Origin: Candidatus Nitrosocosmicus oleophilus
GTDB taxonomy: Archaea; Thermoproteota; Nitrososphaeria; Nitrososphaerales; Nitrososphaeraceae
DNA length: 64,000 nt
Direction of reading: 5' to 3'
NCBI RefSeq assembly: GCF_000802205.1
Contig: NZ_CP012850.1
Location: forward strand, 2,046,001-2,110,000
A model generated the notes under the pieces. That model was not told the origin of the DNA, made no database searches, and saw only the letters and a program-made list of their open reading frames with translations. Positions 1 through 64,000 of the stretch are shown piece by piece. The position numbers were made by a program, and so were the translations under genes. The stretch's first letter is position 1. Each line of letters begins with the position of its first letter.

Positions 1-641
1 AGCTTGGTTTGCGCGCCTTCGTCTATTAGCTTCTTTACAGGGCTCCACGAAAATCTAATATAATTTTTATTATCGTTATCAAAAAGATGATTTCTCAGGA
101 ATAATTTTGTTGATGGATCAGAGGGGTACCCTGACCCTATTTTTTTACATAAGATCTTCTCTATTTTCCTTATCTCTCTGTCCCTGGTTACCTTTGCCAT
201 AATAGATGCTGCAGAGACAATCAAATTGTCTGTGTCAGCCTTGTGAAAGCAGTATATCTTGACTGACTTGTTTGTCAAGTTTTTTAATATAGACTGTTTG
301 AACCGATCGGGTTTTACATCACATGCATCAATAATAATCTTGTCTGCTCTAATGTTATCTGCGATGATAGTCATGTATCTTGATTCTAAAACGTTCAATT
401 TTTTGCGGTTCACATAATTGTCAATTGTTACAGGACTAATCCTACATACGAAAATAGAAACAGCAGTTTGTAAAATCTTGGTATACAAAGTTTCCCTCTT
501 TAGTGTTGTAAGTTTCTTAGAATCTGTAATGCCATTGTCTCTAAGACTATCTATTCCAGTTGGGTCGAAAGAGATACCCGCGATTACTAGGGGGCCAATC
601 ACAGAACCTCGACCGGCTTCATCAATTCCGCCCAACAACAA
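1..641 (-). CDS. rnhB: Ribonuclease HII, partial (C-terminus off window)
   Basis: RNase HII cleaves the RNA strand of RNA-DNA hybrids and removes single ribonucleotides from DNA. The reading frame opens with GGIDEAGRG (residues 4-12), the first metal-binding motif of the family, followed by GPLVIAG; a later stretch FHKADTDNLIVSAASIMAKV matches the conserved K-AD-xxxx-AASI-AK region. Three consecutive TTG codons (641, 638, 635) precede the motif and an in-frame TGA lies at 663-665, so a TTG start is forced; the first is taken. The gene runs off the left edge with about 213 codons visible, so most of the usual 200-220 residues is present. Confidence 0.93.
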   Translation of the reverse strand, partial: MLLGGIDEAGRGSVIGPLVIAGISFDPTGIDSLRDNGITDSKKLTTLKRETLYTKILQTAVSIFVCRISPVTIDNYVNRKKLNVLESRYMTIIADNIRADKIIIDACDVKPDRFKQSILKNLTNKSVKIYCFHKADTDNLIVSAASIMAKVTRDREIRKIEKILCKKIGSGYPSDPSTKLFLRNHLFDNDNKNYIRFSWSPVKKLIDEGAQTK

Positions 642-665
642 TGTTATCCACTCTTGTTGAATTCA

Positions 666-1186
666 CTAAGCCTATATTAATGAAAAACTCAATTACTTTA
701 ATAAATTAGATAGTTTAACATGTCAAAATAGAAAATATTCATAAATTTGACATAGATTTTTAACCTCATTCAAGTAACTCAAAATAATAAAACTATTTGC
801 CAACGCTAGCAATCTACTTGTGGTTAGTTAGACTCCAAACCCTTTGCTTTGAGAGCTTACAGAAAAAAGTATCCCTGGGGACTTTCTACAATCACAATAT
901 GTGATAACATGTGCTTAATCTGAAGAATATACTTGCATCAAGAAATGTTTGATTTGAGAAAATAAGAAAATTCTATATTTAAATTTTACAATCCGCTATA
1001 ATTTAATCTTCGCTTAGGTGCGTATTTTTCTATCTTAAAAAAAATTCAGTTCAATAAATTTCAATTCCCATAAAAATGAGTGTAACTAGATTTAAAAAAA
1101 ATGATATTGTTGAACTTGTCAAAGTAATGAAATGTTATTTTGATAATATCTTATTCACAAAGGGTGAAAATTGAGATTGAATAAAT
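666..1186. other. Divergent intergenic region, no gene recognised
   Basis: AT-rich spacer between the divergently transcribed rnhB and trm1 genes. It must hold both promoters. No RNA gene, repeat array or convincing ORF is visible; a 32-codon ATG frame (1076-1174) ends just before trm1 but has no recognisable family. Confidence 0.6.
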
Positions 1187-2422
1187 ATGGGACTGACCTC
1201 CTCATACTATTTGGAAAGAGAGAACACCATATATGATTGGTCAGAGATCAAAGAAGGGGAGGTCACACTTTTGGTTCCAGCACAAGCCGTAACCCAAATG
1301 GAGCCTCCAAAATTTCCTGCTTTCTTTAATCCAGCTGCAAAATTTAATAGAGATATTTCTATTTTGATATACCGACACTTTATTGATCAGTCAAGGAAAA
1401 ATATTTGCTTTGTTGATTCCATGTGTGGGTTGGGAGCTAGAGGAGTAAGAGTCGGGAAAGAAATCCCACAGATTCAGAAAGTGGTTTTTAATGACTTTAA
1501 TTTATTGTCAGCTCAAACTGCGAAGGTTAATGCCATGATCAACAATATCTACCACAAGTCTGATTTCTATACTTCTGAGACCTGTAATTTCCTTTCCTGT
1601 AGTGCCAATTTTGATAACCGTGCGACCGTAATTGATTTGGATCCTTTCGGAACACCTGCGCCTTTTTTGGATTGCATCTTGCGTGGGGTAGAAAATAACG
1701 GTATGATTTCAATTACTGCGACCGACACCGCGGTTTTGCAGGGTGTTTATCCTAGAGTTTGTTATAGAAAATATTATGGAATTCCTTTGAGAACTAGCTA
1801 TTCCTTGGAAATAGGTACGAGATTGTTATTATCCAGCACTGCTTTAGTAGCATCCAGGCTTGATCTATATATTAATCCAATATTTGCACATTCATACAGA
1901 AATTATGTTCGAATTTATTGCAAGGTATCAAAAAGTAATTATTTAGCTAATAAAATATCTGACAAATTAGGATATATTCTTCACTGTTTTGAATGTGGAT
2001 ATCGAGGATTGATGAACAAAAGTCCATCTGATGTCGAATGTCCATTGTGCCAAAAAAAGATGAGGATGGGTGGTCCATTATGGATATCTCACATGTTCGA
2101 TAAGAATGTAATTTTAAAAATACTAGCTGAAATAGTTCAGTCAGAAGCAAAAATGACAAATATAGTAAGATATGTTAAACAAAATAAGAATCCAATCAAA
2201 AAGTTTTTCGAGATTGCATCAAAAGAATTAGATCATATTCCGTATCATTACAATAGCGACGAATTTGGGAAAATAATGAAAAATAGTACACATCCCCTTC
2301 CTAAAATTGTTGATAAATTAATCTATGATGGATATGACACCAGTCCGACCATTTTCTCATCAACAGGATTTAAGACTGAAGCGAGTATACAAGAAATCAA
2401 GTCCAGCCTTTCTAAACTCTAA
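1187..2422 (+). CDS. trm1: tRNA (guanine-26,N2-N2) dimethyltransferase
   Basis: Trm1 uses S-adenosylmethionine to make m2,2G at position 26 of tRNAs, which helps tRNA folding. The 411-residue protein has the usual order: a start region with EGEVTLLVP, the substrate-proximal FNPAAKFNRDISI (47-59), SAM-binding motif I (FVDSMCGLGARGVRVG, 75-90), the catalytic motif DPFG at 152-155, and a C-terminal zinc-binding Cys4 set (C267, C270, C285, C288). The ATG at 1187 is bounded by an in-frame TGA three codons upstream. The gene is monocistronic and its end faces the convergent LarA-like gene. Length is slightly above the archaeal norm (about 380). Confidence 0.93.
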   Translation: MGLTSSYYLERENTIYDWSEIKEGEVTLLVPAQAVTQMEPPKFPAFFNPAAKFNRDISILIYRHFIDQSRKNICFVDSMCGLGARGVRVGKEIPQIQKVVFNDFNLLSAQTAKVNAMINNIYHKSDFYTSETCNFLSCSANFDNRATVIDLDPFGTPAPFLDCILRGVENNGMISITATDTAVLQGVYPRVCYRKYYGIPLRTSYSLEIGTRLLLSSTALVASRLDLYINPIFAHSYRNYVRIYCKVSKSNYLANKISDKLGYILHCFECGYRGLMNKSPSDVECPLCQKKMRMGGPLWISHMFDKNVILKILAEIVQSEAKMTNIVRYVKQNKNPIKKFFEIASKELDHIPYHYNSDEFGKIMKNSTHPLPKIVDKLIYDGYDTSPTIFSSTGFKTEASIQEIKSSLSKL

Positions 2423-2507
2423 AAACTATCTCCTTTCTAGATTTGTCGATTTCACCAAAGTAATACTTAAAATACGACTGTTCGTTACTCAAGTATTCAT
2501 TCTAAAT

Positions 2508-3620
2508 CTATGAACTAACCAGTGTAATTTCCGAATTTGGAATTATGATGGATTTTGAATACTTACCATTCTTTTCAATTACTAGATCTAACCCATCCTT
2601 TATTCTTTGTAGCGATTTTAATCCTAATTTGTCGGTATATATTCGAGGAAGACTTGAAATTAAATAAATCTCATACTTTTCTCTTAGCATTTTTAGAAAA
2701 TTAATATGCTCCAGATCTTTTGAATATTGATATTTATTCAGTCCAGCTAAATCCAGTCTGTTTTCAATGAGTTTAAGTAAAGTACCATTCCCTACTCCAC
2801 CTCTACTTTCCGATAATAATATTATTATGCCATTGTCGCTTATTACATGGTAATTATTCCATAAGAGGTTTAAACTATTTCCAAGCGTCGTTTGGTAGGA
2901 ATAGTTTGTGTTCCCGGAGATGAATGCAGATTTTGAAGGTACAGCGGATGGCTGAGTTATCGATTTAAATCTTTGAATAGCTTCATTAAATGAATATGAA
3001 AGGTCTCCTATGAAAAGAGAGTCAATTCCTTCGTTATTAGAAATTACATTTATTGACTGACAGCTCATCTTGGACATAACTTCGATAGCCAACTTGAGGG
3101 GTTCGTTGTATGTACCAGGTTGGGGTAACGAATTAAATATGAACGTATATACCTGGTTCATTTCGTCTGGATAGCATTCCCTCAAAAGTCTGACGGGGGA
3201 TCCAGCATAGCCAAAGACTGGATCATATTCAATTCTATCGATTAAGATGATATTGTCAAATTTTTTTATTTTTTCTAATACATCCTCGCTGGCTAATCTA
3301 CCGATGGTGATACTGTTCTCACTCAGCTGTTGTTTTACTCTTTGGGGAAGAGATTTTGAAAGTATACAGTACTCAATTTTTTCAATATTCAATTCTTTAG
3401 ACATGTTTTGGAGAACTGATAATATTGGTAGGATAAAGAAAAATGGGCTAGTAATCAGAATCAGAGTTGATTCTTGAATCACTATTTTGCTCTTAATTTC
3501 ATTTTCTAATGTTATTAGATCTAACTTATTCATGGAGGGTCTCAGTACTTGGGAAATATTTTCATATTTGATATCCAATATGATTTCTGTATCGCCATAA
3601 CCTAACCATATTTCCGGCAT
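2508..3620 (-). CDS. LarA-like (DUF2088) protein, function unknown
   Basis: The 370-residue protein starts with WLGYGDTEIILDI, resembling the N-terminal domain of nickel-pincer lactate racemase LarA, and its C-terminal part has NGIIILLSESRGGVGNG, like the LarA segment reading DGG-ILL-E--GHG. The middle, which in true LarA carries the His/Lys residues that hold the pincer cofactor, is not clearly conserved; the His-rich signature HxxxxGxxH is absent. It is therefore best called a divergent family member, perhaps with another substrate or no racemase activity. The ATG at 3620 is 59 bp from the divergent pyrE start, so the two share an intergenic promoter region. Confidence 0.5.
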   Translation of the reverse strand: MPEIWLGYGDTEIILDIKYENISQVLRPSMNKLDLITLENEIKSKIVIQESTLILITSPFFFILPILSVLQNMSKELNIEKIEYCILSKSLPQRVKQQLSENSITIGRLASEDVLEKIKKFDNIILIDRIEYDPVFGYAGSPVRLLRECYPDEMNQVYTFIFNSLPQPGTYNEPLKLAIEVMSKMSCQSINVISNNEGIDSLFIGDLSYSFNEAIQRFKSITQPSAVPSKSAFISGNTNYSYQTTLGNSLNLLWNNYHVISDNGIIILLSESRGGVGNGTLLKLIENRLDLAGLNKYQYSKDLEHINFLKMLREKYEIYLISSLPRIYTDKLGLKSLQRIKDGLDLVIEKNGKYSKSIIIPNSEITLVSS

Positions 3621-3678
3621 ATTAAACTATTTAATAATAAGTAACATATAAAATCCAAGATCATCTAATTAGGAGAAG

Positions 3679-4302
3679 TTGAACGAAAATGATAAAATTC
3701 AATTGGAGGAAGATCTCATACTCTTTTTATTCGATAAAAATGCTATCAAGATTGGTAATTTTACGTTATCAAGTGGCAGGAAGAGCCGTTTCTATTTGGA
3801 TTTGCGAATTCTGCAGAGTTATCCATTGTATTTCAGAAAGACCATATCCCTACTGAAGACTCTTATCCATTCCCAAATTGGACTTGAAAGTTTTGATTAT
3901 TTATGCTCTGTTCCAACTTCAGGGACCGTTTTTGGCTCAGCTCTTTCCTACGAACTCTTTAAACCTCATATATACGTAAGGAAAGATCTAAAGAACTATG
4001 GTACTCAAAAAAAAATAGAAGGAGCATTAGAACCCAATTCAAAAATATTATTTGTGGATGATGTAATTACTACTGGGCAATCAATATTAACGGCTGTAGA
4101 ATCGTTGTCCAATAATTCGGTCGTAAGTGGAGTTGTTGTACTAATCGACAGACAGCAAGGTTCTCAAAATTTATTTGATCAGTTCACATTAAAGATAAAA
4201 AGTGCAATTACAATTCATCGGATTATCGATATTTTGAATGACAACGCTAGGATCAACAAGAACGAATACGATAGAATAAAAGAAGAGTTAGTAGAATCTT
4301 AG
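3679..4302 (+). CDS. pyrE: Orotate phosphoribosyltransferase
   Basis: PyrE joins orotate to PRPP to give OMP in pyrimidine synthesis. The PRPP-binding loop LFVDDVITTGQS lies at 124-135, the flexible catalytic loop with RKDLKNYGTQKKIEG at 101-115, and FTLSSGRKSRFYLDLR near the N-terminus is typical of the family. The 207-residue length is normal. The TTG start at 3679 follows AGGAG at 3671-3675, an unusually short 3-nt gap, so the next TTG or a leaderless start remain possible. The last four bases overlap the stop of the convergent tbp gene. Confidence 0.93.
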   Translation: MNENDKIQLEEDLILFLFDKNAIKIGNFTLSSGRKSRFYLDLRILQSYPLYFRKTISLLKTLIHSQIGLESFDYLCSVPTSGTVFGSALSYELFKPHIYVRKDLKNYGTQKKIEGALEPNSKILFVDDVITTGQSILTAVESLSNNSVVSGVVVLIDRQQGSQNLFDQFTLKIKSAITIHRIIDILNDNARINKNEYDRIKEELVES

Positions 4303-4862
4303 CTTTCGTAAATCATTAAATTCTTTTCTTCCAAGAGGGTATGCAAATTGGTTACTGCCCTATAAACTTCTGTTTCTTTTTTTGCTCCAGTGCATACAAG
4401 TTTGCCACTGGCAAATAACAAAATTACCGTTTTTGGATCTAACATCCTATGTATCAATCCTGGAAATTGCTCGGGCTCGTACATACTTCTTGGCAATATT
4501 CTAGCTGCTAACTCAAGATGGATTTTACCCCCTAAGCTTGCTGAAGCAACGATATTCTGAATCTCAATGATCGGATCATTTTCTACAGGAATTCCACCTT
4601 TCCGCAATTTTTGAACCACACTTCTTACTGCTTTGATGGCCTGCTCCTCTGATTTTGCCCCGGTACAAACCATCTTTCCTGAACTAAAAATTAATGTAGC
4701 AGTTTTGGGAGCTTTTAATCTAAATACTAAACCCGGAAATTGGTCTGGATGATATTCTACATCGGGAAATATCTGAGTTATCAAGTTTAAATTTATAGTT
4801 TGATTGACCGTTGCAGATGCCACAACGTTTTCTATACTTACCATTGGCTTTGTTTGGGGCAT
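4299..4862 (-). CDS. tbp: TATA-box binding protein
   Basis: TBP bends promoter DNA at the TATA box and recruits TFB and RNA polymerase. The 187-residue protein consists of the two direct repeats of the TBP saddle: FPGLVFRLKAPKTATLIFSSG-KMVCTGAKSE in repeat one and FPGLIHRMLDPKTVILLFASG-KLVCTGAKKE in repeat two, with almost no tail. An ATG at 4862 starts immediately before IENVVASA, so the start is well set. A TFB gene lies at the other end of this window, so both halves of the basal initiation machinery are present, far apart. Confidence 0.97.
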   Translation of the reverse strand: MPQTKPMVSIENVVASATVNQTINLNLITQIFPDVEYHPDQFPGLVFRLKAPKTATLIFSSGKMVCTGAKSEEQAIKAVRSVVQKLRKGGIPVENDPIIEIQNIVASASLGGKIHLELAARILPRSMYEPEQFPGLIHRMLDPKTVILLFASGKLVCTGAKKETEVYRAVTNLHTLLEEKNLMIYES

Positions 4863-5184
4863 TATTCGTTTCCTTGGGGTATATAAATACTCGATATAAA
4901 TATACCTTTATGTGATATTGTCAAGTTTGATCAATACCAAACTTTTTTATTTTCTTTTAGAAATTATTCCAGTATTTTCATGAATAACCAAAATAAAAAT
5001 AAATAATGAAAGTATTATCTTATTAATTTCATTAAAAAATTCGTAACATGTAATAATTATATATAAATATCGAAAATCGATATTAACATTTTATTTTCAA
5101 AAAGAAATCAAAGACATACTCTAACCAAAAATATTTCATCGGAAACGAAACTTACGTTATACATTTTAAATACCCATATTAAAA
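4863..5184. promoter_or_regulatory. Divergent promoter region with 19-bp palindrome at 5066-5084
   Basis: This spacer separates tbp (minus) from the fumarase-like gene (plus). The sequence TTTTAAATAC at 5163-5172 sits about 15-20 nt before the ATG at 5185 and could be the TATA element of a leaderless transcript. A perfect 8-bp inverted repeat with an AAA centre (AATATCGA-AAA-TCGATATT, 5066-5084) is a candidate operator. Its use is inferred only from symmetry and position. Confidence 0.4.
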
Positions 5185-6579
5185 ATGAATTCTATGTCTC
5201 AAAACATTAGAATTGATAAGGATTCGTTAGGCGAGGTGACAGTCCCAGAAAATGCATATTATGGCCCATTCACTGCAAGAGCTAAGAAACAGTATCAAAT
5301 AACAAAACTCCCTCCACATAGGAATTTTGTCAAGTCATTCATTATGATAAAGAAAGCAGCTGCCATGGCAAATGAAAACCTTGGAGTGTTACCGTCACAA
5401 ATTGCCAACGCAATAATAAGTAGCTGTGATGAAATCTTGGCAGGAAAATTGTCTGATCAATTTGTAATCGAGACACTCAATTCGGGAGCAAGTACAGCTT
5501 TTAATATGAATTGTAATGAGGTAATTGCAAACCGGGCACTGGAGATCCTTGGCAAACCAAAGGGTTCTTACGAAATAATCAGCCCGAACGACCATGTGAA
5601 TATGTCTCAGTCAAGTAACGATACCTCTCCTACAGCCATTCACATTTCCATAATCCTGAACTGTCAAGAGTTATTAAAATCGCTGAACCAATTGATCTGT
5701 TCAATCGAAAAAAAGGCAATTGACTTTAAAGATGATATTAAAATTGGTAGAACTCACTTGATGGATGCAATTCCCGTCACTATGGGGGACGAATTTAGTT
5801 CATACTTGTTTGCACTAACAAAATCGAAAGAATTTATCAGCAGGTCTTTGGAACAACTCTACTATGTCGCCCTTGGGGGCACAGCAGTGGGAACAGGTGC
5901 AAATACCCCAAAAGGTTATCAACCTCTTGTGGTGAAAAATCTATCTTATATATCTGATCTTCCGTTGAAACCATCTCCTAACTTATTCTATTCCCTACAA
6001 AGTAGGCTTGATGTTGCGAATTGTTCCTCTGCAATAAAAAATCTTGCCGTCGAATTGACAAAAATGTCAAATGATTTTAGGTTAATGGCATCAGGCCCTA
6101 CAGCAGGATTTGCAGAAATCACTATTCCGGCCGTTCATGCAGGCTCCTCCATAATGCCTGGAAAAGTCAATCCATCTCTTTCTGAAACTTTGAACATGAT
6201 TTGTTACATAGTAATTGGAAATGATCTTTCAGTAACTCTGGCATCTCAGGCTGGCCAGTTTGAATTAAACGTCATGCTTGGAGGGATGGTTAAATCAGTA
6301 TTAGAATCTACAGACATGCTCACTAATTTTCTGCCCATATTCTCAAAGAATATGGTAGATGGAATACAAATAAACAAGCAAAAACTTAAATCAAACGTAC
6401 AGAAGAGCCCTGTGTTGGTAACACTATTGAATCCCATAATAGGGTATTTAAAAGCAGCTGAAGTTTACAAGGAAGCCATGTCAAGCAATAGAACCATTAA
6501 GGAAGTAATAATTGAGAGGAAATTAATGAGTGAAGAAGAATTCGATAACGCATTGTCCAGGGAAAAACTTCTATCATAA
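5185..6579 (+). CDS. fumC: Class II fumarase / aspartase family enzyme (probably fumarate hydratase)
   Basis: Homotetrameric lyase of the fumarase/aspartase superfamily; as a fumarase it interconverts fumarate and malate. The 464-residue protein carries NMNCNEVIANRA (108-117), NDHVNMSQSSNDTSPTA (135-151), GRTHLMDAIPVTMG (188-201) and the superfamily signature GSSIMPGKVNP (320-330) with the catalytic serines. PGKVNP and NDHVNMSQSSNDT are fumarase-like, whereas GAST before NMN and AGFAEI resemble aspartase, so the substrate is not settled. ATG at 5185 (with a second ATG four codons later) is preceded by an AT-rich promoter. Nothing adjacent suggests an operon. Confidence 0.75.
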   Translation: MNSMSQNIRIDKDSLGEVTVPENAYYGPFTARAKKQYQITKLPPHRNFVKSFIMIKKAAAMANENLGVLPSQIANAIISSCDEILAGKLSDQFVIETLNSGASTAFNMNCNEVIANRALEILGKPKGSYEIISPNDHVNMSQSSNDTSPTAIHISIILNCQELLKSLNQLICSIEKKAIDFKDDIKIGRTHLMDAIPVTMGDEFSSYLFALTKSKEFISRSLEQLYYVALGGTAVGTGANTPKGYQPLVVKNLSYISDLPLKPSPNLFYSLQSRLDVANCSSAIKNLAVELTKMSNDFRLMASGPTAGFAEITIPAVHAGSSIMPGKVNPSLSETLNMICYIVIGNDLSVTLASQAGQFELNVMLGGMVKSVLESTDMLTNFLPIFSKNMVDGIQINKQKLKSNVQKSPVLVTLLNPIIGYLKAAEVYKEAMSSNRTIKEVIIERKLMSEEEFDNALSREKLLS

Positions 6580-6592
6580 TTAATCACTAATT

Positions 6593-6805
6593 TTAGTTGT
6601 TAACTGAAGCATTATATCCACAGATATTGCAATGCTTGAATTGTTCACCGTCCAGATGGTTAAAGTGTACTCCGCAGGTATTACAAGTATGATGAGAATC
6701 CTCATATCCGTCAGAAGCTACAAAATCGTTACTAGTTAAGATTGGACTTTTGCAATTTATGCATCTGCAATTGCACTCCACATATTTATTCAGCCATCTC
6801 ATCAT
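6593..6805 (-). CDS. Small zinc-ribbon protein
   Basis: A 70-residue protein with four CxxC-type knuckles: CRCINC near the start, CNTC in the middle and CNIC near the end, giving two likely zinc sites, plus histidines in DSHHTC. Function unknown; it could bind nucleic acid or a partner protein. The frame extends upstream to a TTG at 6853 but that would overlap the divergent DUF192 gene; the double ATG at 6805 is preferred because a TATA-like TATAATTTAAA lies just upstream on this strand. It converges with the fumarase-like gene, 13 bp apart. Confidence 0.6.
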   Translation of the reverse strand: MMRWLNKYVECNCRCINCKSPILTSNDFVASDGYEDSHHTCNTCGVHFNHLDGEQFKHCNICGYNASVNN

Positions 6806-6844
6806 AAAAAATGTATTGTTTAAATTATACAACGGATAAGTACC

Positions 6845-7354
6845 TTGATACAATTGAAGAAAATTATCTCCCCTTGGTTTTCTTGTCTAGTTCTTTTCTT
6901 GGTGTTATTATCCTCGATAGCTTATATAGAAATTGAAAGTGTCCAAGCACAACAACAAGAACAAAATAAAACAGCGCTAGTTTCGTTAGGGGGTGTGAAT
7001 GTAACAGCTAGTCTTTCAACGACTCCTGATTCTCAGTCTAAAGGATTATCAATTAAAGATTCCCTTAACGAAAACGAAGGAATGCTATTCATTTTTGAGT
7101 CGCCGCAAAAATATTCTTTTTGGATGAAGGATATGAAATTTCCAATAGACATTATTTGGATTAACTCAACTGGGAAGATAGTTCATATTGAAAAAAATCT
7201 TTCGCCCTGTTATCTATTACTTCCATGTCCTTCCTATGCTCCAAATAATGATTCATTGTATGTTCTAGAAGTAGTCTCAAATTTTACAAATAAATTTGGT
7301 GTAAGTGTTGGAGACTCAGTCGAATCTGAAATCATAAAACGGGGTCAGCATTAG
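6845..7354 (+). CDS. Secreted DUF192 family protein
   Basis: The 169-residue protein has an N-terminal hydrophobic stretch (SCLVLFLVLLSSIAYIEI) ending in VQAQQ, a signal peptide or membrane anchor, followed by a DUF192 domain: GLSIKDSLNENEGMLFIF, then FWMKDMKFPIDIIWI and a C-terminal YVLEVVSNFTNKFGVSVGD. DUF192 proteins are small barrels of unknown function that occur widely in archaea and bacteria. A CxxxxxxC pair (CYLLLPC) may form a disulfide outside the cell. The start may be TTG 6845 or TTG 6854. It is divergent from the zinc-ribbon gene. Confidence 0.8.
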   Translation: MIQLKKIISPWFSCLVLFLVLLSSIAYIEIESVQAQQQEQNKTALVSLGGVNVTASLSTTPDSQSKGLSIKDSLNENEGMLFIFESPQKYSFWMKDMKFPIDIIWINSTGKIVHIEKNLSPCYLLLPCPSYAPNNDSLYVLEVVSNFTNKFGVSVGDSVESEIIKRGQH

Positions 7355-7977
7355 CATTTTTATGCTATGATTTGAAGCCGTCAACAAGCTTGCTGTGGTA
7401 GGTACAGAGACATTGCAATCCTAGGTCTTGGTTTTTTGGTATTACTCGGATTTTTTTTAATTGCTTCGCCGAATAAATTGATTTCAGAAAATTAAAGCAC
7501 GTTTCACAGACATACATGCCTAACAAACATAACAATAGGCAATTAAATTTTTATTTTAGCTTATTGAATTCAGACGTTACGCGAAAATTTTTTGTTATCT
7601 TTGTGCCAACAGTTCGATTTGTAGTGGTAATGAGCCCCCGATAAATAACAGTTCTACTACCAGATATCTTGGAATTTAAGCCGTCTATGTATCATTATTC
7701 TTCAGTCTATTCTATTTTAGGCAATCAGTATCTTATTTCTACTGTCATTGTATAGGATTATTATATCCAAAGTATCTGCGTTCTATATACCTTATTAAGA
7801 CCTACAATGATAACAATGATAACACTTTTTTTACTACTCACTACTAGTAGGCAAAGACTTTTCAAAAATAATAGTTTACAAATACAACAATTTATCACGA
7901 GCACAATGGAAATTCGGATTATTGTCTTTATAGTATGTTAACACTTAAAAATAGGTAATATCGTAAGAGAAGATATT
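7355..7977. other. Long spacer before rpl39e, no gene recognised
   Basis: About 620 bases between the DUF192 gene and rpl39e. A hydrophobic frame near 7405-7494 has no good start codon. No tRNA, repeat array or box C/D signature is apparent. The ribosomal promoter must lie close to 7950. Confidence 0.5.
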
Positions 7978-8136
7978 ATGGCTGCCCGCAAAAGTACGAC
8001 TAGGAAAATAAGATTATTGAAGAAAATCAAGCAAAATAGACCGGTGCCAGCCTGGATTATTATTCGGACGCACCGACATGTTAGAACAAATCCAAAAAGA
8101 AGGTCATGGCGTAGATCAGATGTAAATATAGGATGA
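7978..8136 (+). CDS. rpl39e: Ribosomal protein eL39
   Basis: The 52-residue, highly basic protein reads MAARKSTTRKIRLLKKIKQ at the start and ends with the conserved RTNPKRRSWRRSDVNIG, the eL39 hallmark; it lines the peptide exit tunnel of the large subunit. The ATG at 7978 and TGA at 8134-8136 were read directly from the bases. Rpl31e follows after 17 bp, the usual archaeal pairing. Confidence 0.96.
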   Translation: MAARKSTTRKIRLLKKIKQNRPVPAWIIIRTHRHVRTNPKRRSWRRSDVNIG

Positions 8137-8153
8137 AAAGGAGGTAATGTAAA

Positions 8154-8534
8154 ATGTCAACAGTTGAGGATACACTCGCAAGAATTTATACAATAAATTT
8201 CAGTAAAGCATGGCTAACCCCAAAGCATAAGAGGACAGATAGAGTAATTAACATGATTAAAGAATTCGCTATAAAACATATGAAAAGCTCACAAATAAAG
8301 ATCGATCAAGAACTGAATCGATATATTTGGGAAAGAGGCAAAACTAATCCCCCAAGAAAGGTAAGGGTTAGAATTGTGAAGGATGAAGATGATCAGGTTA
8401 TAGTTTCTCTTTATGAAGACATCGTCATTGAATCAGATTCTCAAACTAAAACCGAACCATTAGAAAAGGTCGAAGTGAAAGATGACATCGATGAAATTGA
8501 AGAGGGCGGAGCAGAAAAAAAGGAATTGAAATGA
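8154..8534 (+). CDS. rpl31e: Ribosomal protein eL31
   Basis: Large-subunit protein near the exit tunnel. Residues 9-100 match eL31: RIYTINFSKAWLTPKHKRTDRVI, then IKIDQELNRYIWERG and RKVRVRIVKDEDDQVIVSLYED. A charged tail of about 25 residues (EKVEVKDDIDEIEEGGAEKKE) extends beyond the normal C-terminus. A strong GGAGGT (8140-8145) eight bases before the ATG sets the start. In many archaea aIF6 follows in this operon; here the next gene is the convergent FtsZ homologue, so the operon is short. Confidence 0.95.
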   Translation: MSTVEDTLARIYTINFSKAWLTPKHKRTDRVINMIKEFAIKHMKSSQIKIDQELNRYIWERGKTNPPRKVRVRIVKDEDDQVIVSLYEDIVIESDSQTKTEPLEKVEVKDDIDEIEEGGAEKKELK

Positions 8535-8658
8535 CTTAGCTTAATCTTGACTAATGTCCAAATAATTTCTTATTTTTAGAACTGGCAACAATTTCAGAAA
8601 TAAAAAATACATGACAATGGTTTTAGAGTTAGATTTTATTTCCTTTTCAAGGATCAAA

Positions 8659-9651
8659 TCATTCAATCCATTTTTTGTTAGCTATAGTAAATCCAGATTC
8701 TATATCTTTAAAATAAGGTATATGAATATCATCCATTGCTATTTCAGGTTCAAAATCTAGAATATTCTTCCTGGGAATCAAGAAGTTCAGTGGATCGTAT
8801 TCTGATATAATGTCTTTATTTGTTTTCACCAAAATATGACATTTGGTAATATCATTCCCTTCTTCGAGGATGTTTATTTCTTGTTCAGCTTCCGAAAACA
8901 TATTGTTGGCTGTTTCTATTACATTTTTCACAATTGAAATTTTTTCAGAAGGCTGATACAAATAGAGAGAACATTTTTGTATACTATTGATATCGATTTT
9001 TTGCGTTAGTTGAGCCATTGTTTCTATAAAGGCATTTTTTATACCATTTGTAGATATATTAGAATTAACAAAATTTAATTTTTCTGGAAAACTCTTAATC
9101 AGTGATTGAACTATTATATCGACAATTGCTGTATTTGTAATCTTATAGCACTGGTCAATGGAAATGTCAGTATCATTTCTTATTATTGCATTGTTATCAA
9201 TTACTATAACACTGCTAACAAGTTTACATAAAAAAGAAAGAGATACTCCACAACGAAATAACTTTTCCTTCTCAAACCCAAAAGGGAGTATAGTCAAGCA
9301 AATTATCTCTCTATTTATCTTGTCCCTTAGCATTTGAGATAAAACTGGCAATACTGCTGATCCAAACTTGGAAGCTAAGTTTCCAACAATGATGATGGAT
9401 TGGTATTGGTTAACCTTTGATAAAATATCCTTTGATGAATCCAATAATGCTTTTCTAATATGGTCTAATGAAGGATTAATTCTGGTCGGAATAGTTATTT
9501 CAATCTTATTATCAAAATCCGAGCCTGTAGAGGAACGATTTTCCAATAAAAGATAGTCTAAATTTACTCTTTCCAATACTTCTTTTGTTATCTTTATCCC
9601 TGCATTCCCAACACCTATGATGCATGTATTCAAAGTATTAGCATTTTTCAA
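8659..9651 (-). CDS. Degenerate FtsZ/tubulin-family protein
   Basis: A 330-residue protein with the tubulin/FtsZ layout: CIIGVGNAGIKI (10-21) matches the FtsZ GxGNAG nucleotide-binding start, and ICLTILPFGFEKEKLF (117-132) followed by SSVIVIDNNAI matches the FtsZ helix/strand after the T4 loop (TLPF-FEG-R...DTLIVIPN). The glycine-rich signature GGGTGTG is replaced by GNLASKFGS (90-98), and the T7 catalytic loop lacks its NxDxxD aspartates. It probably does not hydrolyse GTP like true FtsZ. Thaumarchaea are known to carry such divergent FtsZ while dividing with Cdv proteins; cdvB lies at 55 kb. Role unknown. Confidence 0.72.
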   Translation of the reverse strand: MKNANTLNTCIIGVGNAGIKITKEVLERVNLDYLLLENRSSTGSDFDNKIEITIPTRINPSLDHIRKALLDSSKDILSKVNQYQSIIIVGNLASKFGSAVLPVLSQMLRDKINREIICLTILPFGFEKEKLFRCGVSLSFLCKLVSSVIVIDNNAIIRNDTDISIDQCYKITNTAIVDIIVQSLIKSFPEKLNFVNSNISTNGIKNAFIETMAQLTQKIDINSIQKCSLYLYQPSEKISIVKNVIETANNMFSEAEQEINILEEGNDITKCHILVKTNKDIISEYDPLNFLIPRKNILDFEPEIAMDDIHIPYFKDIESGFTIANKKWIE

Positions 9652-9712
9652 TTGTCATTAACAAACCTTAGTCGATAGATAAAAGTGTTGTGTGACCGCG
9701 TATGATTGCTAT

Positions 9713-11326
9713 CTAAACTGGAATTGCTTTTAAGACATGATTTGAATAGGCTATTACTTTGACTTTGATTTTTTTGCCCATGAAAGGATTGTTAGAATAT
9801 GAAATATTATTCTTATATGGGCCAGTTTTGATGACAATATTTTCTAGCTTTTGATCTGTATAGTTGGACAAGCCCAATGAATCTTGTATTCCTGACTGCA
9901 AGTTGGTTTGGGTCTTACTTTTCAAGTATGACTCATCATGATCATGGTCTAGAATTATTGATTTGTAATAATCATTCCTACCCTTCAGCTTTCCGTGTTC
10001 AATTTCGTTAATGAGGATCTCTCCTTCCCAATCTATCCACTTGGAATTTCTCCTCTTTGCTATTGCTTTAATTAAGTCATGCAACCTTTCCGATCGAGAT
10101 GAAATTATGTTGTCATCGACCCTTTTTAATTTCGAAGCTGCAGTTCCAGGTCTAGAGCTGAATTTCGATGAATTAACAACATCGGGATCCATAAATGTTA
10201 TAAGATCTAGGGTTTGTTCAAAATCCTCATCAGTTTCTGTTGGAAATCCAGTAATAACGTCAGTTGCAATTGTGATTTCTGGAATCTTGTCTTTCAATCT
10301 CGTGATAAGGTCTTTGGTGGTTTTAACCGTGTGTCCTCTTTTCATTTTCCTTAAGATCCTTTCGCTTCCGCTCTGAATGGGGATGTGGATAAACTTAAAA
10401 AGCTTGTTACCTTCTGAGTATATTAAGGATAAATCGTTTATAATTCTGTTCAGATACATTGGGTTCATCATGCCGAGTCTTATCTTAAACTCTTGTTCTA
10501 TTTTTTCGCAGCTCCTTAATAAATTTATTAAGTTGGTCCCAATGTCCAATCCATAGCAACCATTATCTGTCGACGTAAGCCAAATTTCTTTACTCCCGTG
10601 GTCCAGATCGTTCCTTATTTGCTTTACTATTTCACCAATCCTAAAACTCCTAAGGTCACCCTTTGCAAGCTTTGTTTGGCAAAAGGTACATTCGCTTAGA
10701 CACCCGGTTGAGATTTCAATAATACTAATTATAGGACTGATCTGGAATTTGGGTATATTTATTTTTTCAGTATTTGAAGACCTTAAATTTGTCACAGTTT
10801 GTCCACTCATTGCTGCTTGAGCCACCTCGACTACCTTATCTATAGAATTTGGTCCAATTATGCTAGCATGAGAATTGGCAGATCTTACTAAACTCTCATC
10901 GGCCGCTGGCAAGCAACCAGCTATAATTAAAGGTATTTTGGTATTAGTCAAATACTTTATCCGATGAATCATTTTATGTTCGGTTGAATTTTTTACTGAG
11001 CAAGTGACTATCAAATTAATACTAGAATTCTCTGGATTCTCGGCCAACCTGAATCCTCGCAGTCTAAGCTGTCCAGCCATCATTTCTAAATCAGCAAAGT
11101 TAGCGGAACAGCCGTACCCTTCAATCCAGAAACTTGGTTTGTGTTGATAATCATTGTTATTGGGTTTTTTGTCTATTCCATATCCCGCATTTTTTCTAAT
11201 CATTTTTTCTGGAGGCATTTCTGTCCTTTTTAAGAGTTTAATATGGTCAATTAATTGTGGTTTTAAGGAAATGGAAATTGATGCGCCATCTATTGTTCTG
11301 TTGGTAGTAATAGATCTCAATCTCAC
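9713..11326 (-). CDS. tRNA t6A37 methylthiotransferase (MtaB/CDKAL1 type)
   Basis: Radical-SAM enzyme that adds a methylthio group to t6A at position 37 of tRNA. The N-terminal domain has the three cysteines for the auxiliary 4Fe-4S cluster (C73, C109, C138), and the radical-SAM motif CLSECTFC holds C209, C213, C216; STGCLSECTFCQTKLAKGDL is typical of the archaeal/eukaryotic e-MtaB branch. A C-terminal TRAM-like region ends the protein. The frame begins with GTG at 11326, giving a 65-residue leader before WIEGYGCSANF; an ATG at residue 37 is a plausible alternative. It is monocistronic and divergent from the ABC-2 permease gene. Confidence 0.9.
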   Translation of the reverse strand: MRLRSITTNRTIDGASISISLKPQLIDHIKLLKRTEMPPEKMIRKNAGYGIDKKPNNNDYQHKPSFWIEGYGCSANFADLEMMAGQLRLRGFRLAENPENSSINLIVTCSVKNSTEHKMIHRIKYLTNTKIPLIIAGCLPAADESLVRSANSHASIIGPNSIDKVVEVAQAAMSGQTVTNLRSSNTEKINIPKFQISPIISIIEISTGCLSECTFCQTKLAKGDLRSFRIGEIVKQIRNDLDHGSKEIWLTSTDNGCYGLDIGTNLINLLRSCEKIEQEFKIRLGMMNPMYLNRIINDLSLIYSEGNKLFKFIHIPIQSGSERILRKMKRGHTVKTTKDLITRLKDKIPEITIATDVITGFPTETDEDFEQTLDLITFMDPDVVNSSKFSSRPGTAASKLKRVDDNIISSRSERLHDLIKAIAKRRNSKWIDWEGEILINEIEHGKLKGRNDYYKSIILDHDHDESYLKSKTQTNLQSGIQDSLGLSNYTDQKLENIVIKTGPYKNNISYSNNPFMGKKIKVKVIAYSNHVLKAIPV

Positions 11327-11440
11327 TCTTTAGTTGAACCGAATTGAGAAATATACCTTTTCCCTCACATCCTAACTAAAACTATCATTAGTTTTCATTT
11401 GTTAATATATATCTCTCTAAACCGAAACCGTATTTTAGTC

Positions 11441-12196
11441 ATGAATCTTCTTAATAATAGCTATGTAGTGACCAAACAAATCTTTATCATCGCATATATG
11501 ACAGGATTTCTTTGGCTAAGAAGAAATCCACTTTCACTAATATTTACGGCTATTTCCCCGTTTTCATTGTTGTTTATATTATTTGTAGTAAGTAGTGGTG
11601 AGTATGTTCAATTTGCCGTAGCTGGGAGTCTTGTTATGGCACTAGTAGGCTACGGATTGGCTTTAGGTCAGGATATTTCATTTTACAAAATTGAATATAA
11701 GATGCAAGATGTATTTGTTGCCTCTCCTGTTTCTTCATTAACATATATGCTGGGATTGGCTTTGTCACAATTACTGTACGGGCTGCCAGCACTGATGGTT
11801 TTGCTGTCACTTGCCGTATATTTTTCAGTTTCTTTAAATTTCCTCCCTTTGCTATTGTTAAATGTATTTCTGATTTGGGGGACTATGTCATCCATAGGAT
11901 TTTTTTTGTCTTCTCATATGTTACATATGCGGAATGCCACTCAGCTAATTTCTTTCGTAAATGTTGTTATTGCTATTATACCTCCAGTTTTTTATTCGAT
12001 AGAAAAACTACCTATAGATCTACAATTCATCGCATATCTAGTCCCCACCACTCATGCCTCATTGCTGCTGCAATATTCAATGGGTTTCCCGGTACCTCAA
12101 GGTTGGACCATTTCTTTAGGACTATTTGTTCAAACCGTATATTTTATTTTTTTCATATTGGTGGCAAAGAAAAAAGCTTTGTGGCGAGAAAATTAA
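11441..12196 (+). CDS. ABC-2 type transporter permease
   Basis: A 251-residue integral membrane protein with about six hydrophobic helices (for example FTAISPFSLLFILFVVSS, GYGLALGQDISFY, LFVQTVYFIFFILVA) and the ABC-2 signature region VNVVIAIIPPVFYSIEKLP before the last helices. It should form the channel half of an exporter for lipids, polysaccharides or drugs. No ATP-binding subunit is adjacent, so its partner must be encoded elsewhere. The frame extends upstream to a TTG at 11399, but the ATG at 11441 gives a more usual N-terminus. The end faces the HemL-like gene. Confidence 0.8.
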   Translation: MNLLNNSYVVTKQIFIIAYMTGFLWLRRNPLSLIFTAISPFSLLFILFVVSSGEYVQFAVAGSLVMALVGYGLALGQDISFYKIEYKMQDVFVASPVSSLTYMLGLALSQLLYGLPALMVLLSLAVYFSVSLNFLPLLLLNVFLIWGTMSSIGFFLSSHMLHMRNATQLISFVNVVIAIIPPVFYSIEKLPIDLQFIAYLVPTTHASLLLQYSMGFPVPQGWTISLGLFVQTVYFIFFILVAKKKALWREN

Positions 12197-12241
12197 GCGA
12201 AGAATTGGTGGTTAAAATTACAGAATCTTGTTTTGGCCTAT

Positions 12242-13576
12242 CTATTGTTTGTTTTGTTCAAAGATCCTTCTGGTTGATTCAACCAATTTAGTTACGTCTT
12301 TTTTATCATTTGCGTTTGAAAAAGCTCCCATCTTCCCGGGCAAGAAAAATATGTCATATTTAGCCATAAGTGCCATATTATAGTTAATTAAAAGTTTTTT
12401 GTCACCTAATGCTGCGTCAACAGCATTTTCTATCGCGTCTGTCTTTTCGTTTAGGAAATGAATCATAAATAAAGAACCAATTCCCGTAACTTGGACTCTT
12501 ATTCCAAGTTCAACAAATAGTTTTGATAATTCTCTTCTTGCGGTTTCTCCTAGACTATTGATTTTCTCATAGATTCCTGGATTTTTTCTCAGCTCTTTTA
12601 AAGTATGATAACCTGCCTTCATGGTCAATGGGTTTGCTGAAAATGTACCTCCGCCAATCGAACAATATGAAGACTTATTATTGTCAACAGTTGCGTCAGC
12701 CAATTTCATTATCTCTTTCTTTCCACAAACTGCTCCAATGGGAAGCCCTCCACCAATAATTTTCCCCAAGGTAAAAAGGTCAGGGTCTAGTTTGAATAAG
12801 TTCATTGCACCATCGAAGGCAAATCTGAAACCTGTAACTATTTCGTCTAGTATGAAGAGACTTTCGTTCCTTTTTGCGAATTCTTGTAATCCGAGTAGAT
12901 ACCCATCCTGAGGAGTAATACAACCTGCTCCACCCAAAACCGGCTCGACAATAATAGCTGCAAGGTCATCCTTAATAGACTCTAACACCTTGATGGATCT
13001 TTCTAAATCGTTAAATTGTAATGATTCAATAAAATGACCTTCGTCTTCAATTAGTCCAATACCTTCATCCCCCTCAAAGGGATAATTCACAGATTGTAGG
13101 AGATTTGTATTAAAACCATGCCATCCACCCTCTACCTTCGCAATCACTCTCTTGCCAGTCGAAGCCCGAGCTAAACGAATTGCATACATGGTCGCTTCTG
13201 ACCCAGTGCTACAGAATCTTAAATTTTCTGCTAGCGGTATGGCCTTATGAATTTCATTACCCAATTTCCAACTTGCTTTATTTGCGGTTCCATAAAGAGT
13301 ACCTTTGCCAACTTGCTTCTTTAATTTTGATGTCACTACCTCTGGGGAATGTCCTAGGATAAGAGCCCAGTGTCCATTCCAAAAATCCAAATACCTGTTT
13401 CCATCAATGTCAAACAAATATTTGCCACGTGATTTGACGGTAAAAAAAGGATAAGGTTTAAAATATCGAATATTATGATTTATTCCTCCGGGAAAAATGT
13501 CTCTGGATTTGAAATACAAATTCATGGATTCAAATGTTCGATTCTTGTACAAATCCGCATAGTCTTCATATTTCAT
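12242..13576 (-). CDS. Glutamate-1-semialdehyde aminomutase-like class III aminotransferase
   Basis: PLP enzyme of aminotransferase class III, closest in pattern to HemL: SRDIFPGGINHNIRYF near the start, the FCSTGSEATMYAIRLAR phosphate-binding segment (121-137), DEIVTGFR (244-251) and LGKIIGGGLPIGAVCG with the PLP lysine K272. True HemL makes 5-aminolevulinate for heme, but its gene usually sits with other hem genes; none are here. The protein may be a paralogue acting on another amino-acid semialdehyde. Start ATG at 13576. Length 444, slightly longer than HemL (about 425). Confidence 0.75.
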   Translation of the reverse strand: MKYEDYADLYKNRTFESMNLYFKSRDIFPGGINHNIRYFKPYPFFTVKSRGKYLFDIDGNRYLDFWNGHWALILGHSPEVVTSKLKKQVGKGTLYGTANKASWKLGNEIHKAIPLAENLRFCSTGSEATMYAIRLARASTGKRVIAKVEGGWHGFNTNLLQSVNYPFEGDEGIGLIEDEGHFIESLQFNDLERSIKVLESIKDDLAAIIVEPVLGGAGCITPQDGYLLGLQEFAKRNESLFILDEIVTGFRFAFDGAMNLFKLDPDLFTLGKIIGGGLPIGAVCGKKEIMKLADATVDNNKSSYCSIGGGTFSANPLTMKAGYHTLKELRKNPGIYEKINSLGETARRELSKLFVELGIRVQVTGIGSLFMIHFLNEKTDAIENAVDAALGDKKLLINYNMALMAKYDIFFLPGKMGAFSNANDKKDVTKLVESTRRIFEQNKQ

Positions 13577-13766
13577 ATGTAATTTATTGTCCCTTCTCAG
13601 AATCTTTTATATGTTTTTAAATTGTGTAATGAGATAAAATATTATTCAAAGTTATTCTATCTTGGTTTATTTGGGTGAGGATACATTTTACCTTCGAGTA
13701 TCCTTACCATATGCCAATTTGGTTGATCTCAAAAAAAATATATTTTTTGTTAATTTAAGAACAAGA

Positions 13767-13777
13767 TTTATATTAAT
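13767..13777 (+). promoter_or_regulatory. Candidate TATA box upstream of the rRNA locus
   Basis: TTTATATTAAT matches an archaeal TATA element and lies about 25-30 bases before the start of the GC-richer stretch near 13800. It could drive either a long-leader rRNA transcript or a separate small RNA. A weaker TATA-like GATATACAA near 14231 is the alternative for rRNA. Confidence 0.35.
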
Positions 13778-14269
13778 ACTTTTTTGACTTTAAGTAGAAC
13801 GTATTCAAGACATAAGGCGGTGTCGGTAATGAAGTTGGCTAGGGCCATAATGTGATTTACTGACCTCCAGAAGCGCTCATGACATTGTAAATTTGCAAAA
13901 TTTAACAAATAGGGAGATTCGATAAAAAAAATCAGTGCTGACCTGATAGATCGAATCTGACATGGGAAGGATCAGATAGACTAGAATCTTATATTACGAT
14001 ACTAATAAAAGTACACAATACATTTTAGTTATGATTTAGGTAAATTACTAAATCATAGTTTTCTAAAAATAAAGCTTCAAATCAGAAGCATAAAAGACGT
14101 TTTCTCAAGGTGATGCTATTTAACTTGAAGAACCATTTTCATATCTAATGAAAAGCGCTCTTACGTAAAAACAACATACAAATCTAGTTTTTCGATCGTA
14201 CTCTTTCTCTTTATTGTAATCAAATCAAATTGATATACAATAAAGAAAGAAACTCAATAAACGTCCTTT

Positions 14270-14360
14270 CAATTTTTCAATTTTTCAATTTTCCTTTCCT
14301 TTCCTTCCTTCCTTCCTTCCTTCCTTCCTTCCTTCCTTCCTTCCTTCCTTCCTTCCTTCC
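14270..14360. repeat. Microsatellites: (CAATTTTT)3 then (TTCC)15
   Basis: Three near-perfect copies of the octamer CAATTTTT (14270-14292) lead through TTCCTTTCC into fifteen perfect TTCC units (14301-14360). The following TTTCTTTCCTTTCC continues the pyrimidine tract. Long tetranucleotide tracts are rare in prokaryotes and are prone to slippage, so copy number probably varies between cells or assemblies. Confidence 0.95.
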
Positions 14361-14438
14361 TTCATTTCTTTCCTTTCCTTTTCTTTGCTATTTCTCCTAT
14401 CCTAATAAGATAGAAGAACAAGAATAGAGGAGGAGAAA

Positions 14439-14468
14439 GGAAAGGAAAGGAAAGGAAAGGAAAGGAAA
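14439..14468. repeat. Microsatellite (GGAAA)6
   Basis: Six perfect GGAAA units within a longer purine tract. It is complementary in composition to the TTTCC-rich tract about 60-75 bases upstream (14365-14384), so the two could pair as a long imperfect stem in the transcript or form non-B DNA. Confidence 0.93.
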
Positions 14469-14521
14469 AGTTAGGAAAAAAAGAAATGAAATGGACGATA
14501 AAAGTTCAACCGACGATTTAT

Positions 14522-14563
14522 AATAAAGTAAATAATAATTCTACAGCCATTATTTACTTTATT
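14522..14563 (+). other. 15-bp perfect hairpin abutting the 16S 5' end
   Basis: AATAAAGTAAATAAT (14522-14536) and its exact reverse complement (14549-14563) enclose a 12-base loop, ending two bases before the mature 16S start. A local stem here could direct pre-16S processing; in many archaea the 16S leader instead pairs with the trailer to form a bulge-helix-bulge. Confidence 0.85.
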
Positions 14564-14565
14564 TG

Positions 14566-16036
<1,471 letters not shown>

Positions 16037-16791
16037 GTTATTATATTGTAGTAGTGGTAGTGGGTTAGAAGGGGCCTAGTGCTCTTTCTAATCTGCGAGA
16101 CTTTACAATAAAATTATACTAATAAAATAAAATCCCTAAATCTATCATATTATCATAATCATCATCTTCATCTTAATACATGAATGATGTAAGATAAAAA
16201 AGAGAGGGAGTGCAATCAAATCAATCTGATCAATCAATTCCTTCATTTTTCATTCATACGGTTCGAAAAACTGACTAGTATGTTGTATTTTTGACAAATT
16301 GATACAAAGAGAAAGGTTAGAAAGAAAAACTCTCTACTAATAGACTCCGGAATGATTTTAAGCAAATACCAATCCGTCTATGCAAATTCTTGATCGGCTA
16401 TCTTCTTGTGGAAATTAAAGTAGCTTTGATAATTGATATATTAGAAAATAATCAGTCTATCTGATCATTCCAAACAAAATCAGCATATGTAGTATCGGAT
16501 GCAATTCTTTGTCTCATAAAAAAATGAGGAGTAGAAGATGAAGAATGAAGTTGATGTAGTAAACGTTGTTTACAATGATCATCATGTAAAGGAAAACTCC
16601 AATTGAAAAAAGGTATCCACAACGTGTAGTAACACATTATCACAGATTTCAAAATAGACTAAATTCGCGTAATAACAATGTGGTCATCATGAACAACAGA
16701 ATTTATTTTGATTGTTATAGTGCAATATGTGTGTTATAGTTGTAGGTAAACAGCAAATTATCTTTATACATACGAAATACCAAATACCGAC

Positions 16792-16821
16792 CAAATCAAA
16801 TCAAATCAAATCAAATCAAAT
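16792..16821. repeat. Microsatellite (CAAAT)6 in the rRNA spacer
   Basis: Six perfect pentamer units, about 170 bases before the 23S start. Confidence 0.95.
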
Positions 16822-16845
16822 TAGACTTTTCTACCACAAGTGGAA

Positions 16846-16865
16846 CTAACTAACTAACTAACTAA
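16846..16865. repeat. Microsatellite (CTAA)5 in the rRNA spacer
   Basis: Five perfect tetramer units, followed by degenerate CTAGA/CTAAT repeats to about 16900. Confidence 0.93.
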
Positions 16866-16950
16866 AAGACTAGACTAGATAACTAATCTAATAACTAGAT
16901 CCAAAGGACAAAGAAAGAAAGAAACTCCAACAAAAAATAAAAAATAGAAA

Positions 16951-16980
16951 GTAAGTAAGTAAATTTATTTATTTATTTAT
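16951..16980. repeat. Microsatellites (GTAA)3 then (ATTT)4 adjoining 23S
   Basis: Three GTAA units (16951-16962) run directly into four ATTT units (16963-16978), ending only about ten bases before the estimated 23S start, so any slippage would change the immediate pre-23S leader. Confidence 0.93.
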
Positions 16981-16987
16981 AACTACT

Positions 16988-19940
<2,953 letters not shown>

Positions 19941-19942
19941 TC

Positions 19943-19960
19943 TGTAATTAAAAAATTACA
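19943..19960 (+). terminator. Small hairpin just after 23S
   Basis: TGTAATT (19943-19949) and AATTACA (19954-19960) form a 7-bp stem with an AAAA loop, directly after the 23S terminal helix. It could mark the 3' processing or termination point. No long T-run follows, so termination is only a guess. Confidence 0.35.
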
Positions 19961-20283
19961 ACCGACAAGGAGACAATTGAATTTATACACTATAGCACGT
20001 TTATCAGGTACTATCAACAAAACTTTTAACATTTTGTTTTTGACTATATTGTGCGTAAGGAGTAGCGTCATATTTTTGAATAAATTATTTGAGGTTCTTT
20101 AGTTGTTGATACCTTTTTTCAATTGGAGTTTTCCTAATGAAATGCCTATGTGTATTCACATCATATACTGGATTTTATCATAAATTCGATAATATTTAGG
20201 AGGGTTTCTACTAGGGAGATTTTATTATTGTTAGATATGATATAAACATCTAAATATCAATCTTATACTAAATTCTCGTTATA
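19961..20283. other. Spacer after the rRNA locus
   Basis: AT-rich spacer between 23S and the DHH phosphoesterase gene. No 5S rRNA, tRNA or supported ORF is visible. Confidence 0.6.
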
Positions 20284-21273
20284 TTGAAAAGCATTTGTAT
20301 ATCCCATAAGGAAGATGTTGATGGGATAGTTTCTGCAGCGTTATTACAAAACGCCCTGAAAATTAGGAACATATTTTTGGTAGATTATCCAAATTTATTG
20401 AATTCCTTAGACTATACGATATCTCTTTGTCATAAGAATAGAAAGTTCTCAAGAGTTTTTATTTGTGATGTTGGTCTTAACAAAAAGAATCAAAACTTAT
20501 TTATAGATAAGTTGAAGATACTATTACTTAGAAATATTGAAGTTATCTATATAGATCATCATTATCTTGAGACAGAGATAAGGAGAGAGTTGGAATCGAT
20601 TGGGGTGAAATTAATTCATGATATTAATGATTGCACTTCTGTTCAAATTTATCATCTACTTAGAAGAAAATTAAGTGTTAAATTTGCATTCTACGCTGCT
20701 GCCGCGGCGTTAACAGATTATATGGAGTCAAATCCAAAGGCAAGTTTATTGGTTAGCAAATATGACCGAACGTTCTTGATGCTGGAATCATGTTTTTTAT
20801 CATATATTATATCTTCTTCTCAAAAAAACATTGAGTTTCTGAAGTTTATCTCCAGGTCTGTATCCAAAGGGAAAATGCCACATGAGATTAAAAATGGATT
20901 CAAATTGGTCAGGGAGTTTTGTGAGAAGATTAATAAAGCAATTACTATAGTAGAAGAACAATCTAAGCACTTGAATAATATTTCATACTTTGAACATAAT
21001 CTAGAATTATCTTCAAGCATGATTGTAAATTTCGTGTTGGGTATTACTGGTAAGAAAGTCGGAATAGCATTTAAATTAAAATCAAATATTAATTCTTATA
21101 TACTTTCTATCCGAGGATCTAAGGAATGCAATACTCATCTTGGAATGTTAGTAAACAATCTATCTGCAGAATTAAATGGTAGCGGCGGTGGACACGACAA
21201 GGCATGCGGAGCCGTAATACCTATGGAAAATTTCAAGAAATTTTTGGATAAGTTGGATCAAGAAATAGTCTAA
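20284..21273 (+). CDS. DHH/DHHA1 family phosphoesterase
   Basis: A 329-residue metal-dependent phosphodiesterase of the DHH superfamily (RecJ, nanoRNase and pApA phosphatases). SHKEDVDGIVSAAL at 7-20 is motif I, FICDVGLN carries a metal aspartate, IDHH is the namesake motif, and the C-terminal GSGGGHDKACGAVIP is the DHHA1 substrate-binding motif. Likely substrates are short oligonucleotides or cyclic dinucleotide products; archaeal relatives include RecJ-like exonucleases. The TTG at 20284 is the only start before motif I. The phosphatase and HtrA genes follow in the same direction with short gaps. Confidence 0.85.
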   Translation: MKSICISHKEDVDGIVSAALLQNALKIRNIFLVDYPNLLNSLDYTISLCHKNRKFSRVFICDVGLNKKNQNLFIDKLKILLLRNIEVIYIDHHYLETEIRRELESIGVKLIHDINDCTSVQIYHLLRRKLSVKFAFYAAAAALTDYMESNPKASLLVSKYDRTFLMLESCFLSYIISSSQKNIEFLKFISRSVSKGKMPHEIKNGFKLVREFCEKINKAITIVEEQSKHLNNISYFEHNLELSSSMIVNFVLGITGKKVGIAFKLKSNINSYILSIRGSKECNTHLGMLVNNLSAELNGSGGGHDKACGAVIPMENFKKFLDKLDQEIV

Positions 21274-21326
21274 GTAAATTCAAAAAACTATTTAATTAAT
21301 ATTTCATTTATAACATAGATTCTAAT

Positions 21327-21842
21327 ATGACCAGAATAGGAGAGATTTACCGTAGAGTTCATGGAAGAATAGTTGAACGACCAACTAATTTTAGCTGGGT
21401 GATTCCTCAGAAATTGGCAGGCAGCGGGTTGCCATCGTCTTACGATCAACTCACATGGCTTGCTTCTAATAATATAAAAAGTTTAGTTACTGTCAGAGAG
21501 ATTCCTTTACCAGAAATCTGGATTCAAAAAGTGAAATCTCAAAACTATGAACTAGAAAACTATTTTTTGAAAACGGATGATTATAATGCTCCAACTATCG
21601 ATGAAATTCATGAAGTTGTGGATTATATCGAAAAAAAAATAGAGGGAAATAAACCAGTTTTGGTTCACTGTGCAGCAGGAAAGGGAAGGACAGGAACCAT
21701 TCTGGCGGCCTATTTGATAAAAAAGCATAGGTTGACTCCACATGAAGCAGTTAAGAAATTGAGACTTATGAGACCTGGATCGGTTCAATCAGAACGACAA
21801 TCCATGGCCATCGAACATTATCACAAATTCCTTAACCAATAA
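21327..21842 (+). CDS. Dual-specificity / tyrosine-type protein phosphatase
   Basis: A compact 171-residue cysteine phosphatase. The active-site loop HCAAGKGRTGT (C115, R121) fits CxxxxxR, and DD in KTDDYNAP (84-85) can supply the general acid. The N-terminal FSWVIPQKLAGSGLPS resembles archaeal and PTPMT1/DUSP23-like enzymes. Substrates could be phosphoproteins, phosphoinositide-like lipids or RNA caps; sequence alone does not decide. It lies 53 bp after the DHH gene and 73 bp before htrA, but each gap is long enough for its own promoter. Confidence 0.88.
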   Translation: MTRIGEIYRRVHGRIVERPTNFSWVIPQKLAGSGLPSSYDQLTWLASNNIKSLVTVREIPLPEIWIQKVKSQNYELENYFLKTDDYNAPTIDEIHEVVDYIEKKIEGNKPVLVHCAAGKGRTGTILAAYLIKKHRLTPHEAVKKLRLMRPGSVQSERQSMAIEHYHKFLNQ

Positions 21843-21915
21843 ATTTACTACTGTTCTTGATACTGTAAAATTTAAATTGACTCAAAGAGTTCTATATCTA
21901 CTGACGACTGAAATA

Positions 21916-23682
21916 ATGTTCAATTCCTTACAAGATTATCAACTTAAAAAGAAAAAAAAATTCAAAGTGATTTTGGTAATTCTAGCATCATTTTTTGTTG
22001 TCGCTTGTCTATTTTCTATTGGTGTTTTTCATTCTATCCAACTGGCAAGCGGATCTGGACCTAACTTGACTTTCGAGGCCGATCAAATGACCCTGGGAGA
22101 TAGTCACAACTATACCACCAGAGATTACGACAATTCGCTCCCTGATCTCTTTGATAGAGTCGAAAAATCTGTGGTTCAAATAACTGAACCGGGGAGTACT
22201 CAAGCCATAGAGCCTAAGCCCTCAAGATTGGGCTCAGGATTTGTATATGATAAATTAGGACATATTGTTACTAACTTTCATGTAGTAGATGGTTCAAAGA
22301 ATAATAAAGTCTACATAACATTTCTAGATGGGGTATCATATGAAGGTGACATTATAGGGACTGATCCTTACTCTGACCTTGCTGTAGTAAAACTTTCCGA
22401 AGTAGATAAGAATGTCAGTTCGAAATTGATCCCATTAGAATTGGGTAATTCTTCTAATGTTAGGATTGGACAAAAAGTTGTAGCTGTTGGGAACCCCTTT
22501 GGATTATCGGGATCCCTGTCTGAAGGCATTATAAGTGGTTTAGGAAGGCTGATGCCCGCAGGGAATAACGGTGATTCTCCACAAAATCCATTTGACAAGC
22601 CTCAAATAATCAAACCTAGCCCATCATTTTCAATACCTGACATCATTCAAACAGATGCCGCCATAAATCCAGGTAACTCGGGAGGACCGTTAATTGATAT
22701 GAGTGCTAATGTTATTGGGATTAATACGGCTATTTTCTCTAATACTGGTGTTTATTCAGGGATTGGATTTGCCATTCCTTCTAATTTTCTAACCAAAATA
22801 ATACCCCACTTAATAAAAAACGGGGAATACGATCATCCATACATTGGGGTAAACGGATTTGATATAACTCCAGAAATATCAAAATTATTGAATTTACCTG
22901 AAGCTGTGGGCTTTTTGGTGATAAACGTTACGGATGATAGTCCTGCCAAACTTGCTGGGATACTGGGAGGCAATAAGAGCATGCTAATAAACGGATTGCC
23001 GATTAAACTTGGTGGTGATATAGTTACCGAAATAGATAGTAAGTCTGTTAGAAAAGTGGATGACATTTTATCGTATTTGGAGAATTACAAGCAAGTAGGT
23101 GATAACGTTACTCTAACAGTGTTAAGAGGTCCAGATCTAGTAAAACAGACCATAACGATCCCATTAACTGCTCGACCGGCTTTGGAAACGAATTTGACTC
23201 ATCCATCTTTGGGCGTAATAGGTTTGGATGTAACCCCTGAAATTGCCAAATTAATGAATATCTCACGTGAAAATGGCTTCTTGATTACCAGCATAATCGA
23301 TAATAGTTCCGCTTCTAAAGCAAATCTGAGGGGTAGCTATGTAGTTACCGAAGTTAATGGGACAGTTTTGGAGTTGGGAGGAGACATAATAGTAAAGATG
23401 GACAATGTCGATGTAAAGAACCAAATGGACATAAAGAATTATTTAAAGACAAAGAGTATTGGCGATTCTATTGTTATTACCCTGTTTAGAGATGAACACT
23501 ATTTAACAAAATCCCTGGTTCTTGAACCGATAACCGAAAATCAACGAATTCTGGAGGATTCCAAAAAAACTACAAATGATATGTCTCATCCGCTTTCACA
23601 GGATGACCTTAAAGAATTCTTAGAGTCATGCGCAAAGGTGTTGCCTAGAGAGGCATGTGAATCGATGATAATCATAAAATAG
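21916..23682 (+). CDS. Membrane-anchored HtrA/DegP-type serine protease with two PDZ domains
   Basis: An envelope quality-control protease of 588 residues. After a lysine-rich start (LKKKKKFK) comes one hydrophobic helix (about 17-40), then an extracytoplasmic trypsin-like domain with the full triad H122 (TNFHVVDG), D154 (YSDLAVVKL) and S255 (NPGNSGGP). Two PDZ domains follow, each beginning HP-IGV/HPSLGV and containing GGDIVTEID or GGDIIVKMD. An insert rich in Asn/Pro lies between the D and S segments. The frame opens at TTG 21877, but the ATG at 21916 gives the better anchor. No regulator is adjacent. Confidence 0.93.
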   Translation: MFNSLQDYQLKKKKKFKVILVILASFFVVACLFSIGVFHSIQLASGSGPNLTFEADQMTLGDSHNYTTRDYDNSLPDLFDRVEKSVVQITEPGSTQAIEPKPSRLGSGFVYDKLGHIVTNFHVVDGSKNNKVYITFLDGVSYEGDIIGTDPYSDLAVVKLSEVDKNVSSKLIPLELGNSSNVRIGQKVVAVGNPFGLSGSLSEGIISGLGRLMPAGNNGDSPQNPFDKPQIIKPSPSFSIPDIIQTDAAINPGNSGGPLIDMSANVIGINTAIFSNTGVYSGIGFAIPSNFLTKIIPHLIKNGEYDHPYIGVNGFDITPEISKLLNLPEAVGFLVINVTDDSPAKLAGILGGNKSMLINGLPIKLGGDIVTEIDSKSVRKVDDILSYLENYKQVGDNVTLTVLRGPDLVKQTITIPLTARPALETNLTHPSLGVIGLDVTPEIAKLMNISRENGFLITSIIDNSSASKANLRGSYVVTEVNGTVLELGGDIIVKMDNVDVKNQMDIKNYLKTKSIGDSIVITLFRDEHYLTKSLVLEPITENQRILEDSKKTTNDMSHPLSQDDLKEFLESCAKVLPREACESMIIIK

Positions 23683-23734
23683 CATTTTCGTAATAGATGA
23701 TATATATCGGCCTTAAAATATAGCTATAGGGAAC

Positions 23735-24160
23735 ATGATTTCAAGGAATGAAGATGAATTCCACCTGTTTTGTAGACGCGTAGTGGATTTGGATCCAAGT
23801 ATACGCTTTGCGGGTATAGCGGATGAGGATGGAAAATTGGAATCCATAGCTGAAAGAATCGGATTAGTGCCTCTCTTAACTCCTGAGGAGAGGGCTCAGT
23901 ATGCCATTACGGCTGCTACCAGGCAGTATACACGTCTTAGGTGGGAATACATGCTTGGTAAGATACAATATGCTAGCTCGAAATACGAACGCCTGATTAG
24001 GGCTACCATACCAATTACTGACGAAAATAGTACTTTATCATATGTCTTACTATTGTCTTTCGATCCTGAGATTACAAATGTTCATCAAATTATTACGGAA
24101 AAGATAATTCCATTCGTAAACGATAACAAGACCAACCTGACGAAATTACATGATAAATAA
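23735..24160 (+). CDS. Conserved thaumarchaeal protein resembling DUF6659
   Basis: A 141-residue soluble protein with DLDPSIRFAGIADEDGKLE near the start, PLLTPEERAQYAITAATRQYT in the middle and a C-terminal hydrophobic strand (YVLLLSFD). This pattern recalls a family abundant in thaumarchaea (DUF6659 from memory), a roadblock/profilin-like fold that may sense or regulate. No catalytic residues are evident. It lies 52 bp after htrA with its own AT-rich promoter region (TATATATCGG... near 23700). Confidence 0.5.
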   Translation: MISRNEDEFHLFCRRVVDLDPSIRFAGIADEDGKLESIAERIGLVPLLTPEERAQYAITAATRQYTRLRWEYMLGKIQYASSKYERLIRATIPITDENSTLSYVLLLSFDPEITNVHQIITEKIIPFVNDNKTNLTKLHDK

Positions 24161-24283
24161 TAGTATAGCAACGTGATTGGACCTTTTTATTGAAAAAGCT
24201 TTTTATATTGTAATATTTTTTTAGTAAAATTTACTAATACTAAACGAAGATATTATATACCCGAAAAATCTACTTAATGATGC

Positions 24284-24487
24284 ATGAATAAGTTCAATGT
24301 ATTCGTAGTTTTAAGTATCGTAGCTGCAGCATCTTTGTTTGGAGCAATGGTAACACCAGCTCTCGCACAAGACAACATGTCAATGACCATGGACAACTCC
24401 TCAATGCCAATGGATCAAATGGGTAATATGACCATGACGATGGATAATTCTACCGACATGGGCAATAGTACAATGACTGCAAACTAG
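24284..24487 (+). CDS. Secreted Met-rich small protein
   Basis: A 67-residue precursor: a signal peptide of about 28 residues ending PALA, then a mature 39-residue peptide with 11 methionines arranged as MxM and MDNSS/MDNST units and five N-glycosylation sequons (N31, N38, N48, N55, N61). No Cys or His. Met-rich periplasmic segments of this kind bind Cu(I) in other proteins (established for CopA/CueO-type motifs), so copper handling for the copper-dependent ammonia-oxidation chain is an inference. A TATTATATACC element about 25-35 bases upstream suggests its own strong promoter. Confidence 0.75.
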   Translation: MNKFNVFVVLSIVAAASLFGAMVTPALAQDNMSMTMDNSSMPMDQMGNMTMTMDNSTDMGNSTMTAN

Positions 24488-24611
24488 ATTAAGATATTAA
24501 CCAATAATATTTTTTTCTAGAATTGATTTTCTAATTTCTTAAATAATTTATTTTTTTGAAATCGAAGATTTGTAATTGATGATTAAATAAGACTAAATAT
24601 AATTATTTTTA

Positions 24612-26090
24612 ATGACTTTTGACAATCTATCTGAATATTTGTACGCTTTAGAATCTGCAGGCGAATTAAAAAGGATCCAGACGGAAGTAAGTTCCGAATT
24701 AGAAGTCGCTGAGATTATGAGACGATTGATGTATACAAAGAAAAGCCCAGCTATTTTATTTGAAAACATAAAGGATTTTGAAATCCCCATCCTTGGCAAT
24801 GCATTCGGATCGATTAAGAGGCTGCAGATAGCTTTAAACTTAGATGATTTTTCAGAAATAGGTAACAGAATTGTTGAAATGACCCGCATGAAAATGCCAT
24901 CAGGAGTTTTAAATAAACTAAAGATGCTTCCAAAGTTATCGGAAATCTCTGAGTACGGTCCTAAGATTGTGGATAAAGGTCAAGTCCAAGAAGTTATTGA
25001 AACACATAATCCTTCCTTCAAGAAATTCCCCATCCTTAAATCATTCAAACAGGATGCAGGAAGATTTATTACCTTTGGAATGACTGTTACCAACCATCCG
25101 GAAACCGGAATTCGAAATATAGGAGTTTATCGCATTCAAATTTTGAGTGACAATCAAGCGATTATGCACTGGCAGATTCACAAACGAGGTGCCCAACATT
25201 CTGATATCTCGAAGGAATCTAAAAAACCAATTGAAGCGGCAATAGTAATTGGGGCTGACCCCGGTACTATTTTTAGCAGCATAGCCCCAGTTCCAGAAGG
25301 TATGGACAAATTTCTATTTGCGGGAATTTCTCGAAAGAAAGGGGTCAAAATGGTGAAATGTGAAACAGTAGATTTGGAAGTTCCAGCTAATTCAGAAATC
25401 GTATTTGAGGGCATTATCAACCCAGACCACCTTGAGACAGAAGGGCCATTTGGAGATCATACTGGATATTATACTCCGCCTGACAAATTCCCTGTTTTTA
25501 CATTAACCGGGGTTATGCATAGAAAAAAGCCGATATATTTAACCACTGTAGTTGGAAAACCTGTTCTAGAGGATGCTTACTTTGGAAAGGTAATAGAAAG
25601 ATCATTTTTGCCTCTGATACAGATGTTTCAGCCCGAAGTAATAGATTTCTCGATGCCGGCAGCTGGATGGTTTCAAGGATTGGGAATAATCTCAATCAAA
25701 AAGAGATACCCTGGACAAGCAAAAAAGGTGATGATGGGCCTATGGGGGTTAGGGCAACTATCCTTAACTAAGATTTTTGTTGTTGTTGATCATGATGTTG
25801 ATGTTCATGATATGGATAAGATTATTTGGGCTGTAACTACTAAAGCGGATCCGAAACGGGATATACTAATAATAGAGAATGTACCCACAGACACTTTAGA
25901 TCCCTCATCACCTTTAGTAAATTTTGGATCGAAAATGGGAGTTGACGCCACAACCAAATGGAGAGAAGAAGGCTTTTTTAGAGAGATTCAGGAGGAAGTT
26001 CAAGTTGATGAAGAAACCAAATTTTTGGTTGATAAGAAGTGGTCAATGTACGGATTACCTCCAGAAAATAACAATTCTAATATCGACTAA
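24612..26090 (+). CDS. ubiD: UbiD family prenylated-FMN decarboxylase
   Basis: A 492-residue (de)carboxylase of aromatic or unsaturated acids that needs prenylated FMN from UbiX. Family hallmarks in order: YLYALESAGELKRI at the start, ILKSFKQDAGRFITFGMTVT, IQILSDNQAIMHWQIHKRGAQH, EIVFEGIINPDHLETEGPFGDHTGYY, and the late VDHDVDVHDMDKIIWA. The E-R-E-type active-site region is in the EGPFGDHTG area. In archaea UbiD relatives act in menaquinone/ubiquinone-like or aromatic metabolism; the substrate cannot be named. No ubiX is adjacent. Confidence 0.92.
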   Translation: MTFDNLSEYLYALESAGELKRIQTEVSSELEVAEIMRRLMYTKKSPAILFENIKDFEIPILGNAFGSIKRLQIALNLDDFSEIGNRIVEMTRMKMPSGVLNKLKMLPKLSEISEYGPKIVDKGQVQEVIETHNPSFKKFPILKSFKQDAGRFITFGMTVTNHPETGIRNIGVYRIQILSDNQAIMHWQIHKRGAQHSDISKESKKPIEAAIVIGADPGTIFSSIAPVPEGMDKFLFAGISRKKGVKMVKCETVDLEVPANSEIVFEGIINPDHLETEGPFGDHTGYYTPPDKFPVFTLTGVMHRKKPIYLTTVVGKPVLEDAYFGKVIERSFLPLIQMFQPEVIDFSMPAAGWFQGLGIISIKKRYPGQAKKVMMGLWGLGQLSLTKIFVVVDHDVDVHDMDKIIWAVTTKADPKRDILIIENVPTDTLDPSSPLVNFGSKMGVDATTKWREEGFFREIQEEVQVDEETKFLVDKKWSMYGLPPENNNSNID

Positions 26091-26180
26091 AAGAATTTTT
26101 TGACTACGTTCGTCCTTGTCTGTAATCAAATTAAAGCCTTATATTTAGGAATTGAGTATAGTAGGTTACTAAGATAGATA

Positions 26181-26549
26181 ATGTCTAGTAAAGACAAAAA
26201 GACAAACAGCATCCAGTTGAAAAAGGCCACAAAATGCGAAAGTTTGGATGAAGGAACTTTTGCATTCTTAAATTGGATGAATTGCAAGTCATTTGATAAT
26301 GCAGGTTATGAACAGAACCCACCATTAATCTTGAAATATGTTGATTTTCCTAATTTAAGCGAGGTAAAATTATTTGATAGATTCTTGAACCAAGACATTT
26401 TTGTCAGTGTAGTTGATTGCGTCCCATCATGCAGGGCATGTTTTGCAGATGATTGCTCACACGTCGGTTTTACTATTTGCTTACTCCAATTAATTGAGCG
26501 AGGGGGCCTTGAATCGATGGATGATATTTTGAAACAAATGAATGCCTAA
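26181..26549 (+). CDS. Unknown protein with a C-terminal Cys cluster
   Basis: A 122-residue protein I do not recognise. The key feature is CVPSCRACFADDCSH (four cysteines and a histidine in 15 residues), suited to a zinc or Fe-S site, after a hydrophilic N-terminus and a domain with PPLILKYVDFPNLSEVKLF. The tail ends in an amphipathic helix. It stands alone between ubiD and dpsL, all on the plus strand with gaps of about 90 bp. Confidence 0.55.
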   Translation: MSSKDKKTNSIQLKKATKCESLDEGTFAFLNWMNCKSFDNAGYEQNPPLILKYVDFPNLSEVKLFDRFLNQDIFVSVVDCVPSCRACFADDCSHVGFTICLLQLIERGGLESMDDILKQMNA

Positions 26550-26630
26550 ATTAGATATTTGAATTGTCTGAATACTATACACGACGATTTTATAATAAAA
26601 TTTTTATATTCATTTATCTAAGGTTTGATA

Positions 26631-27221
26631 ATGACTGAGAATAATGAATATGTTCCGAACGTTGTAGCTTTGGAGGTATTAGAAAAAAATGGTGTTAATA
26701 TTGAAAGACTAAAAGAATTGATAACCAAAGGCGTAGGTGCGGAATTTACAACCTATTATTATTATACTATTTTAAGGATGCACTGTACAGGCCTTGACGG
26801 AGAGGGAATCAAGGAAATCGTTGAAGATGCAAGAATTGAAGATCGAAACCACTTCGAGGCCATGGTTCCAAGACTCTATGAATTGGGGGGTAGTTTACCA
26901 CGAGATATCAGAGATTTTGCAACTCAAGCTGGTTGTCCAGACGCTTATCTGCCAGAAAATTGGAAGGATTTGACCTCTATCATAAAGGTACTTCTGGAAG
27001 CAGAACAATGCGCTATCAGATCCTGGGGAGAAGTATGTGACATGACAGGGGGAAAAGATCCCAGAACGTTCGATATTGCACAGAGGATAATGCAAGAAGA
27101 AATTGAGCATGAAGCTTGGTTCATAGAGCTGTTATCGAAACGACCATCGGGGCACTTTAGGAGAAACTTTCCAGGTCAATCACCTTATACTTCTGGTGCA
27201 GGTGGACTCAGCCACCTTTAA
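26631..27221 (+). CDS. DPS-like ferritin (DpsL) family protein
   Basis: A four-helix ferritin-like protein of 196 residues that should store iron and remove peroxide in a 12-mer shell. Helix one has [17 protein letters not shown] with the metal glutamate, helix two [14 protein letters not shown] (ExxH), helix three [10 protein letters not shown] and helix four [13 protein letters not shown] (ExxH). The cysteines of AGCPDAYLP and AEQC match the extra Cys pair of DpsL (thioferritin) proteins. The ATG at 26631 is preferred to the TTG two codons earlier. An AT-rich TATA-like stretch lies about 30 bases upstream. Confidence 0.82.
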
Positions 27222-27398
27222 TTTTTGTCCATCAGATTGCTTTTATCCAGTTTTGAGGATTTCTTGAAAAATTATTTGTATTACTAAATCAGGACTTAGC
27301 AATTATTGTGGGGTGATCTAAAATTGTCACTTAAATCAGCCTAACAAGTTTTTTTATTAATAGAGAAATATTTTATAAGCCCATTGTAAGATAAGAGT

Positions 27399-27557
27399 AT
27401 GGTATTGCACTTAACAAATAGAAGGAAAGGGGAATTTCTAATGGCTATAGCCGGAATTGGCCTGGCCATAGGTGCTATGAGTATCAGCGTGCCACAAGTC
27501 GCATATGCAGGTCTGTGTATAACCGGTTTGGGTATAGTGTCGATGTTGTGGAGATAG
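27399..27557 (+). CDS. Small membrane protein (52 residues)
   Basis: A basic start (LTNRRKGEF) is followed by two hydrophobic segments, MAIAGIGLAIGAMSISVP and YAGLCITGLGIVSML, ending WR. It looks like a two-helix hairpin in the membrane. TTTTATAAGC at 27371-27380 is well placed as the TATA box of a leaderless transcript starting at the ATG. No family is recognised; small glycine-rich hydrophobic proteins of this type are common in thaumarchaea. Confidence 0.5.
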   Translation: MVLHLTNRRKGEFLMAIAGIGLAIGAMSISVPQVAYAGLCITGLGIVSMLWR

Positions 27558-27868
27558 ATTAAAGATTTGTATTCTACCTTTATGTCATCTGTTCATGGTG
27601 TGAAATGAAAAACTTCACTAGAAATAATCCGAATTAATAACCAACGTTATAATCCGATCAAAGTTGTCAAAGTATTCAGTAAGGCTATTTCGTCCCCATT
27701 ATTTGTACAGTTGAAAACCGAACCAAAATTTGATTTTAATAATAATCAGTATGCGCTGAGTAATAACAGGCCATAAAAAATTTAAACTCGAATTGTGCGG
27801 ATAAATTATCAAATTTTTTGGGAGATGATCTACTACTTATTCTTAATTCATTTTTAGCCCCACAGTTT
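27558..27868. other. Spacer, no gene recognised
   Basis: AT-rich spacer between the 52-residue membrane protein and the convergent Cys-rich gene. Nothing further is supported. Confidence 0.5.
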
Positions 27869-28282
27869 TTATTTCTTGAAGGTAGAATTCTTTAAATCCC
27901 AACAAGCTCTGCATAATTGGCCATTAACACCCCACAAAGGTTTGGGATTATACCTAATAAATCCCAGTCTCTTGTTACATTCATTGCAATAATTAATGAT
28001 TTTTTCATATTCTTTGGATTTTCTTTCATAGCATACAATGCACATAGGTTGAATAGTGTTTAGATTCCACTTCCATTCGGGTTTCTTGATTTCACTGGAG
28101 ATTTTCTCCTTACACATAAAGCAAATCAGATAATTTGTTTCGGAATTTATGGGATTTGAATTATCCACCGTATTGTTAATATTTGATTCCACCTGCACAT
28201 TGTCCTTTAAATGTTCTTTGTTTAAGTTTAAGGCTTTTCCGTCGTTAGAAGGGGCCAATTTTCTCTTAAATGGAATCTTCAC
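27869..28282 (-). CDS. Cys-rich zinc-finger-like protein
   Basis: A 137-residue protein with a polar Asn-rich N-terminus (about 1-48) and a C-terminal region holding four Cys pairs: CFMC, CIVC, CNEC and CRAC. The spacing suggests two interleaved zinc sites, similar to treble-clef or LIM-like folds. The function is unknown; nucleic-acid or protein binding is plausible. It is divergent from the J-domain gene about 90 bp away, so the two may share a promoter region. Confidence 0.6.
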   Translation of the reverse strand: MKIPFKRKLAPSNDGKALNLNKEHLKDNVQVESNINNTVDNSNPINSETNYLICFMCKEKISSEIKKPEWKWNLNTIQPMCIVCYERKSKEYEKIINYCNECNKRLGFIRYNPKPLWGVNGQLCRACWDLKNSTFKK

Positions 28283-28371
28283 GTCTAAATATATTCGAAA
28301 TTGTCTTATTTTAGAGTTCTAACTTTCATTTGTCCAAAGCAAAATACTTAATTTTTAGAACTCCTCATTAA

Positions 28372-28809
28372 GTGTTATTGTCTCAGTCTTACTATGACAT
28401 ACTCGAGATAGACCACCATGCAACTAGTGCAGATATCAAAAAATCATTTAGACTTCTTGCCCTCAAGCACCATCCTGACAAAAACAAAAGTACGGAGTCT
28501 CATCAAAAGTTCTTGCAAATAGTAGAGGCCTACGAAGTTCTTTCTGATGATAATTCAAGAAGGAAATACGATTTGATCAATTCTTCATCAAGCCAATCAT
28601 CCAATTTTACTCCTAGTTGGACACCATCAGCTGACCTGTCAAAATTTTACAGTTACGAAATTATAAAAAATTGGTATGTCCCCAACAAATCTACCGGAGG
28701 CATATGGGACATAGGAGAAAAGGAAAATCTTGGCATGTGGAAGACTACATTAGCACTATTTGGATCATTAGCATGCGTTGCAGTTTTTATTATTGTACTA
28801 TCAAATTAG
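28372..28809 (+). CDS. J-domain protein with C-terminal membrane anchor
   Basis: Residues 5-68 form a J domain (YYDILEI...IKKSFRLLALKHHPDKN, with HPD at 34-36) that would stimulate a DnaK/Hsp70 ATPase. Instead of the zinc-finger and substrate domains of DnaJ there is a linker and a single hydrophobic helix at the C-terminus (ALFGSLACVAVFIIVL), so it should recruit Hsp70 to the membrane. The GTG at 28372 is the first start in frame; a TTG two codons later is possible. Confidence 0.88.
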   Translation: MLLSQSYYDILEIDHHATSADIKKSFRLLALKHHPDKNKSTESHQKFLQIVEAYEVLSDDNSRRKYDLINSSSSQSSNFTPSWTPSADLSKFYSYEIIKNWYVPNKSTGGIWDIGEKENLGMWKTTLALFGSLACVAVFIIVLSN

Positions 28810-28983
28810 TTATTGCACTAATCAATTTCACTTTATTCTAAAAATAGTCTTAAATTCCTAAGCATATTTAATTCCCATTTTCTTATTATTTTTGAAGTAT
28901 TTCTAGCATGAATTTCTTCACGAGTATCATTTTCATATCACCAGAGTATTATTCGGCTATAAACCTGAACACATCATTCGATG

Positions 28984-29871
28984 TTAATTTTTGGTGCTAT
29001 TAGCAGGTTCCCAAATATGGGAGACTCGCTCTCTATCCTTAAAGTAGCTAACCGGCAATTGAAGATAACACAATAAGAGACATAACGAACCTCTTGGATA
29101 TTTTATCGAATTTTTGAAAAATTCCTTTATCGTTAGAGACGCGGGAGCATCAAAATCAAATTTTCTTGTCAATTCTTTTATCTGTCTATGCCCAATTAAT
29201 GCTCTCACTATCTGACTGAAAAAATCATTTTTGTTTATGGGTGGGTTAAAATAGACTACTGCATCATCATCATAGATTACCTTTTTGGCCTTTTCAAGCA
29301 CTTTACACTGAAGATAAAGATCTATTGCGATTATTTCTTGGGGAATTTCTATCCCTCTAGCCAATTCCGTATCCAATGAAAGTGCTCTACCCATAGTGGT
29401 GTATTGAGAAAGACCGTTGATTCTTATTGATCTTAACCAATAACCGATAAAAACTGATGCACATGCATATAGGCCCATATTATTGATTTTGGGGACAGTA
29501 TTAGAAGCACACAATCCTACGTTATCTGTGATCTTATTCGATAATCGTGAGATACAGTTTTCCCCAATCTCGATGTCTGCGTCCAATAATACTATAATAT
29601 TACCTTTCGCGTTTCTGAATATAGTATTCCATCCTTGGCTTGCTCCTTTTCTCTTTTCATTGTGAATTAGACGAATATTGTATTCTGGATTTTCAGACCT
29701 GATTTTGTTGATAAGAATTGGAGTTTCATCATTCGAATCATCCACGAAAATTACCTCGCTGATAACCAACTTGTCTCCGAGCCGCTGAGACTTGAGTGAA
29801 TCAAAAAATTTTAAAATATTATTCTGTTCGTTATAAGTAATTATTCCTATCGTGATAGCATTTTTATTCAT
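28984..29871 (-). CDS. Family 2 glycosyltransferase
   Basis: A 295-residue GT-A enzyme: TIGIITYNEQNNI at the start, EVIFVDDSNDET for nucleotide binding, and LLDADIEIG with the metal-binding DAD (97-99). The C-terminal third has hydrophobic stretches (GSLCLLLCYLQLPVSY) that could associate with the membrane. It may act in dolichol-linked glycan or surface polysaccharide synthesis, fitting the many sequons in secreted proteins here. It overlaps the upstream hit gene by four bases, so the two are co-transcribed. Confidence 0.85.
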   Translation of the reverse strand: MNKNAITIGIITYNEQNNILKFFDSLKSQRLGDKLVISEVIFVDDSNDETPILINKIRSENPEYNIRLIHNEKRKGASQGWNTIFRNAKGNIIVLLDADIEIGENCISRLSNKITDNVGLCASNTVPKINNMGLYACASVFIGYWLRSIRINGLSQYTTMGRALSLDTELARGIEIPQEIIAIDLYLQCKVLEKAKKVIYDDDAVVYFNPPINKNDFFSQIVRALIGHRQIKELTRKFDFDAPASLTIKEFFKNSIKYPRGSLCLLLCYLQLPVSYFKDRERVSHIWEPANSTKN

Positions 29872-30305
29872 GATACTTCGATATTCTCTCTGATTTTTTG
29901 AGCTACACTCTCGAGCTCATTTATTTGTGCAATCTTGCGCATTGGCCATTGACCTTTGACCCTCTCAATCGAATATCTGGGAACTATGTGTACGTGCACA
30001 TGTGGTACAATCTGATTAGCAGATTTCCCATTATTCTGGTTAATGTTAAATCCGTCACTTCCCAAAACACTAGTAATTGCCTTTGCTAATCGTGGGACTA
30101 GCGAATGCATTTCGCCTACTTCCTTTATCGGCATTTCTAATATATTACTAAAGTGCTGTTTAGGTACTAGCAACGAATGTCCATGATTGATTGGGTACTT
30201 ATCCATAAAAGCCAAAAATTTTTCATCTTCATAAATTATTGCATTAGGCAAATTTTTCGTTACAATTTGACAAAAAATACAGTTGTGATTTAAGGTCTGC
30301 ATCAT
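29868..30305 (-). CDS. HIT family hydrolase
   Basis: A 145-residue nucleotide-binding protein with the histidine triad HVHVHIVPR near residue 105 and the N-terminal CIFCQIVTKNLP. Members hydrolyse nucleoside phosphoramidates, dinucleoside polyphosphates or adenylylated intermediates. Two ATGs lie at 30305 and 30302; a TTG two codons earlier is less likely. It is the first gene of a two-gene unit with the glycosyltransferase. Confidence 0.9.
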   Translation of the reverse strand: MMQTLNHNCIFCQIVTKNLPNAIIYEDEKFLAFMDKYPINHGHSLLVPKQHFSNILEMPIKEVGEMHSLVPRLAKAITSVLGSDGFNINQNNGKSANQIVPHVHVHIVPRYSIERVKGQWPMRKIAQINELESVAQKIRENIEVS

Positions 30306-30421
30306 AATCAAGATAATAATAATGAAATATCTAATTTAATATTTAACAGTTAATATGTTTTGCCTTAATTTGGTGTTTATTTTTAGTTCATTTTAAATAG
30401 GTCGAAAATTTTTTACAAAGT

Positions 30422-30607
30422 ATGAGTGAATCAATTGAGTTAGAAAGTTTCACACTGAATTTTTCTTTCCCATGCCCAAAATGCGAATACCTTAATGAGA
30501 TTTCTTCAAATGAATTGCATAACAATAGCATAGAATGCGGAATGTGTGAGACAATATTCAAGTTCGAAGGTTTGGATTCTGTAAAAATAATAGCTACTTT
30601 GGAGTAG
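30422..30607 (+). CDS. Small zinc-ribbon protein (61 residues)
   Basis: CPKC and CGMC, 25 residues apart, form a one-site zinc ribbon; the rest is short acidic flank. Such minimal ribbons often bind RNA or partner proteins; no function can be assigned. It lies 62 bp ahead of ilvD in the same direction, but a separate AT-rich promoter precedes ilvD. Confidence 0.55.
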   Translation: MSESIELESFTLNFSFPCPKCEYLNEISSNELHNNSIECGMCETIFKFEGLDSVKIIATLE

Positions 30608-30669
30608 TGTGATAGTATTACAAGAAAGAATTAAGTTTTTATTTTGTGATTTTAATCTAGATATTTGTA

Positions 30670-32397
30670 ATGATTTTACCTAGCAGAAAAACAGTTGAGG
30701 GTGCTTCCCGTGCTCCTCATAGGGCAATGTACAAATCAATGGGTCTCTCAGACGAAGATCTTGGTAGGCCTCTAGTGGCAGTTTGTAGTACATGTAATGA
30801 GGCGACCCCATGCAATATTCATTTGGGAAAACTTGCTCAAAAGTCAAAGGAAGGTGTTAGGGATTCTGGAAACACCCCTCGGGAATTTACTACCATCGCT
30901 GTTTCTGATGGCATTGCAATGGGACACGAGGGGATGAAATCCTCTCTTGTTAGCCGGGAAATCATTGCGGATTCGATCGAGATAATGGTCAGAGCACATC
31001 AATATGACGCTATAGTGGGAATTTCTGGATGTGATAAAAGCTTGCCTGGAACTTTGATGGCAATGGCCCGACTCAATTTGCCTTCTATATTTGTTTACGG
31101 GGGCACAATTCTGCCTGGTTATTGGAATGGTAGTCCGGTTACTATTCAAGATGTGTATGAGGCGGTTGGAACATATGATGCTGGCAAAATGAGTTTGGAA
31201 GAATTGACAAGTCTTGAAAATGTTGCTTGCCCGTCGGCTGGATCATGTGCAGGAATGTATACCGCTAATACCATGGCATCTATAAGCGAGGCATTAGGGA
31301 TGGCGTTACCAGGTAGCGCTACACCGCCTGCGGAAAGCGAAGAAAGGCACAAAATTTGCTTTGAGACTGGTAAATCTATTGATCATCTAATACTAAATGA
31401 TTTGAAACCAAGGGATATCTTGAATTATGAGGCATTCGAAAATGCGATTATGATGGCAAATGCGATAGGAGGTTCGACTAATGCGATACTTCACCTATTA
31501 GCACTGTCCCGTGAAGCAGGAATCGAATTGGATATAAAAGATTTTGAATATATTAGAAAAAAGACACCTCATATCGCAAATATGAGACCAGGTGGGAGTT
31601 ATGTAATGTTGAACTTGGATAATATTGGGGGCATCCCTGTAATTTTAAAATCATTGCTTGATAAAGGTATTCTTAATGGAAATGTAGAGACCGTTACCGG
31701 TAACACAATGAAAAAGAATCTCGAGTCTTATGACTTTAGGAAATCCAAGTCTTATTATAAAGAACAAAAAACTGAATTTCGAAATATCCTTCGGACTGTC
31801 GATGATCCAATACACAAAGAAGGAACGTTAAAAATTTTGTTTGGAAATTTGGCTCCAGAGGGAGCTGTAATCAAAATTGCAGGATTGAAAGAAGATAAAT
31901 TTGAGGGGGTTGCCAAAGTTTATCAATCAGAAGAGTCTGCATTTGATGCTGTTTCGAAAAGAGAAATCGGCGAAGGTGATGTTGTCGTTATAAGATATGA
32001 GGGTCCAAAGGGTGGTCCAGGAATGAGGGAAATGCTTTCTGTGACAGCGGCCATAGTGGGTCAGGGGTTAGGTGAAAAAGTTGCTATGCTCACTGATGGT
32101 AGATTCTCTGGTGCAACCCGTGGATTTATGATAGGGCATGTTTCTCCAGAGGCAATGGTAGGTGGACCCATATCAATAATCAAAAATGGTGATAAGATCA
32201 AGATCGATTTAATCAAAGAAACTATTGACCTCAAGATTTCAAAGAAAGAGTTCGCAAATAGGACCAAGAAATTTAAGCCTATAAAGATTAGGTATCGGTC
32301 GGGAGCATTAGCAAAATATGCAACATTGGTAAGATCAGCATCAGAGGGGGCTATTACTTCTGCAATACCAAAGTATATGAAAAGGAACTTTACCTAA
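30670..32397 (+). CDS. ilvD: Dihydroxy-acid dehydratase
   Basis: IlvD dehydrates 2,3-dihydroxy acids to 2-oxo acids in valine, leucine and isoleucine synthesis. The 575-residue protein has the three Fe-S cysteines C48 (CNEATPCN), C121 (GCDKSLPG) and C193 ([11 protein letters not shown]), the [11 protein letters not shown] loop, and the C-terminal [20 protein letters not shown]. Length is normal. No other ilv genes are adjacent. Its stop overlaps the convergent secreted-protein gene by four bases. Confidence 0.96.
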
Positions 32398-33275
32398 TTT
32401 CTTATTTCAATAGAATCTAAGATCCCGTAAAGTGGAAAATCATGAAAATGATCTGCTACTTTATCATCTAAGAAAATAATTTGAAGGACCTCAAAATTAT
32501 TGAGCATTAGTACAACCTTGCTATTCTCAGATACAAGTTTACCATCTGTAAAAAAGTCTACTGTCCCATCGAAGAATATGGTATCATCTGTACCAAAAAA
32601 CACATTTTCATCCCCTTTAAAATTAGTAATTGTATGCCAGTGAAATCCTTTAGCATCTGAGGTGATCATTACGAATTTCGAATCAAAAAATTCAACTTTC
32701 GAAGAATTAACAATTATCTTCCAATTGCCGGAAACTATCGTTGAAATATTCTTATTAATGAGGCTACCAGAATCGCTAGTATTTAAATCGTTATTAATGG
32801 TTGGATTTCCTTTTTCAATGGATTGAATAATGATACCTGAAAGCATTGAAACCAGATTATTAGACAAGTTATCGGTCTGATTCAATTGACCTGTTCCCGT
32901 GATATCTCCGAGTGAGCCCTGATTTGAGTTCAAGATTAATGATGAATTACCACTGCTGTTTACACCACCAATGGGTTGCCCAGGCGAAAGGGCTTTAACT
33001 GAATGTTCGAGGCTTGTACTATCAGATGATGACGAAACTAATTGATTGTCTTGACCGGATCCGATATTTGACGTTAGGGATGCATTCAAAGTGGAAACCA
33101 GAAATCCCGAAAGTGCGAACGTGTTGTTGACATCTAATCTGTTGCTCTTTAAATCCTGTGGGTTTTCCTTATTTTCAGTATTTTCTGTTTCAGCAAAACT
33201 GGCATGGAAGGTGCACTGAGTTAAATAAATTATGAATACTAACATGAGCAGTGGTATAAATCTTGTCAAATCCAA
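32394..33275 (-). CDS. Secreted sequon-rich protein, function unknown
   Basis: A 293-residue protein with a signal peptide ([20 protein letters not shown]) and then a Ser/Asn-rich region of about 140 residues that holds most of roughly ten N-x-S/T sequons. The C-terminal 110 residues form a compact beta-rich domain ([19 protein letters not shown]...[14 protein letters not shown]...[12 protein letters not shown]) with clustered His and Asp residues. Such domains recur in thaumarchaeal surface proteins; no enzyme motif is apparent. ATG at 33275. Confidence 0.6.
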
Positions 33276-33368
33276 TAATTGTATTATTGCCTATTTTTTT
33301 TAATAAATTTCTTTCCTTATTAATCTTAGTCCAAAAATTTATGAACCTTAAAGTACTATAAACTTGAA

Positions 33369-33587
33369 ATGCTAAACAAAGACCAATTTTTTAGTTTCTT
33401 AAAAATAAATAACAGTATGGAATTCTCTAAAGAGGAGATTATTAATCGCTTCGCAGAATCAAAAAATGAAGAACAAAGCATAGATTCGTTGTTATCTGAA
33501 CTTGAAGTTGAATCTACTTATATGAATTCAAATTTGACTGCGTCATGTAAAGCTGGAACAGTTTACTACAAGTGGAAAAGCTCTTAA
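33369..33587 (+). CDS. Small unknown protein (72 residues)
   Basis: Residues 19-45 (FSKEEIINRFAESKNEEQSIDSLLSEL) look helical and a terminal GTVYYKWKS could be a beta hairpin, giving a faint winged-helix pattern. No family is recognised. ATG at 33369 follows an AT-rich stretch containing a TATA-like element. Confidence 0.45.
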   Translation: MLNKDQFFSFLKINNSMEFSKEEIINRFAESKNEEQSIDSLLSELEVESTYMNSNLTASCKAGTVYYKWKSS

Positions 33588-33618
33588 TTCCACTAATTGA
33601 CTTTTAATTTTATCGAGT

Positions 33619-33927
33619 TCAGTATTCGGAAACCGCAATATCACCAAATTCTGAATGGATTAGTTCCAGCACTTCGGAAAGGGTATTAAGATAAACAATT
33701 TCATCAGAACTACAATTTCTACCCTCCTCATGAAAAATTCTAGAATTCGACAAAGTTTGCATATTTTTAAGAGGTTTGTAACTCAAGAGTAATACGTAAC
33801 TTCCTAGCAAATTCTTATTAATGAAAATTTTTTTCCAGTTCGATTTATATGTGATTCTAATACCTTCGTCAGACTCCAGAAACGATAACAATTGCAAAAG
33901 GATTTTGTCAGTTGGATTAATGATCAA
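33619..33927 (-). CDS. Unknown 102-residue protein
   Basis: A small acidic protein with alternating hydrophobic strands (GSYVLLLSYKPL) and a C-terminal helix LNTLSEVLELIHSEFG. No motif is recognised. It converges with the 72-residue gene and is divergent from purC about 70 bp away. Confidence 0.45.
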   Translation of the reverse strand: MIINPTDKILLQLLSFLESDEGIRITYKSNWKKIFINKNLLGSYVLLLSYKPLKNMQTLSNSRIFHEEGRNCSSDEIVYLNTLSEVLELIHSEFGDIAVSEY

Positions 33928-33996
33928 ATGATTACATCATAAATTGCGAGCCTATAAATTTAAAACTTATAATTAACATGTGGAAAGTTTATCAAG

Positions 33997-34860
33997 TTGA
34001 AACTAATTAGGAAAGGCAAAGTAAAGGACATCTATGAAACCAATAACAACACACTAATTTTTTCTTTTTCTAATAGGATATCTGCGTTTGACGTTATACT
34101 AAATGATGAAATTCCTTATAAGGGAAAAGTCCTCTGTGATTTTGCACTTTATTGGTTTAAAATATTAAAAGGGAAAAACCATTTTAGGAGAAGAGTAGAT
34201 ACCGATAAGATTGAGGTAGGAAAGTTGAATATGATTCCAATAGAGTGTGTAGTTCGATCATACCTATATGGAAGCTTATATACTAGGTATCTTCAGAATT
34301 CTATAGAGATTTCTGGGACGGAGGAATATTTTGCAAATAATGATTTGCAATTGGCTTCAAAATTGCCCGGTCTTGTGTTTGATCCAACTACTAAATCTGA
34401 CCAACATGATAAACCTCTCTCGGAAACACAAATTCTTAAAAATAGGTTATTAAATGAAACGGAACTAATGCAACTAAAAAAACAATCTCTTGACTTGTTT
34501 GAGCAAGTAAATACAATCGTTTCGGATTCGGGCTTTATTCTTTCTGATATCAAATTTGAATTCGGAAAAGATCCAATTACAGGAGAAATAATCCTGGGTG
34601 ATTCAATTGGACCTGATGAATTTAGAATCTGGAATAAAGGCGATTACCAAGTAGGACACATTCAGGATAGTTATGACAAACAAATTTTAAGAGACTGGTT
34701 AGAGGGGATAGGCTTCAGAAAAGAGGTAGAAAAATGCAATAATAATCGTTTAGAACCAAATATTCCAAAATTACCAAAAGAGATTATTGAAAAAATATCT
34801 CAAAGATATGTCGATGCTTATGAACGCATAACAAGATCTACTTTTAGCAGGCTTGACTAA
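33997..34860 (+). CDS. purC: SAICAR synthetase
   Basis: PurC joins aspartate to CAIR in purine synthesis, using ATP. Hallmarks: LIRKGKVKDIYET at the start (ATP lid), RISAFDVILNDEIPYKG, ECVVRSYLYGSL, TTKSDQHDKPLS and the late LGDSIGPDEFRIW. Length 287 is usual for the archaeal/bacterial type. The TTG at 33997 begins right at the conserved N-terminus. No other pur gene is near. The divergent/convergent arrangement gives it its own promoter. Confidence 0.95.
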   Translation: MKLIRKGKVKDIYETNNNTLIFSFSNRISAFDVILNDEIPYKGKVLCDFALYWFKILKGKNHFRRRVDTDKIEVGKLNMIPIECVVRSYLYGSLYTRYLQNSIEISGTEEYFANNDLQLASKLPGLVFDPTTKSDQHDKPLSETQILKNRLLNETELMQLKKQSLDLFEQVNTIVSDSGFILSDIKFEFGKDPITGEIILGDSIGPDEFRIWNKGDYQVGHIQDSYDKQILRDWLEGIGFRKEVEKCNNNRLEPNIPKLPKEIIEKISQRYVDAYERITRSTFSRLD

Positions 34861-34890
34861 TAAGGTAAACGAATGGGTGGTCATAGTTAT

Positions 34891-35310
34891 TTATTCTACA
34901 CCTATGACCAAAAGACCTTGTTTGGAAGGGTCTTTTAATAAATCTATCATCTTTCTAGGAATTTGTATGGCACTAACATTACAGCTTAGACACAGAGTCC
35001 TATCACAAATAAAATTGCTTTTTCTTAATACGATATCATGAAGATGTGTTAGGAGGAGATTATCATTTCCAATCCCATGTATTTTGATAGAAAAGGGCTC
35101 AACTATCAAATCTATTTCTACTATTGATCGATTTCTCCTGATTTTATTCTTCATAGCACTTGTAAGATCGGAACATGATTTGGTTGCGCTAACTCCTATT
35201 ATACAATCGCCATTAAGGGTTAGGTTAGGATCTTTGGTAATCTCTATTGTTCGTGTATGTAATGAACGAATATTTTTGTGGCCACAAAATTGAATTTCTT
35301 CGGTTAACAA
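34891..35310 (-). CDS. DUF371 family protein
   Basis: A 139-residue archaeal protein of unknown function. The diagnostic order GHKNIRSLHTRTIEITKD, LNGDCIIGVSATKSCSDL and the closing QGLLVIGVE match DUF371. The conserved GD-C-I-V motif suggests a small-molecule or metal binding fold but nothing is established. It is divergent from psmA. Confidence 0.85.
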   Translation of the reverse strand: MLTEEIQFCGHKNIRSLHTRTIEITKDPNLTLNGDCIIGVSATKSCSDLTSAMKNKIRRNRSIVEIDLIVEPFSIKIHGIGNDNLLLTHLHDIVLRKSNFICDRTLCLSCNVSAIQIPRKMIDLLKDPSKQGLLVIGVE

Positions 35311-35402
35311 CTAGCCAACTATATTCATGTTATTGGGTAAATAATCCTTTATTTTTTAAATAAGGTAACTATAAATAAAGATTTAGAAGTAATCTAGTTG
35401 AT

Positions 35403-36134
35403 TTGTTACCAGCAGCAGCAGGTTATGATAGAGGAATTACTGTTTTCTCACCTGATGGGCGATTATATCAGGTTGAATATGCAATCGAAACCGTTAGGAG
35501 AGGCACGCTAGCTTTAGGGATCAAAAGCACTGATGGTGTAATCCTTGCAGTAGAAGAAAAAACGAGAAAATTGCAAATATCTAATGTAACTCAAAAAATA
35601 TTTCAGATAGATGATCACATAGGTCTTGCCGCAGCAGGGTATATTCCAGACGCTCGCACACAGGTTGACCATGCACGATTTTTTGCCCAGAGTAACCGCC
35701 TTATTTATGATGAAGTAGTAGACGTTGAAGGCGTTGCAAAAAATTTAGCTGATATGGCCCAACAGTACACTCAATATGCTGGAGCCAGGCCTTTCGGCGT
35801 TGCATTGATATTGGCTGGTGTAGACAAGAATGGAATAGGCTTGTATCTAACTGACCCAAGCGGTACATACATCGGATACGATGCTGTGGCAATTGGTGCA
35901 GGAAGCGAACAAGTAACTGAACACCTAGAAAAGAATTATAGGAATGATATTAGTCTTGACAAAGCATGTGTACTTGCTATTGAATCTATCTTCATGGTTA
36001 GTGAAGAAAAGACCGGTACTAAACACATCAGATTGGCAGTAATTGATTCAAAATCAAAAACTTTGCGAATGATGCCGTTAGAAGAAATAGAGAATTATTC
36101 AAAACAAGTTCAAGATAAAGAAAGTCAATCTTGA
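35403..36134 (+). CDS. psmA: Proteasome subunit alpha
   Basis: Outer-ring subunit of the 20S proteasome; the N-terminal tail gates entry and docks PAN or other AAA ATPases. GYDRGITVFSPDGRLYQVEYAIE at the start is the alpha-subunit signature, and GTLALGIKSTDGVILAVEEK and GVALILAGVD follow. The protein has no propeptide and lacks the catalytic N-terminal threonine, as expected. The TTG at 35403 places GYDRAITVF-like sequence at residue 7, the normal place. The C-terminus ends in a charged tail. Confidence 0.96.
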   Translation: MLPAAAGYDRGITVFSPDGRLYQVEYAIETVRRGTLALGIKSTDGVILAVEEKTRKLQISNVTQKIFQIDDHIGLAAAGYIPDARTQVDHARFFAQSNRLIYDEVVDVEGVAKNLADMAQQYTQYAGARPFGVALILAGVDKNGIGLYLTDPSGTYIGYDAVAIGAGSEQVTEHLEKNYRNDISLDKACVLAIESIFMVSEEKTGTKHIRLAVIDSKSKTLRMMPLEEIENYSKQVQDKESQS

Positions 36135-36225
36135 CCTACTTTGATTTAGATTGTCATAATAATATAGTTTATTTGATCATACGACCATTTAAATAATTCC
36201 TGTTTAATTGAAAAAATGATTATTA

Positions 36226-36891
36226 ATGGCAATTGAAATTGGTTCCAAAGCACCTAATTTGCAAATTTCTAAATGGGTACAAGGTACACCAACTAATATA
36301 GATCAATTGGCGGGAAATGTTGTCGTTATAGAAGTCTTTCAAGTTAATTGTCCAGGGTGTTTTTTATATGGAATTCCTCATGCGATTTCTCTCTATGAAA
36401 AATTTAAGAATAAAAATGTCAAAATATTAGGAGTAGCAACTGCATTCGAAGATTATGACAAAAATACTTTACAAAACCTTGAACTTTTACTTTCAGATAA
36501 TCAAGTAATTGGAGAGACATTTAAGGCGTTAAAACAACATGGCAAATTGGTTGACGGAAATAAGTTATATTATAAGATACCATTTCCTGTAGCATTTGAT
36601 AATGTTATTAAAATGCCATTCGATGTTTCAGACAAGATGATTTTTGATTTTATTGATATATATTTTCCTGATTTTTCTACGTTCTCTGACAAAGATAAAG
36701 CAGATCTTATCGACAAAGTGCGAAATTATTTGCAAAATAAGGAATTTTCGGCATCGACATTTGAGACTTATAGATTGAGGGGAACACCCTCCTCCGTAGT
36801 TATAGATAAAGAGGGAATATTGAGATACAGTTTTTTTGGATCTGAGGGTTATTTGGAAGGAGCAGTGAACGAGTTGCTAAATCAACGGTGA
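36226..36891 (+). CDS. Thioredoxin-fold redoxin (AhpC/TSA or TlpA-like)
   Basis: A 221-residue thioredoxin-fold protein. The active-site-like CPGC sits in VFQVNCPGCFLYGIPHA, in the position of the TlpA/peroxiredoxin cysteine, and the late RGTPSSVVIDKEGIL holds the cis-proline. An insertion of about 60 residues (from LKQHGKLV to FSTFSDKDKADL) separates the halves. No signal peptide, so it is probably cytosolic; role in thiol redox or peroxide control. It sits 15 bp before the SPOUT gene, likely co-transcribed with it. Confidence 0.75.
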   Translation: MAIEIGSKAPNLQISKWVQGTPTNIDQLAGNVVVIEVFQVNCPGCFLYGIPHAISLYEKFKNKNVKILGVATAFEDYDKNTLQNLELLLSDNQVIGETFKALKQHGKLVDGNKLYYKIPFPVAFDNVIKMPFDVSDKMIFDFIDIYFPDFSTFSDKDKADLIDKVRNYLQNKEFSASTFETYRLRGTPSSVVIDKEGILRYSFFGSEGYLEGAVNELLNQR

Positions 36892-36906
36892 GCTACATTT
36901 CAACTA

Positions 36907-37752
36907 TTGAGATTTGATGTTTCCATTCCAGACTCGTTCTTGTATGACGTTTCAACTGAAATTGATAAGACATTAAAAATTTTCCAATTAGCAAGAGCGT
37001 TGTCGATTTTTAGAGTTAATAACGTATTCATATATCATGATAAGTTACTAAGTACAAGCAAATATGATCTCCAATTCATGGTAACTATCCTTGAATATCT
37101 TGATACGCCTCAATACTTACGAAAGAAAATCTATCCGAAAATCGATATATTGAAACATGCTGGGAAGCTTCATCCAATAAGGTCACATCATCATAAAGAT
37201 AAGATAGAAATAAATGACATCAAAGCTGGCGAAATTAGGGTTGGGGTTGTTGAGAAAAGAGGTGACGCCTATGTTGTAGATGTTGGACTTAAAATACCTA
37301 TCAAATACGAAGGGAAATTTAAGCAAGGTGGTAGGAAGGTCAACGTAAAATTACTAAAGCATAAAAATTACATTAATGCTGTTGATATCGAAAAAAATGA
37401 AATAACAGAGAAATATTGGGGTTACAATGTGTATCAAATAAGAGAATTAAAAAATATTTTGGAAAAGTTTCCTATCTCTAACATTATCCTTACGTCTAAA
37501 TATTCAAAATACTTTAACCCGTCTGAGAATGAGTTATCTAAGGCCAATAGACAATTAAGCAATAATTCAATCTTAGTTGTTTTCGGATCACCAAAATTTG
37601 GATTGAACTCTATTTTATCAAAAGAGAAAATGGACATTTCCAAGTACTATTCTTATAATTTCTTTCCAAATCAAGGTACTCAAACAGTCAGATTAGAGGA
37701 ATCAATTTATGGAGTTTTGTCTATTCTTAATATTTGTCTTCCATCTTCCTAA
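36907..37752 (+). CDS. Putative SPOUT-class RNA (uridine-N3) methyltransferase
   Basis: A 281-residue protein of the family that stands just upstream of rpl3 in many archaea and resembles eukaryotic SPOUT1/CENP-32. Hallmarks: LQFMVTILEYLDTPQYLRKKIYP, then an OB-like insert with GEIRVGVVEKRGDAYVVDVG, and a C-terminal knot segment VVFGSPKFGL. It probably methylates rRNA, in keeping with its place ahead of the ribosomal cluster. Start TTG 36907. Confidence 0.8.
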   Translation: MRFDVSIPDSFLYDVSTEIDKTLKIFQLARALSIFRVNNVFIYHDKLLSTSKYDLQFMVTILEYLDTPQYLRKKIYPKIDILKHAGKLHPIRSHHHKDKIEINDIKAGEIRVGVVEKRGDAYVVDVGLKIPIKYEGKFKQGGRKVNVKLLKHKNYINAVDIEKNEITEKYWGYNVYQIRELKNILEKFPISNIILTSKYSKYFNPSENELSKANRQLSNNSILVVFGSPKFGLNSILSKEKMDISKYYSYNFFPNQGTQTVRLEESIYGVLSILNICLPSS

Positions 37753-37806
37753 TCGACTAATAGCGATAATAAACTTATTAAAGGGATCAGAAAAATTTTT
37801 GTATCT

Positions 37807-38805
37807 ATGGGTCACCGAAAATATAGCACACCACGAAGAGGTAGCATTGCATTTCGACCACGGGCCAGAGCACAAAGCTTAGAAGCTAGAATCAGAACTT
37901 GGCCCGAAAATTCTAGTCGTGATAATGTTGGCTTGGTTGGTTTTGCCGGATTTAAAGTAGGTCAAATTCAGGTTATGACAATTGATGATAAGGAGAAGAC
38001 TCCAAATTATGGTAAACCGCTAATGAATCATTCTACAGTGATATCTTTACCCCCTCTAAAAATAGTTGGAATTAGAGGTTATTCTGAAGATGGATATGGT
38101 AGGCACGCAGTATTCGACGTTTATGCTAAGGAAAGCATTAAAGATTTATCTTCAAAGTACAAGACCAAGTATTCTGAGGATGGGCTAAAAAAAGCCCAAG
38201 GAATGATCGGATCTGTCAAGCACTTAAACGCAGTAGTCGCAGTTTTTCCCAATAAGATTGGAATATCGCAAAAGGTTCCATTTATTTACGAAATCCCAGT
38301 ATCCGGAGGTGATAATCAGGTCAAGTTTGAATTCCTAAAATCTAAACTAGGTCAAGAAGTGAGAGTAGCTGATGTATTTAAGACAGGACAGAATATCGAT
38401 GTCCATGGTATTACTAGAGGAAAGGGTGTTGAGGGTCCAATTACGAGATTTGGAGTTAAAAGAAAACAGCACAAATCACGGAAAAGTGTTAGAGCTGTTG
38501 GAACGTTAGGGCCTATCTCACCCGCAGTGGTAATGTATACTGTGGCTAGACAAGGACAAAGAGGGTTTCACCAGCGTACTGAATATAATAAGAGGATTCT
38601 GGTAATGTCAAGTTCAGATAATACTGAAGTGGTAAATATTAATCCAAAAGGAGGGTTCAAACATTTTGGTTTAGTAGATGGAGATTATATGATAGTTAGA
38701 GGAACCATACCTGGGGTTCCAAAGAGATTAGTAAAGTTGAGACAACCAATAAGGAGCAAACAAACAAAAATAAGCGAACCCAAGGTATTGGAGGTAATTG
38801 TATAA
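37807..38805 (+). CDS. rpl3: Ribosomal protein uL3
   Basis: First gene of the ribosomal cluster. The 332-residue protein has the archaeal N-terminus GHRKYSTPRRGSIAFRPR, the GFAGFKVGQIQVM core and the late RGKGVEGPITRFGVKRKQHKSRKS loop that reaches toward the peptidyl-transferase centre. ATG at 37807. Its stop directly abuts the rpl4 start. Confidence 0.97.
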   Translation: MGHRKYSTPRRGSIAFRPRARAQSLEARIRTWPENSSRDNVGLVGFAGFKVGQIQVMTIDDKEKTPNYGKPLMNHSTVISLPPLKIVGIRGYSEDGYGRHAVFDVYAKESIKDLSSKYKTKYSEDGLKKAQGMIGSVKHLNAVVAVFPNKIGISQKVPFIYEIPVSGGDNQVKFEFLKSKLGQEVRVADVFKTGQNIDVHGITRGKGVEGPITRFGVKRKQHKSRKSVRAVGTLGPISPAVVMYTVARQGQRGFHQRTEYNKRILVMSSSDNTEVVNINPKGGFKHFGLVDGDYMIVRGTIPGVPKRLVKLRQPIRSKQTKISEPKVLEVIV

Positions 38806-39618
38806 ATGAAAACTAAGCTATTCGATCTAAAAGGTAATCAAACCGAAGATATAGATCTACCAAAAATATTTGATTTTCCATATCGTCCCGAAATTATCAA
38901 AAAAGCCTTCGTTAATCTGTATTCTCACCGTTTCCAGAGACAGGGTAGGTATCCGGCTGCCGGGGAAATCGTCAGCGCTGAATCTAGGAATACCGGTTTA
39001 GGTATCGCTCGACTGGCAAGAGCTAAAGGTGAAGGATTTTCTCGTGCAGGGCAGGCTGCCGGAGTAGCAGGTGTTAGAAAAGGCAGACTTGCACATCCAC
39101 CAGAAGCTTGGAAGGTAACACATAAGAAACTAAACAAGAAGGAGAATAATATTGCTCTTCTCTCTGCTATATCATCAACCCGTCAAAGTGAATTAATAAT
39201 CGGAAGAGGTCATTCAATAGAAGGGATAAAATCTTTTCCCCTTGTAGTTACTAGCGATATTGAGAATGTGGGTAAAACCAAAAGCTTACTTGACATTTTA
39301 CGGCTATTAGGTTTAGAAGAAGATATTAAAAGAGTTGAACAATCTATCAAGAAACGTTCGGGGAAGCCCAAGAGAAGGGGTCGTCCAAACCGTATTGGAA
39401 AAAGTGCATTAATAGTTGTTGGAAATACCGAGTGTGAATTGTTGAAATTGGATAAATCTATACCTGGGATTGGTGTAAAAAGTGTAAAGGACTTGAGTGT
39501 ACTGGACCTTGCACCTGGTGCAAGACCAATAAGGCTAGTGGTGTTTTCGCAAAATTCATTGAACGAATTGGGTGCTTTGAAAATCCCAAAAAATATTATT
39601 TTGGAGAGCTTGGCATGA
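38806..39618 (+). CDS. rpl4: Ribosomal protein uL4
   Basis: The 270-residue protein carries the tunnel-lining loop YSHRFQRQGRYPAAGEIVSAES and GRLAHPPEAWKVTHKKLNKKE, typical of archaeal uL4. It starts at the base after the rpl3 stop and its last four bases overlap the rpl23 start (ATGA), which points to translational coupling. Confidence 0.97.
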   Translation: MKTKLFDLKGNQTEDIDLPKIFDFPYRPEIIKKAFVNLYSHRFQRQGRYPAAGEIVSAESRNTGLGIARLARAKGEGFSRAGQAAGVAGVRKGRLAHPPEAWKVTHKKLNKKENNIALLSAISSTRQSELIIGRGHSIEGIKSFPLVVTSDIENVGKTKSLLDILRLLGLEEDIKRVEQSIKKRSGKPKRRGRPNRIGKSALIVVGNTECELLKLDKSIPGIGVKSVKDLSVLDLAPGARPIRLVVFSQNSLNELGALKIPKNIILESLA

Positions 39619-39914
39619 ATAAGTTTCTATATAACAAGAAATTAGAAATTAGTGCTGATATTGCAAGTAAGATAATCCTTGAGCCTTATGTGACCGAAAA
39701 GACCTTCAATATTATAGAAAAAGAGAACAAACTTAGTTTTATAGTCCATAATAAGGCAACCAAAGGTCAGATCATTAAATCTATGAAGATAATTTATGAA
39801 GCAGATATTAGCGAAGTAAATACTTTTAATACCATTAGAGGTAAGAAAGCAATTATGAAATTCAAGAATGTGGATGGCGCAAGACAGTTAGCAACTAATT
39901 TAGGTTTGGTTTAA
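39615..39914 (+). CDS. rpl23: Ribosomal protein uL23
   Basis: A 99-residue exit-tunnel protein with the signature ILEPYVTEKTFNIIEKENKLSFIVHNKATK and the closing KKAIMKFKNVDGARQLATNLGL. A 17-residue N-terminal extension precedes the core. In most archaea rpl2 comes next; here a 61-base gap leads to rps19. Confidence 0.96.
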   Translation: MNKFLYNKKLEISADIASKIILEPYVTEKTFNIIEKENKLSFIVHNKATKGQIIKSMKIIYEADISEVNTFNTIRGKKAIMKFKNVDGARQLATNLGLV

Positions 39915-39975
39915 AATATGGAAAATTTTTCTAAAAAGACTAAATTAATAATTATGTATAGGAGGATGTAAAAAA

Positions 39976-40383
39976 ATGGTACGTGAATTTAAATTCAAAG
40001 GATATTCAGGAGAGCAAATCCAAAAGCTTTCAATTGAAACACTCATGCCGCTCTTAAATTCAAGACAAAGAAGATCTCTGGACAAAAGGCTCTCCACTTA
40101 TATGAATGATGAAAAGAGAAAATTCAGAGAAGATTTGAAATTAGCTAGAGATGGTAAACTCAAAGGCCAGTTAAAAACTCATCTAAGGGATATGATTATT
40201 TTGCCCGACATGATCGGGTTAACTGTCTTAGTTCATAACGGAAAGGAATTTGTCTCCTACGTTATAAAACCAGAAATGGTGGGTCATTATCTGGGTGAAT
40301 ACGCTATTACGAATAAACGAGTTCAACATGGAGCACCTGGAGTTGGTTCATCGCGTTCAAGTTTGTATGTCCCATTAAAGTGA
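39976..40383 (+). CDS. rps19: Ribosomal protein uS19
   Basis: A 135-residue small-subunit head protein: FKFKGYSGEQIQKLSIETLMPLLNSRQRRSL at the start, then HLRDMIILPDMIGLTVLVHNGKEF and the late GHYLGEYAITNKRVQHGAPG. GGAGG at 39961-39965 lies ten bases before the ATG, one of the clear Shine-Dalgarno sites here, consistent with a re-start of translation after the missing rpl2 position. Confidence 0.97.
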   Translation: MVREFKFKGYSGEQIQKLSIETLMPLLNSRQRRSLDKRLSTYMNDEKRKFREDLKLARDGKLKGQLKTHLRDMIILPDMIGLTVLVHNGKEFVSYVIKPEMVGHYLGEYAITNKRVQHGAPGVGSSRSSLYVPLK

Positions 40384-40388
40384 TATAA

Positions 40389-40862
40389 ATGCCAGATTAT
40401 TCTTATTCATTTCAAAAGTATGAAAAGTCAAGACATGTAAGGGCCGCAATAAGGGACAAATCTATCTCACACAAGCATTCCAGAGAAATTGCCATATCTA
40501 TAAACAATAAAACCATAGAAAAAGCAAGAGAGTTCTTGGAGGATGTCTTGATAAGAAAAATAGCGGTTCCCTATCGGCGATACAACAATGAAGTAGCCCA
40601 TCGATCTAATATCCAAGATGGTTTTTGCTCAGGTAGATATCCGCACAAATCAACTTCCGAATTCCTGAAGTTGTTAGATAACCTAGAATCTAATGCAGAG
40701 TATAAGGGAATGGATTTGGATAGACTCAAAATCATTTCGGTCGTTGTACATAAGGGAACAAAGTTGAAAAGATTCACCCCTAGAGCTATGGGAAGAGCAA
40801 GTCCAAAATATGATACCCTGGTTCATGTCGAAATTGTAGCTATGGAAGGAAGGTCATCCTAA
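40389..40862 (+). CDS. rpl22: Ribosomal protein uL22
   Basis: A 157-residue tunnel protein with YSFQKYEKSRHVRAAIRDKSISHKHSREIA, the archaeal RSNIQDGFCSGRYPHKS insertion and the closing FTPRAMGRASPKYDTLVHVEIV. ATG at 40389, five bases after rps19. Its stop directly precedes the TTG of rps3. Confidence 0.96.
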   Translation: MPDYSYSFQKYEKSRHVRAAIRDKSISHKHSREIAISINNKTIEKAREFLEDVLIRKIAVPYRRYNNEVAHRSNIQDGFCSGRYPHKSTSEFLKLLDNLESNAEYKGMDLDRLKIISVVVHKGTKLKRFTPRAMGRASPKYDTLVHVEIVAMEGRSS

Positions 40863-41591
40863 TTGAATGCAATCAAAAACGTGTTAAAAAACAATTATCG
40901 CAATACTGAATTAGATGAATTTCTAAAAGAGGAATTAAAAGATGCCGGATTTGGAGGAGCTGATATTCAGAAATCACCTTTGGGTACTAGACTCACCTTG
41001 TACGTCACACGACCAGGACTTGTTATTGGAAGAAAGGGAAGTGGCATTAGAGATCTTACATCAAAGTTAGAGGTAAAATTTGGTTTAACCAATCCACAAA
41101 TTTCAGTTGTTGAGGTAGAAGTACCAGAATTAAATCCGAAGATAATGTGCAACAGGTTGGCACAACTCATTGAAAGAGGCACTGCTTTCAGGCGAGCTGC
41201 TTTGTGGACGGTGAATACCATAAAGAACGCTGGCGCACTCGGCGTTGAAGTGACCATTTCCGGAAAGTTACGTAGTGAAAGGGCCCATTTTGAGAAACAT
41301 TCTTCTGGGATTATTCCAAAAAGTGGCAATATGGCTGATAGAGTCGTGCGAGAAGGGATTACACATGTCCTAACAAAAATGGGAATAATGGGAATTAGAC
41401 TGAAAATTGCGATAAAAAATGCTACACCACCAGAGTTTGAACTCATAACTAACTTTAAGGATCATAGCAATCAAAAAAACCAACAAGATACTAGTAATTT
41501 GTCAGTTTCAAATGAAAATGAACTGCCTGAACCTGGTGAAACAAAACCGCAGAAAGAAATATTAGAAAATAAGGGAGAGATAAATAAATAA
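40863..41591 (+). CDS. rps3: Ribosomal protein uS3
   Basis: A 242-residue protein with a KH domain (GLVIGRKGSGIRDLTSKLEVKFG) and the late GTAFRRAALWTVNTIKNAGALGVEV, ERAHFEKHSSGIIPKSG. A hydrophilic Asn/Glu-rich tail of about 40 residues extends past the core. It starts with TTG directly after the rpl22 stop. Confidence 0.97.
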   Translation: MNAIKNVLKNNYRNTELDEFLKEELKDAGFGGADIQKSPLGTRLTLYVTRPGLVIGRKGSGIRDLTSKLEVKFGLTNPQISVVEVEVPELNPKIMCNRLAQLIERGTAFRRAALWTVNTIKNAGALGVEVTISGKLRSERAHFEKHSSGIIPKSGNMADRVVREGITHVLTKMGIMGIRLKIAIKNATPPEFELITNFKDHSNQKNQQDTSNLSVSNENELPEPGETKPQKEILENKGEINK

Positions 41592-41801
41592 TTGTCAAGA
41601 AATCGAACTAAGACATTAAGACAATTTAACGATCAAGATCTTAAAGACAAATTAAGTGATTTGAAGGTAGATTTAGCTAAACTTCGTTCTGAATCGATCA
41701 AAGGGACTCTAAAGAAAGAAGCTGGAGTTATTAGGTGGAAAAGAAGAGACATAGCGAGAATTCTTACCCTCATGAATGAAAGAACTGGAGCTAAGAGATA
41801 A
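41592..41801 (+). CDS. rpl29: Ribosomal protein uL29
   Basis: A 69-residue helical hairpin near the exit tunnel: LRQFNDQDLKDKLSDLKVDLAKLRSES and then VIRWKRRDIARILTLMNER. TTG start immediately after the rps3 stop. Confidence 0.95.
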   Translation: MSRNRTKTLRQFNDQDLKDKLSDLKVDLAKLRSESIKGTLKKEAGVIRWKRRDIARILTLMNERTGAKR

Positions 41802-41804
41802 AAA

Positions 41805-42080
41805 ATGAAAACAGGGGATCTTATTTATTTGGACGAATATCTCGGTAGATTTATTAATATTACTAAATCCAGAAATACAAAGAATTCAAACAGGTCAGGA
41901 ACTATTGTAAATGAAACTAAGAACATGTTATTCTTGATTAGCCATCAAAACAAAAGCATTATAAGGATTCCAAAAAATGAAATCTGTGAATATGTAATTT
42001 GTCATGCAGGTGAAACATATACACTTGATGGCAAGCGATTATTAGGCAGACCAGAGGAACTAGTTAACATATTAAAGTGA
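41805..42080 (+). CDS. rnp1: RNase P protein component 1 (Rpp29/Pop4)
   Basis: A 91-residue Sm-like barrel protein of the archaeal RNase P holoenzyme that helps cleave pre-tRNA 5' leaders. SGTIVNETKNMLFLI and KSIIRIPKNEICEYVI match the Rpp29 core, and LDGKRLLGRPEEL is the conserved tail. Its place between rpl29 and rps17 is the standard archaeal arrangement. Start ATG three bases after rpl29. Confidence 0.92.
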   Translation: MKTGDLIYLDEYLGRFINITKSRNTKNSNRSGTIVNETKNMLFLISHQNKSIIRIPKNEICEYVICHAGETYTLDGKRLLGRPEELVNILK

Positions 42081-42085
42081 TTATT

Positions 42086-42409
42086 ATGGCTAAGAATATT
42101 GGTATCCAGGTAAAAGCTCCAAAGAAAACATGCACTAATAGATATTGTCCATTTTGCGGGTCACTTTCACTAAGAGGAAAATTGATAGTAGGGACGGTAG
42201 TTAGTCATAAAGGAAAAAACATGGTGGTAGTAGAGCGAGAATATTCCAGATTTGTAGACAAGTATAAAAGATATGAGCGAAGCAAATCAAAAATTCACGC
42301 ATTCATATCTGACTGCATGGATGTATCTGACGGAAACAAAGTTAAAATTGCAGAATGTCGACCCTTGTCAAAAACCATTTCTTTTGCTGTTGTGGAGGTA
42401 AGTGAATAA
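42086..42409 (+). CDS. rps17: Ribosomal protein uS17
   Basis: A 107-residue OB-fold protein: KNIGIQVKAPKKTCTNRYCPFCGSLSLRGK, then VVSHKGKNMVVVEREYSRFVDKYKRYERSKSKIHAF. The archaeal CPFC pair is present. The ATG at 42086 is chosen; a GTG at 42077 overlaps the rnp1 stop and would add three residues. Confidence 0.95.
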   Translation: MAKNIGIQVKAPKKTCTNRYCPFCGSLSLRGKLIVGTVVSHKGKNMVVVEREYSRFVDKYKRYERSKSKIHAFISDCMDVSDGNKVKIAECRPLSKTISFAVVEVSE

Positions 42410-42411
42410 CT

Positions 42412-42846
42412 TTGTCAACTAAATCAAGAGCCGTATCTTCAAGAGGAGTAGAAGAATTTAGACCATATGTTACTAGAGCACTCCCACTATATGCTAATCT
42501 TGTTTGTGCAGACAATACTGGTGCAAAAATATTACAAATTGCTCAAGTAACTCGATATAAAGGAAGACATTCAAGGCTACCTGCAGCCGCTGTCGGTGAT
42601 TTCGTCACAGTTACTGTAAAAAAAGGACCTGCCGAACTCAGAAAACAAATTTTTGGAGCTGTCATAGTCAGACAGAAATATCCAATTAGGAGGTTGAATG
42701 GCGTCCGAGTATCTTTTGAGGATAATGCTGCTGTTTTGGTTACAACAGAGGGCGAAATTAAAGGAACAGATTTGAAAGGGCCAGTAGCTGCTGAAGCTGC
42801 TGAAAAGTGGCCACGAATTGCTAACTTAGCGTCTATGATTATATAA
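42412..42846 (+). CDS. rpl14: Ribosomal protein uL14
   Basis: A 144-residue protein at the subunit interface. TRALPLYANLVCADNTGAKILQIAQV and GDFVTVTVKKGPAELRKQIFGAVIVRQKYPIRR are diagnostic. TTG start two bases after rps17. Slightly longer N-terminus than usual. Confidence 0.97.
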   Translation: MSTKSRAVSSRGVEEFRPYVTRALPLYANLVCADNTGAKILQIAQVTRYKGRHSRLPAAAVGDFVTVTVKKGPAELRKQIFGAVIVRQKYPIRRLNGVRVSFEDNAAVLVTTEGEIKGTDLKGPVAAEAAEKWPRIANLASMII

Positions 42847-43230
42847 GTGAAAGAAATGAAAAGAAAATCAAATAATATATGTTCAAATTTGTCAAATAAT
42901 TTGAAGAAGGAATACAATACAAAGAGTTTGAGAATCGTTAAAGGCGATACCGTCAAAATCATGCGAGGAGAATACAAGGGGGTAGAGGGAAAGGTAGAGA
43001 AACTTAATACCGTAAAGGGAAGACTTAGTATAGAAGGTGTTCAAAGAGAAAAAATCAAAGGTGGACAAGTTAAAGTTCAAATTCATGCCTCCAATGTTCG
43101 TATTACCTCATTACACCTAGATGATAAATATCGAAAGAATAAGATCGGAAATCAGGAACAAATTAATAAATCGTCAAGAAAACAAACAGTGATTACACCT
43201 GAAAAAAATGAGGAAAAAAGTGAAAATTAA
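42847..43230 (+). CDS. rpl24: Ribosomal protein uL24
   Basis: A 127-residue protein with a KOW motif (IVKGDTVKIMRGEYKGVEGKVEKLN) followed by VEGVQREKIKGGQVKVQIHASNVRIT and a polar tail. GTG start directly after the rpl14 stop. It binds 23S and helps nucleate large-subunit assembly. Confidence 0.95.
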   Translation: MKEMKRKSNNICSNLSNNLKKEYNTKSLRIVKGDTVKIMRGEYKGVEGKVEKLNTVKGRLSIEGVQREKIKGGQVKVQIHASNVRITSLHLDDKYRKNKIGNQEQINKSSRKQTVITPEKNEEKSEN

Positions 43231-43953
43231 ATGGTAAAAAAAAGTGGTAGTACCAAATTAAAAAGACAAATGGCACCTAAATTCTGGGATATTAAGCGTA
43301 AAGAATCACCTTTCATTCTGGCACCCAGACCTGGCCCATATGCAAAAACAAAATGCTATTCCATCGGCGTATTAATTCGCGATGTTTTGCATTTGTGTTC
43401 AAATTTAACTGAGGCTAAGAGAATATTAAACTCGGGACAGATTAAGGTTGATGGCAGAATTAGGAGAGATGAGCGTTTCGGCGTGGGAATTATGGATATT
43501 ATAGAGATAGTACCGAGTGGTATCACATATAGATTGGTGCCAAAAGGTTCAAAATTACTAGTCCCTACTCAAACTGCAGAAAAGACAATCAAACTGTTAA
43601 AAATCACCAGTAAAGTGAGTTATCGAGGAAACAAAATCCAATACGGGTTTCACGATGGTAAAACCTTGATATCGGATAATAGAGATATGAATGTTGGTGA
43701 TTCTTGTTTAGTAACGATTCCTTTAATAAAAATAGAACAACATATAAAATTCGAGAATGGATGTAATATACTTGTGGTTCAGGGTGAAAACGCAGGCAAA
43801 ATTGGAAAGGTAGAAGAGATTAAGGATGGTATGTTTTCGTTACCTAAAAGAGTTGTATTAACACTTGATGAAAAAACCGTGGAATTGCCAGTTGACATAG
43901 TAATGCCTATTGGTTTTGAAAAGCCTGTATTAGAGGTGCTGGATAATGAGTGA
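43231..43953 (+). CDS. rps4e: Ribosomal protein eS4
   Basis: A 240-residue protein with MAPKFWDIKRKESPFILAPRPGP near the start, an S4 RNA-binding domain (LTEAKRILNSGQIKVDGRIRRDERFGVGIMD) and a C-terminal KOW-like segment (NILVVQGENAGKIGKVEEI). Present in archaea and eukaryotes only. It starts right after rpl24 and overlaps rpl5 by eight bases. Confidence 0.96.
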   Translation: MVKKSGSTKLKRQMAPKFWDIKRKESPFILAPRPGPYAKTKCYSIGVLIRDVLHLCSNLTEAKRILNSGQIKVDGRIRRDERFGVGIMDIIEIVPSGITYRLVPKGSKLLVPTQTAEKTIKLLKITSKVSYRGNKIQYGFHDGKTLISDNRDMNVGDSCLVTIPLIKIEQHIKFENGCNILVVQGENAGKIGKVEEIKDGMFSLPKRVVLTLDEKTVELPVDIVMPIGFEKPVLEVLDNE

Positions 43954-44464
43954 AGATAAAATAAACCCAATGAAAGAAATTCACGTATCTAAGGTGGTAA
44001 TTAATATTGGTGTAGGTAAATCTGGAGATCCTGTTGAGAAAGCTAAGAATGCTTTATCTGAGCTAACTGGAAAAACTCCAAGTGTGAGGGGGGCAAAAAA
44101 AAGCGTTAGAGATTTTGGGATTCACAAAGGTGAGCCAATAGGTGCAATGGTTACCTTGAGACGAACAGATGCCACAAACTTTTTAAGACGAATAATGGAA
44201 TCTAAGAGGAATGTGATAAAGAATTCATCATTTGATAATAATGGTAATATATCTTTTGGAATCCATGAACATATTGATATTCCTGGTACAAAGTATAATC
44301 CTGATATTGGTATATTTGGAATGGATGTATGTGCCGCTTTGACTAGACCCGGTTACAGAATTTCAAAAAGGAGAAATCCCAGTAAGATCGGCAAAAATCA
44401 CAAAATTACAAAAGACGAGTCAATTGAATTCTTCAAGGCTCACTTCGGAGTTGAAGTCAATTGA
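43946..44464 (+). CDS. rpl5: Ribosomal protein uL5
   Basis: A 172-residue protein binding 5S rRNA. IHVSKVVINIGVGKSGDPVEKAKNALSELTGK and RISKRRNPSKIGKNHKITKDES are family segments, with GIFGMDVCAALTRPGYRI in the second half. It overlaps rps4e and rps14. Confidence 0.96.
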   Translation: MSEDKINPMKEIHVSKVVINIGVGKSGDPVEKAKNALSELTGKTPSVRGAKKSVRDFGIHKGEPIGAMVTLRRTDATNFLRRIMESKRNVIKNSSFDNNGNISFGIHEHIDIPGTKYNPDIGIFGMDVCAALTRPGYRISKRRNPSKIGKNHKITKDESIEFFKAHFGVEVN

Positions 44465-44643
44465 AAATTAAAATAAGAGATTATGCCCTCACCGGAAGGA
44501 AGAAGTTAGCTCACGGCAAGGGTACTCGATGGTGTAAAAGGTGTGGATCCTTTAGTGGTATGATCTGTTCCTATGATCTTATGCTATGTCGAAGATGTTT
44601 TAGGGAAGTTGCCTTCTCATTAGGGTTTAGGAAATACGAATAG
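44461..44643 (+). CDS. rps14: Ribosomal protein uS14
   Basis: A 60-residue zinc-binding S14: GTRWCKRCGSFSGMICSYDLMLCRRCFREVA supplies two CxxC knuckles plus an extra Cys. TTG start overlaps the rpl5 stop by four bases. Confidence 0.95.
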   Translation: MKIKIRDYALTGRKKLAHGKGTRWCKRCGSFSGMICSYDLMLCRRCFREVAFSLGFRKYE

Positions 44644-44654
44644 GTGATTGTTGA

Positions 44655-45047
44655 GTGCCAGCATTAAACATTTTATCTAATCTATTCACTACTCTGTATA
44701 ATAATGAGATGCGGAGAAAACGAGAATGTATAGTTTTGCCCGCGTCAAAATTCTCAAGTGAAGTTTTAAGGGTGATGCAAAAACAACGATATATCGGAGA
44801 ATTCGAACAAGTCGATGACGGGAGATTGGGTAAGTTTAGAATACAACTTTTGGCTAAAATTAATAAATGTGGGATTATTACTCCCAGATTTAGTGTGAAG
44901 AAAGATCGATACTTAGATTGGGAACGCCAGTTTCTTCCATCATATAATATGGGTATATTAATAGTGTCTACCAGTAAAGGAATTATGTCTCACCATGATG
45001 CCCAAAATGAAGGTCTAGGAGGTGCACTTATAGGTTATGTCTACTAA
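44655..45047 (+). CDS. rps8: Ribosomal protein uS8
   Basis: A 130-residue protein binding 16S helix 21: LSNLFTTLYNNEMRRKRECIVLPASKFSSEVL and VSTSKGIMSHHDAQNEGLGGALIGYVY are archaeal uS8. GTG start (44655), eleven bases after rps14; it overlaps rpl6 by eleven. Confidence 0.96.
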   Translation: MPALNILSNLFTTLYNNEMRRKRECIVLPASKFSSEVLRVMQKQRYIGEFEQVDDGRLGKFRIQLLAKINKCGIITPRFSVKKDRYLDWERQFLPSYNMGILIVSTSKGIMSHHDAQNEGLGGALIGYVY

Positions 45048-45579
45048 GCCTGAATTTTACACAAATGAGATCGTTATCCCAGAAGGGGTAACGATTAATA
45101 AGGATCAGAACCTCATTACCGCAACCGGTACAAATGGAAAAGTTCAAAAGGATTTTACGAAAATTCCAGCGGTGATAGATATTAGTAATGAAAAAATTAC
45201 AATAAGATCTTATGGGAATAGAAAAAGCGATTTTGCGTTGGTCAATACGGTGCATAGTCTTATTAGAAACATGATAAAGGGATCTACAACAGGATTCACA
45301 TATAAATTAAAAATAGTATTTGCACACTTCCCCATATCCGTCAAGATAAAGGGCCATGAGGTCTTTATTGAAAACTTTTTTGGAGAACGATCCGCGAGGG
45401 TATCTAAGATACTTGGGAAGGAAACTAAGGTTACTGTTCAAGGCGATGATATTTTGATTACAGGACCAAATATCGAACATGTATCTCAAACAGCTGCAAA
45501 TATAGAATCTTCTACTAGGATAAAAAATAAAGACTCTAGGGTGTTTCTTGATGGAGTATACATATACTCCAAAGCCTAG
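45037..45579 (+). CDS. rpl6: Ribosomal protein uL6
   Basis: A 180-residue protein with two similar domains; GFTYKLKIVFAHFPISVKIKGHEVFIENFFGE and VSQTAANIESSTRIKNKDSRVFLDGVYIY match the family. It is the last gene of the cluster here; rpl32e, rpl19e, rpl18, rps5, rpl30, rpl15 and secY, which normally follow in archaea, are absent from this position. Confidence 0.96.
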   Translation: MSTKPEFYTNEIVIPEGVTINKDQNLITATGTNGKVQKDFTKIPAVIDISNEKITIRSYGNRKSDFALVNTVHSLIRNMIKGSTTGFTYKLKIVFAHFPISVKIKGHEVFIENFFGERSARVSKILGKETKVTVQGDDILITGPNIEHVSQTAANIESSTRIKNKDSRVFLDGVYIYSKA

Positions 45580-45710
45580 AACATTATGAAATAATCTATT
45601 TATCATTGTTATAATGAGTCAGATTTGATCATAACGTTTAGTTTCTGAATAGAAGAACAAGGTAGCAAACATAACATTTATTTATTCTTTACATTTTTTA
45701 TTAGCATAGT

Positions 45711-45813
45711 GCCGCTGTAGCTCAGCTTGGTAGAGCAAATTCATAATGAATGCATTGTGAAGCTTAACTGGCTGTTAACCAGTAGGTCATCAGTCCGAGT
45801 CTGATCAGCGGCG
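45711..45813 (+). tRNA. tRNA-Asn (GUU) with a 29-nt non-canonical intron
   Basis: Acceptor GCCGCTG (45711-45717) pairs with CAGCGGC (45806-45812); D stem GCTC/GAGC; anticodon stem ACTGG/CCAGT (45767-45771 with 45779-45783) with loop CTGTTAA, anticodon GTT at 45774-45776; T stem ATCAG/CTGAT. No CCA is encoded. Between the D stem and anticodon stem there are 30 bases where one is expected. The D-stem GAGC can pair with GCTT (45762-45765), flanked by 3-base bulges AAA (45737-45739) and AAC (45766-45768); cuts after the second base of each remove 45739-45767 and restore a normal tRNA. The intron is thus at about position 26/27, not at 37/38. Confidence 0.92.
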
Positions 45814-45824
45814 CTTCGATTTGA

Positions 45825-46181
45825 TTAAAACGAAACTATATCTAATGCTATTGCATCAGATAATAAATAAATGTGTCTGTTCCCTGAAACAAAATTATTT
45901 TTAATATCTATCCTAGGAACCCATCTATTTGAGGATGTGAATAGTCTCTCTTTCTTCATTCTGTTTTCAAGCGCTTCTATATCTAGTTCTATCTCTTCTA
46001 TCTCTTCAGTTTCCAGATTTTGAATTATCAATAATATTTTCTTTATCAATACCCTGTCCCCATTTTTGGAGAAGTCGCGACTTCTTTCATCTTCTTCTAT
46101 GATTTTTATTTTGATCTGTTTTCGATTTAGTGCATCTCTACTCATAAGCATTCTATCACTCAGATACCCTTCATAACCCAT
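45825..46181 (-). CDS. Unknown 118-residue protein
   Basis: No family recognised. The protein has a basic start, a charged middle (ETEEIEEIELDIEALENRMKKE, helical) and a C-terminal part with NRWVPRIDIKN. It is the last gene of a minus-strand run whose next member upstream (DUF35) is 30 bp away, so it may be co-transcribed with the thiolase operon. Its end lies 12 bp from the tRNA end on the other strand. Confidence 0.45.
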   Translation of the reverse strand: MGYEGYLSDRMLMSRDALNRKQIKIKIIEEDERSRDFSKNGDRVLIKKILLIIQNLETEEIEEIELDIEALENRMKKERLFTSSNRWVPRIDIKNNFVSGNRHIYLLSDAIALDIVSF

Positions 46182-46211
46182 TGCGAATCAATGTACATAA
46201 GTTGTTAATAA

Positions 46212-46565
46212 TTATTTTAATCTTTTAACTTCAATTTTGGAGAATTCTAAGTCTAATTTGTTATTTTTGACGCCAACTTGCGAAATTCTAATTCTGTCAT
46301 AAGGTAATACACTTTGATCAACGCTCCCAATTAATCGTATACCTGAAAATTCGCCTATGCCGTAATATCCTACTAAATCTGGAAGATTAGAGAATGATTT
46401 TTCAAGCAAAATACCTTTTCTATTGATTTTTCTAAAACCAGTTTTATTGAAACAGAATTTGCAATAACGATTTGGAGGCCAGATATGGATTTTACAACTG
46501 AAGCAAAAAGTCGTAAGCAGGATACCTTTCTCAGCATAGTTTATAATAATATCAAATAATATCAT
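46212..46565 (-). CDS. DUF35 OB-fold / zinc-ribbon acyl-CoA partner protein
   Basis: A 117-residue protein: an N-terminal rubredoxin-like ribbon (CFSCKIHIWPPNRYCKFC) and an OB-fold (YYGIGEFSGIRLIGSVDQ). DUF35 proteins accompany thiolases and, in archaea, bridge acetoacetyl-CoA thiolase to HMG-CoA synthase or act with other thiolases on acyl-CoA. Its gene is 6 bp after the thiolase stop, the classic pairing. Confidence 0.85.
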   Translation of the reverse strand: MILFDIIINYAEKGILLTTFCFSCKIHIWPPNRYCKFCFNKTGFRKINRKGILLEKSFSNLPDLVGYYGIGEFSGIRLIGSVDQSVLPYDRIRISQVGVKNNKLDLEFSKIEVKRLK

Positions 46566-46571
46566 CCTAAG

Positions 46572-47669
46572 TTATTTTTCAAGAATTATTACTGTAGTGG
46601 AGGTACCTGCGGCGGCCATATTGTGAACCAGACCATGCTTACAGCCTTCTTTTTGTCTTAAACCTGCCCTTCCTTGTAATTGTAGCACTATTTCGTTGGT
46701 CTGATCAATCCCAGTCGCACCGATGGGATGGCCGCATCCAAGTAGCCCTCCCCTCACGTTAGTATAAAGTGTGTTTTCTTTTATTATTTTTCTTCCCTGA
46801 CCCTTTTCGACAAACCCCAAGTCTTCGTAGGCCAAGAGCTCAAGAATTGTAAACGCATCGTGTATCTCCACGATATCAATGTGTTTGGGTGTCAATTTCG
46901 ATTGTTCAAAAGCCTCTCTTGCAGCTATTCTCGTAGATATTATGGAATCAAGGTCATTTGAAATAGATCCAAAGCTAGCGCCTTGGTTATTCTGGGAAAT
47001 ACCTCTGATCCAAACCGGTACTTCAGTCCTCTTTGCCTTCGCTTCTGATAAGAGGAGTATTGACGAAGATCCCTCGCAGGGATAACAACAGTCAAACTTT
47101 TTTAAGGGTTCTACCATCATTTTTGAATTAATTATTGATGAATAAGTAAATTGTTTGTCATAGAATAACGCATTTTTGTTCTTATTTGCACTGGCATGAT
47201 TTTTCAAAGAAACAATGGCTAGATCTTCCTCAGTTGTTCCATACTTTCGAAAGTGGTTTTGGGCATATAGTGATGCCCAGTGAATTGGCATGTCGTATTG
47301 TCCTCTTGAGGTATCCCAAGTTAGCTTGTTACCTTGACTGTCTTGCTTTTCTGCGCCTGTTACTAATACTGCGTTACATAATTCCGATTTTATCAATGAG
47401 TAGGCTAACATAATACCACTGGTCCCTGAATTACATAGATTTTCGACCTTGGTAGAAAATTTTGGTCTGATGCCTATCATTTCCGATACAATGTTACCCA
47501 AATATAAATCGTTTGAGCTACTAGATACAATTAGACCATCTATTTCATCCTTTTGAATTTGTGTTTTCTCAAGTAGATCCACTATGGATTTACTAGCTAA
47601 CTCAGCAGGAGTAAAATCTGAAGCCTTAGTAAATTTTTGAGTATTGGTAGAATCAATTGCTATTTCCAT
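46572..47669 (-). CDS. Thiolase family acetyl-CoA acetyltransferase-like enzyme
   Basis: A 365-residue thiolase of the SCP-x/archaeal type. The acylation cysteine is C79 (NLCNSGTSG), and the late GGLLGCGHPIGATG supplies the catalytic His and Cys region; DIVEIHDAFTILELLAYEDLG is also typical. Likely reactions: acetoacetyl-CoA formation or cleavage, or degradation of a longer acyl-CoA. It overlaps the upstream LLM gene by ten bases and is followed closely by its DUF35 partner. The ATG at 47669 is clear. Confidence 0.9.
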   Translation of the reverse strand: MEIAIDSTNTQKFTKASDFTPAELASKSIVDLLEKTQIQKDEIDGLIVSSSSNDLYLGNIVSEMIGIRPKFSTKVENLCNSGTSGIMLAYSLIKSELCNAVLVTGAEKQDSQGNKLTWDTSRGQYDMPIHWASLYAQNHFRKYGTTEEDLAIVSLKNHASANKNKNALFYDKQFTYSSIINSKMMVEPLKKFDCCYPCEGSSSILLLSEAKAKRTEVPVWIRGISQNNQGASFGSISNDLDSIISTRIAAREAFEQSKLTPKHIDIVEIHDAFTILELLAYEDLGFVEKGQGRKIIKENTLYTNVRGGLLGCGHPIGATGIDQTNEIVLQLQGRAGLRQKEGCKHGLVHNMAAAGTSTTVIILEK

Positions 47670-48643
47670 AACTCTGTAAAATCCTTGTAGTTTAGATTGC
47701 CATTAGTATCTTTTACAGGATTCAATTGTAATATCGGTAAATCGATACCGATTTTTTTCCAACGTTTGATCTGACTATTGCAATCATTTATGGAACCTGC
47801 AATAACAAAGTCATCAAGCATCTCATCTGTAATGTTTCTAATTGACTCTGCTAGACCATATTTGTTGTAATCACTGTAGATTCTTTCAACTACTGACTTG
47901 TATTTTGTTTTCATCAACGATTCGTAGTAGATCCTGCTCACTGATATATAGAAGGCTAAAGTTCTGGCTGCTCTCAGAGCAGCTTTCGTAGGATCTTTAT
48001 TTGAAACGGATGTTATGATTACAAAAGCCTTCATAAATTCTTGATTTTGATTAACAATTTTGATGCTCTTAATAGCCCTCTTTAATTCATCTTTTGGTTT
48101 CAGGTAGAGGATAATTCCATCGGCATACTTTGTAGCTACCTTGATCATTCCAGGATTTACAGCAGCAACATAGATAGGAATATCGTCCCTTGAGTGTTCA
48201 AGCAATTTAAAATTCCTAATAACAACGGTATGTCCATGATAGTTAACTTTTTTTGATTTTAACAACAATTTTATCGATTGAACGTATTCTTTCATTCTGA
48301 TTAACGGCTTATCAAATTTGATACCATGAAGGTTTTCCACCAAGACAAAAGTGCTGGTGCCAAGGCCTAAAATAACTCGTTTATCAGATAAGTTATCTAA
48401 TGAAATTCCACCCATACCGATTGTCGCTGGGGATCTAGAATAGATATTTACAATAGAAGTTCCTAATTTTACTCTCTTAGTAACTTGAGATAAGGCCCCA
48501 AGGGTTGAAAACGCCTCTTTCCCCCACGACTCTGGAGCCCATATGGAATGAATGTTTTCATTTTTATCTACTATAGAAGCAAATTCAAGGATTTCTCTTG
48601 ACTTTAACAATGATCCAATACTATAACCAATTTTTTCCTTCAT
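47660..48643 (-). CDS. LLM-class (F420-dependent, Mer-like) oxidoreductase
   Basis: A 327-residue TIM-barrel flavin/F420 oxidoreductase resembling methylene-H4MPT reductase (Mer) and F420-dependent dehydrogenases: IHSIWAPESWGKEAF, RVKLGTSIVNIYSRSPATIGMG and RVILGLGTST are in the right order. Substrate unknown. It lies between a sugar nucleotidyltransferase (2 bp upstream) and the thiolase (overlap), so an operon joining sugar activation, a hydride transfer and acyl-CoA chemistry is likely. Confidence 0.85.
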   Translation of the reverse strand: MKEKIGYSIGSLLKSREILEFASIVDKNENIHSIWAPESWGKEAFSTLGALSQVTKRVKLGTSIVNIYSRSPATIGMGGISLDNLSDKRVILGLGTSTFVLVENLHGIKFDKPLIRMKEYVQSIKLLLKSKKVNYHGHTVVIRNFKLLEHSRDDIPIYVAAVNPGMIKVATKYADGIILYLKPKDELKRAIKSIKIVNQNQEFMKAFVIITSVSNKDPTKAALRAARTLAFYISVSRIYYESLMKTKYKSVVERIYSDYNKYGLAESIRNITDEMLDDFVIAGSINDCNSQIKRWKKIGIDLPILQLNPVKDTNGNLNYKDFTELWK

Positions 48644-48645
48644 AT

Positions 48646-49335
48646 TTATTTTGAATTTATCCTTGATAGTTCTTTAGCTGATTCTTCTATATCTTTGTGA
48701 GAATCAATTGATTTCCAAAATGATTTTTCAAATTTCTTTGCTTTCAGTTTTTGTTCATTTGCCAAGGCAGGCAGTGCTGTTGTTTCGATATTTCCCTTAT
48801 CGGGTAAGAAGTCAAAAATTTCTTGGTTAAAAAAATAGATACCCGCGTTAATCCACTTATCTATTATGTTCGGTTTTTCCTTAAATCCAGTTACAAATTG
48901 CTGGTCATTAAAATCAACAATCCCATATGGGCTTCTGAGCGGAACAACTGCAATAGAGTTATAATCGTTCTTATGAGACAAGATATTAAAATCTATATTG
49001 GTTAATATATCGCCATTAATCATAAAGAAGCCATTTTTTTCATCCTTTAGAAGAGCTTGTGTATTTTTTAGAGCACCACCGGTACCTAATGGTTCCTCTT
49101 CTACCATATAAGCAACCTTTACCTTGAACTTGTTTCCACTTGCGATATGATTTATTATTTGTTCTTTCAAATAGCCAACACAAATGATGATTTCCGTTAT
49201 ATTATTTTTGGATAATAGTTTTATTTGCCACTCAATAATAGGTTTTCCTAAGATTTCTATCATTGGTTTCGGGCGGTTATCTGTGATTGGTTTAAGTCTC
49301 TTACCAAACCCTCCAGCTAATATTACTCCTTTCAA
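48646..49335 (-). CDS. Nucleotidyltransferase (NDP-sugar pyrophosphorylase)
   Basis: A 229-residue GT-A-like enzyme that activates sugar 1-phosphates. VILAGGFGKRLKPITDNRPKPMIEILGKPI is the nucleotide-binding signature of mannose-1-P guanylyltransferase and glucose-1-P nucleotidyltransferases; EEEPLGTGGAL and NGDILTNIDF (metal-binding D) follow. No left-handed beta-helix domain follows, so this is a catalytic-domain-only form. It is first in the operon; the 20-bp tandem repeats lie about 110 bp upstream of its ATG (49335). Confidence 0.88.
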   Translation of the reverse strand: MKGVILAGGFGKRLKPITDNRPKPMIEILGKPIIEWQIKLLSKNNITEIIICVGYLKEQIINHIASGNKFKVKVAYMVEEEPLGTGGALKNTQALLKDEKNGFFMINGDILTNIDFNILSHKNDYNSIAVVPLRSPYGIVDFNDQQFVTGFKEKPNIIDKWINAGIYFFNQEIFDFLPDKGNIETTALPALANEQKLKAKKFEKSFWKSIDSHKDIEESAKELSRINSK

Positions 49336-49446
49336 AACAAACTTACTGATTTGATTTAAAATATATTTTTTCCTATTACCTCCATGAAAAAGGTTACCTA
49401 TAATAGGAATTTATATCATATTTACTACAATAAGAATAATGTAGTC

Positions 49447-49546
49447 TATGTTAATAGTGTTATAACTATGTTAATAGTGTTATAACTATGTTAATAGTGT
49501 TATAACTATGTTAATAGTGTTATAACTATGTTAATAGTGTTATAAC
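49447..49546. repeat. Five tandem copies of a 20-bp unit
   Basis: TATGTTAATAGTGTTATAAC is repeated five times without a mismatch. Each unit ends in the 8-bp palindrome GTTATAAC. The array lies between the bioF stop and the start of the nucleotidyltransferase operon, 112 bases before that start. There are no spacers between units, so it is not CRISPR. It might be a protein-binding array or a slippage product. Confidence 0.97.
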
Positions 49547-49601
49547 TCAATAAATAAGAAATATTTCATAATTCGAATTATGAAATAAGATTAAAAAAAC
49601 C

Positions 49602-50783
49602 TTAATCTCTGAGTAGCTTTGCAATATTCTCTAATAAGGTATAGATCTGTTCTGGATTATGATTTGTATTTAACGATATTCTTAATCGTGCCTCATTTCT
49701 CTTGACAGTTGGATATCGTATTGCATGAACAAAGAAATGCCGTCTTAATAATTTTTTAGAAACTTCTAAGGCTTTTTTTTCAGAACCAATCAAAAGTGGT
49801 ATTATCGGACTTTTTTCGATATTTCGGCTGTTGATTTTTTGTTCATTGGCTATTTTGTGAAAATACTCAATATTTCTATATAACTTTGTCTGGAGATTTC
49901 CAATCTTTGCAATTTGCAAAGACATCGTAGCTATTTCGGCCAAGGAATCTGGAAGTGCAGAGGTAAAAATAAATGGTCTTGATTTATTAATTAAGTAGTC
50001 TCTTACTAACTTTGAACAGCTAACATAACCTCCGAAGCAACCTAGTCCCTTGCTCAGACTACTTATATGAATATCAATTGCTTTATTAACTCCGAAATAG
50101 CTTGGTGTTCCGCCATAATCCTTTAACCTGCTGTTACCTATAATAAAGTCTCCATGTGAGTCGTCAACTATGAGTATGCAATTATGTTCATTTGAAATCC
50201 GTGTAATTTCAGTTAAGTTGGCCATATCGCCGTCCATACTGAATATACCTTCAGTTACTATTATTTTTCGTTTGTTACCATGTTTTTTTATACTCTTTTC
50301 TAGTTCATCTATATTATTATGAGGGAAGGGATGAATTTTGCTTGGGGTCAACTTGCATCCGTCTATTATGCTCGCATGATTCAATTCATCACTATAAATA
50401 ATAGTTTCTTTATCCGAGACACATCCTATGACTCCTAAATTTGCCATGAATCCTGTTGGATAGAGCAAAGATGATTGGGTTTTCCTATGCTTTGATAGGG
50501 CTTTCTCCAGGTTTTCTAAACTTTCCGTATTTCCGCTAATTAATCTTGAGCTACATTGTGAAACTCTTGAAATATGTAATTTTCTTAAATTTCTTCTTAA
50601 GAAGGTATTCATAGATAAACCCAAATAATCGTTAGAAGAAAAATTATTTACGCCCAGTACTCTAGCTCCTTTTCCTATGTTTGAGAATTCTTCAATAACT
50701 CGGAGCTCTCTGTATAGATCCTCCTTTCGTAACTCTCTTAACTTCTTTTGAAAATAAAGTGTATTAGTTTTGTTTGAGCCCAA
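49602..50783 (-). CDS. bioF: 8-amino-7-oxononanoate synthase
   Basis: BioF condenses pimeloyl thioester with alanine in biotin synthesis (PLP). The 393-residue protein has NNFSSNDYLGLS near the start, DELNHASIIDGCKLT, VTEGIFSMDGDMANL, VDDSHGDFI and the PLP lysine K245 in SSLSKGLG. Length is normal. It overlaps bioB by 20 bases, so the pair is translationally linked. Confidence 0.95.
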   Translation of the reverse strand: MGSNKTNTLYFQKKLRELRKEDLYRELRVIEEFSNIGKGARVLGVNNFSSNDYLGLSMNTFLRRNLRKLHISRVSQCSSRLISGNTESLENLEKALSKHRKTQSSLLYPTGFMANLGVIGCVSDKETIIYSDELNHASIIDGCKLTPSKIHPFPHNNIDELEKSIKKHGNKRKIIVTEGIFSMDGDMANLTEITRISNEHNCILIVDDSHGDFIIGNSRLKDYGGTPSYFGVNKAIDIHISSLSKGLGCFGGYVSCSKLVRDYLINKSRPFIFTSALPDSLAEIATMSLQIAKIGNLQTKLYRNIEYFHKIANEQKINSRNIEKSPIIPLLIGSEKKALEVSKKLLRRHFFVHAIRYPTVKRNEARLRISLNTNHNPEQIYTLLENIAKLLRD

Positions 50784-51744
50784 TCTCTTTTAGCATTCTA
50801 ATATCCTCCTGATGTTTATTTCCTTTTGTAGTCAAGTATCCCCCACTGATTATTCCATTAGCACCTGCTTTTAAGACCTTCTTATCATTCTTTTTCAGAT
50901 GAACTTCCCTCCCCCCTGCAATTTTTAAAATGGCCCTGGGCATAAGAAAGCGAAATGTAGCAATGGTCCTAATTATTTCCTCTTCCGTCAGGGAAAATTT
51001 GTTAAAGAGTGGAGTGCCTTCTCTACCTATTAACATGTTTACAGGGACTTCATCAGGATTTAGAGATTGTAAAGAAATACCCAATTCTACCCTCTGTTCG
51101 ATTGTCTCTCCCATCCCGATGATACCACCACTACATAACTCCAATCCTGCTTCTTTCACAATTTTAGCAGTATTGATTCTATCTTCATAAGAATGGGTAG
51201 TACAAATCTTATCAAACATGCTCTTGGCCGTTTCTAAATTATGGTTGTATCTTTTAACACCTAGCTTTTTTAACATAAGAGCCCTATCTCTCGTCATAAA
51301 ACCCAAAGATGTATTGACATCTATATCAAGACTTTCCTTTATTAACTTGATAGTATTACAAATTTGAATGAAGTCCTGTTCTGGAGGAGACCTGTAAGCA
51401 CAAACTATACAAAAACTATTAGCCCCATTATTCTTAGCTTCCTCTGCTTGCGCCAAAATCCTCTCTGGAGTCAATAGAGGATATTTTTCAATTTTGGTTG
51501 TATTAAACGTTGATTGAGAGCAAAACGAACAATCTTCTGGACATCTACCAGATTTCGCATTAACTAAGGTTTCAACATCAACTTTGTCACCTCCGAATTT
51601 TACGGTAATTTGATTTGCACAATCTGCGAGGAAATCCAGATCAGCAGAATTAATTAATTTCATTGCTTCCTGAAAATTGATTTTCTTATTTGAAAACACA
51701 TCAATCATTTTTTGGTAGACAAAGTTATTCGTCAAACTACTCAT
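50764..51744 (-). CDS. bioB: Biotin synthase
   Basis: Radical-SAM enzyme that inserts sulfur into dethiobiotin. The CxxxCxxC motif is C68, C72, C75 (GRCPEDCSFCSQ); VKRYNHNLETAKSMF and ELCSGGIIGMGETIEQRV match BioB, with IAGGREVHL near the end. The 326-residue length is normal. The ATG at 51744 is 240 bp from the divergent recombinase gene, so the bioB promoter lies in that spacer. Confidence 0.96.
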   Translation of the reverse strand: MSSLTNNFVYQKMIDVFSNKKINFQEAMKLINSADLDFLADCANQITVKFGGDKVDVETLVNAKSGRCPEDCSFCSQSTFNTTKIEKYPLLTPERILAQAEEAKNNGANSFCIVCAYRSPPEQDFIQICNTIKLIKESLDIDVNTSLGFMTRDRALMLKKLGVKRYNHNLETAKSMFDKICTTHSYEDRINTAKIVKEAGLELCSGGIIGMGETIEQRVELGISLQSLNPDEVPVNMLIGREGTPLFNKFSLTEEEIIRTIATFRFLMPRAILKIAGGREVHLKKNDKKVLKAGANGIISGGYLTTKGNKHQEDIRMLKEIGLKQN

Positions 51745-51805
51745 TTGATAATACCTTTTTTGTATGGACTTACTTATATTAGTATTTTAGTCTACCTATA
51801 ATTAC

Positions 51806-51855
51806 TCGTCAAAAACGAATTTCGTCCAAAGTACCATAATCTTAATTCGTCTAAA
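51806..51855. promoter_or_regulatory. TCGTC repeats and small palindrome upstream of the recombinase
   Basis: Three related segments, CTCGTCAAAA (51805-51814), TTCGTCCAAA (51821-51830) and TTCGTCTAAA (51847-51856), and the palindrome ACGAATTTCGT (51815-51825) lie in the bioB/recombinase spacer. They could be recombinase binding (res-like) or operator sites. The assignment rests on repetition and position only. Confidence 0.3.
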
Positions 51856-51983
51856 AAAGGACCGATTTTCATACTGTCTAAGAACTAGACCAATTTTTTT
51901 ACTCTAATTTTGGAATAACGTTGAAATTTTTTCTTTTTTTACTCGTATTTTTTTGACTACCTTTATTTTACTCTCAAATTTAA

Positions 51984-52589
51984 ATGGTTGTTATGAAGTA
52001 CGCGTTTGCTTACCTGCGAGTGAGTACAGAAGAACAGACAGTCTTAAATCAAAAGTTGGCGATGCAAGGTTGGGCTCATTCGCATGATTTTCAGATCTTG
52101 GATTATTTCGAAGACTCTTCAATTAGTGGAAAAACAGCTGCAATTGGTCGAAAGGGATTCCAAGAACTCTTGCGGATAATAGCATTAGAATCTGTCGATG
52201 CAGTTTTGGTCTATGAACTTTCAAGGGTTGGTCGTACTTTTTGGGATACTCTGGAAGCTATTAAGGCAATTGAACATTATACACCATTAATCTCCTGCTC
52301 TCCACGGGAAACTTTTCTTCAAACAACTGAACCAAGTATCAGAAAGCTTATGCTAGGCATCCTGACATGGGTCGCAGAACGTGAAAGGGAGTTGCTAGTT
52401 CAGAGAACCAAAGACGGCATTATTAGGGCCAAATCCGTGGGAAAACATATAGGAAGACCTAGAAAAATATTAAACACTACAGACTTAATTAATCACCTTT
52501 CTCAGAATAAATCTAAATTAAAGATTGCGAAGGAATTGGGAGTTTCAAAAGCAACCTTGTACAAGAATTTAAGAAATCTGGCTCCCTAG
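51984..52589 (+). CDS. Serine recombinase (resolvase/invertase type)
   Basis: A 201-residue site-specific recombinase. FAYLRVSTEEQTVLNQK holds the catalytic serine S14; ISGKTAAIGRKGFQELL, VLVYELSRVGRTFWDTLEAI (with the conserved YELSRVGR) and ERERELLVQRTKDGIIRAK (E helix) follow, then a C-terminal helix-turn-helix (LKIAKELGVSKATLYKNL). No transposase or cognate inverted repeats are seen. The gene is opposed to and inserted between bioB and bioA, its stop overlapping the bioA stop by four bases. The order catalytic-then-HTH argues against IS607-type TnpA. Confidence 0.92.
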   Translation: MVVMKYAFAYLRVSTEEQTVLNQKLAMQGWAHSHDFQILDYFEDSSISGKTAAIGRKGFQELLRIIALESVDAVLVYELSRVGRTFWDTLEAIKAIEHYTPLISCSPRETFLQTTEPSIRKLMLGILTWVAERERELLVQRTKDGIIRAKSVGKHIGRPRKILNTTDLINHLSQNKSKLKIAKELGVSKATLYKNLRNLAP

Positions 52590-53917
52590 CCAACATACCT
52601 TTTATTAATTTCTAAGACAATCTCCAATTGAGTGTCCATTATCTTATTAAGAGAAAATGAGTCTATGGCTAAAGGGGGTATGATAATCATCGTGTCTCCT
52701 AGAGACCTGATAAGGACACCTCTTTTGAGGGACTCTCTCATAACAAAATAGTTAATGGGTATGTTGTCTACCATGGTAATGGGTTTACCATTAACTGCAA
52801 GATCGAATCCTGCTAGCAATCCCTTCGCTCTGATATTTTTTACAATTGGAATTTGTTGAAAATCTTGTAACCTCTTTTTAAGTTGTTTGCTATTTGATCT
52901 TATCTTGTCCAGAAGATGATTCTCTTTGTACATTTTCAGGTTTTCAATTACAGCTGTGCAACCAATTGGGTGTCCAGCATATGTGTGACCGTGAAATAAG
53001 TGTTTTTGATCTCCTAAATTACCAGAGAATTGTTGATATATTTTTTTGGAAGTTAATGTAAGGGCTAGGGGAAAATAGCCTCCTGTAATAGCTTTGCCAA
53101 AACATACAATGTCTGGAACGCTTTCTTGGGATATGTATTCTATCATGTTTCCGAGCCTTCCAAACCCTGTGGCGATTTCGTCTAAGATCAACAAAATGTC
53201 ATGCTTTTTACACATTTCATTTATTCTCTTTTGATAACCAGTTGGGTAAATATTAACTCCTCCGGCCAATTGGGCACCGCTTTCCATTATTAACGCCGCT
53301 GTTTTATGTGCATTTTTTTCAATTATCTTTTCTGTCCTTTCAACTATTACATTTAATTTTTCCAAATTAACTATCCCATCTAGGGTTACCTTCTTAGGAT
53401 TCGGAATAACATGACAATTCAATAACAACCTCTTGTAACTCTTAAAGTATTTGTCAACATACCCTACTGACATCGCACCAATAGTGTCACCGTGGTAACC
53501 ATCGGCCAATGATAAGAATGAGGTTTTCTTCAAATTACCCTGATTACTCCAATATTGTAGAGCAATCTTTAAGGCAACTTCAATAGCCGAAGAACCATTA
53601 TCCGTGAAAAACATCTTGTTCATGCCCTTAGTTAATTTTAAGAATTTATTTGATAACTCAATTGATTTATTATTTCCAATTCCAAAAATAGTTGAGTGAG
53701 GGATTTGTCTGATTTGGTTGATCATTGCATCCGTAATTCGATTACTGCTAAACCCCCAAACATTGCACCACATATTAGAGACTCCGTCAAGATACCTGTT
53801 ACCTTCATTATCACAAAAATAAAAACCAGTTCCAGATCTCATAATCCTCCTATTGAGATATTTGGTGTAATCATGCATTTGCGTATAAGGATACCAAATG
53901 TTGTCACTTTTAGGCAA
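52586..53917 (-). CDS. bioA: Adenosylmethionine-8-amino-7-oxononanoate aminotransferase
   Basis: BioA converts KAPA to DAPA with SAM as amino donor (PLP). IWYPYTQMHDYTKY at the start is typical BioA, and GNRYLDGVSNMWCNVWG, FFTDNGSSAIEVALKIA, LADGYHGDTIGAMSVG and LDEIATGFGRLG follow, with K275 in CFGKAITGGYFPLA. The 443-residue length is normal. It precedes bioB in the same orientation with the recombinase between; bioD, expected nearby, is not in the window. Confidence 0.95.
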   Translation of the reverse strand: MPKSDNIWYPYTQMHDYTKYLNRRIMRSGTGFYFCDNEGNRYLDGVSNMWCNVWGFSSNRITDAMINQIRQIPHSTIFGIGNNKSIELSNKFLKLTKGMNKMFFTDNGSSAIEVALKIALQYWSNQGNLKKTSFLSLADGYHGDTIGAMSVGYVDKYFKSYKRLLLNCHVIPNPKKVTLDGIVNLEKLNVIVERTEKIIEKNAHKTAALIMESGAQLAGGVNIYPTGYQKRINEMCKKHDILLILDEIATGFGRLGNMIEYISQESVPDIVCFGKAITGGYFPLALTLTSKKIYQQFSGNLGDQKHLFHGHTYAGHPIGCTAVIENLKMYKENHLLDKIRSNSKQLKKRLQDFQQIPIVKNIRAKGLLAGFDLAVNGKPITMVDNIPINYFVMRESLKRGVLIRSLGDTMIIIPPLAIDSFSLNKIMDTQLEIVLEINKRYVG

Positions 53918-54012
53918 ATATAGATAATATAATCTTGTCTTGATTAATAAATTCTTTATCGTTCTATTCTTGAAATATATATTGATAGCTATTAATGTAA
54001 ACTGCTAACCAA

Positions 54013-54576
54013 ATGGATTTAAAGGAATTATTGTACTCGAAGATCGATCAACTTGGCGTAGATTATATCAAAACGAAAATTAAAGGTAACATTCAGAATT
54101 CGGAGTACATAATCAAACGATTACTTGAAGAATGTGCTAGTTCAAGCGAACTTCGGAATTTAACTAATTCTGATTATCTCGAATTGGCTGAGGGCCTACT
54201 GCATTATTTACTAGCAATTACTATAACGCCATCACAGAGGAAAATTAATATTAATAATATTGAAGTCAGCATTCTTGTTCCGGGTGCACGAGATTTGAGA
54301 ATAAACACAGATAAAGTGATAATTATTCAATTTTTAAAAGCGGATAAGATAGAATATGACCAGACCATTAGGGAGTTATTGAAAATACAACCAACTCTCA
54401 ATAACATTTGGTTGGTCTCATACTATCCTATGGTAACTATGGTTCCACTTAAAAATTTTGTAATAGATGGTGAGTCAATTAAAAATAAGGATATTGTCCA
54501 GCCATTTTCAAAAGTGCTGATTGAAATAAATGATTTTCTAGATCGGACTAATTATACCGGTTTTCGAATTATCTAG
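54013..54576 (+). CDS. Unknown 187-residue protein
   Basis: No family recognised. The N-terminal half is helical and charged (LKELLYSKIDQLG... LLEECASSSELRN...YLELAEGLLHYLLAI), the C-terminal half has alternating strands (VSILVPGARDLRINTDKVIIIQFL and NIWLVSYYPMVTMVPLKNF). LVPGARDLRIN is the one distinctive segment. It is divergent from bioA and lies upstream of another unknown gene that precedes the convergent cdvB, so it may belong with either neighbourhood. ATG at 54013. Confidence 0.5.
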   Translation: MDLKELLYSKIDQLGVDYIKTKIKGNIQNSEYIIKRLLEECASSSELRNLTNSDYLELAEGLLHYLLAITITPSQRKININNIEVSILVPGARDLRINTDKVIIIQFLKADKIEYDQTIRELLKIQPTLNNIWLVSYYPMVTMVPLKNFVIDGESIKNKDIVQPFSKVLIEINDFLDRTNYTGFRII

Positions 54577-54628
54577 GATTTTGACTAAATGTTTCATAAT
54601 TCGAGTTTTGAAATATAATACTGGTGAA

Positions 54629-54970
54629 ATGTTTATGAAGAAATACAAAATTGAATTTTATGCATTAAGTACTGAATATAATGAAATAAGAAATTATTTT
54701 CAAGATATACCCATTGAAGTAATAATATCCGGACTCCGATTTTCAATTAACAGGTACAGAGCAAATGAAGGTGGTTACTTAAATCCAGGACGCAAGAGCC
54801 TAGTCAAGAAAGAGACTGCATTACTAACGAAAAAACAAGCTAAAGTTAGACTAAAAAACTGGAAGATCATGATAAAAAAATATCGAGAAAGTGGATATAG
54901 CTACCCTACCATTTACCGAATAAAATTAAGGTTGAACGCTATTATCAGCGATACAAAACCCCTAAAATAG
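54629..54970 (+). CDS. Unknown basic protein (about 113 residues)
   Basis: A lysine- and arginine-rich small protein (KKYKIEFYALSTEY...GRKSLVKKETALLTKKQAKVRLKNWKIMIKKYRESGYSY). The central and C-terminal part looks like a basic helix bundle that could bind nucleic acid. The frame opens at 54581 but ATGs at 54629 and 54635 give a normal start. It converges with cdvB, 17 bp from its stop. Confidence 0.45.
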   Translation: MFMKKYKIEFYALSTEYNEIRNYFQDIPIEVIISGLRFSINRYRANEGGYLNPGRKSLVKKETALLTKKQAKVRLKNWKIMIKKYRESGYSYPTIYRIKLRLNAIISDTKPLK

Positions 54971-54987
54971 TAATGATTGATTGTAGG

Positions 54988-55650
54988 TCAATAAAGAGAG
55001 TTACTTTCCGAGATCTTAGAATCTAATCCTGTATTTGGTAAATCAGGGAATTTGTCCTTCATGTTTTGTTCTACAATAGCACTAGCTTCTTCAATTATTT
55101 TCAAAGCGTCTTCACTTACAGCGCTAGTGTTTCCGTTAATATCAGAAGTTGTTGGAATTTGCCCAGAATCATTCATAATGCCGTTTAATATGTCTGTGAT
55201 CTTTCCAAATGACTGTCCTGCTTCTGGTATCATTGAATTTAATCCGCCTTGAATATTCTTTATTACTGACATTGCGGGGCTTAGAGTAACAACGACATCG
55301 CCCAGTTCGGTAATGGTATTCAATCTAAGTTGTATCTGTTCCAATGCCAATTTTGCTGATGTAATCATCTTATTCATTTTCCTGATCTGCGATAATTCGT
55401 TTGATAGGATTTTAGCATATTGACTATCATGATTCTGCATCGCGCTAATAATTCTTTTAAATATTATTTGATCTTTCTCGTCCATCTTAGCTGACATACT
55501 TTCCAACTTTGCGATCTGAGAGTGAAGTCTCTTTTGTGCCTCCTCTATTCTAGGTTTCAATGGTGATGGGGGTTTGATGTTCTCTAATAATTTCATACCT
55601 ACATTGCTTATCTCATTTTGTGGTTTGATCCATTTGTTGCTGAAAGACAT
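54988..55650 (-). CDS. cdvB: CdvB, ESCRT-III-like cell division protein
   Basis: A 220-residue Snf7-fold protein that polymerises at the division site in Thermoproteota/Thaumarchaeota. KPRIEEAQKRLHSQIAKLESMSAKMDEKDQ and NELSQIRKMNKMITSAKLALEQIQLRLNTITELGDVVVTLSPAMSVI are helices 1-3 of the ESCRT-III core, with an acidic C-terminal tail that may carry the MIM for CdvC. No cdvA or cdvC is adjacent. It is the probable division protein, whereas the FtsZ homologue at 8.6 kb is degenerate. ATG at 55650. Confidence 0.9.
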   Translation of the reverse strand: MSFSNKWIKPQNEISNVGMKLLENIKPPSPLKPRIEEAQKRLHSQIAKLESMSAKMDEKDQIIFKRIISAMQNHDSQYAKILSNELSQIRKMNKMITSAKLALEQIQLRLNTITELGDVVVTLSPAMSVIKNIQGGLNSMIPEAGQSFGKITDILNGIMNDSGQIPTTSDINGNTSAVSEDALKIIEEASAIVEQNMKDKFPDLPNTGLDSKISESNSLY

Positions 55651-55712
55651 TTAATTTTATACCCTTTCCCAATCTAAAATCTTGTTTATAAAGGTGTATT
55701 TTACTCCAAGCA

Positions 55713-55744
55713 TGTAACCGAAGTGACATTATTCCGAGGTTACA
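55713..55744. other. Inverted repeat between cdvB and the Asn-synthetase-like gene
   Basis: TGTAACC (55713-55719) and GGTTACA (55738-55744) enclose 18 bases. It lies between two minus-strand genes, just after the Asn-synthetase-like stop, and could be a terminator stem or a cdvB operator. Confidence 0.35.
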
Positions 55745-55761
55745 TTCCATATCCTCCAAAT

Positions 55762-56718
55762 TTATACTGGATAAGCACCGCAAGTCTTGCAAAAACTTCC
55801 ATTCCAAATAAATATTATATTACAGGAGGGACATCTCTTAGATTTTTCAGGTTGGTCCCCGGTTTGATGAATGGGTGGGTCAAAAAATTTTCTGTATTTT
55901 TGATAATAATACATATGTTCTTTAGATCTAATCATGACCCCCTCGTTCTGTGCCTTTCTATATCCTTCGATGTAGTCTGTATCCGTAATACAATTTTCTA
56001 AATAAGTTCCTATCTTGCTTATTCCTGAGCCACTTTCTAGTGCCTCCTTTCTTCTCCAGGCAATCTCGTATCCCAATATTTCTTTAAAACAACTTCTCAA
56101 AAAAAATTTTCCGTATATCATGTTTTTATGTATGGCGATTTTTTCATTCACCGATAAAGTCTGACTAAACTTAATGATGTTATCATCAAGAAACGGGGTT
56201 GTTGTACAGAGATCATACTTTTTAGCTAATGCAAATGATACAAACTCCATATTTTGAACTATTTTGTTTAATCTTGATTGCAAAATCTCAGGAGTCTTAA
56301 GGTATTTACCCAGAAAATTATAGCCTCCAAAAAGTTCATCTGCCCCATCCCCTAGAATAATCGAATTCGCTTTTAACCGTCTAGCCTCTTTAAATCCTAA
56401 AAGTTGAACTACGCTATTTCTTAGAAATATTGGGTCAAATGTCTTAAAGTCCATTATCAGCTCCTCCAAGTTTTCTAAGATTGCTTTAATACTTGGCATT
56501 ACAATGTTATGATTGATTTCATATTTCTCTGCTATTTTGCTAGAATATCGATAATCGGAAGAATATTGATCGATGGATATTGTTATGGCTTCTCTGGGAT
56601 GCATATAATTCAGAAGGATACTACTATCTAATCCTCCAGAAAGCAGTATAGATTCACCAGGGGAATTAGTGCATACACATTGCAGAAGTTCCCGGAATTC
56701 TCTACATAAGTCTAACAA
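55762..56718 (-). CDS. Asparagine-synthetase-like ATP-pyrophosphatase with C-terminal zinc ribbon
   Basis: A 318-residue protein equal to the synthetase half of AsnB, without the glutaminase domain: the PP-loop SGGLDSS (27-33), SIILGDGADELFGGYNFLGKYL, and YDLCTTTPFLDDNIIKF. The C-terminus adds a zinc ribbon with C296, C299, C310, C313 (CPSCN...CKTCG). Without a glutaminase it would use free ammonia or act on another acid substrate; the ribbon may bind a carrier protein or tRNA. TTG start. Alternative: a carrier-protein-linked amidotransferase. It is divergent from thrC. Confidence 0.72.
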   Translation of the reverse strand: MLDLCREFRELLQCVCTNSPGESILLSGGLDSSILLNYMHPREAITISIDQYSSDYRYSSKIAEKYEINHNIVMPSIKAILENLEELIMDFKTFDPIFLRNSVVQLLGFKEARRLKANSIILGDGADELFGGYNFLGKYLKTPEILQSRLNKIVQNMEFVSFALAKKYDLCTTTPFLDDNIIKFSQTLSVNEKIAIHKNMIYGKFFLRSCFKEILGYEIAWRRKEALESGSGISKIGTYLENCITDTDYIEGYRKAQNEGVMIRSKEHMYYYQKYRKFFDPPIHQTGDQPEKSKRCPSCNIIFIWNGSFCKTCGAYPV

Positions 56719-56774
56719 ACATAATGATGTTGATTTTACGTTTATAAATCTAAAACATTAAACCTTAAACTTGA

Positions 56775-58121
56775 ATGGAATTTAGAGCAAAAAAAAAGTG
56801 TATTAATCCATCCTGCGGAATAGAATATTCCATAGATAATGATATTTATCGTTGCTCTTGCGGTTTTCTTTTAGATATAAAGTATCCAGATGTCCCAAAT
56901 AGAGACTTAATTGAAATATTTTACCAACGACGTAACTTTGGAGGGAATATATTTAATGAAAGTGGGGTATGGCGATATAGAGAATTATTAAATTTTATTG
57001 ATGTTGATACTGAGAGCTTGCAAGAATGTTCCAAATTTTTGGTTTCATTGGATGGTTCGGAAGGCAGATCATCAAGACCTTACCAAATGAGTAAGGTTGC
57101 AAAGTACGTTGATTTACCTAATGACAATTTACTTCTTCAACCTGAGGGTTATAACCCGAGTGGGTCCTTTAAGGATAATGGAATGGCAGCTGCAGTCACA
57201 CATGCAAAATTGTTGAAGGTTAAGAAAATAGTTTGCGCCTCTACTGGAAATACTTCAGCATCTGCAGCAATGTACGCCTCAAATGAAGGATTTGAGTGTG
57301 ATGTTTACATCCCCAGGGGTGAAATAGCTCCAGGGAAGCTTGGTCAAGCTTTTCAATTTGGCGCTCAAGTACTTCAAGTGGATGGTAATTTTGATGATGC
57401 TCTGACATTATCTTTAGAATTGGCCTCGAAGGAAGGCGGATATACCGTCAATTCATTGAATCCTTTTAGAATTGAAGGTCAAAAAACCATAATATTTCGG
57501 ATAATGGAACATCTAAATTGGAACCCGCCTGATTGGATCGTATATCCCGGAGGAGCTCTAGGTAATATATCCAGTTGTGGTAAGGCGCTTATGGAGCTCT
57601 ACGAATGGGGCTGGATAAAAAAGATACCTCGCGTTTTAGTAGTCAATGCTGTGGGTGCAAATACTTTCTATCAACTAGTAAATGGATTGTTTGAGGATAC
57701 AGCGTTAAAATGGAATGAAGGTAGAGTTAATACCGATCTCATTGACCGATTTTACTTAAATCAACAAGAAAATAATATTGTACCTAAGACTCAAGCGACG
57801 GCAATTCAGATCGGGAAACCTGCTAACATAATTAAAGCATTGAGAACAATCGAGTTTACAAATGGCATTGTAGAACAAGTTCAGGATATAGATATGATGG
57901 ACGGAATGGCCATAGTGGGGTTGAATGGATTTGACTGTGAAATGGCATCAGGATCTGTTCCAGCAGGAATAATGAAGTTACGCGAAAAGGAATTAATAAA
58001 GAAAGATGAGATCGTTGTAGGAGTACTAACAGGCAGGCAAAAGGATCCATCGATCGCAATTCAATATCATCTGTCTAAATCCAATAAATATTCTCGACCG
58101 CCTCGTGAACTAGTTAATTGA
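56775..58121 (+). CDS. thrC: Threonine synthase
   Basis: PLP enzyme converting O-phosphohomoserine to threonine. The 448-residue protein starts with a zinc ribbon (C9, C14, C27, C29) as in archaeal ThrC, then YNPSGSFKDNGM with PLP lysine K133, VCASTGNTSASAAMYAS and IVYPGGALGNISS. ATG at 56775. Its last 12 bases overlap the 3' end of the convergent trpE. No thrB or hom is adjacent. Confidence 0.93.
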   Translation: MEFRAKKKCINPSCGIEYSIDNDIYRCSCGFLLDIKYPDVPNRDLIEIFYQRRNFGGNIFNESGVWRYRELLNFIDVDTESLQECSKFLVSLDGSEGRSSRPYQMSKVAKYVDLPNDNLLLQPEGYNPSGSFKDNGMAAAVTHAKLLKVKKIVCASTGNTSASAAMYASNEGFECDVYIPRGEIAPGKLGQAFQFGAQVLQVDGNFDDALTLSLELASKEGGYTVNSLNPFRIEGQKTIIFRIMEHLNWNPPDWIVYPGGALGNISSCGKALMELYEWGWIKKIPRVLVVNAVGANTFYQLVNGLFEDTALKWNEGRVNTDLIDRFYLNQQENNIVPKTQATAIQIGKPANIIKALRTIEFTNGIVEQVQDIDMMDGMAIVGLNGFDCEMASGSVPAGIMKLREKELIKKDEIVVGVLTGRQKDPSIAIQYHLSKSNKYSRPPRELVN

Positions 58122-59522
58122 GGTCTTGTTACCGGTTTTTTTAATCGTCTTTAACGTTGAGAGTATAGCATTGGATTTATCTTCTGTCTCTTGATATTCT
58201 TTGGCAGGCACTGAATCTATAACAATTCCTGCACCAGACTGTGTGAATGCTCTCTCTCCGTTAAAAAAGATCGACCTTATTGTTATCGCAAAATCACATG
58301 ATTGATTGAAAGAAAAATAGCCAACAGATCCAGCATATGGTCCTCTACTTTCTGGTTCAAGGTCATTTATTATTTCCATTGCTCTTATTTTTGGTGCTCC
58401 TGATATCGTGCCAGCCGGAAATACAGCTCTAAATGCGTCGAATGAATCGTATTTTTTATCCAAGATGCCCTCTACATGAGATACAAGGTGTTGTATGTGA
58501 CTAAACTTTTTAACTTTCATTAATTCTGAAGTAACAACCGAACCAAATCGACAAACTTTTCCAAGATCGTTTCGGGCTAGATCAACCAACATAGTATGTT
58601 CGGCGATTTCTTTTCGATCCTTTAGTAATTCTCTTCGGAGACGTTCTGTAATACCCTTGTCTACTGAAACCGGTCTTGAACCAGCAATGGGATAAGTTTC
58701 AACCTGATCCCCGGTTATTCTTAGTAACATTTCGGGGCTGGATCCAAGCAAAATCCTAGAACCGGTCTTATAATAAAACATGTAAGGTGAAGGATTAATT
58801 TTTCTGAGGTCCTCGTATAATTCCAGGTGGTTTCCTTTAAAAGTAAATTTTATTTTCTTTGATAAAACTGTTTGAAATATATCTCCAGCAGATAAGTGCT
58901 CCTTAATCTGGTTCACTTTATTCTCAAATGCCTTTTTTTTTATACTTCTCTTTGGCAATGAGAATGTTGAGTCATACTTTCTTTGCGTCTTGGTTTTCCT
59001 TTTGATAATTTTTTTAATAGTTTCGATTCTAGATTTTTCATAAGAAAAATATTCTAGTCTCTTTTTCGTATGATCGTACACTAAGCCATCATCAAAAAAC
59101 CCGAATTCAAGAATGGGAAATGATGTATTACTTTTGACATTGATTTTCTCCCAGTATTTTATTGCCTCATAACAAAAATAACCTACAAGTCCTCCAACAT
59201 ATCTGTAATCTTTATTACTAACTATTGGAAAACAATTTTTCAGTGTGTCGAGAGGGTCTGTGAAGGAAATTTTCCTTAAAATCCTCTCTTTTTTATATAC
59301 TATTAATGTTTTATTGTAACATTTTATTTTGTATTTAGGACCAAAGCCAATAATGGATGATTCGACCAATTCCTCAGGTCCTTCCAATGATTCAAAAATG
59401 AAAAGGTCATTGAATACTTCACTTAAACTCTTGAATATTTCAAATGGATGGATGCGTGTATTCAAATCAACAAAAGTTGGTTCAATATCAATTTTGAACA
59501 ACCTATCTAGATCACTTGACAC
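58110..59522 (-). CDS. trpE: Anthranilate synthase component I (chorismate-binding)
   Basis: A 470-residue chorismate-utilising enzyme. LSAGDIFQTVLSKKIKF, INPSPYMFYYKTG, SPEMLLRITGDQVETYPIAGSRP, DLARNDLGKV and the closing AGIVIDSVPAKEYQETEDKSNAIL are the TrpE/PabB hallmarks. The PIAGSRP motif fits TrpE better than the PabB form. No trpG glutamine amidotransferase is adjacent. A DUF2203 gene lies 13 bp upstream on the same strand. Confidence 0.9.
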   Translation of the reverse strand: MSSDLDRLFKIDIEPTFVDLNTRIHPFEIFKSLSEVFNDLFIFESLEGPEELVESSIIGFGPKYKIKCYNKTLIVYKKERILRKISFTDPLDTLKNCFPIVSNKDYRYVGGLVGYFCYEAIKYWEKINVKSNTSFPILEFGFFDDGLVYDHTKKRLEYFSYEKSRIETIKKIIKRKTKTQRKYDSTFSLPKRSIKKKAFENKVNQIKEHLSAGDIFQTVLSKKIKFTFKGNHLELYEDLRKINPSPYMFYYKTGSRILLGSSPEMLLRITGDQVETYPIAGSRPVSVDKGITERLRRELLKDRKEIAEHTMLVDLARNDLGKVCRFGSVVTSELMKVKKFSHIQHLVSHVEGILDKKYDSFDAFRAVFPAGTISGAPKIRAMEIINDLEPESRGPYAGSVGYFSFNQSCDFAITIRSIFFNGERAFTQSGAGIVIDSVPAKEYQETEDKSNAILSTLKTIKKTGNKTSIN

Positions 59523-59535
59523 TGGAAATCCCTTT

Positions 59536-59958
59536 CTAACGTAAGTCTTCTAAGACATCGCTATCATAAGTGCCCTCAATTGAAAGTGGCTTTCTACCTA
59601 CAAAACCTTCATTTTTCCCATGCCAAAACTTAATTTTATCCTCCCCCATCTTCCAGCATAACCATACCTCCTCGTTAAAACGTTTCGAAGGGAAATCTAA
59701 TAGACCTTCATCAAAACTCTTGATTAGGATACCTAATCCCTCAAGTTCCTCAATATCTTTATACATCTCAGTAATTGCCTTGTTCACTTGAACCTTCTTT
59801 ATGAAAAATGACTCGTGTGACACTTCTTGGCTTGCAACTGACTCTAATTCAGTCTGCAGATCCATTATATTATTCCTTTGCATCAGGATATCGGCAAATT
59901 TGACCTTTACCTCTGGTAATATACTGTTAGCTTCTACGGGGGTGAAGAAATTAAACAT
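59536..59958 (-). CDS. DUF2203 family protein
   Basis: A 141-residue protein beginning FNFFTPVEANSILPEVKVKFADIL with the signature YKDIEELEGLGILIKSFDEGLLDFPSKR and EEVWLCWKMGEDKIKFWHGKNEGFVGRKPL. DUF2203 proteins are of unknown function and widespread in prokaryotes. The frame extends to 60030 but the ATG at 59958 matches the family start. It is the upstream partner of trpE (13 bp). Confidence 0.85.
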   Translation of the reverse strand: MFNFFTPVEANSILPEVKVKFADILMQRNNIMDLQTELESVASQEVSHESFFIKKVQVNKAITEMYKDIEELEGLGILIKSFDEGLLDFPSKRFNEEVWLCWKMGEDKIKFWHGKNEGFVGRKPLSIEGTYDSDVLEDLR

Positions 59959-60067
59959 GAAATGGAGTGGGGTCAATAAATATTTATTTTTATTTAGTAT
60001 ATTAGCATTGATCGCTTCATTATAGAACAATTATGAATTAATATTACCATAACACAACTGAATTGAA

Positions 60068-61471
60068 ATGAGTATTATTAGAAACAAAGATACTATTATT
60101 AGATATCATAATTGTAAATCATTAAGTGATTCCTTAACAGCTTTAGATTATGCTTTCAAATATTCTGATCCTGAAAGGCTTGTTGGTGAATCTATTAACA
60201 TAGCTTCAAACTTACAACTTTCTGGCATAAATAATAGAATACACCAATTCGACTTACCTGATAGGGCATCTACTCTTGTTGTTAGTGTCGGCAAAGCTTC
60301 CGAGAAAATGCTAGTTGGATTCATTAATAAAATGAAGGATAGAATTAAGAAAAGTATATTGATTATTCCTATTGGATACTCGATAGAAAAAATTAACTTT
60401 GAATTATTGGATAATACAATAGTAATTCAGTCATCTCATCCAATTCCAAATGTCCAAAGTACTTTGGCTGCTAGAAAAGTAGTTAAGGAATTACAAAATA
60501 GTAAAAGTATACAATTAATAGTCTTCTTAATATCTGGAGGATCATCTTCTCTTATGGTTTCACCTATTGAGGGGATTAACCTTACGAACAAAAAAATTAT
60601 TAATAAGATGCTGATAACTTCTGGAGCTAATATAGAGGAGATAAATATAGTTAGAAAGCATCTATCACAAATCAAGGGAGGCAAGATATTGCGTCGTATA
60701 CCTCCAAGTACTCCAGTCATTGCTTTAATTCTCTCTGATGTAGTCGGTGATCATCTCGATACCATAGGGTCGGGATTAACATCCTCAGATAGATCTACAT
60801 TTAAAGATGCACTTTCTATTTTGAACAACTACATCACCTTAAATAGTAAATCCGAATCTATTAGAAAAGCAAAAGTCGTGCTAGAATCAGGGGTTAGGTC
60901 CCAAATACCGGAGACTATGAAACCAAAAGAATTTAGTTCAAGACAAGTAACTAATATCATTATTGGAAACAATTCAAATTTTTGCAGACTAATTCAGGAA
61001 TGTTTCAAAAAGTGGGGTTACTTCACAAATTATATGGGATCAAATTACGGGATTTCTATGAATGATTTCATTAAAGTCGCATCCGGGATAATTAATACTA
61101 AACATGAACCGAAAACTTGCATCATTTTGGGGGGAGAAGTCACCAATACGCTATCAGGTCGCAAGATGGGAATTGGGGGTAGAAATCAAGAGGCAATTTG
61201 TCAACTGCTGCAAATAATTAGAAATAACGATCTTCATGATTTTTCCGTTATTTGCATAGGCACTGATGGTATTGACGGAAACTCTCCTTCAGCGGGTGGC
61301 TTTATCGCACCCAGGACTATCGAACTATTGAAAAGTAAAAAATTAGACGTAAATTATTTTATCAAAAGCAATAACTCTAATGTGTTGCTCACAAAATTAC
61401 GTTCAAGAATAGACACGGGCTATACAGGTGCGAATTTCAACGACGTTTATCTTTTCGTCAAAAACAAATAA
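60068..61471 (+). CDS. Glycerate 2-kinase (MOFRL family)
   Basis: A 467-residue kinase that phosphorylates glycerate at C2. The N-terminal domain carries SVGKASEKM, SSHPIPNVQST and ISGGSSSLMVSPIEG; the MOFRL C-terminal domain has GGEVTNTLSGRKMGIGGRNQEA and IGTDGIDGNSPSAGGF. It may recycle glycerate into central metabolism through 2-phosphoglycerate. It is divergent from the DUF2203 gene; ATG at 60068. Confidence 0.9.
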   Translation: MSIIRNKDTIIRYHNCKSLSDSLTALDYAFKYSDPERLVGESINIASNLQLSGINNRIHQFDLPDRASTLVVSVGKASEKMLVGFINKMKDRIKKSILIIPIGYSIEKINFELLDNTIVIQSSHPIPNVQSTLAARKVVKELQNSKSIQLIVFLISGGSSSLMVSPIEGINLTNKKIINKMLITSGANIEEINIVRKHLSQIKGGKILRRIPPSTPVIALILSDVVGDHLDTIGSGLTSSDRSTFKDALSILNNYITLNSKSESIRKAKVVLESGVRSQIPETMKPKEFSSRQVTNIIIGNNSNFCRLIQECFKKWGYFTNYMGSNYGISMNDFIKVASGIINTKHEPKTCIILGGEVTNTLSGRKMGIGGRNQEAICQLLQIIRNNDLHDFSVICIGTDGIDGNSPSAGGFIAPRTIELLKSKKLDVNYFIKSNNSNVLLTKLRSRIDTGYTGANFNDVYLFVKNK

Positions 61472-61493
61472 CGACGTCTTTTATTTAGTTTCT

Positions 61494-61946
61494 CTAAATG
61501 GTCCATTCTATAGGAATATCTTGGTATAGCCCATTGGGAAGTATTCTCCTTATAGAAATTGGCAAAGTTTTCTTTTCCAGTTCATATTTAGCTATCATAA
61601 TGGTATCTGTAAATTCTGGCGGGATCTTTGTTAGAATGGGTGCCCCCAATGACAATTGCAATGAACGGGCACCTGTTATCCTAGCTTTTTCAAATCTAGT
61701 TAATCGGACAGGACCGATAAGGATTTCATTATTCTTAGATGGAATTTCCTTAAGCTTAAATTCTACATCAGCATCATAGGTTTTATAAACTATAACCACA
61801 CTTGATTCTTTTTTCCCCACCTCACCTAACTTACTATCTGAATCTTCCGATTGCAAGTTATCTTTTCCAACGTCGCCAATCTTATCCGTGTCTAAATCAT
61901 CATCCTTCACTGCGCTTGACTTCTTTTTTGCTCGCTTAACAGCCAC
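61494..61946 (-). CDS. rpo6: RNA polymerase subunit Rpo6 (RpoK, omega)
   Basis: The 150-residue protein has a polar charged N-terminal extension of about 75 residues and a C-terminal omega core: RLTRFEKARITGARSLQLSLGAP and IMIAKYELEKKTLPISIRR. The core binds the largest subunit and aids RNA polymerase assembly. It stands convergent to the glycerate kinase gene. Confidence 0.92.
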   Translation of the reverse strand: MAVKRAKKKSSAVKDDDLDTDKIGDVGKDNLQSEDSDSKLGEVGKKESSVVIVYKTYDADVEFKLKEIPSKNNEILIGPVRLTRFEKARITGARSLQLSLGAPILTKIPPEFTDTIMIAKYELEKKTLPISIRRILPNGLYQDIPIEWTI

Positions 61947-62021
61947 TACTATGCAAAAAGATTAAATTATATAATTAAATGTTGCTGAAAGTTCATATTT
62001 ATAAACCTTTTATTGATATTT

Positions 62022-62417
62022 GTGTCAGCTGAGTTTCAAAGCGTTTCGACTATACCAATAAAAATAGGCTTAAATCAGGCACTTGAAGTAGAAGGAGAAT
62101 TAAAGAGACATCTCTCACCATTAACAGTAAAGAAATTACTTGAGGTATTCCCCATTTATGGCAGAATTAATAGTTACGAAGGTAGATTTATCTATATTCA
62201 GGTGGGTCTTCAGATCGGATCCGAAAAACCTGTTCACACATTCAAAAAAGGAGATTTAGCGTTTTCTCCATTGGGAAATTTCATTTGCATTTTCTTAGAT
62301 GATGCTTTATTAAGTCAAAAAATGAACTTGTTGGGGAGAATTACCTCAGGTAACATCGATATATTACAATCTTTTAGAGTCGGAGATCATTTGAGCATCG
62401 AAAAGTCACTGAACTAG
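62022..62417 (+). CDS. Cyclophilin-like fold protein
   Basis: A 131-residue protein matching the small cyclophilin-like (TM1367/DUF3830-type) family: RHLSPLTVKKLLEVFPIYGRI and HTFKKGDLAFSPLGNFICIF. No prolyl-isomerase active-site residues are apparent; the role is unknown. TTTATAAA at 61998-62005 favours a leaderless GTG start at 62022 over the TTG at 62013. Confidence 0.7.
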   Translation: MSAEFQSVSTIPIKIGLNQALEVEGELKRHLSPLTVKKLLEVFPIYGRINSYEGRFIYIQVGLQIGSEKPVHTFKKGDLAFSPLGNFICIFLDDALLSQKMNLLGRITSGNIDILQSFRVGDHLSIEKSLN

Positions 62418-62424
62418 GATTAAA

Positions 62425-62742
62425 CTACTTTAACTTTTGGTATATTCTATGTCCACTATATCCGCCTATCGATTTTATGATGCTTTTGTTCTCTAGATTT
62501 TTCAAGAAATTATTAGCAACCGAAATTTTCACACCTAGAGCCCTTGCATACGAATGAACAGTGATAGCCTTCATCGAGTCTAGTGTCTTTAATCCCTGCC
62601 CTTCTTCAATCAACACTGATAGCTTTTGCTTTTGCTGAGTTTTAGAAGCTGGCGTCTTTTTTACCTCCTCTTTTTTACCTCCCTTATTATCTTGAGATTT
62701 GGAAGCATTGGACTGACTTGGTTTTTTCTTATTACCGCCCAT
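62425..62742 (-). CDS. rps25e: Ribosomal protein eS25
   Basis: A 105-residue protein with a Lys/Gln-rich N-terminal tail (about 40 residues) and a winged-helix core: LDSMKAITVHSYARALGVKISVANNFLKNLENKSIIKSIGGYSGHRIYQ. It belongs to the archaeal/eukaryal small subunit. Its stop is 8 bp from that of the cyclophilin-like gene; ATG at 62742. Confidence 0.92.
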   Translation of the reverse strand: MGGNKKKPSQSNASKSQDNKGGKKEEVKKTPASKTQQKQKLSVLIEEGQGLKTLDSMKAITVHSYARALGVKISVANNFLKNLENKSIIKSIGGYSGHRIYQKLK

Positions 62743-62774
62743 TATTAAACAAAATTTCTTTATTCGCAGATTAT

Positions 62775-63845
62775 TTATATCTTTAAAATTGGTTTTACTT
62801 TGAGTGTTATTCTAAAACAAGTAAGAATATCTTTGCATCTATTGCGTATGGTTACTTCTGTTACCCCTGCTAACCGAGATATATCCATCTGTAAAATATT
62901 AATTCCAAGAAGGACCGATGCAAGATATAGATATGCCGCTGCTATACCGTTAGGAGATTTGCCATCTGACAGAAGATGATTTTCCGTTTTTTTGGCTATT
63001 TCAATGGCCAGTCTTTCGATTTTAACATCGAATTTTGCAGTATTAGCCAATTTCGAAATATACTGATTAATATTGATTGACTGCATATTTATTATTGTAA
63101 AACTCTGCTTGTTTTTGTTTCCGGTCTTTGGATCGTGTCGCAGAAAATCGGTAATTTTGTTTTGGCCTTGAATTACCATACTGGTATCATCATTTTCACA
63201 AATCAATACCATAGAACGATAGTATTTTGAAGCCAATTTCAGATTTTCACTAGTGTCTTCGGTGTTACCATTATGATGTACTATTTCATTAAGAGACCTA
63301 AGGATTTTACAAATTTTGCAAGCATAGTATATAGCCGCTGCAGCCATGGATGCCGAAGATTTTCCCTTGGTATCGTTCCTATTCTCGTAATTTCTGTAAA
63401 TTAATGCTGCTGTTTCACATACAACTTTAGGAAATGACATGAGCGAACAAATTTCGTTAATTTTTGATAACACGTTTGAAAGTCTCCTATCTTTCGAATT
63501 TGAGATTCTTATGATATTGTTCCATTTCCTTAGATTGACAACTGACTTTCTGATATCATCATTGAAATGTCGACCAGAATAGTCTTTGCACTGATTATCA
63601 ATCTCGGTATGAAGACCATAATCATGATACGCAATACTGTTTACACCACTAGCCCTCAAGGTATTTGATTTTTGTCCGGGGTCGCTAACATAGGCATCCG
63701 GACCTTGATATACCAAATTTTCTTCAACCACATAACCACATATACTACATACAAATTCCCCTTTTACTGCATCCTGCACCAGGTTTGCATGACATTCAGG
63801 GCATTCATTCACAAGATCTACATCATTCGAAACCATTTGCTTCAC
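62775..63845 (-). CDS. tfb: Transcription initiation factor TFB with an insert
   Basis: TFB recruits RNA polymerase to the TBP-promoter complex. The zinc ribbon has C15, C18, C33, C36 (CPECH...CSICG), followed by a B-finger/linker and two cyclin repeats; the second repeat carries SPNGIAAAYLYLASVLLGINILQMDISRLAGVTEVTIRNR. Between the repeats there is an extra stretch of about 40 residues (214-255, NDDTSMVIQ...KNKQSF), so the protein is 356 residues against about 310 usually. GTG 63845 follows the gar1 stop directly; an ATG three codons on is possible. Confidence 0.88.
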   Translation of the reverse strand: MKQMVSNDVDLVNECPECHANLVQDAVKGEFVCSICGYVVEENLVYQGPDAYVSDPGQKSNTLRASGVNSIAYHDYGLHTEIDNQCKDYSGRHFNDDIRKSVVNLRKWNNIIRISNSKDRRLSNVLSKINEICSLMSFPKVVCETAALIYRNYENRNDTKGKSSASMAAAAIYYACKICKILRSLNEIVHHNGNTEDTSENLKLASKYYRSMVLICENDDTSMVIQGQNKITDFLRHDPKTGNKNKQSFTIINMQSININQYISKLANTAKFDVKIERLAIEIAKKTENHLLSDGKSPNGIAAAYLYLASVLLGINILQMDISRLAGVTEVTIRNRCKDILTCFRITLKVKPILKI

Positions 63846-64000
63846 CTATTTTTTATTGTTCTTAATTTTCTTTTTATTTTTGGATTTTGAAAAAAAGTCT
63901 TTTTTTCCCATAACGGTAAAATATACTTTCAAACCTGCCATCTTATTCTTGGCTTGAACAAAGGGGATTATAGATGCATAGGGAGAGTTCACTGAACCAA
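63846..64000 (-). CDS. gar1: H/ACA RNA-protein component Gar1, partial
   Basis: Only the C-terminal 50 codons are in the window. SVNSPYASIIPFVQAKNKMAGLKVYF matches the Gar1 core that supports the pseudouridine synthase Cbf5 in H/ACA ribonucleoproteins, followed by a lysine-rich tail ending in TAG at 63846-63848. The downstream neighbour is tfb, the usual archaeal gar1-tfb arrangement. The start is off the right edge. Confidence 0.8.
   Translation of the reverse strand, partial: GSVNSPYASIIPFVQAKNKMAGLKVYFTVMGKKDFFSKSKNKKKIKNNKK

Follow-up and report, generated by a model that had tools for sequence, protein, structure and literature searches.

The window analysed here, a stretch of 64,000 nucleotides from the complete 3.43 Mb genome of the soil ammonia-oxidising thaumarchaeon Candidatus Nitrosocosmicus oleophilus, carries on its forward strand a tRNA-Asn(GUU) gene at positions 45711-45813. 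The gene matches the Rfam tRNA model (RF00005) end to end with 42.2 bits (cut-off 29), and its anticodon loop, CTGTTAA, gives the anticodon GUU. The 3' strand of the D stem (GAGC) is separated from the anticodon stem by 29 surplus bases, and excision of the segment ATTCATAATGAATGCATTGTGAAGCTTAA leaves a 74-nt cloverleaf tRNA. That the exons join into a complete cloverleaf was found both with Rfam and with a purpose-written solver, in which all excisions compatible with a bulge-helix-bulge (BHB) motif were tried and the resulting cloverleaf was scored. The solver chose the identical 29-nt intron and scored the spliced form at 26.5, on a par with the best of the genome's intronless tRNAs. A sequence-only reading of this DNA had described a tRNA-Asn with a 29-nt insertion at this place, and its sequence, coordinates and insertion were all confirmed. 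The upstream box CATAACATTTATTTATTC is likely to be the archaeal TATA/BRE promoter of the tRNA gene. When Rfam was searched at a loose threshold, no further RNA was found in the intron or its flanks, so that a guide RNA at this place is unsupported. Elsewhere in the window, 16S and 23S rRNA genes lie on the forward strand at 14566-19942 with no tRNA found between them, and a serine recombinase (resolvase-like ORF, 51984-52589) sits between genes that we read as bioB (50764-51744, reverse strand) and bioA (52586-53917, reverse strand).

Table 1. Features of the tRNA-Asn(GUU) locus, in window positions.
Feature	Positions	Strand	Basis or remarks
uL6 ribosomal protein gene, just upstream	45037-45579	+	synteny marker of the orthologous locus
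A/T-rich upstream box CATAACATTTATTTATTC	45672-45690	+	conserved in 9 aligned genus members
5' exon of tRNA-Asn(GUU)	45711-45738	+	acceptor 5' strand, positions 8-9, D arm, nt 26, nt 27; Rfam RF00005, solver
5' exon end	45738	+	fixed by register test on relatives
Central BHB helix, exon strand GAGC (D-stem 3' strand, nt 22-25)	45733-45736	+	4/4 pairs in 63/63 relatives
5' bulge AAA (2 exon nt + 1 intron nt), cut after 45738	45737-45739	+	always 3 nt; AAA, AAT, AGA or AGT in relatives
Intron, 29 nt, at 27/28, ATTCATAATGAATGCATTGTGAAGCTTAA	45739-45767	+	computed coordinates, solver, register test with 63 relatives
Inner helix h' and loop, TTCATAATG-AATG-CATTGTGAA	45740-45761	+	fold; pairing test against shuffles
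Central BHB helix, intron strand GCTT	45762-45765	+	GCTT, GCTC, GTTC or GTTT in relatives, always paired with GAGC
3' bulge AAC (2 intron nt + 1 exon nt), cut after 45767	45766-45768	+	AAC, AGC or ATC in relatives
3' exon	45768-45813	+	remaining anticodon arm (GUU), variable loop, T arm, acceptor 3' strand, discriminator G; Rfam, solver

The borders of the insertion can be drawn as a BHB motif. The core described in the sequence-only reading, a 4-bp helix of GAGC with GCTT flanked by the 3-nt bulges AAA and AAC, is present, while that reading had missed an inner hairpin of 8-9 bp within the intron, TTCATAAT(G)/(C)ATTGTGAA. Thermodynamic folding of the whole precursor did not return the tRNA cloverleaf and returned the intron hairpin and the central helix, with GAGC paired to GCUU next to a 9-bp hairpin of TTCATAATG and CATTGTGAA. 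The outer helix of the strict hBHBh' form is lacking: at most A21-U29 and U20-G30 could pair, in line with the weak outer helix noted earlier. When the insert was shuffled 2 million times, all four pairs of the central helix arose in 1.1% of the shuffles, whereas the central helix together with an inner helix of 8 bp or more arose in only 4 of them (about 2e-6). The inner hairpin is the stronger part of the motif as compared to the 4-bp central helix. From its predicted pairing, we assign the motif to the relaxed BHB sites of the HBh' class and not to a lone 4-bp helix. In HBh' sites (Marck and Grosjean 2003, reviewed in PMC4090602) the outer helix is absent by definition, and the features given there are those found here, namely a central 4-bp helix, 3-nt bulges and an inner helix, a proper outer helix being absent. 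The positions listed in the accessible part of the review include 25/26, 29/30 and "etc.", 27/28 not being named among them.

The tRNA-Asn genes of related genomes were aligned, a check proposed in the sequence-only reading. The insertion was found at the identical spot in all 50 loci of the family that were read, its start in genus g9 of the family being the same as in the Nitrosocosmicus gene, and in almost every family locus of sufficient length uL6 stands beside the tRNA-Asn gene. By this comparison, we consider the intron to be orthologous across the family. A set of 63 distinct relatives was then drawn from the family and from f4, f7, f12 and f17, four further family-level groups in the order, and all four central pairs and both 3-nt bulges were retained in 63/63. 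The exon side of the central helix, fixed by the tRNA, is invariant and only its intron side varies (Table 1); the middle base of the 3' bulge is also free to vary, matching the expectation for an intron base. Intron length ranges from 16 to 40 nt among relatives whereas the exons are constant. With six pairs of the inner helix scored, 331 of 378 cells were paired, against 286 +/- 5 when the 3' arms were dealt at random, and none of 1000 shuffles reached 331, although these counts are inflated by the relatedness of the sequences. The pairs switch type freely (pair 5 occurs as A-T, T-A, G-C and T-G), and in a few relatives the helix is interrupted right at its base. Across the aligned sequences, the inner helix varies in a compensating way.

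In the Nitrosocosmicus sequence alone, an AA repeat allows three registers of excision that give the identical product, and an intron that is real but cut at 25/26 or 26/27 would therefore suit this single gene equally well. The relatives discriminate between the registers: the 3' bulges AGC and ATC co-occur with U43, and the 5' bulge AGA co-occurs with C43. If both bulges are cut after their second base, standard pairs result at 27-43 as well as 28-42 in 63/63 relatives, against 59, 59 and 7 for the other registers, and the Watson-Crick count is 61, against 43, 43 and 0. Since the second-base cut alone fits all 63 relatives, we place the intron at 27/28 by sequence comparison, inside the first pair of the anticodon stem and after the first nucleotide of that stem, and we hold a cut in another register to be very improbable. 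The second-base cut had been correctly proposed from the single sequence, and the site is indeed not the usual 37/38; it does not, however, lie strictly between the D and anticodon arms as had been stated. A natural comparison is offered by genus g23 of the sister family f12, in which one species carries the intron (G093, L192) and another does not (G080, L241). Removal of the intron from the G093 gene by the second-base rule gives the tRNA-Asn sequence of G080, as far as the latter was read. The presence and absence of the intron within this genus is a recent loss or gain.

The gene could also be a decayed or silent copy carrying a random insertion, another tRNA-Asn serving the cell, an explanation that would agree with the failure of ARAGORN in default mode to report a tRNA-Asn gene at 45711-45813. 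The second intact tRNA-Asn that had been named earlier as the finding to count against a spliced gene is nonetheless missing, as a single tRNA-Asn gene was found in the complete genome and no second one at relaxed cut-offs. The exons are moreover perfect, and both the insertion and its structure are conserved across the family, so that we give a silent copy hardly any credence. Of 70 genomes in the family, 54 contain exactly one match to a pattern made from the 3' half of tRNA-Asn.

The genome contains two EndA genes and a gene for the RtcB ligase. EndA beta (230 aa, L032:1123-1815, forward strand) has a threonine at the position of the M. jannaschii EndA histidine that we take to be catalytic, and would be the structural subunit, as expected of a chain devoid of the active-site His. 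EndA alpha (184 aa, L031:1453-2007, reverse strand) matches the catalytic subunits of S. tokodaii (2cv8) and A. pernix (3p1z_B) and retains the catalytic His (DHAPF). Catalytic and His-less subunits are thus encoded separately, as in alpha2-beta2 EndA. In EndA alpha the segment SKPKNAEFD aligns with VEKPRGADF of A. pernix, which brings K-P-K to the site of K44-P45-R46 (3p1z_B), and the Crenarchaea-specific loop signature K44-P45-R/K46 is accordingly present. In A. pernix, K44-P45-R46 is part of the Crenarchaea-specific loop, which has been linked to relaxed substrate recognition (PMC12397907). The A. pernix alpha2-beta2 enzyme likewise combines a catalytic and a structural subunit, with the K-P-R/K signature in alignment, whereas the Nitrosocosmicus enzyme is thaumarchaeal and predicted from its sequence. 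An alpha2-beta2 EndA lenient in its substrates is described for Thaumarchaeota in PMC4090602. The earlier suggestion that the endonuclease must tolerate a relaxed motif would fit this pair of predicted subunits, which is the arrangement found in lenient alpha2-beta2 enzymes. That the long form itself functions as a tRNA, its D and anticodon arms joined by an enlarged linker, has nothing in its favour beyond the uninterrupted gene and is scarcely conceivable, given introns of such unequal length between fixed exons, the absence of the intron in sister-family members and the presence of the splicing machinery.

We therefore favour, with a probability of about 0.96, the interpretation that the single tRNA-Asn(GUU) gene of this organism carries a 29-nt intron, predicted to be spliced by proteins, at the non-canonical position 27/28 and within a relaxed HBh' motif. 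The data show directly that the gene exists in a single copy, that its structure is conserved, that comparison sets the cut register, and that the genome encodes both EndA subunits along with RtcB. We infer that the precursor is cleaved and ligated. In the precursor, the 3' strand GAGC of the D stem would leave its D-stem partner and pair with GCUU at the 3' end of the intron, and the resulting helix would adjoin the 8-9-bp hairpin of the intron itself to form the relaxed motif. An alpha2-beta2 EndA would cut between the second and third nucleotides of each 3-nt bulge, and RtcB would ligate the exons into a normal 74-nt tRNA.

Confident introns outside 37/38 were also found in no fewer than seven further tRNAs of this genome, those for Lys(CUU), Phe(GAA), Arg(CCU), Gln(UUG), Asp(GUC), Glu(UUC) and Glu(CUC) (loci L011, L023, L035, L037, L038, L039, L202 and others of genome G000), a lower bound as several multi-intron or long-intron tRNAs (L021, L025, L028, L029, L033) were not solved by the solver. 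These introns occupy positions 42/43, 30/31, 10/11 and 13/14 and the D loop, and canonical introns were found in Lys(UUU) and His. In tRNA-Trp (L033) there seem to be two introns, one of them in the T arm. The 3' end of tRNA-Gly(CCC) appears to be repeated about five times within 26 kb (G000:C1:3362431-3387987; L017, L034, L203, L209, L210, L211), as would be expected if tandemly integrated elements had left their attachment sites behind, and one of these loci, L034, is a nearly whole tRNA-Gly without an anticodon arm; tRNA-Gly(UCC) was not seen in the tRNA list of the genome.

Non-canonical tRNA introns are known in thaumarchaea, as had been stated in the sequence-only reading: the tRNAscan-SE 2.0 study reports 107 of them in Thaumarchaeota and provides a dedicated BHB model trained on thaumarchaeal introns (PMC8450103), and Thaumarchaeota are also listed for such introns by Chan et al. 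2011 (PMC3218864). The intron described here is of the same kind, a short BHB-type intron away from 37/38, though tRNA-Asn 27/28 is not singled out in either paper, and no paper giving the tRNA introns of Nitrosocosmicus was found in the open-access literature. Given how common such introns are in this genome, and that they are on record for Thaumarchaeota, we find the case less striking than it first appeared.

Across the order, the 27/28 intron is present in five family-level groups, and none of the members read from f2, f9, f13, f15, f19 and f22 showed it. Introns of tRNA-Asn in other families (L190, L191, L183, L240, L184, L243) take further forms: in f7 a single gene has two introns, one in the D loop and one at 27/28, in f10 the intron lies in the D loop, and in f8 it apparently falls within the 3' strand of the D stem. 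A match in Scytonema (L111), obtained in a scan of named genomes, was discarded as a chance match without a tRNA. In a tree of uL3 and uL4, f4, which has the intron, branches outside a group made of f2 and f9, which have none, and f1, which has it, with support of 95-100, the deep nodes of the tree being weak. This placement of f4 fits an ancestral intron with losses, and the simplest reading of the sequences would be an old intron that underwent several exact losses; repeated gain at 27/28 may be the alternative. A further step would be that this intron, as a trait of ancient origin in the order, has been kept for a function: with GAGC having to pair either in the D stem or with the intron, splicing could serve tRNA-Asn as a checkpoint on folding or quality, or it could be required for a modification near nt 26-27. 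This reading seems to us unlikely.

On these comparisons, we regard the tRNA-Asn(GUU) gene of Nitrosocosmicus as a new and well-supported example of a documented class of archaeal tRNA introns. It leaves the accepted picture of these introns unchanged. The analysis settles the structure of an essential gene that is overlooked by a commonly used tool, and provides a well-sampled orthologous series of 63 sequences, with introns of 16 to 40 nt and with gains or losses inside a single order, whose compensatory changes reveal the splice register of a non-canonical tRNA intron.
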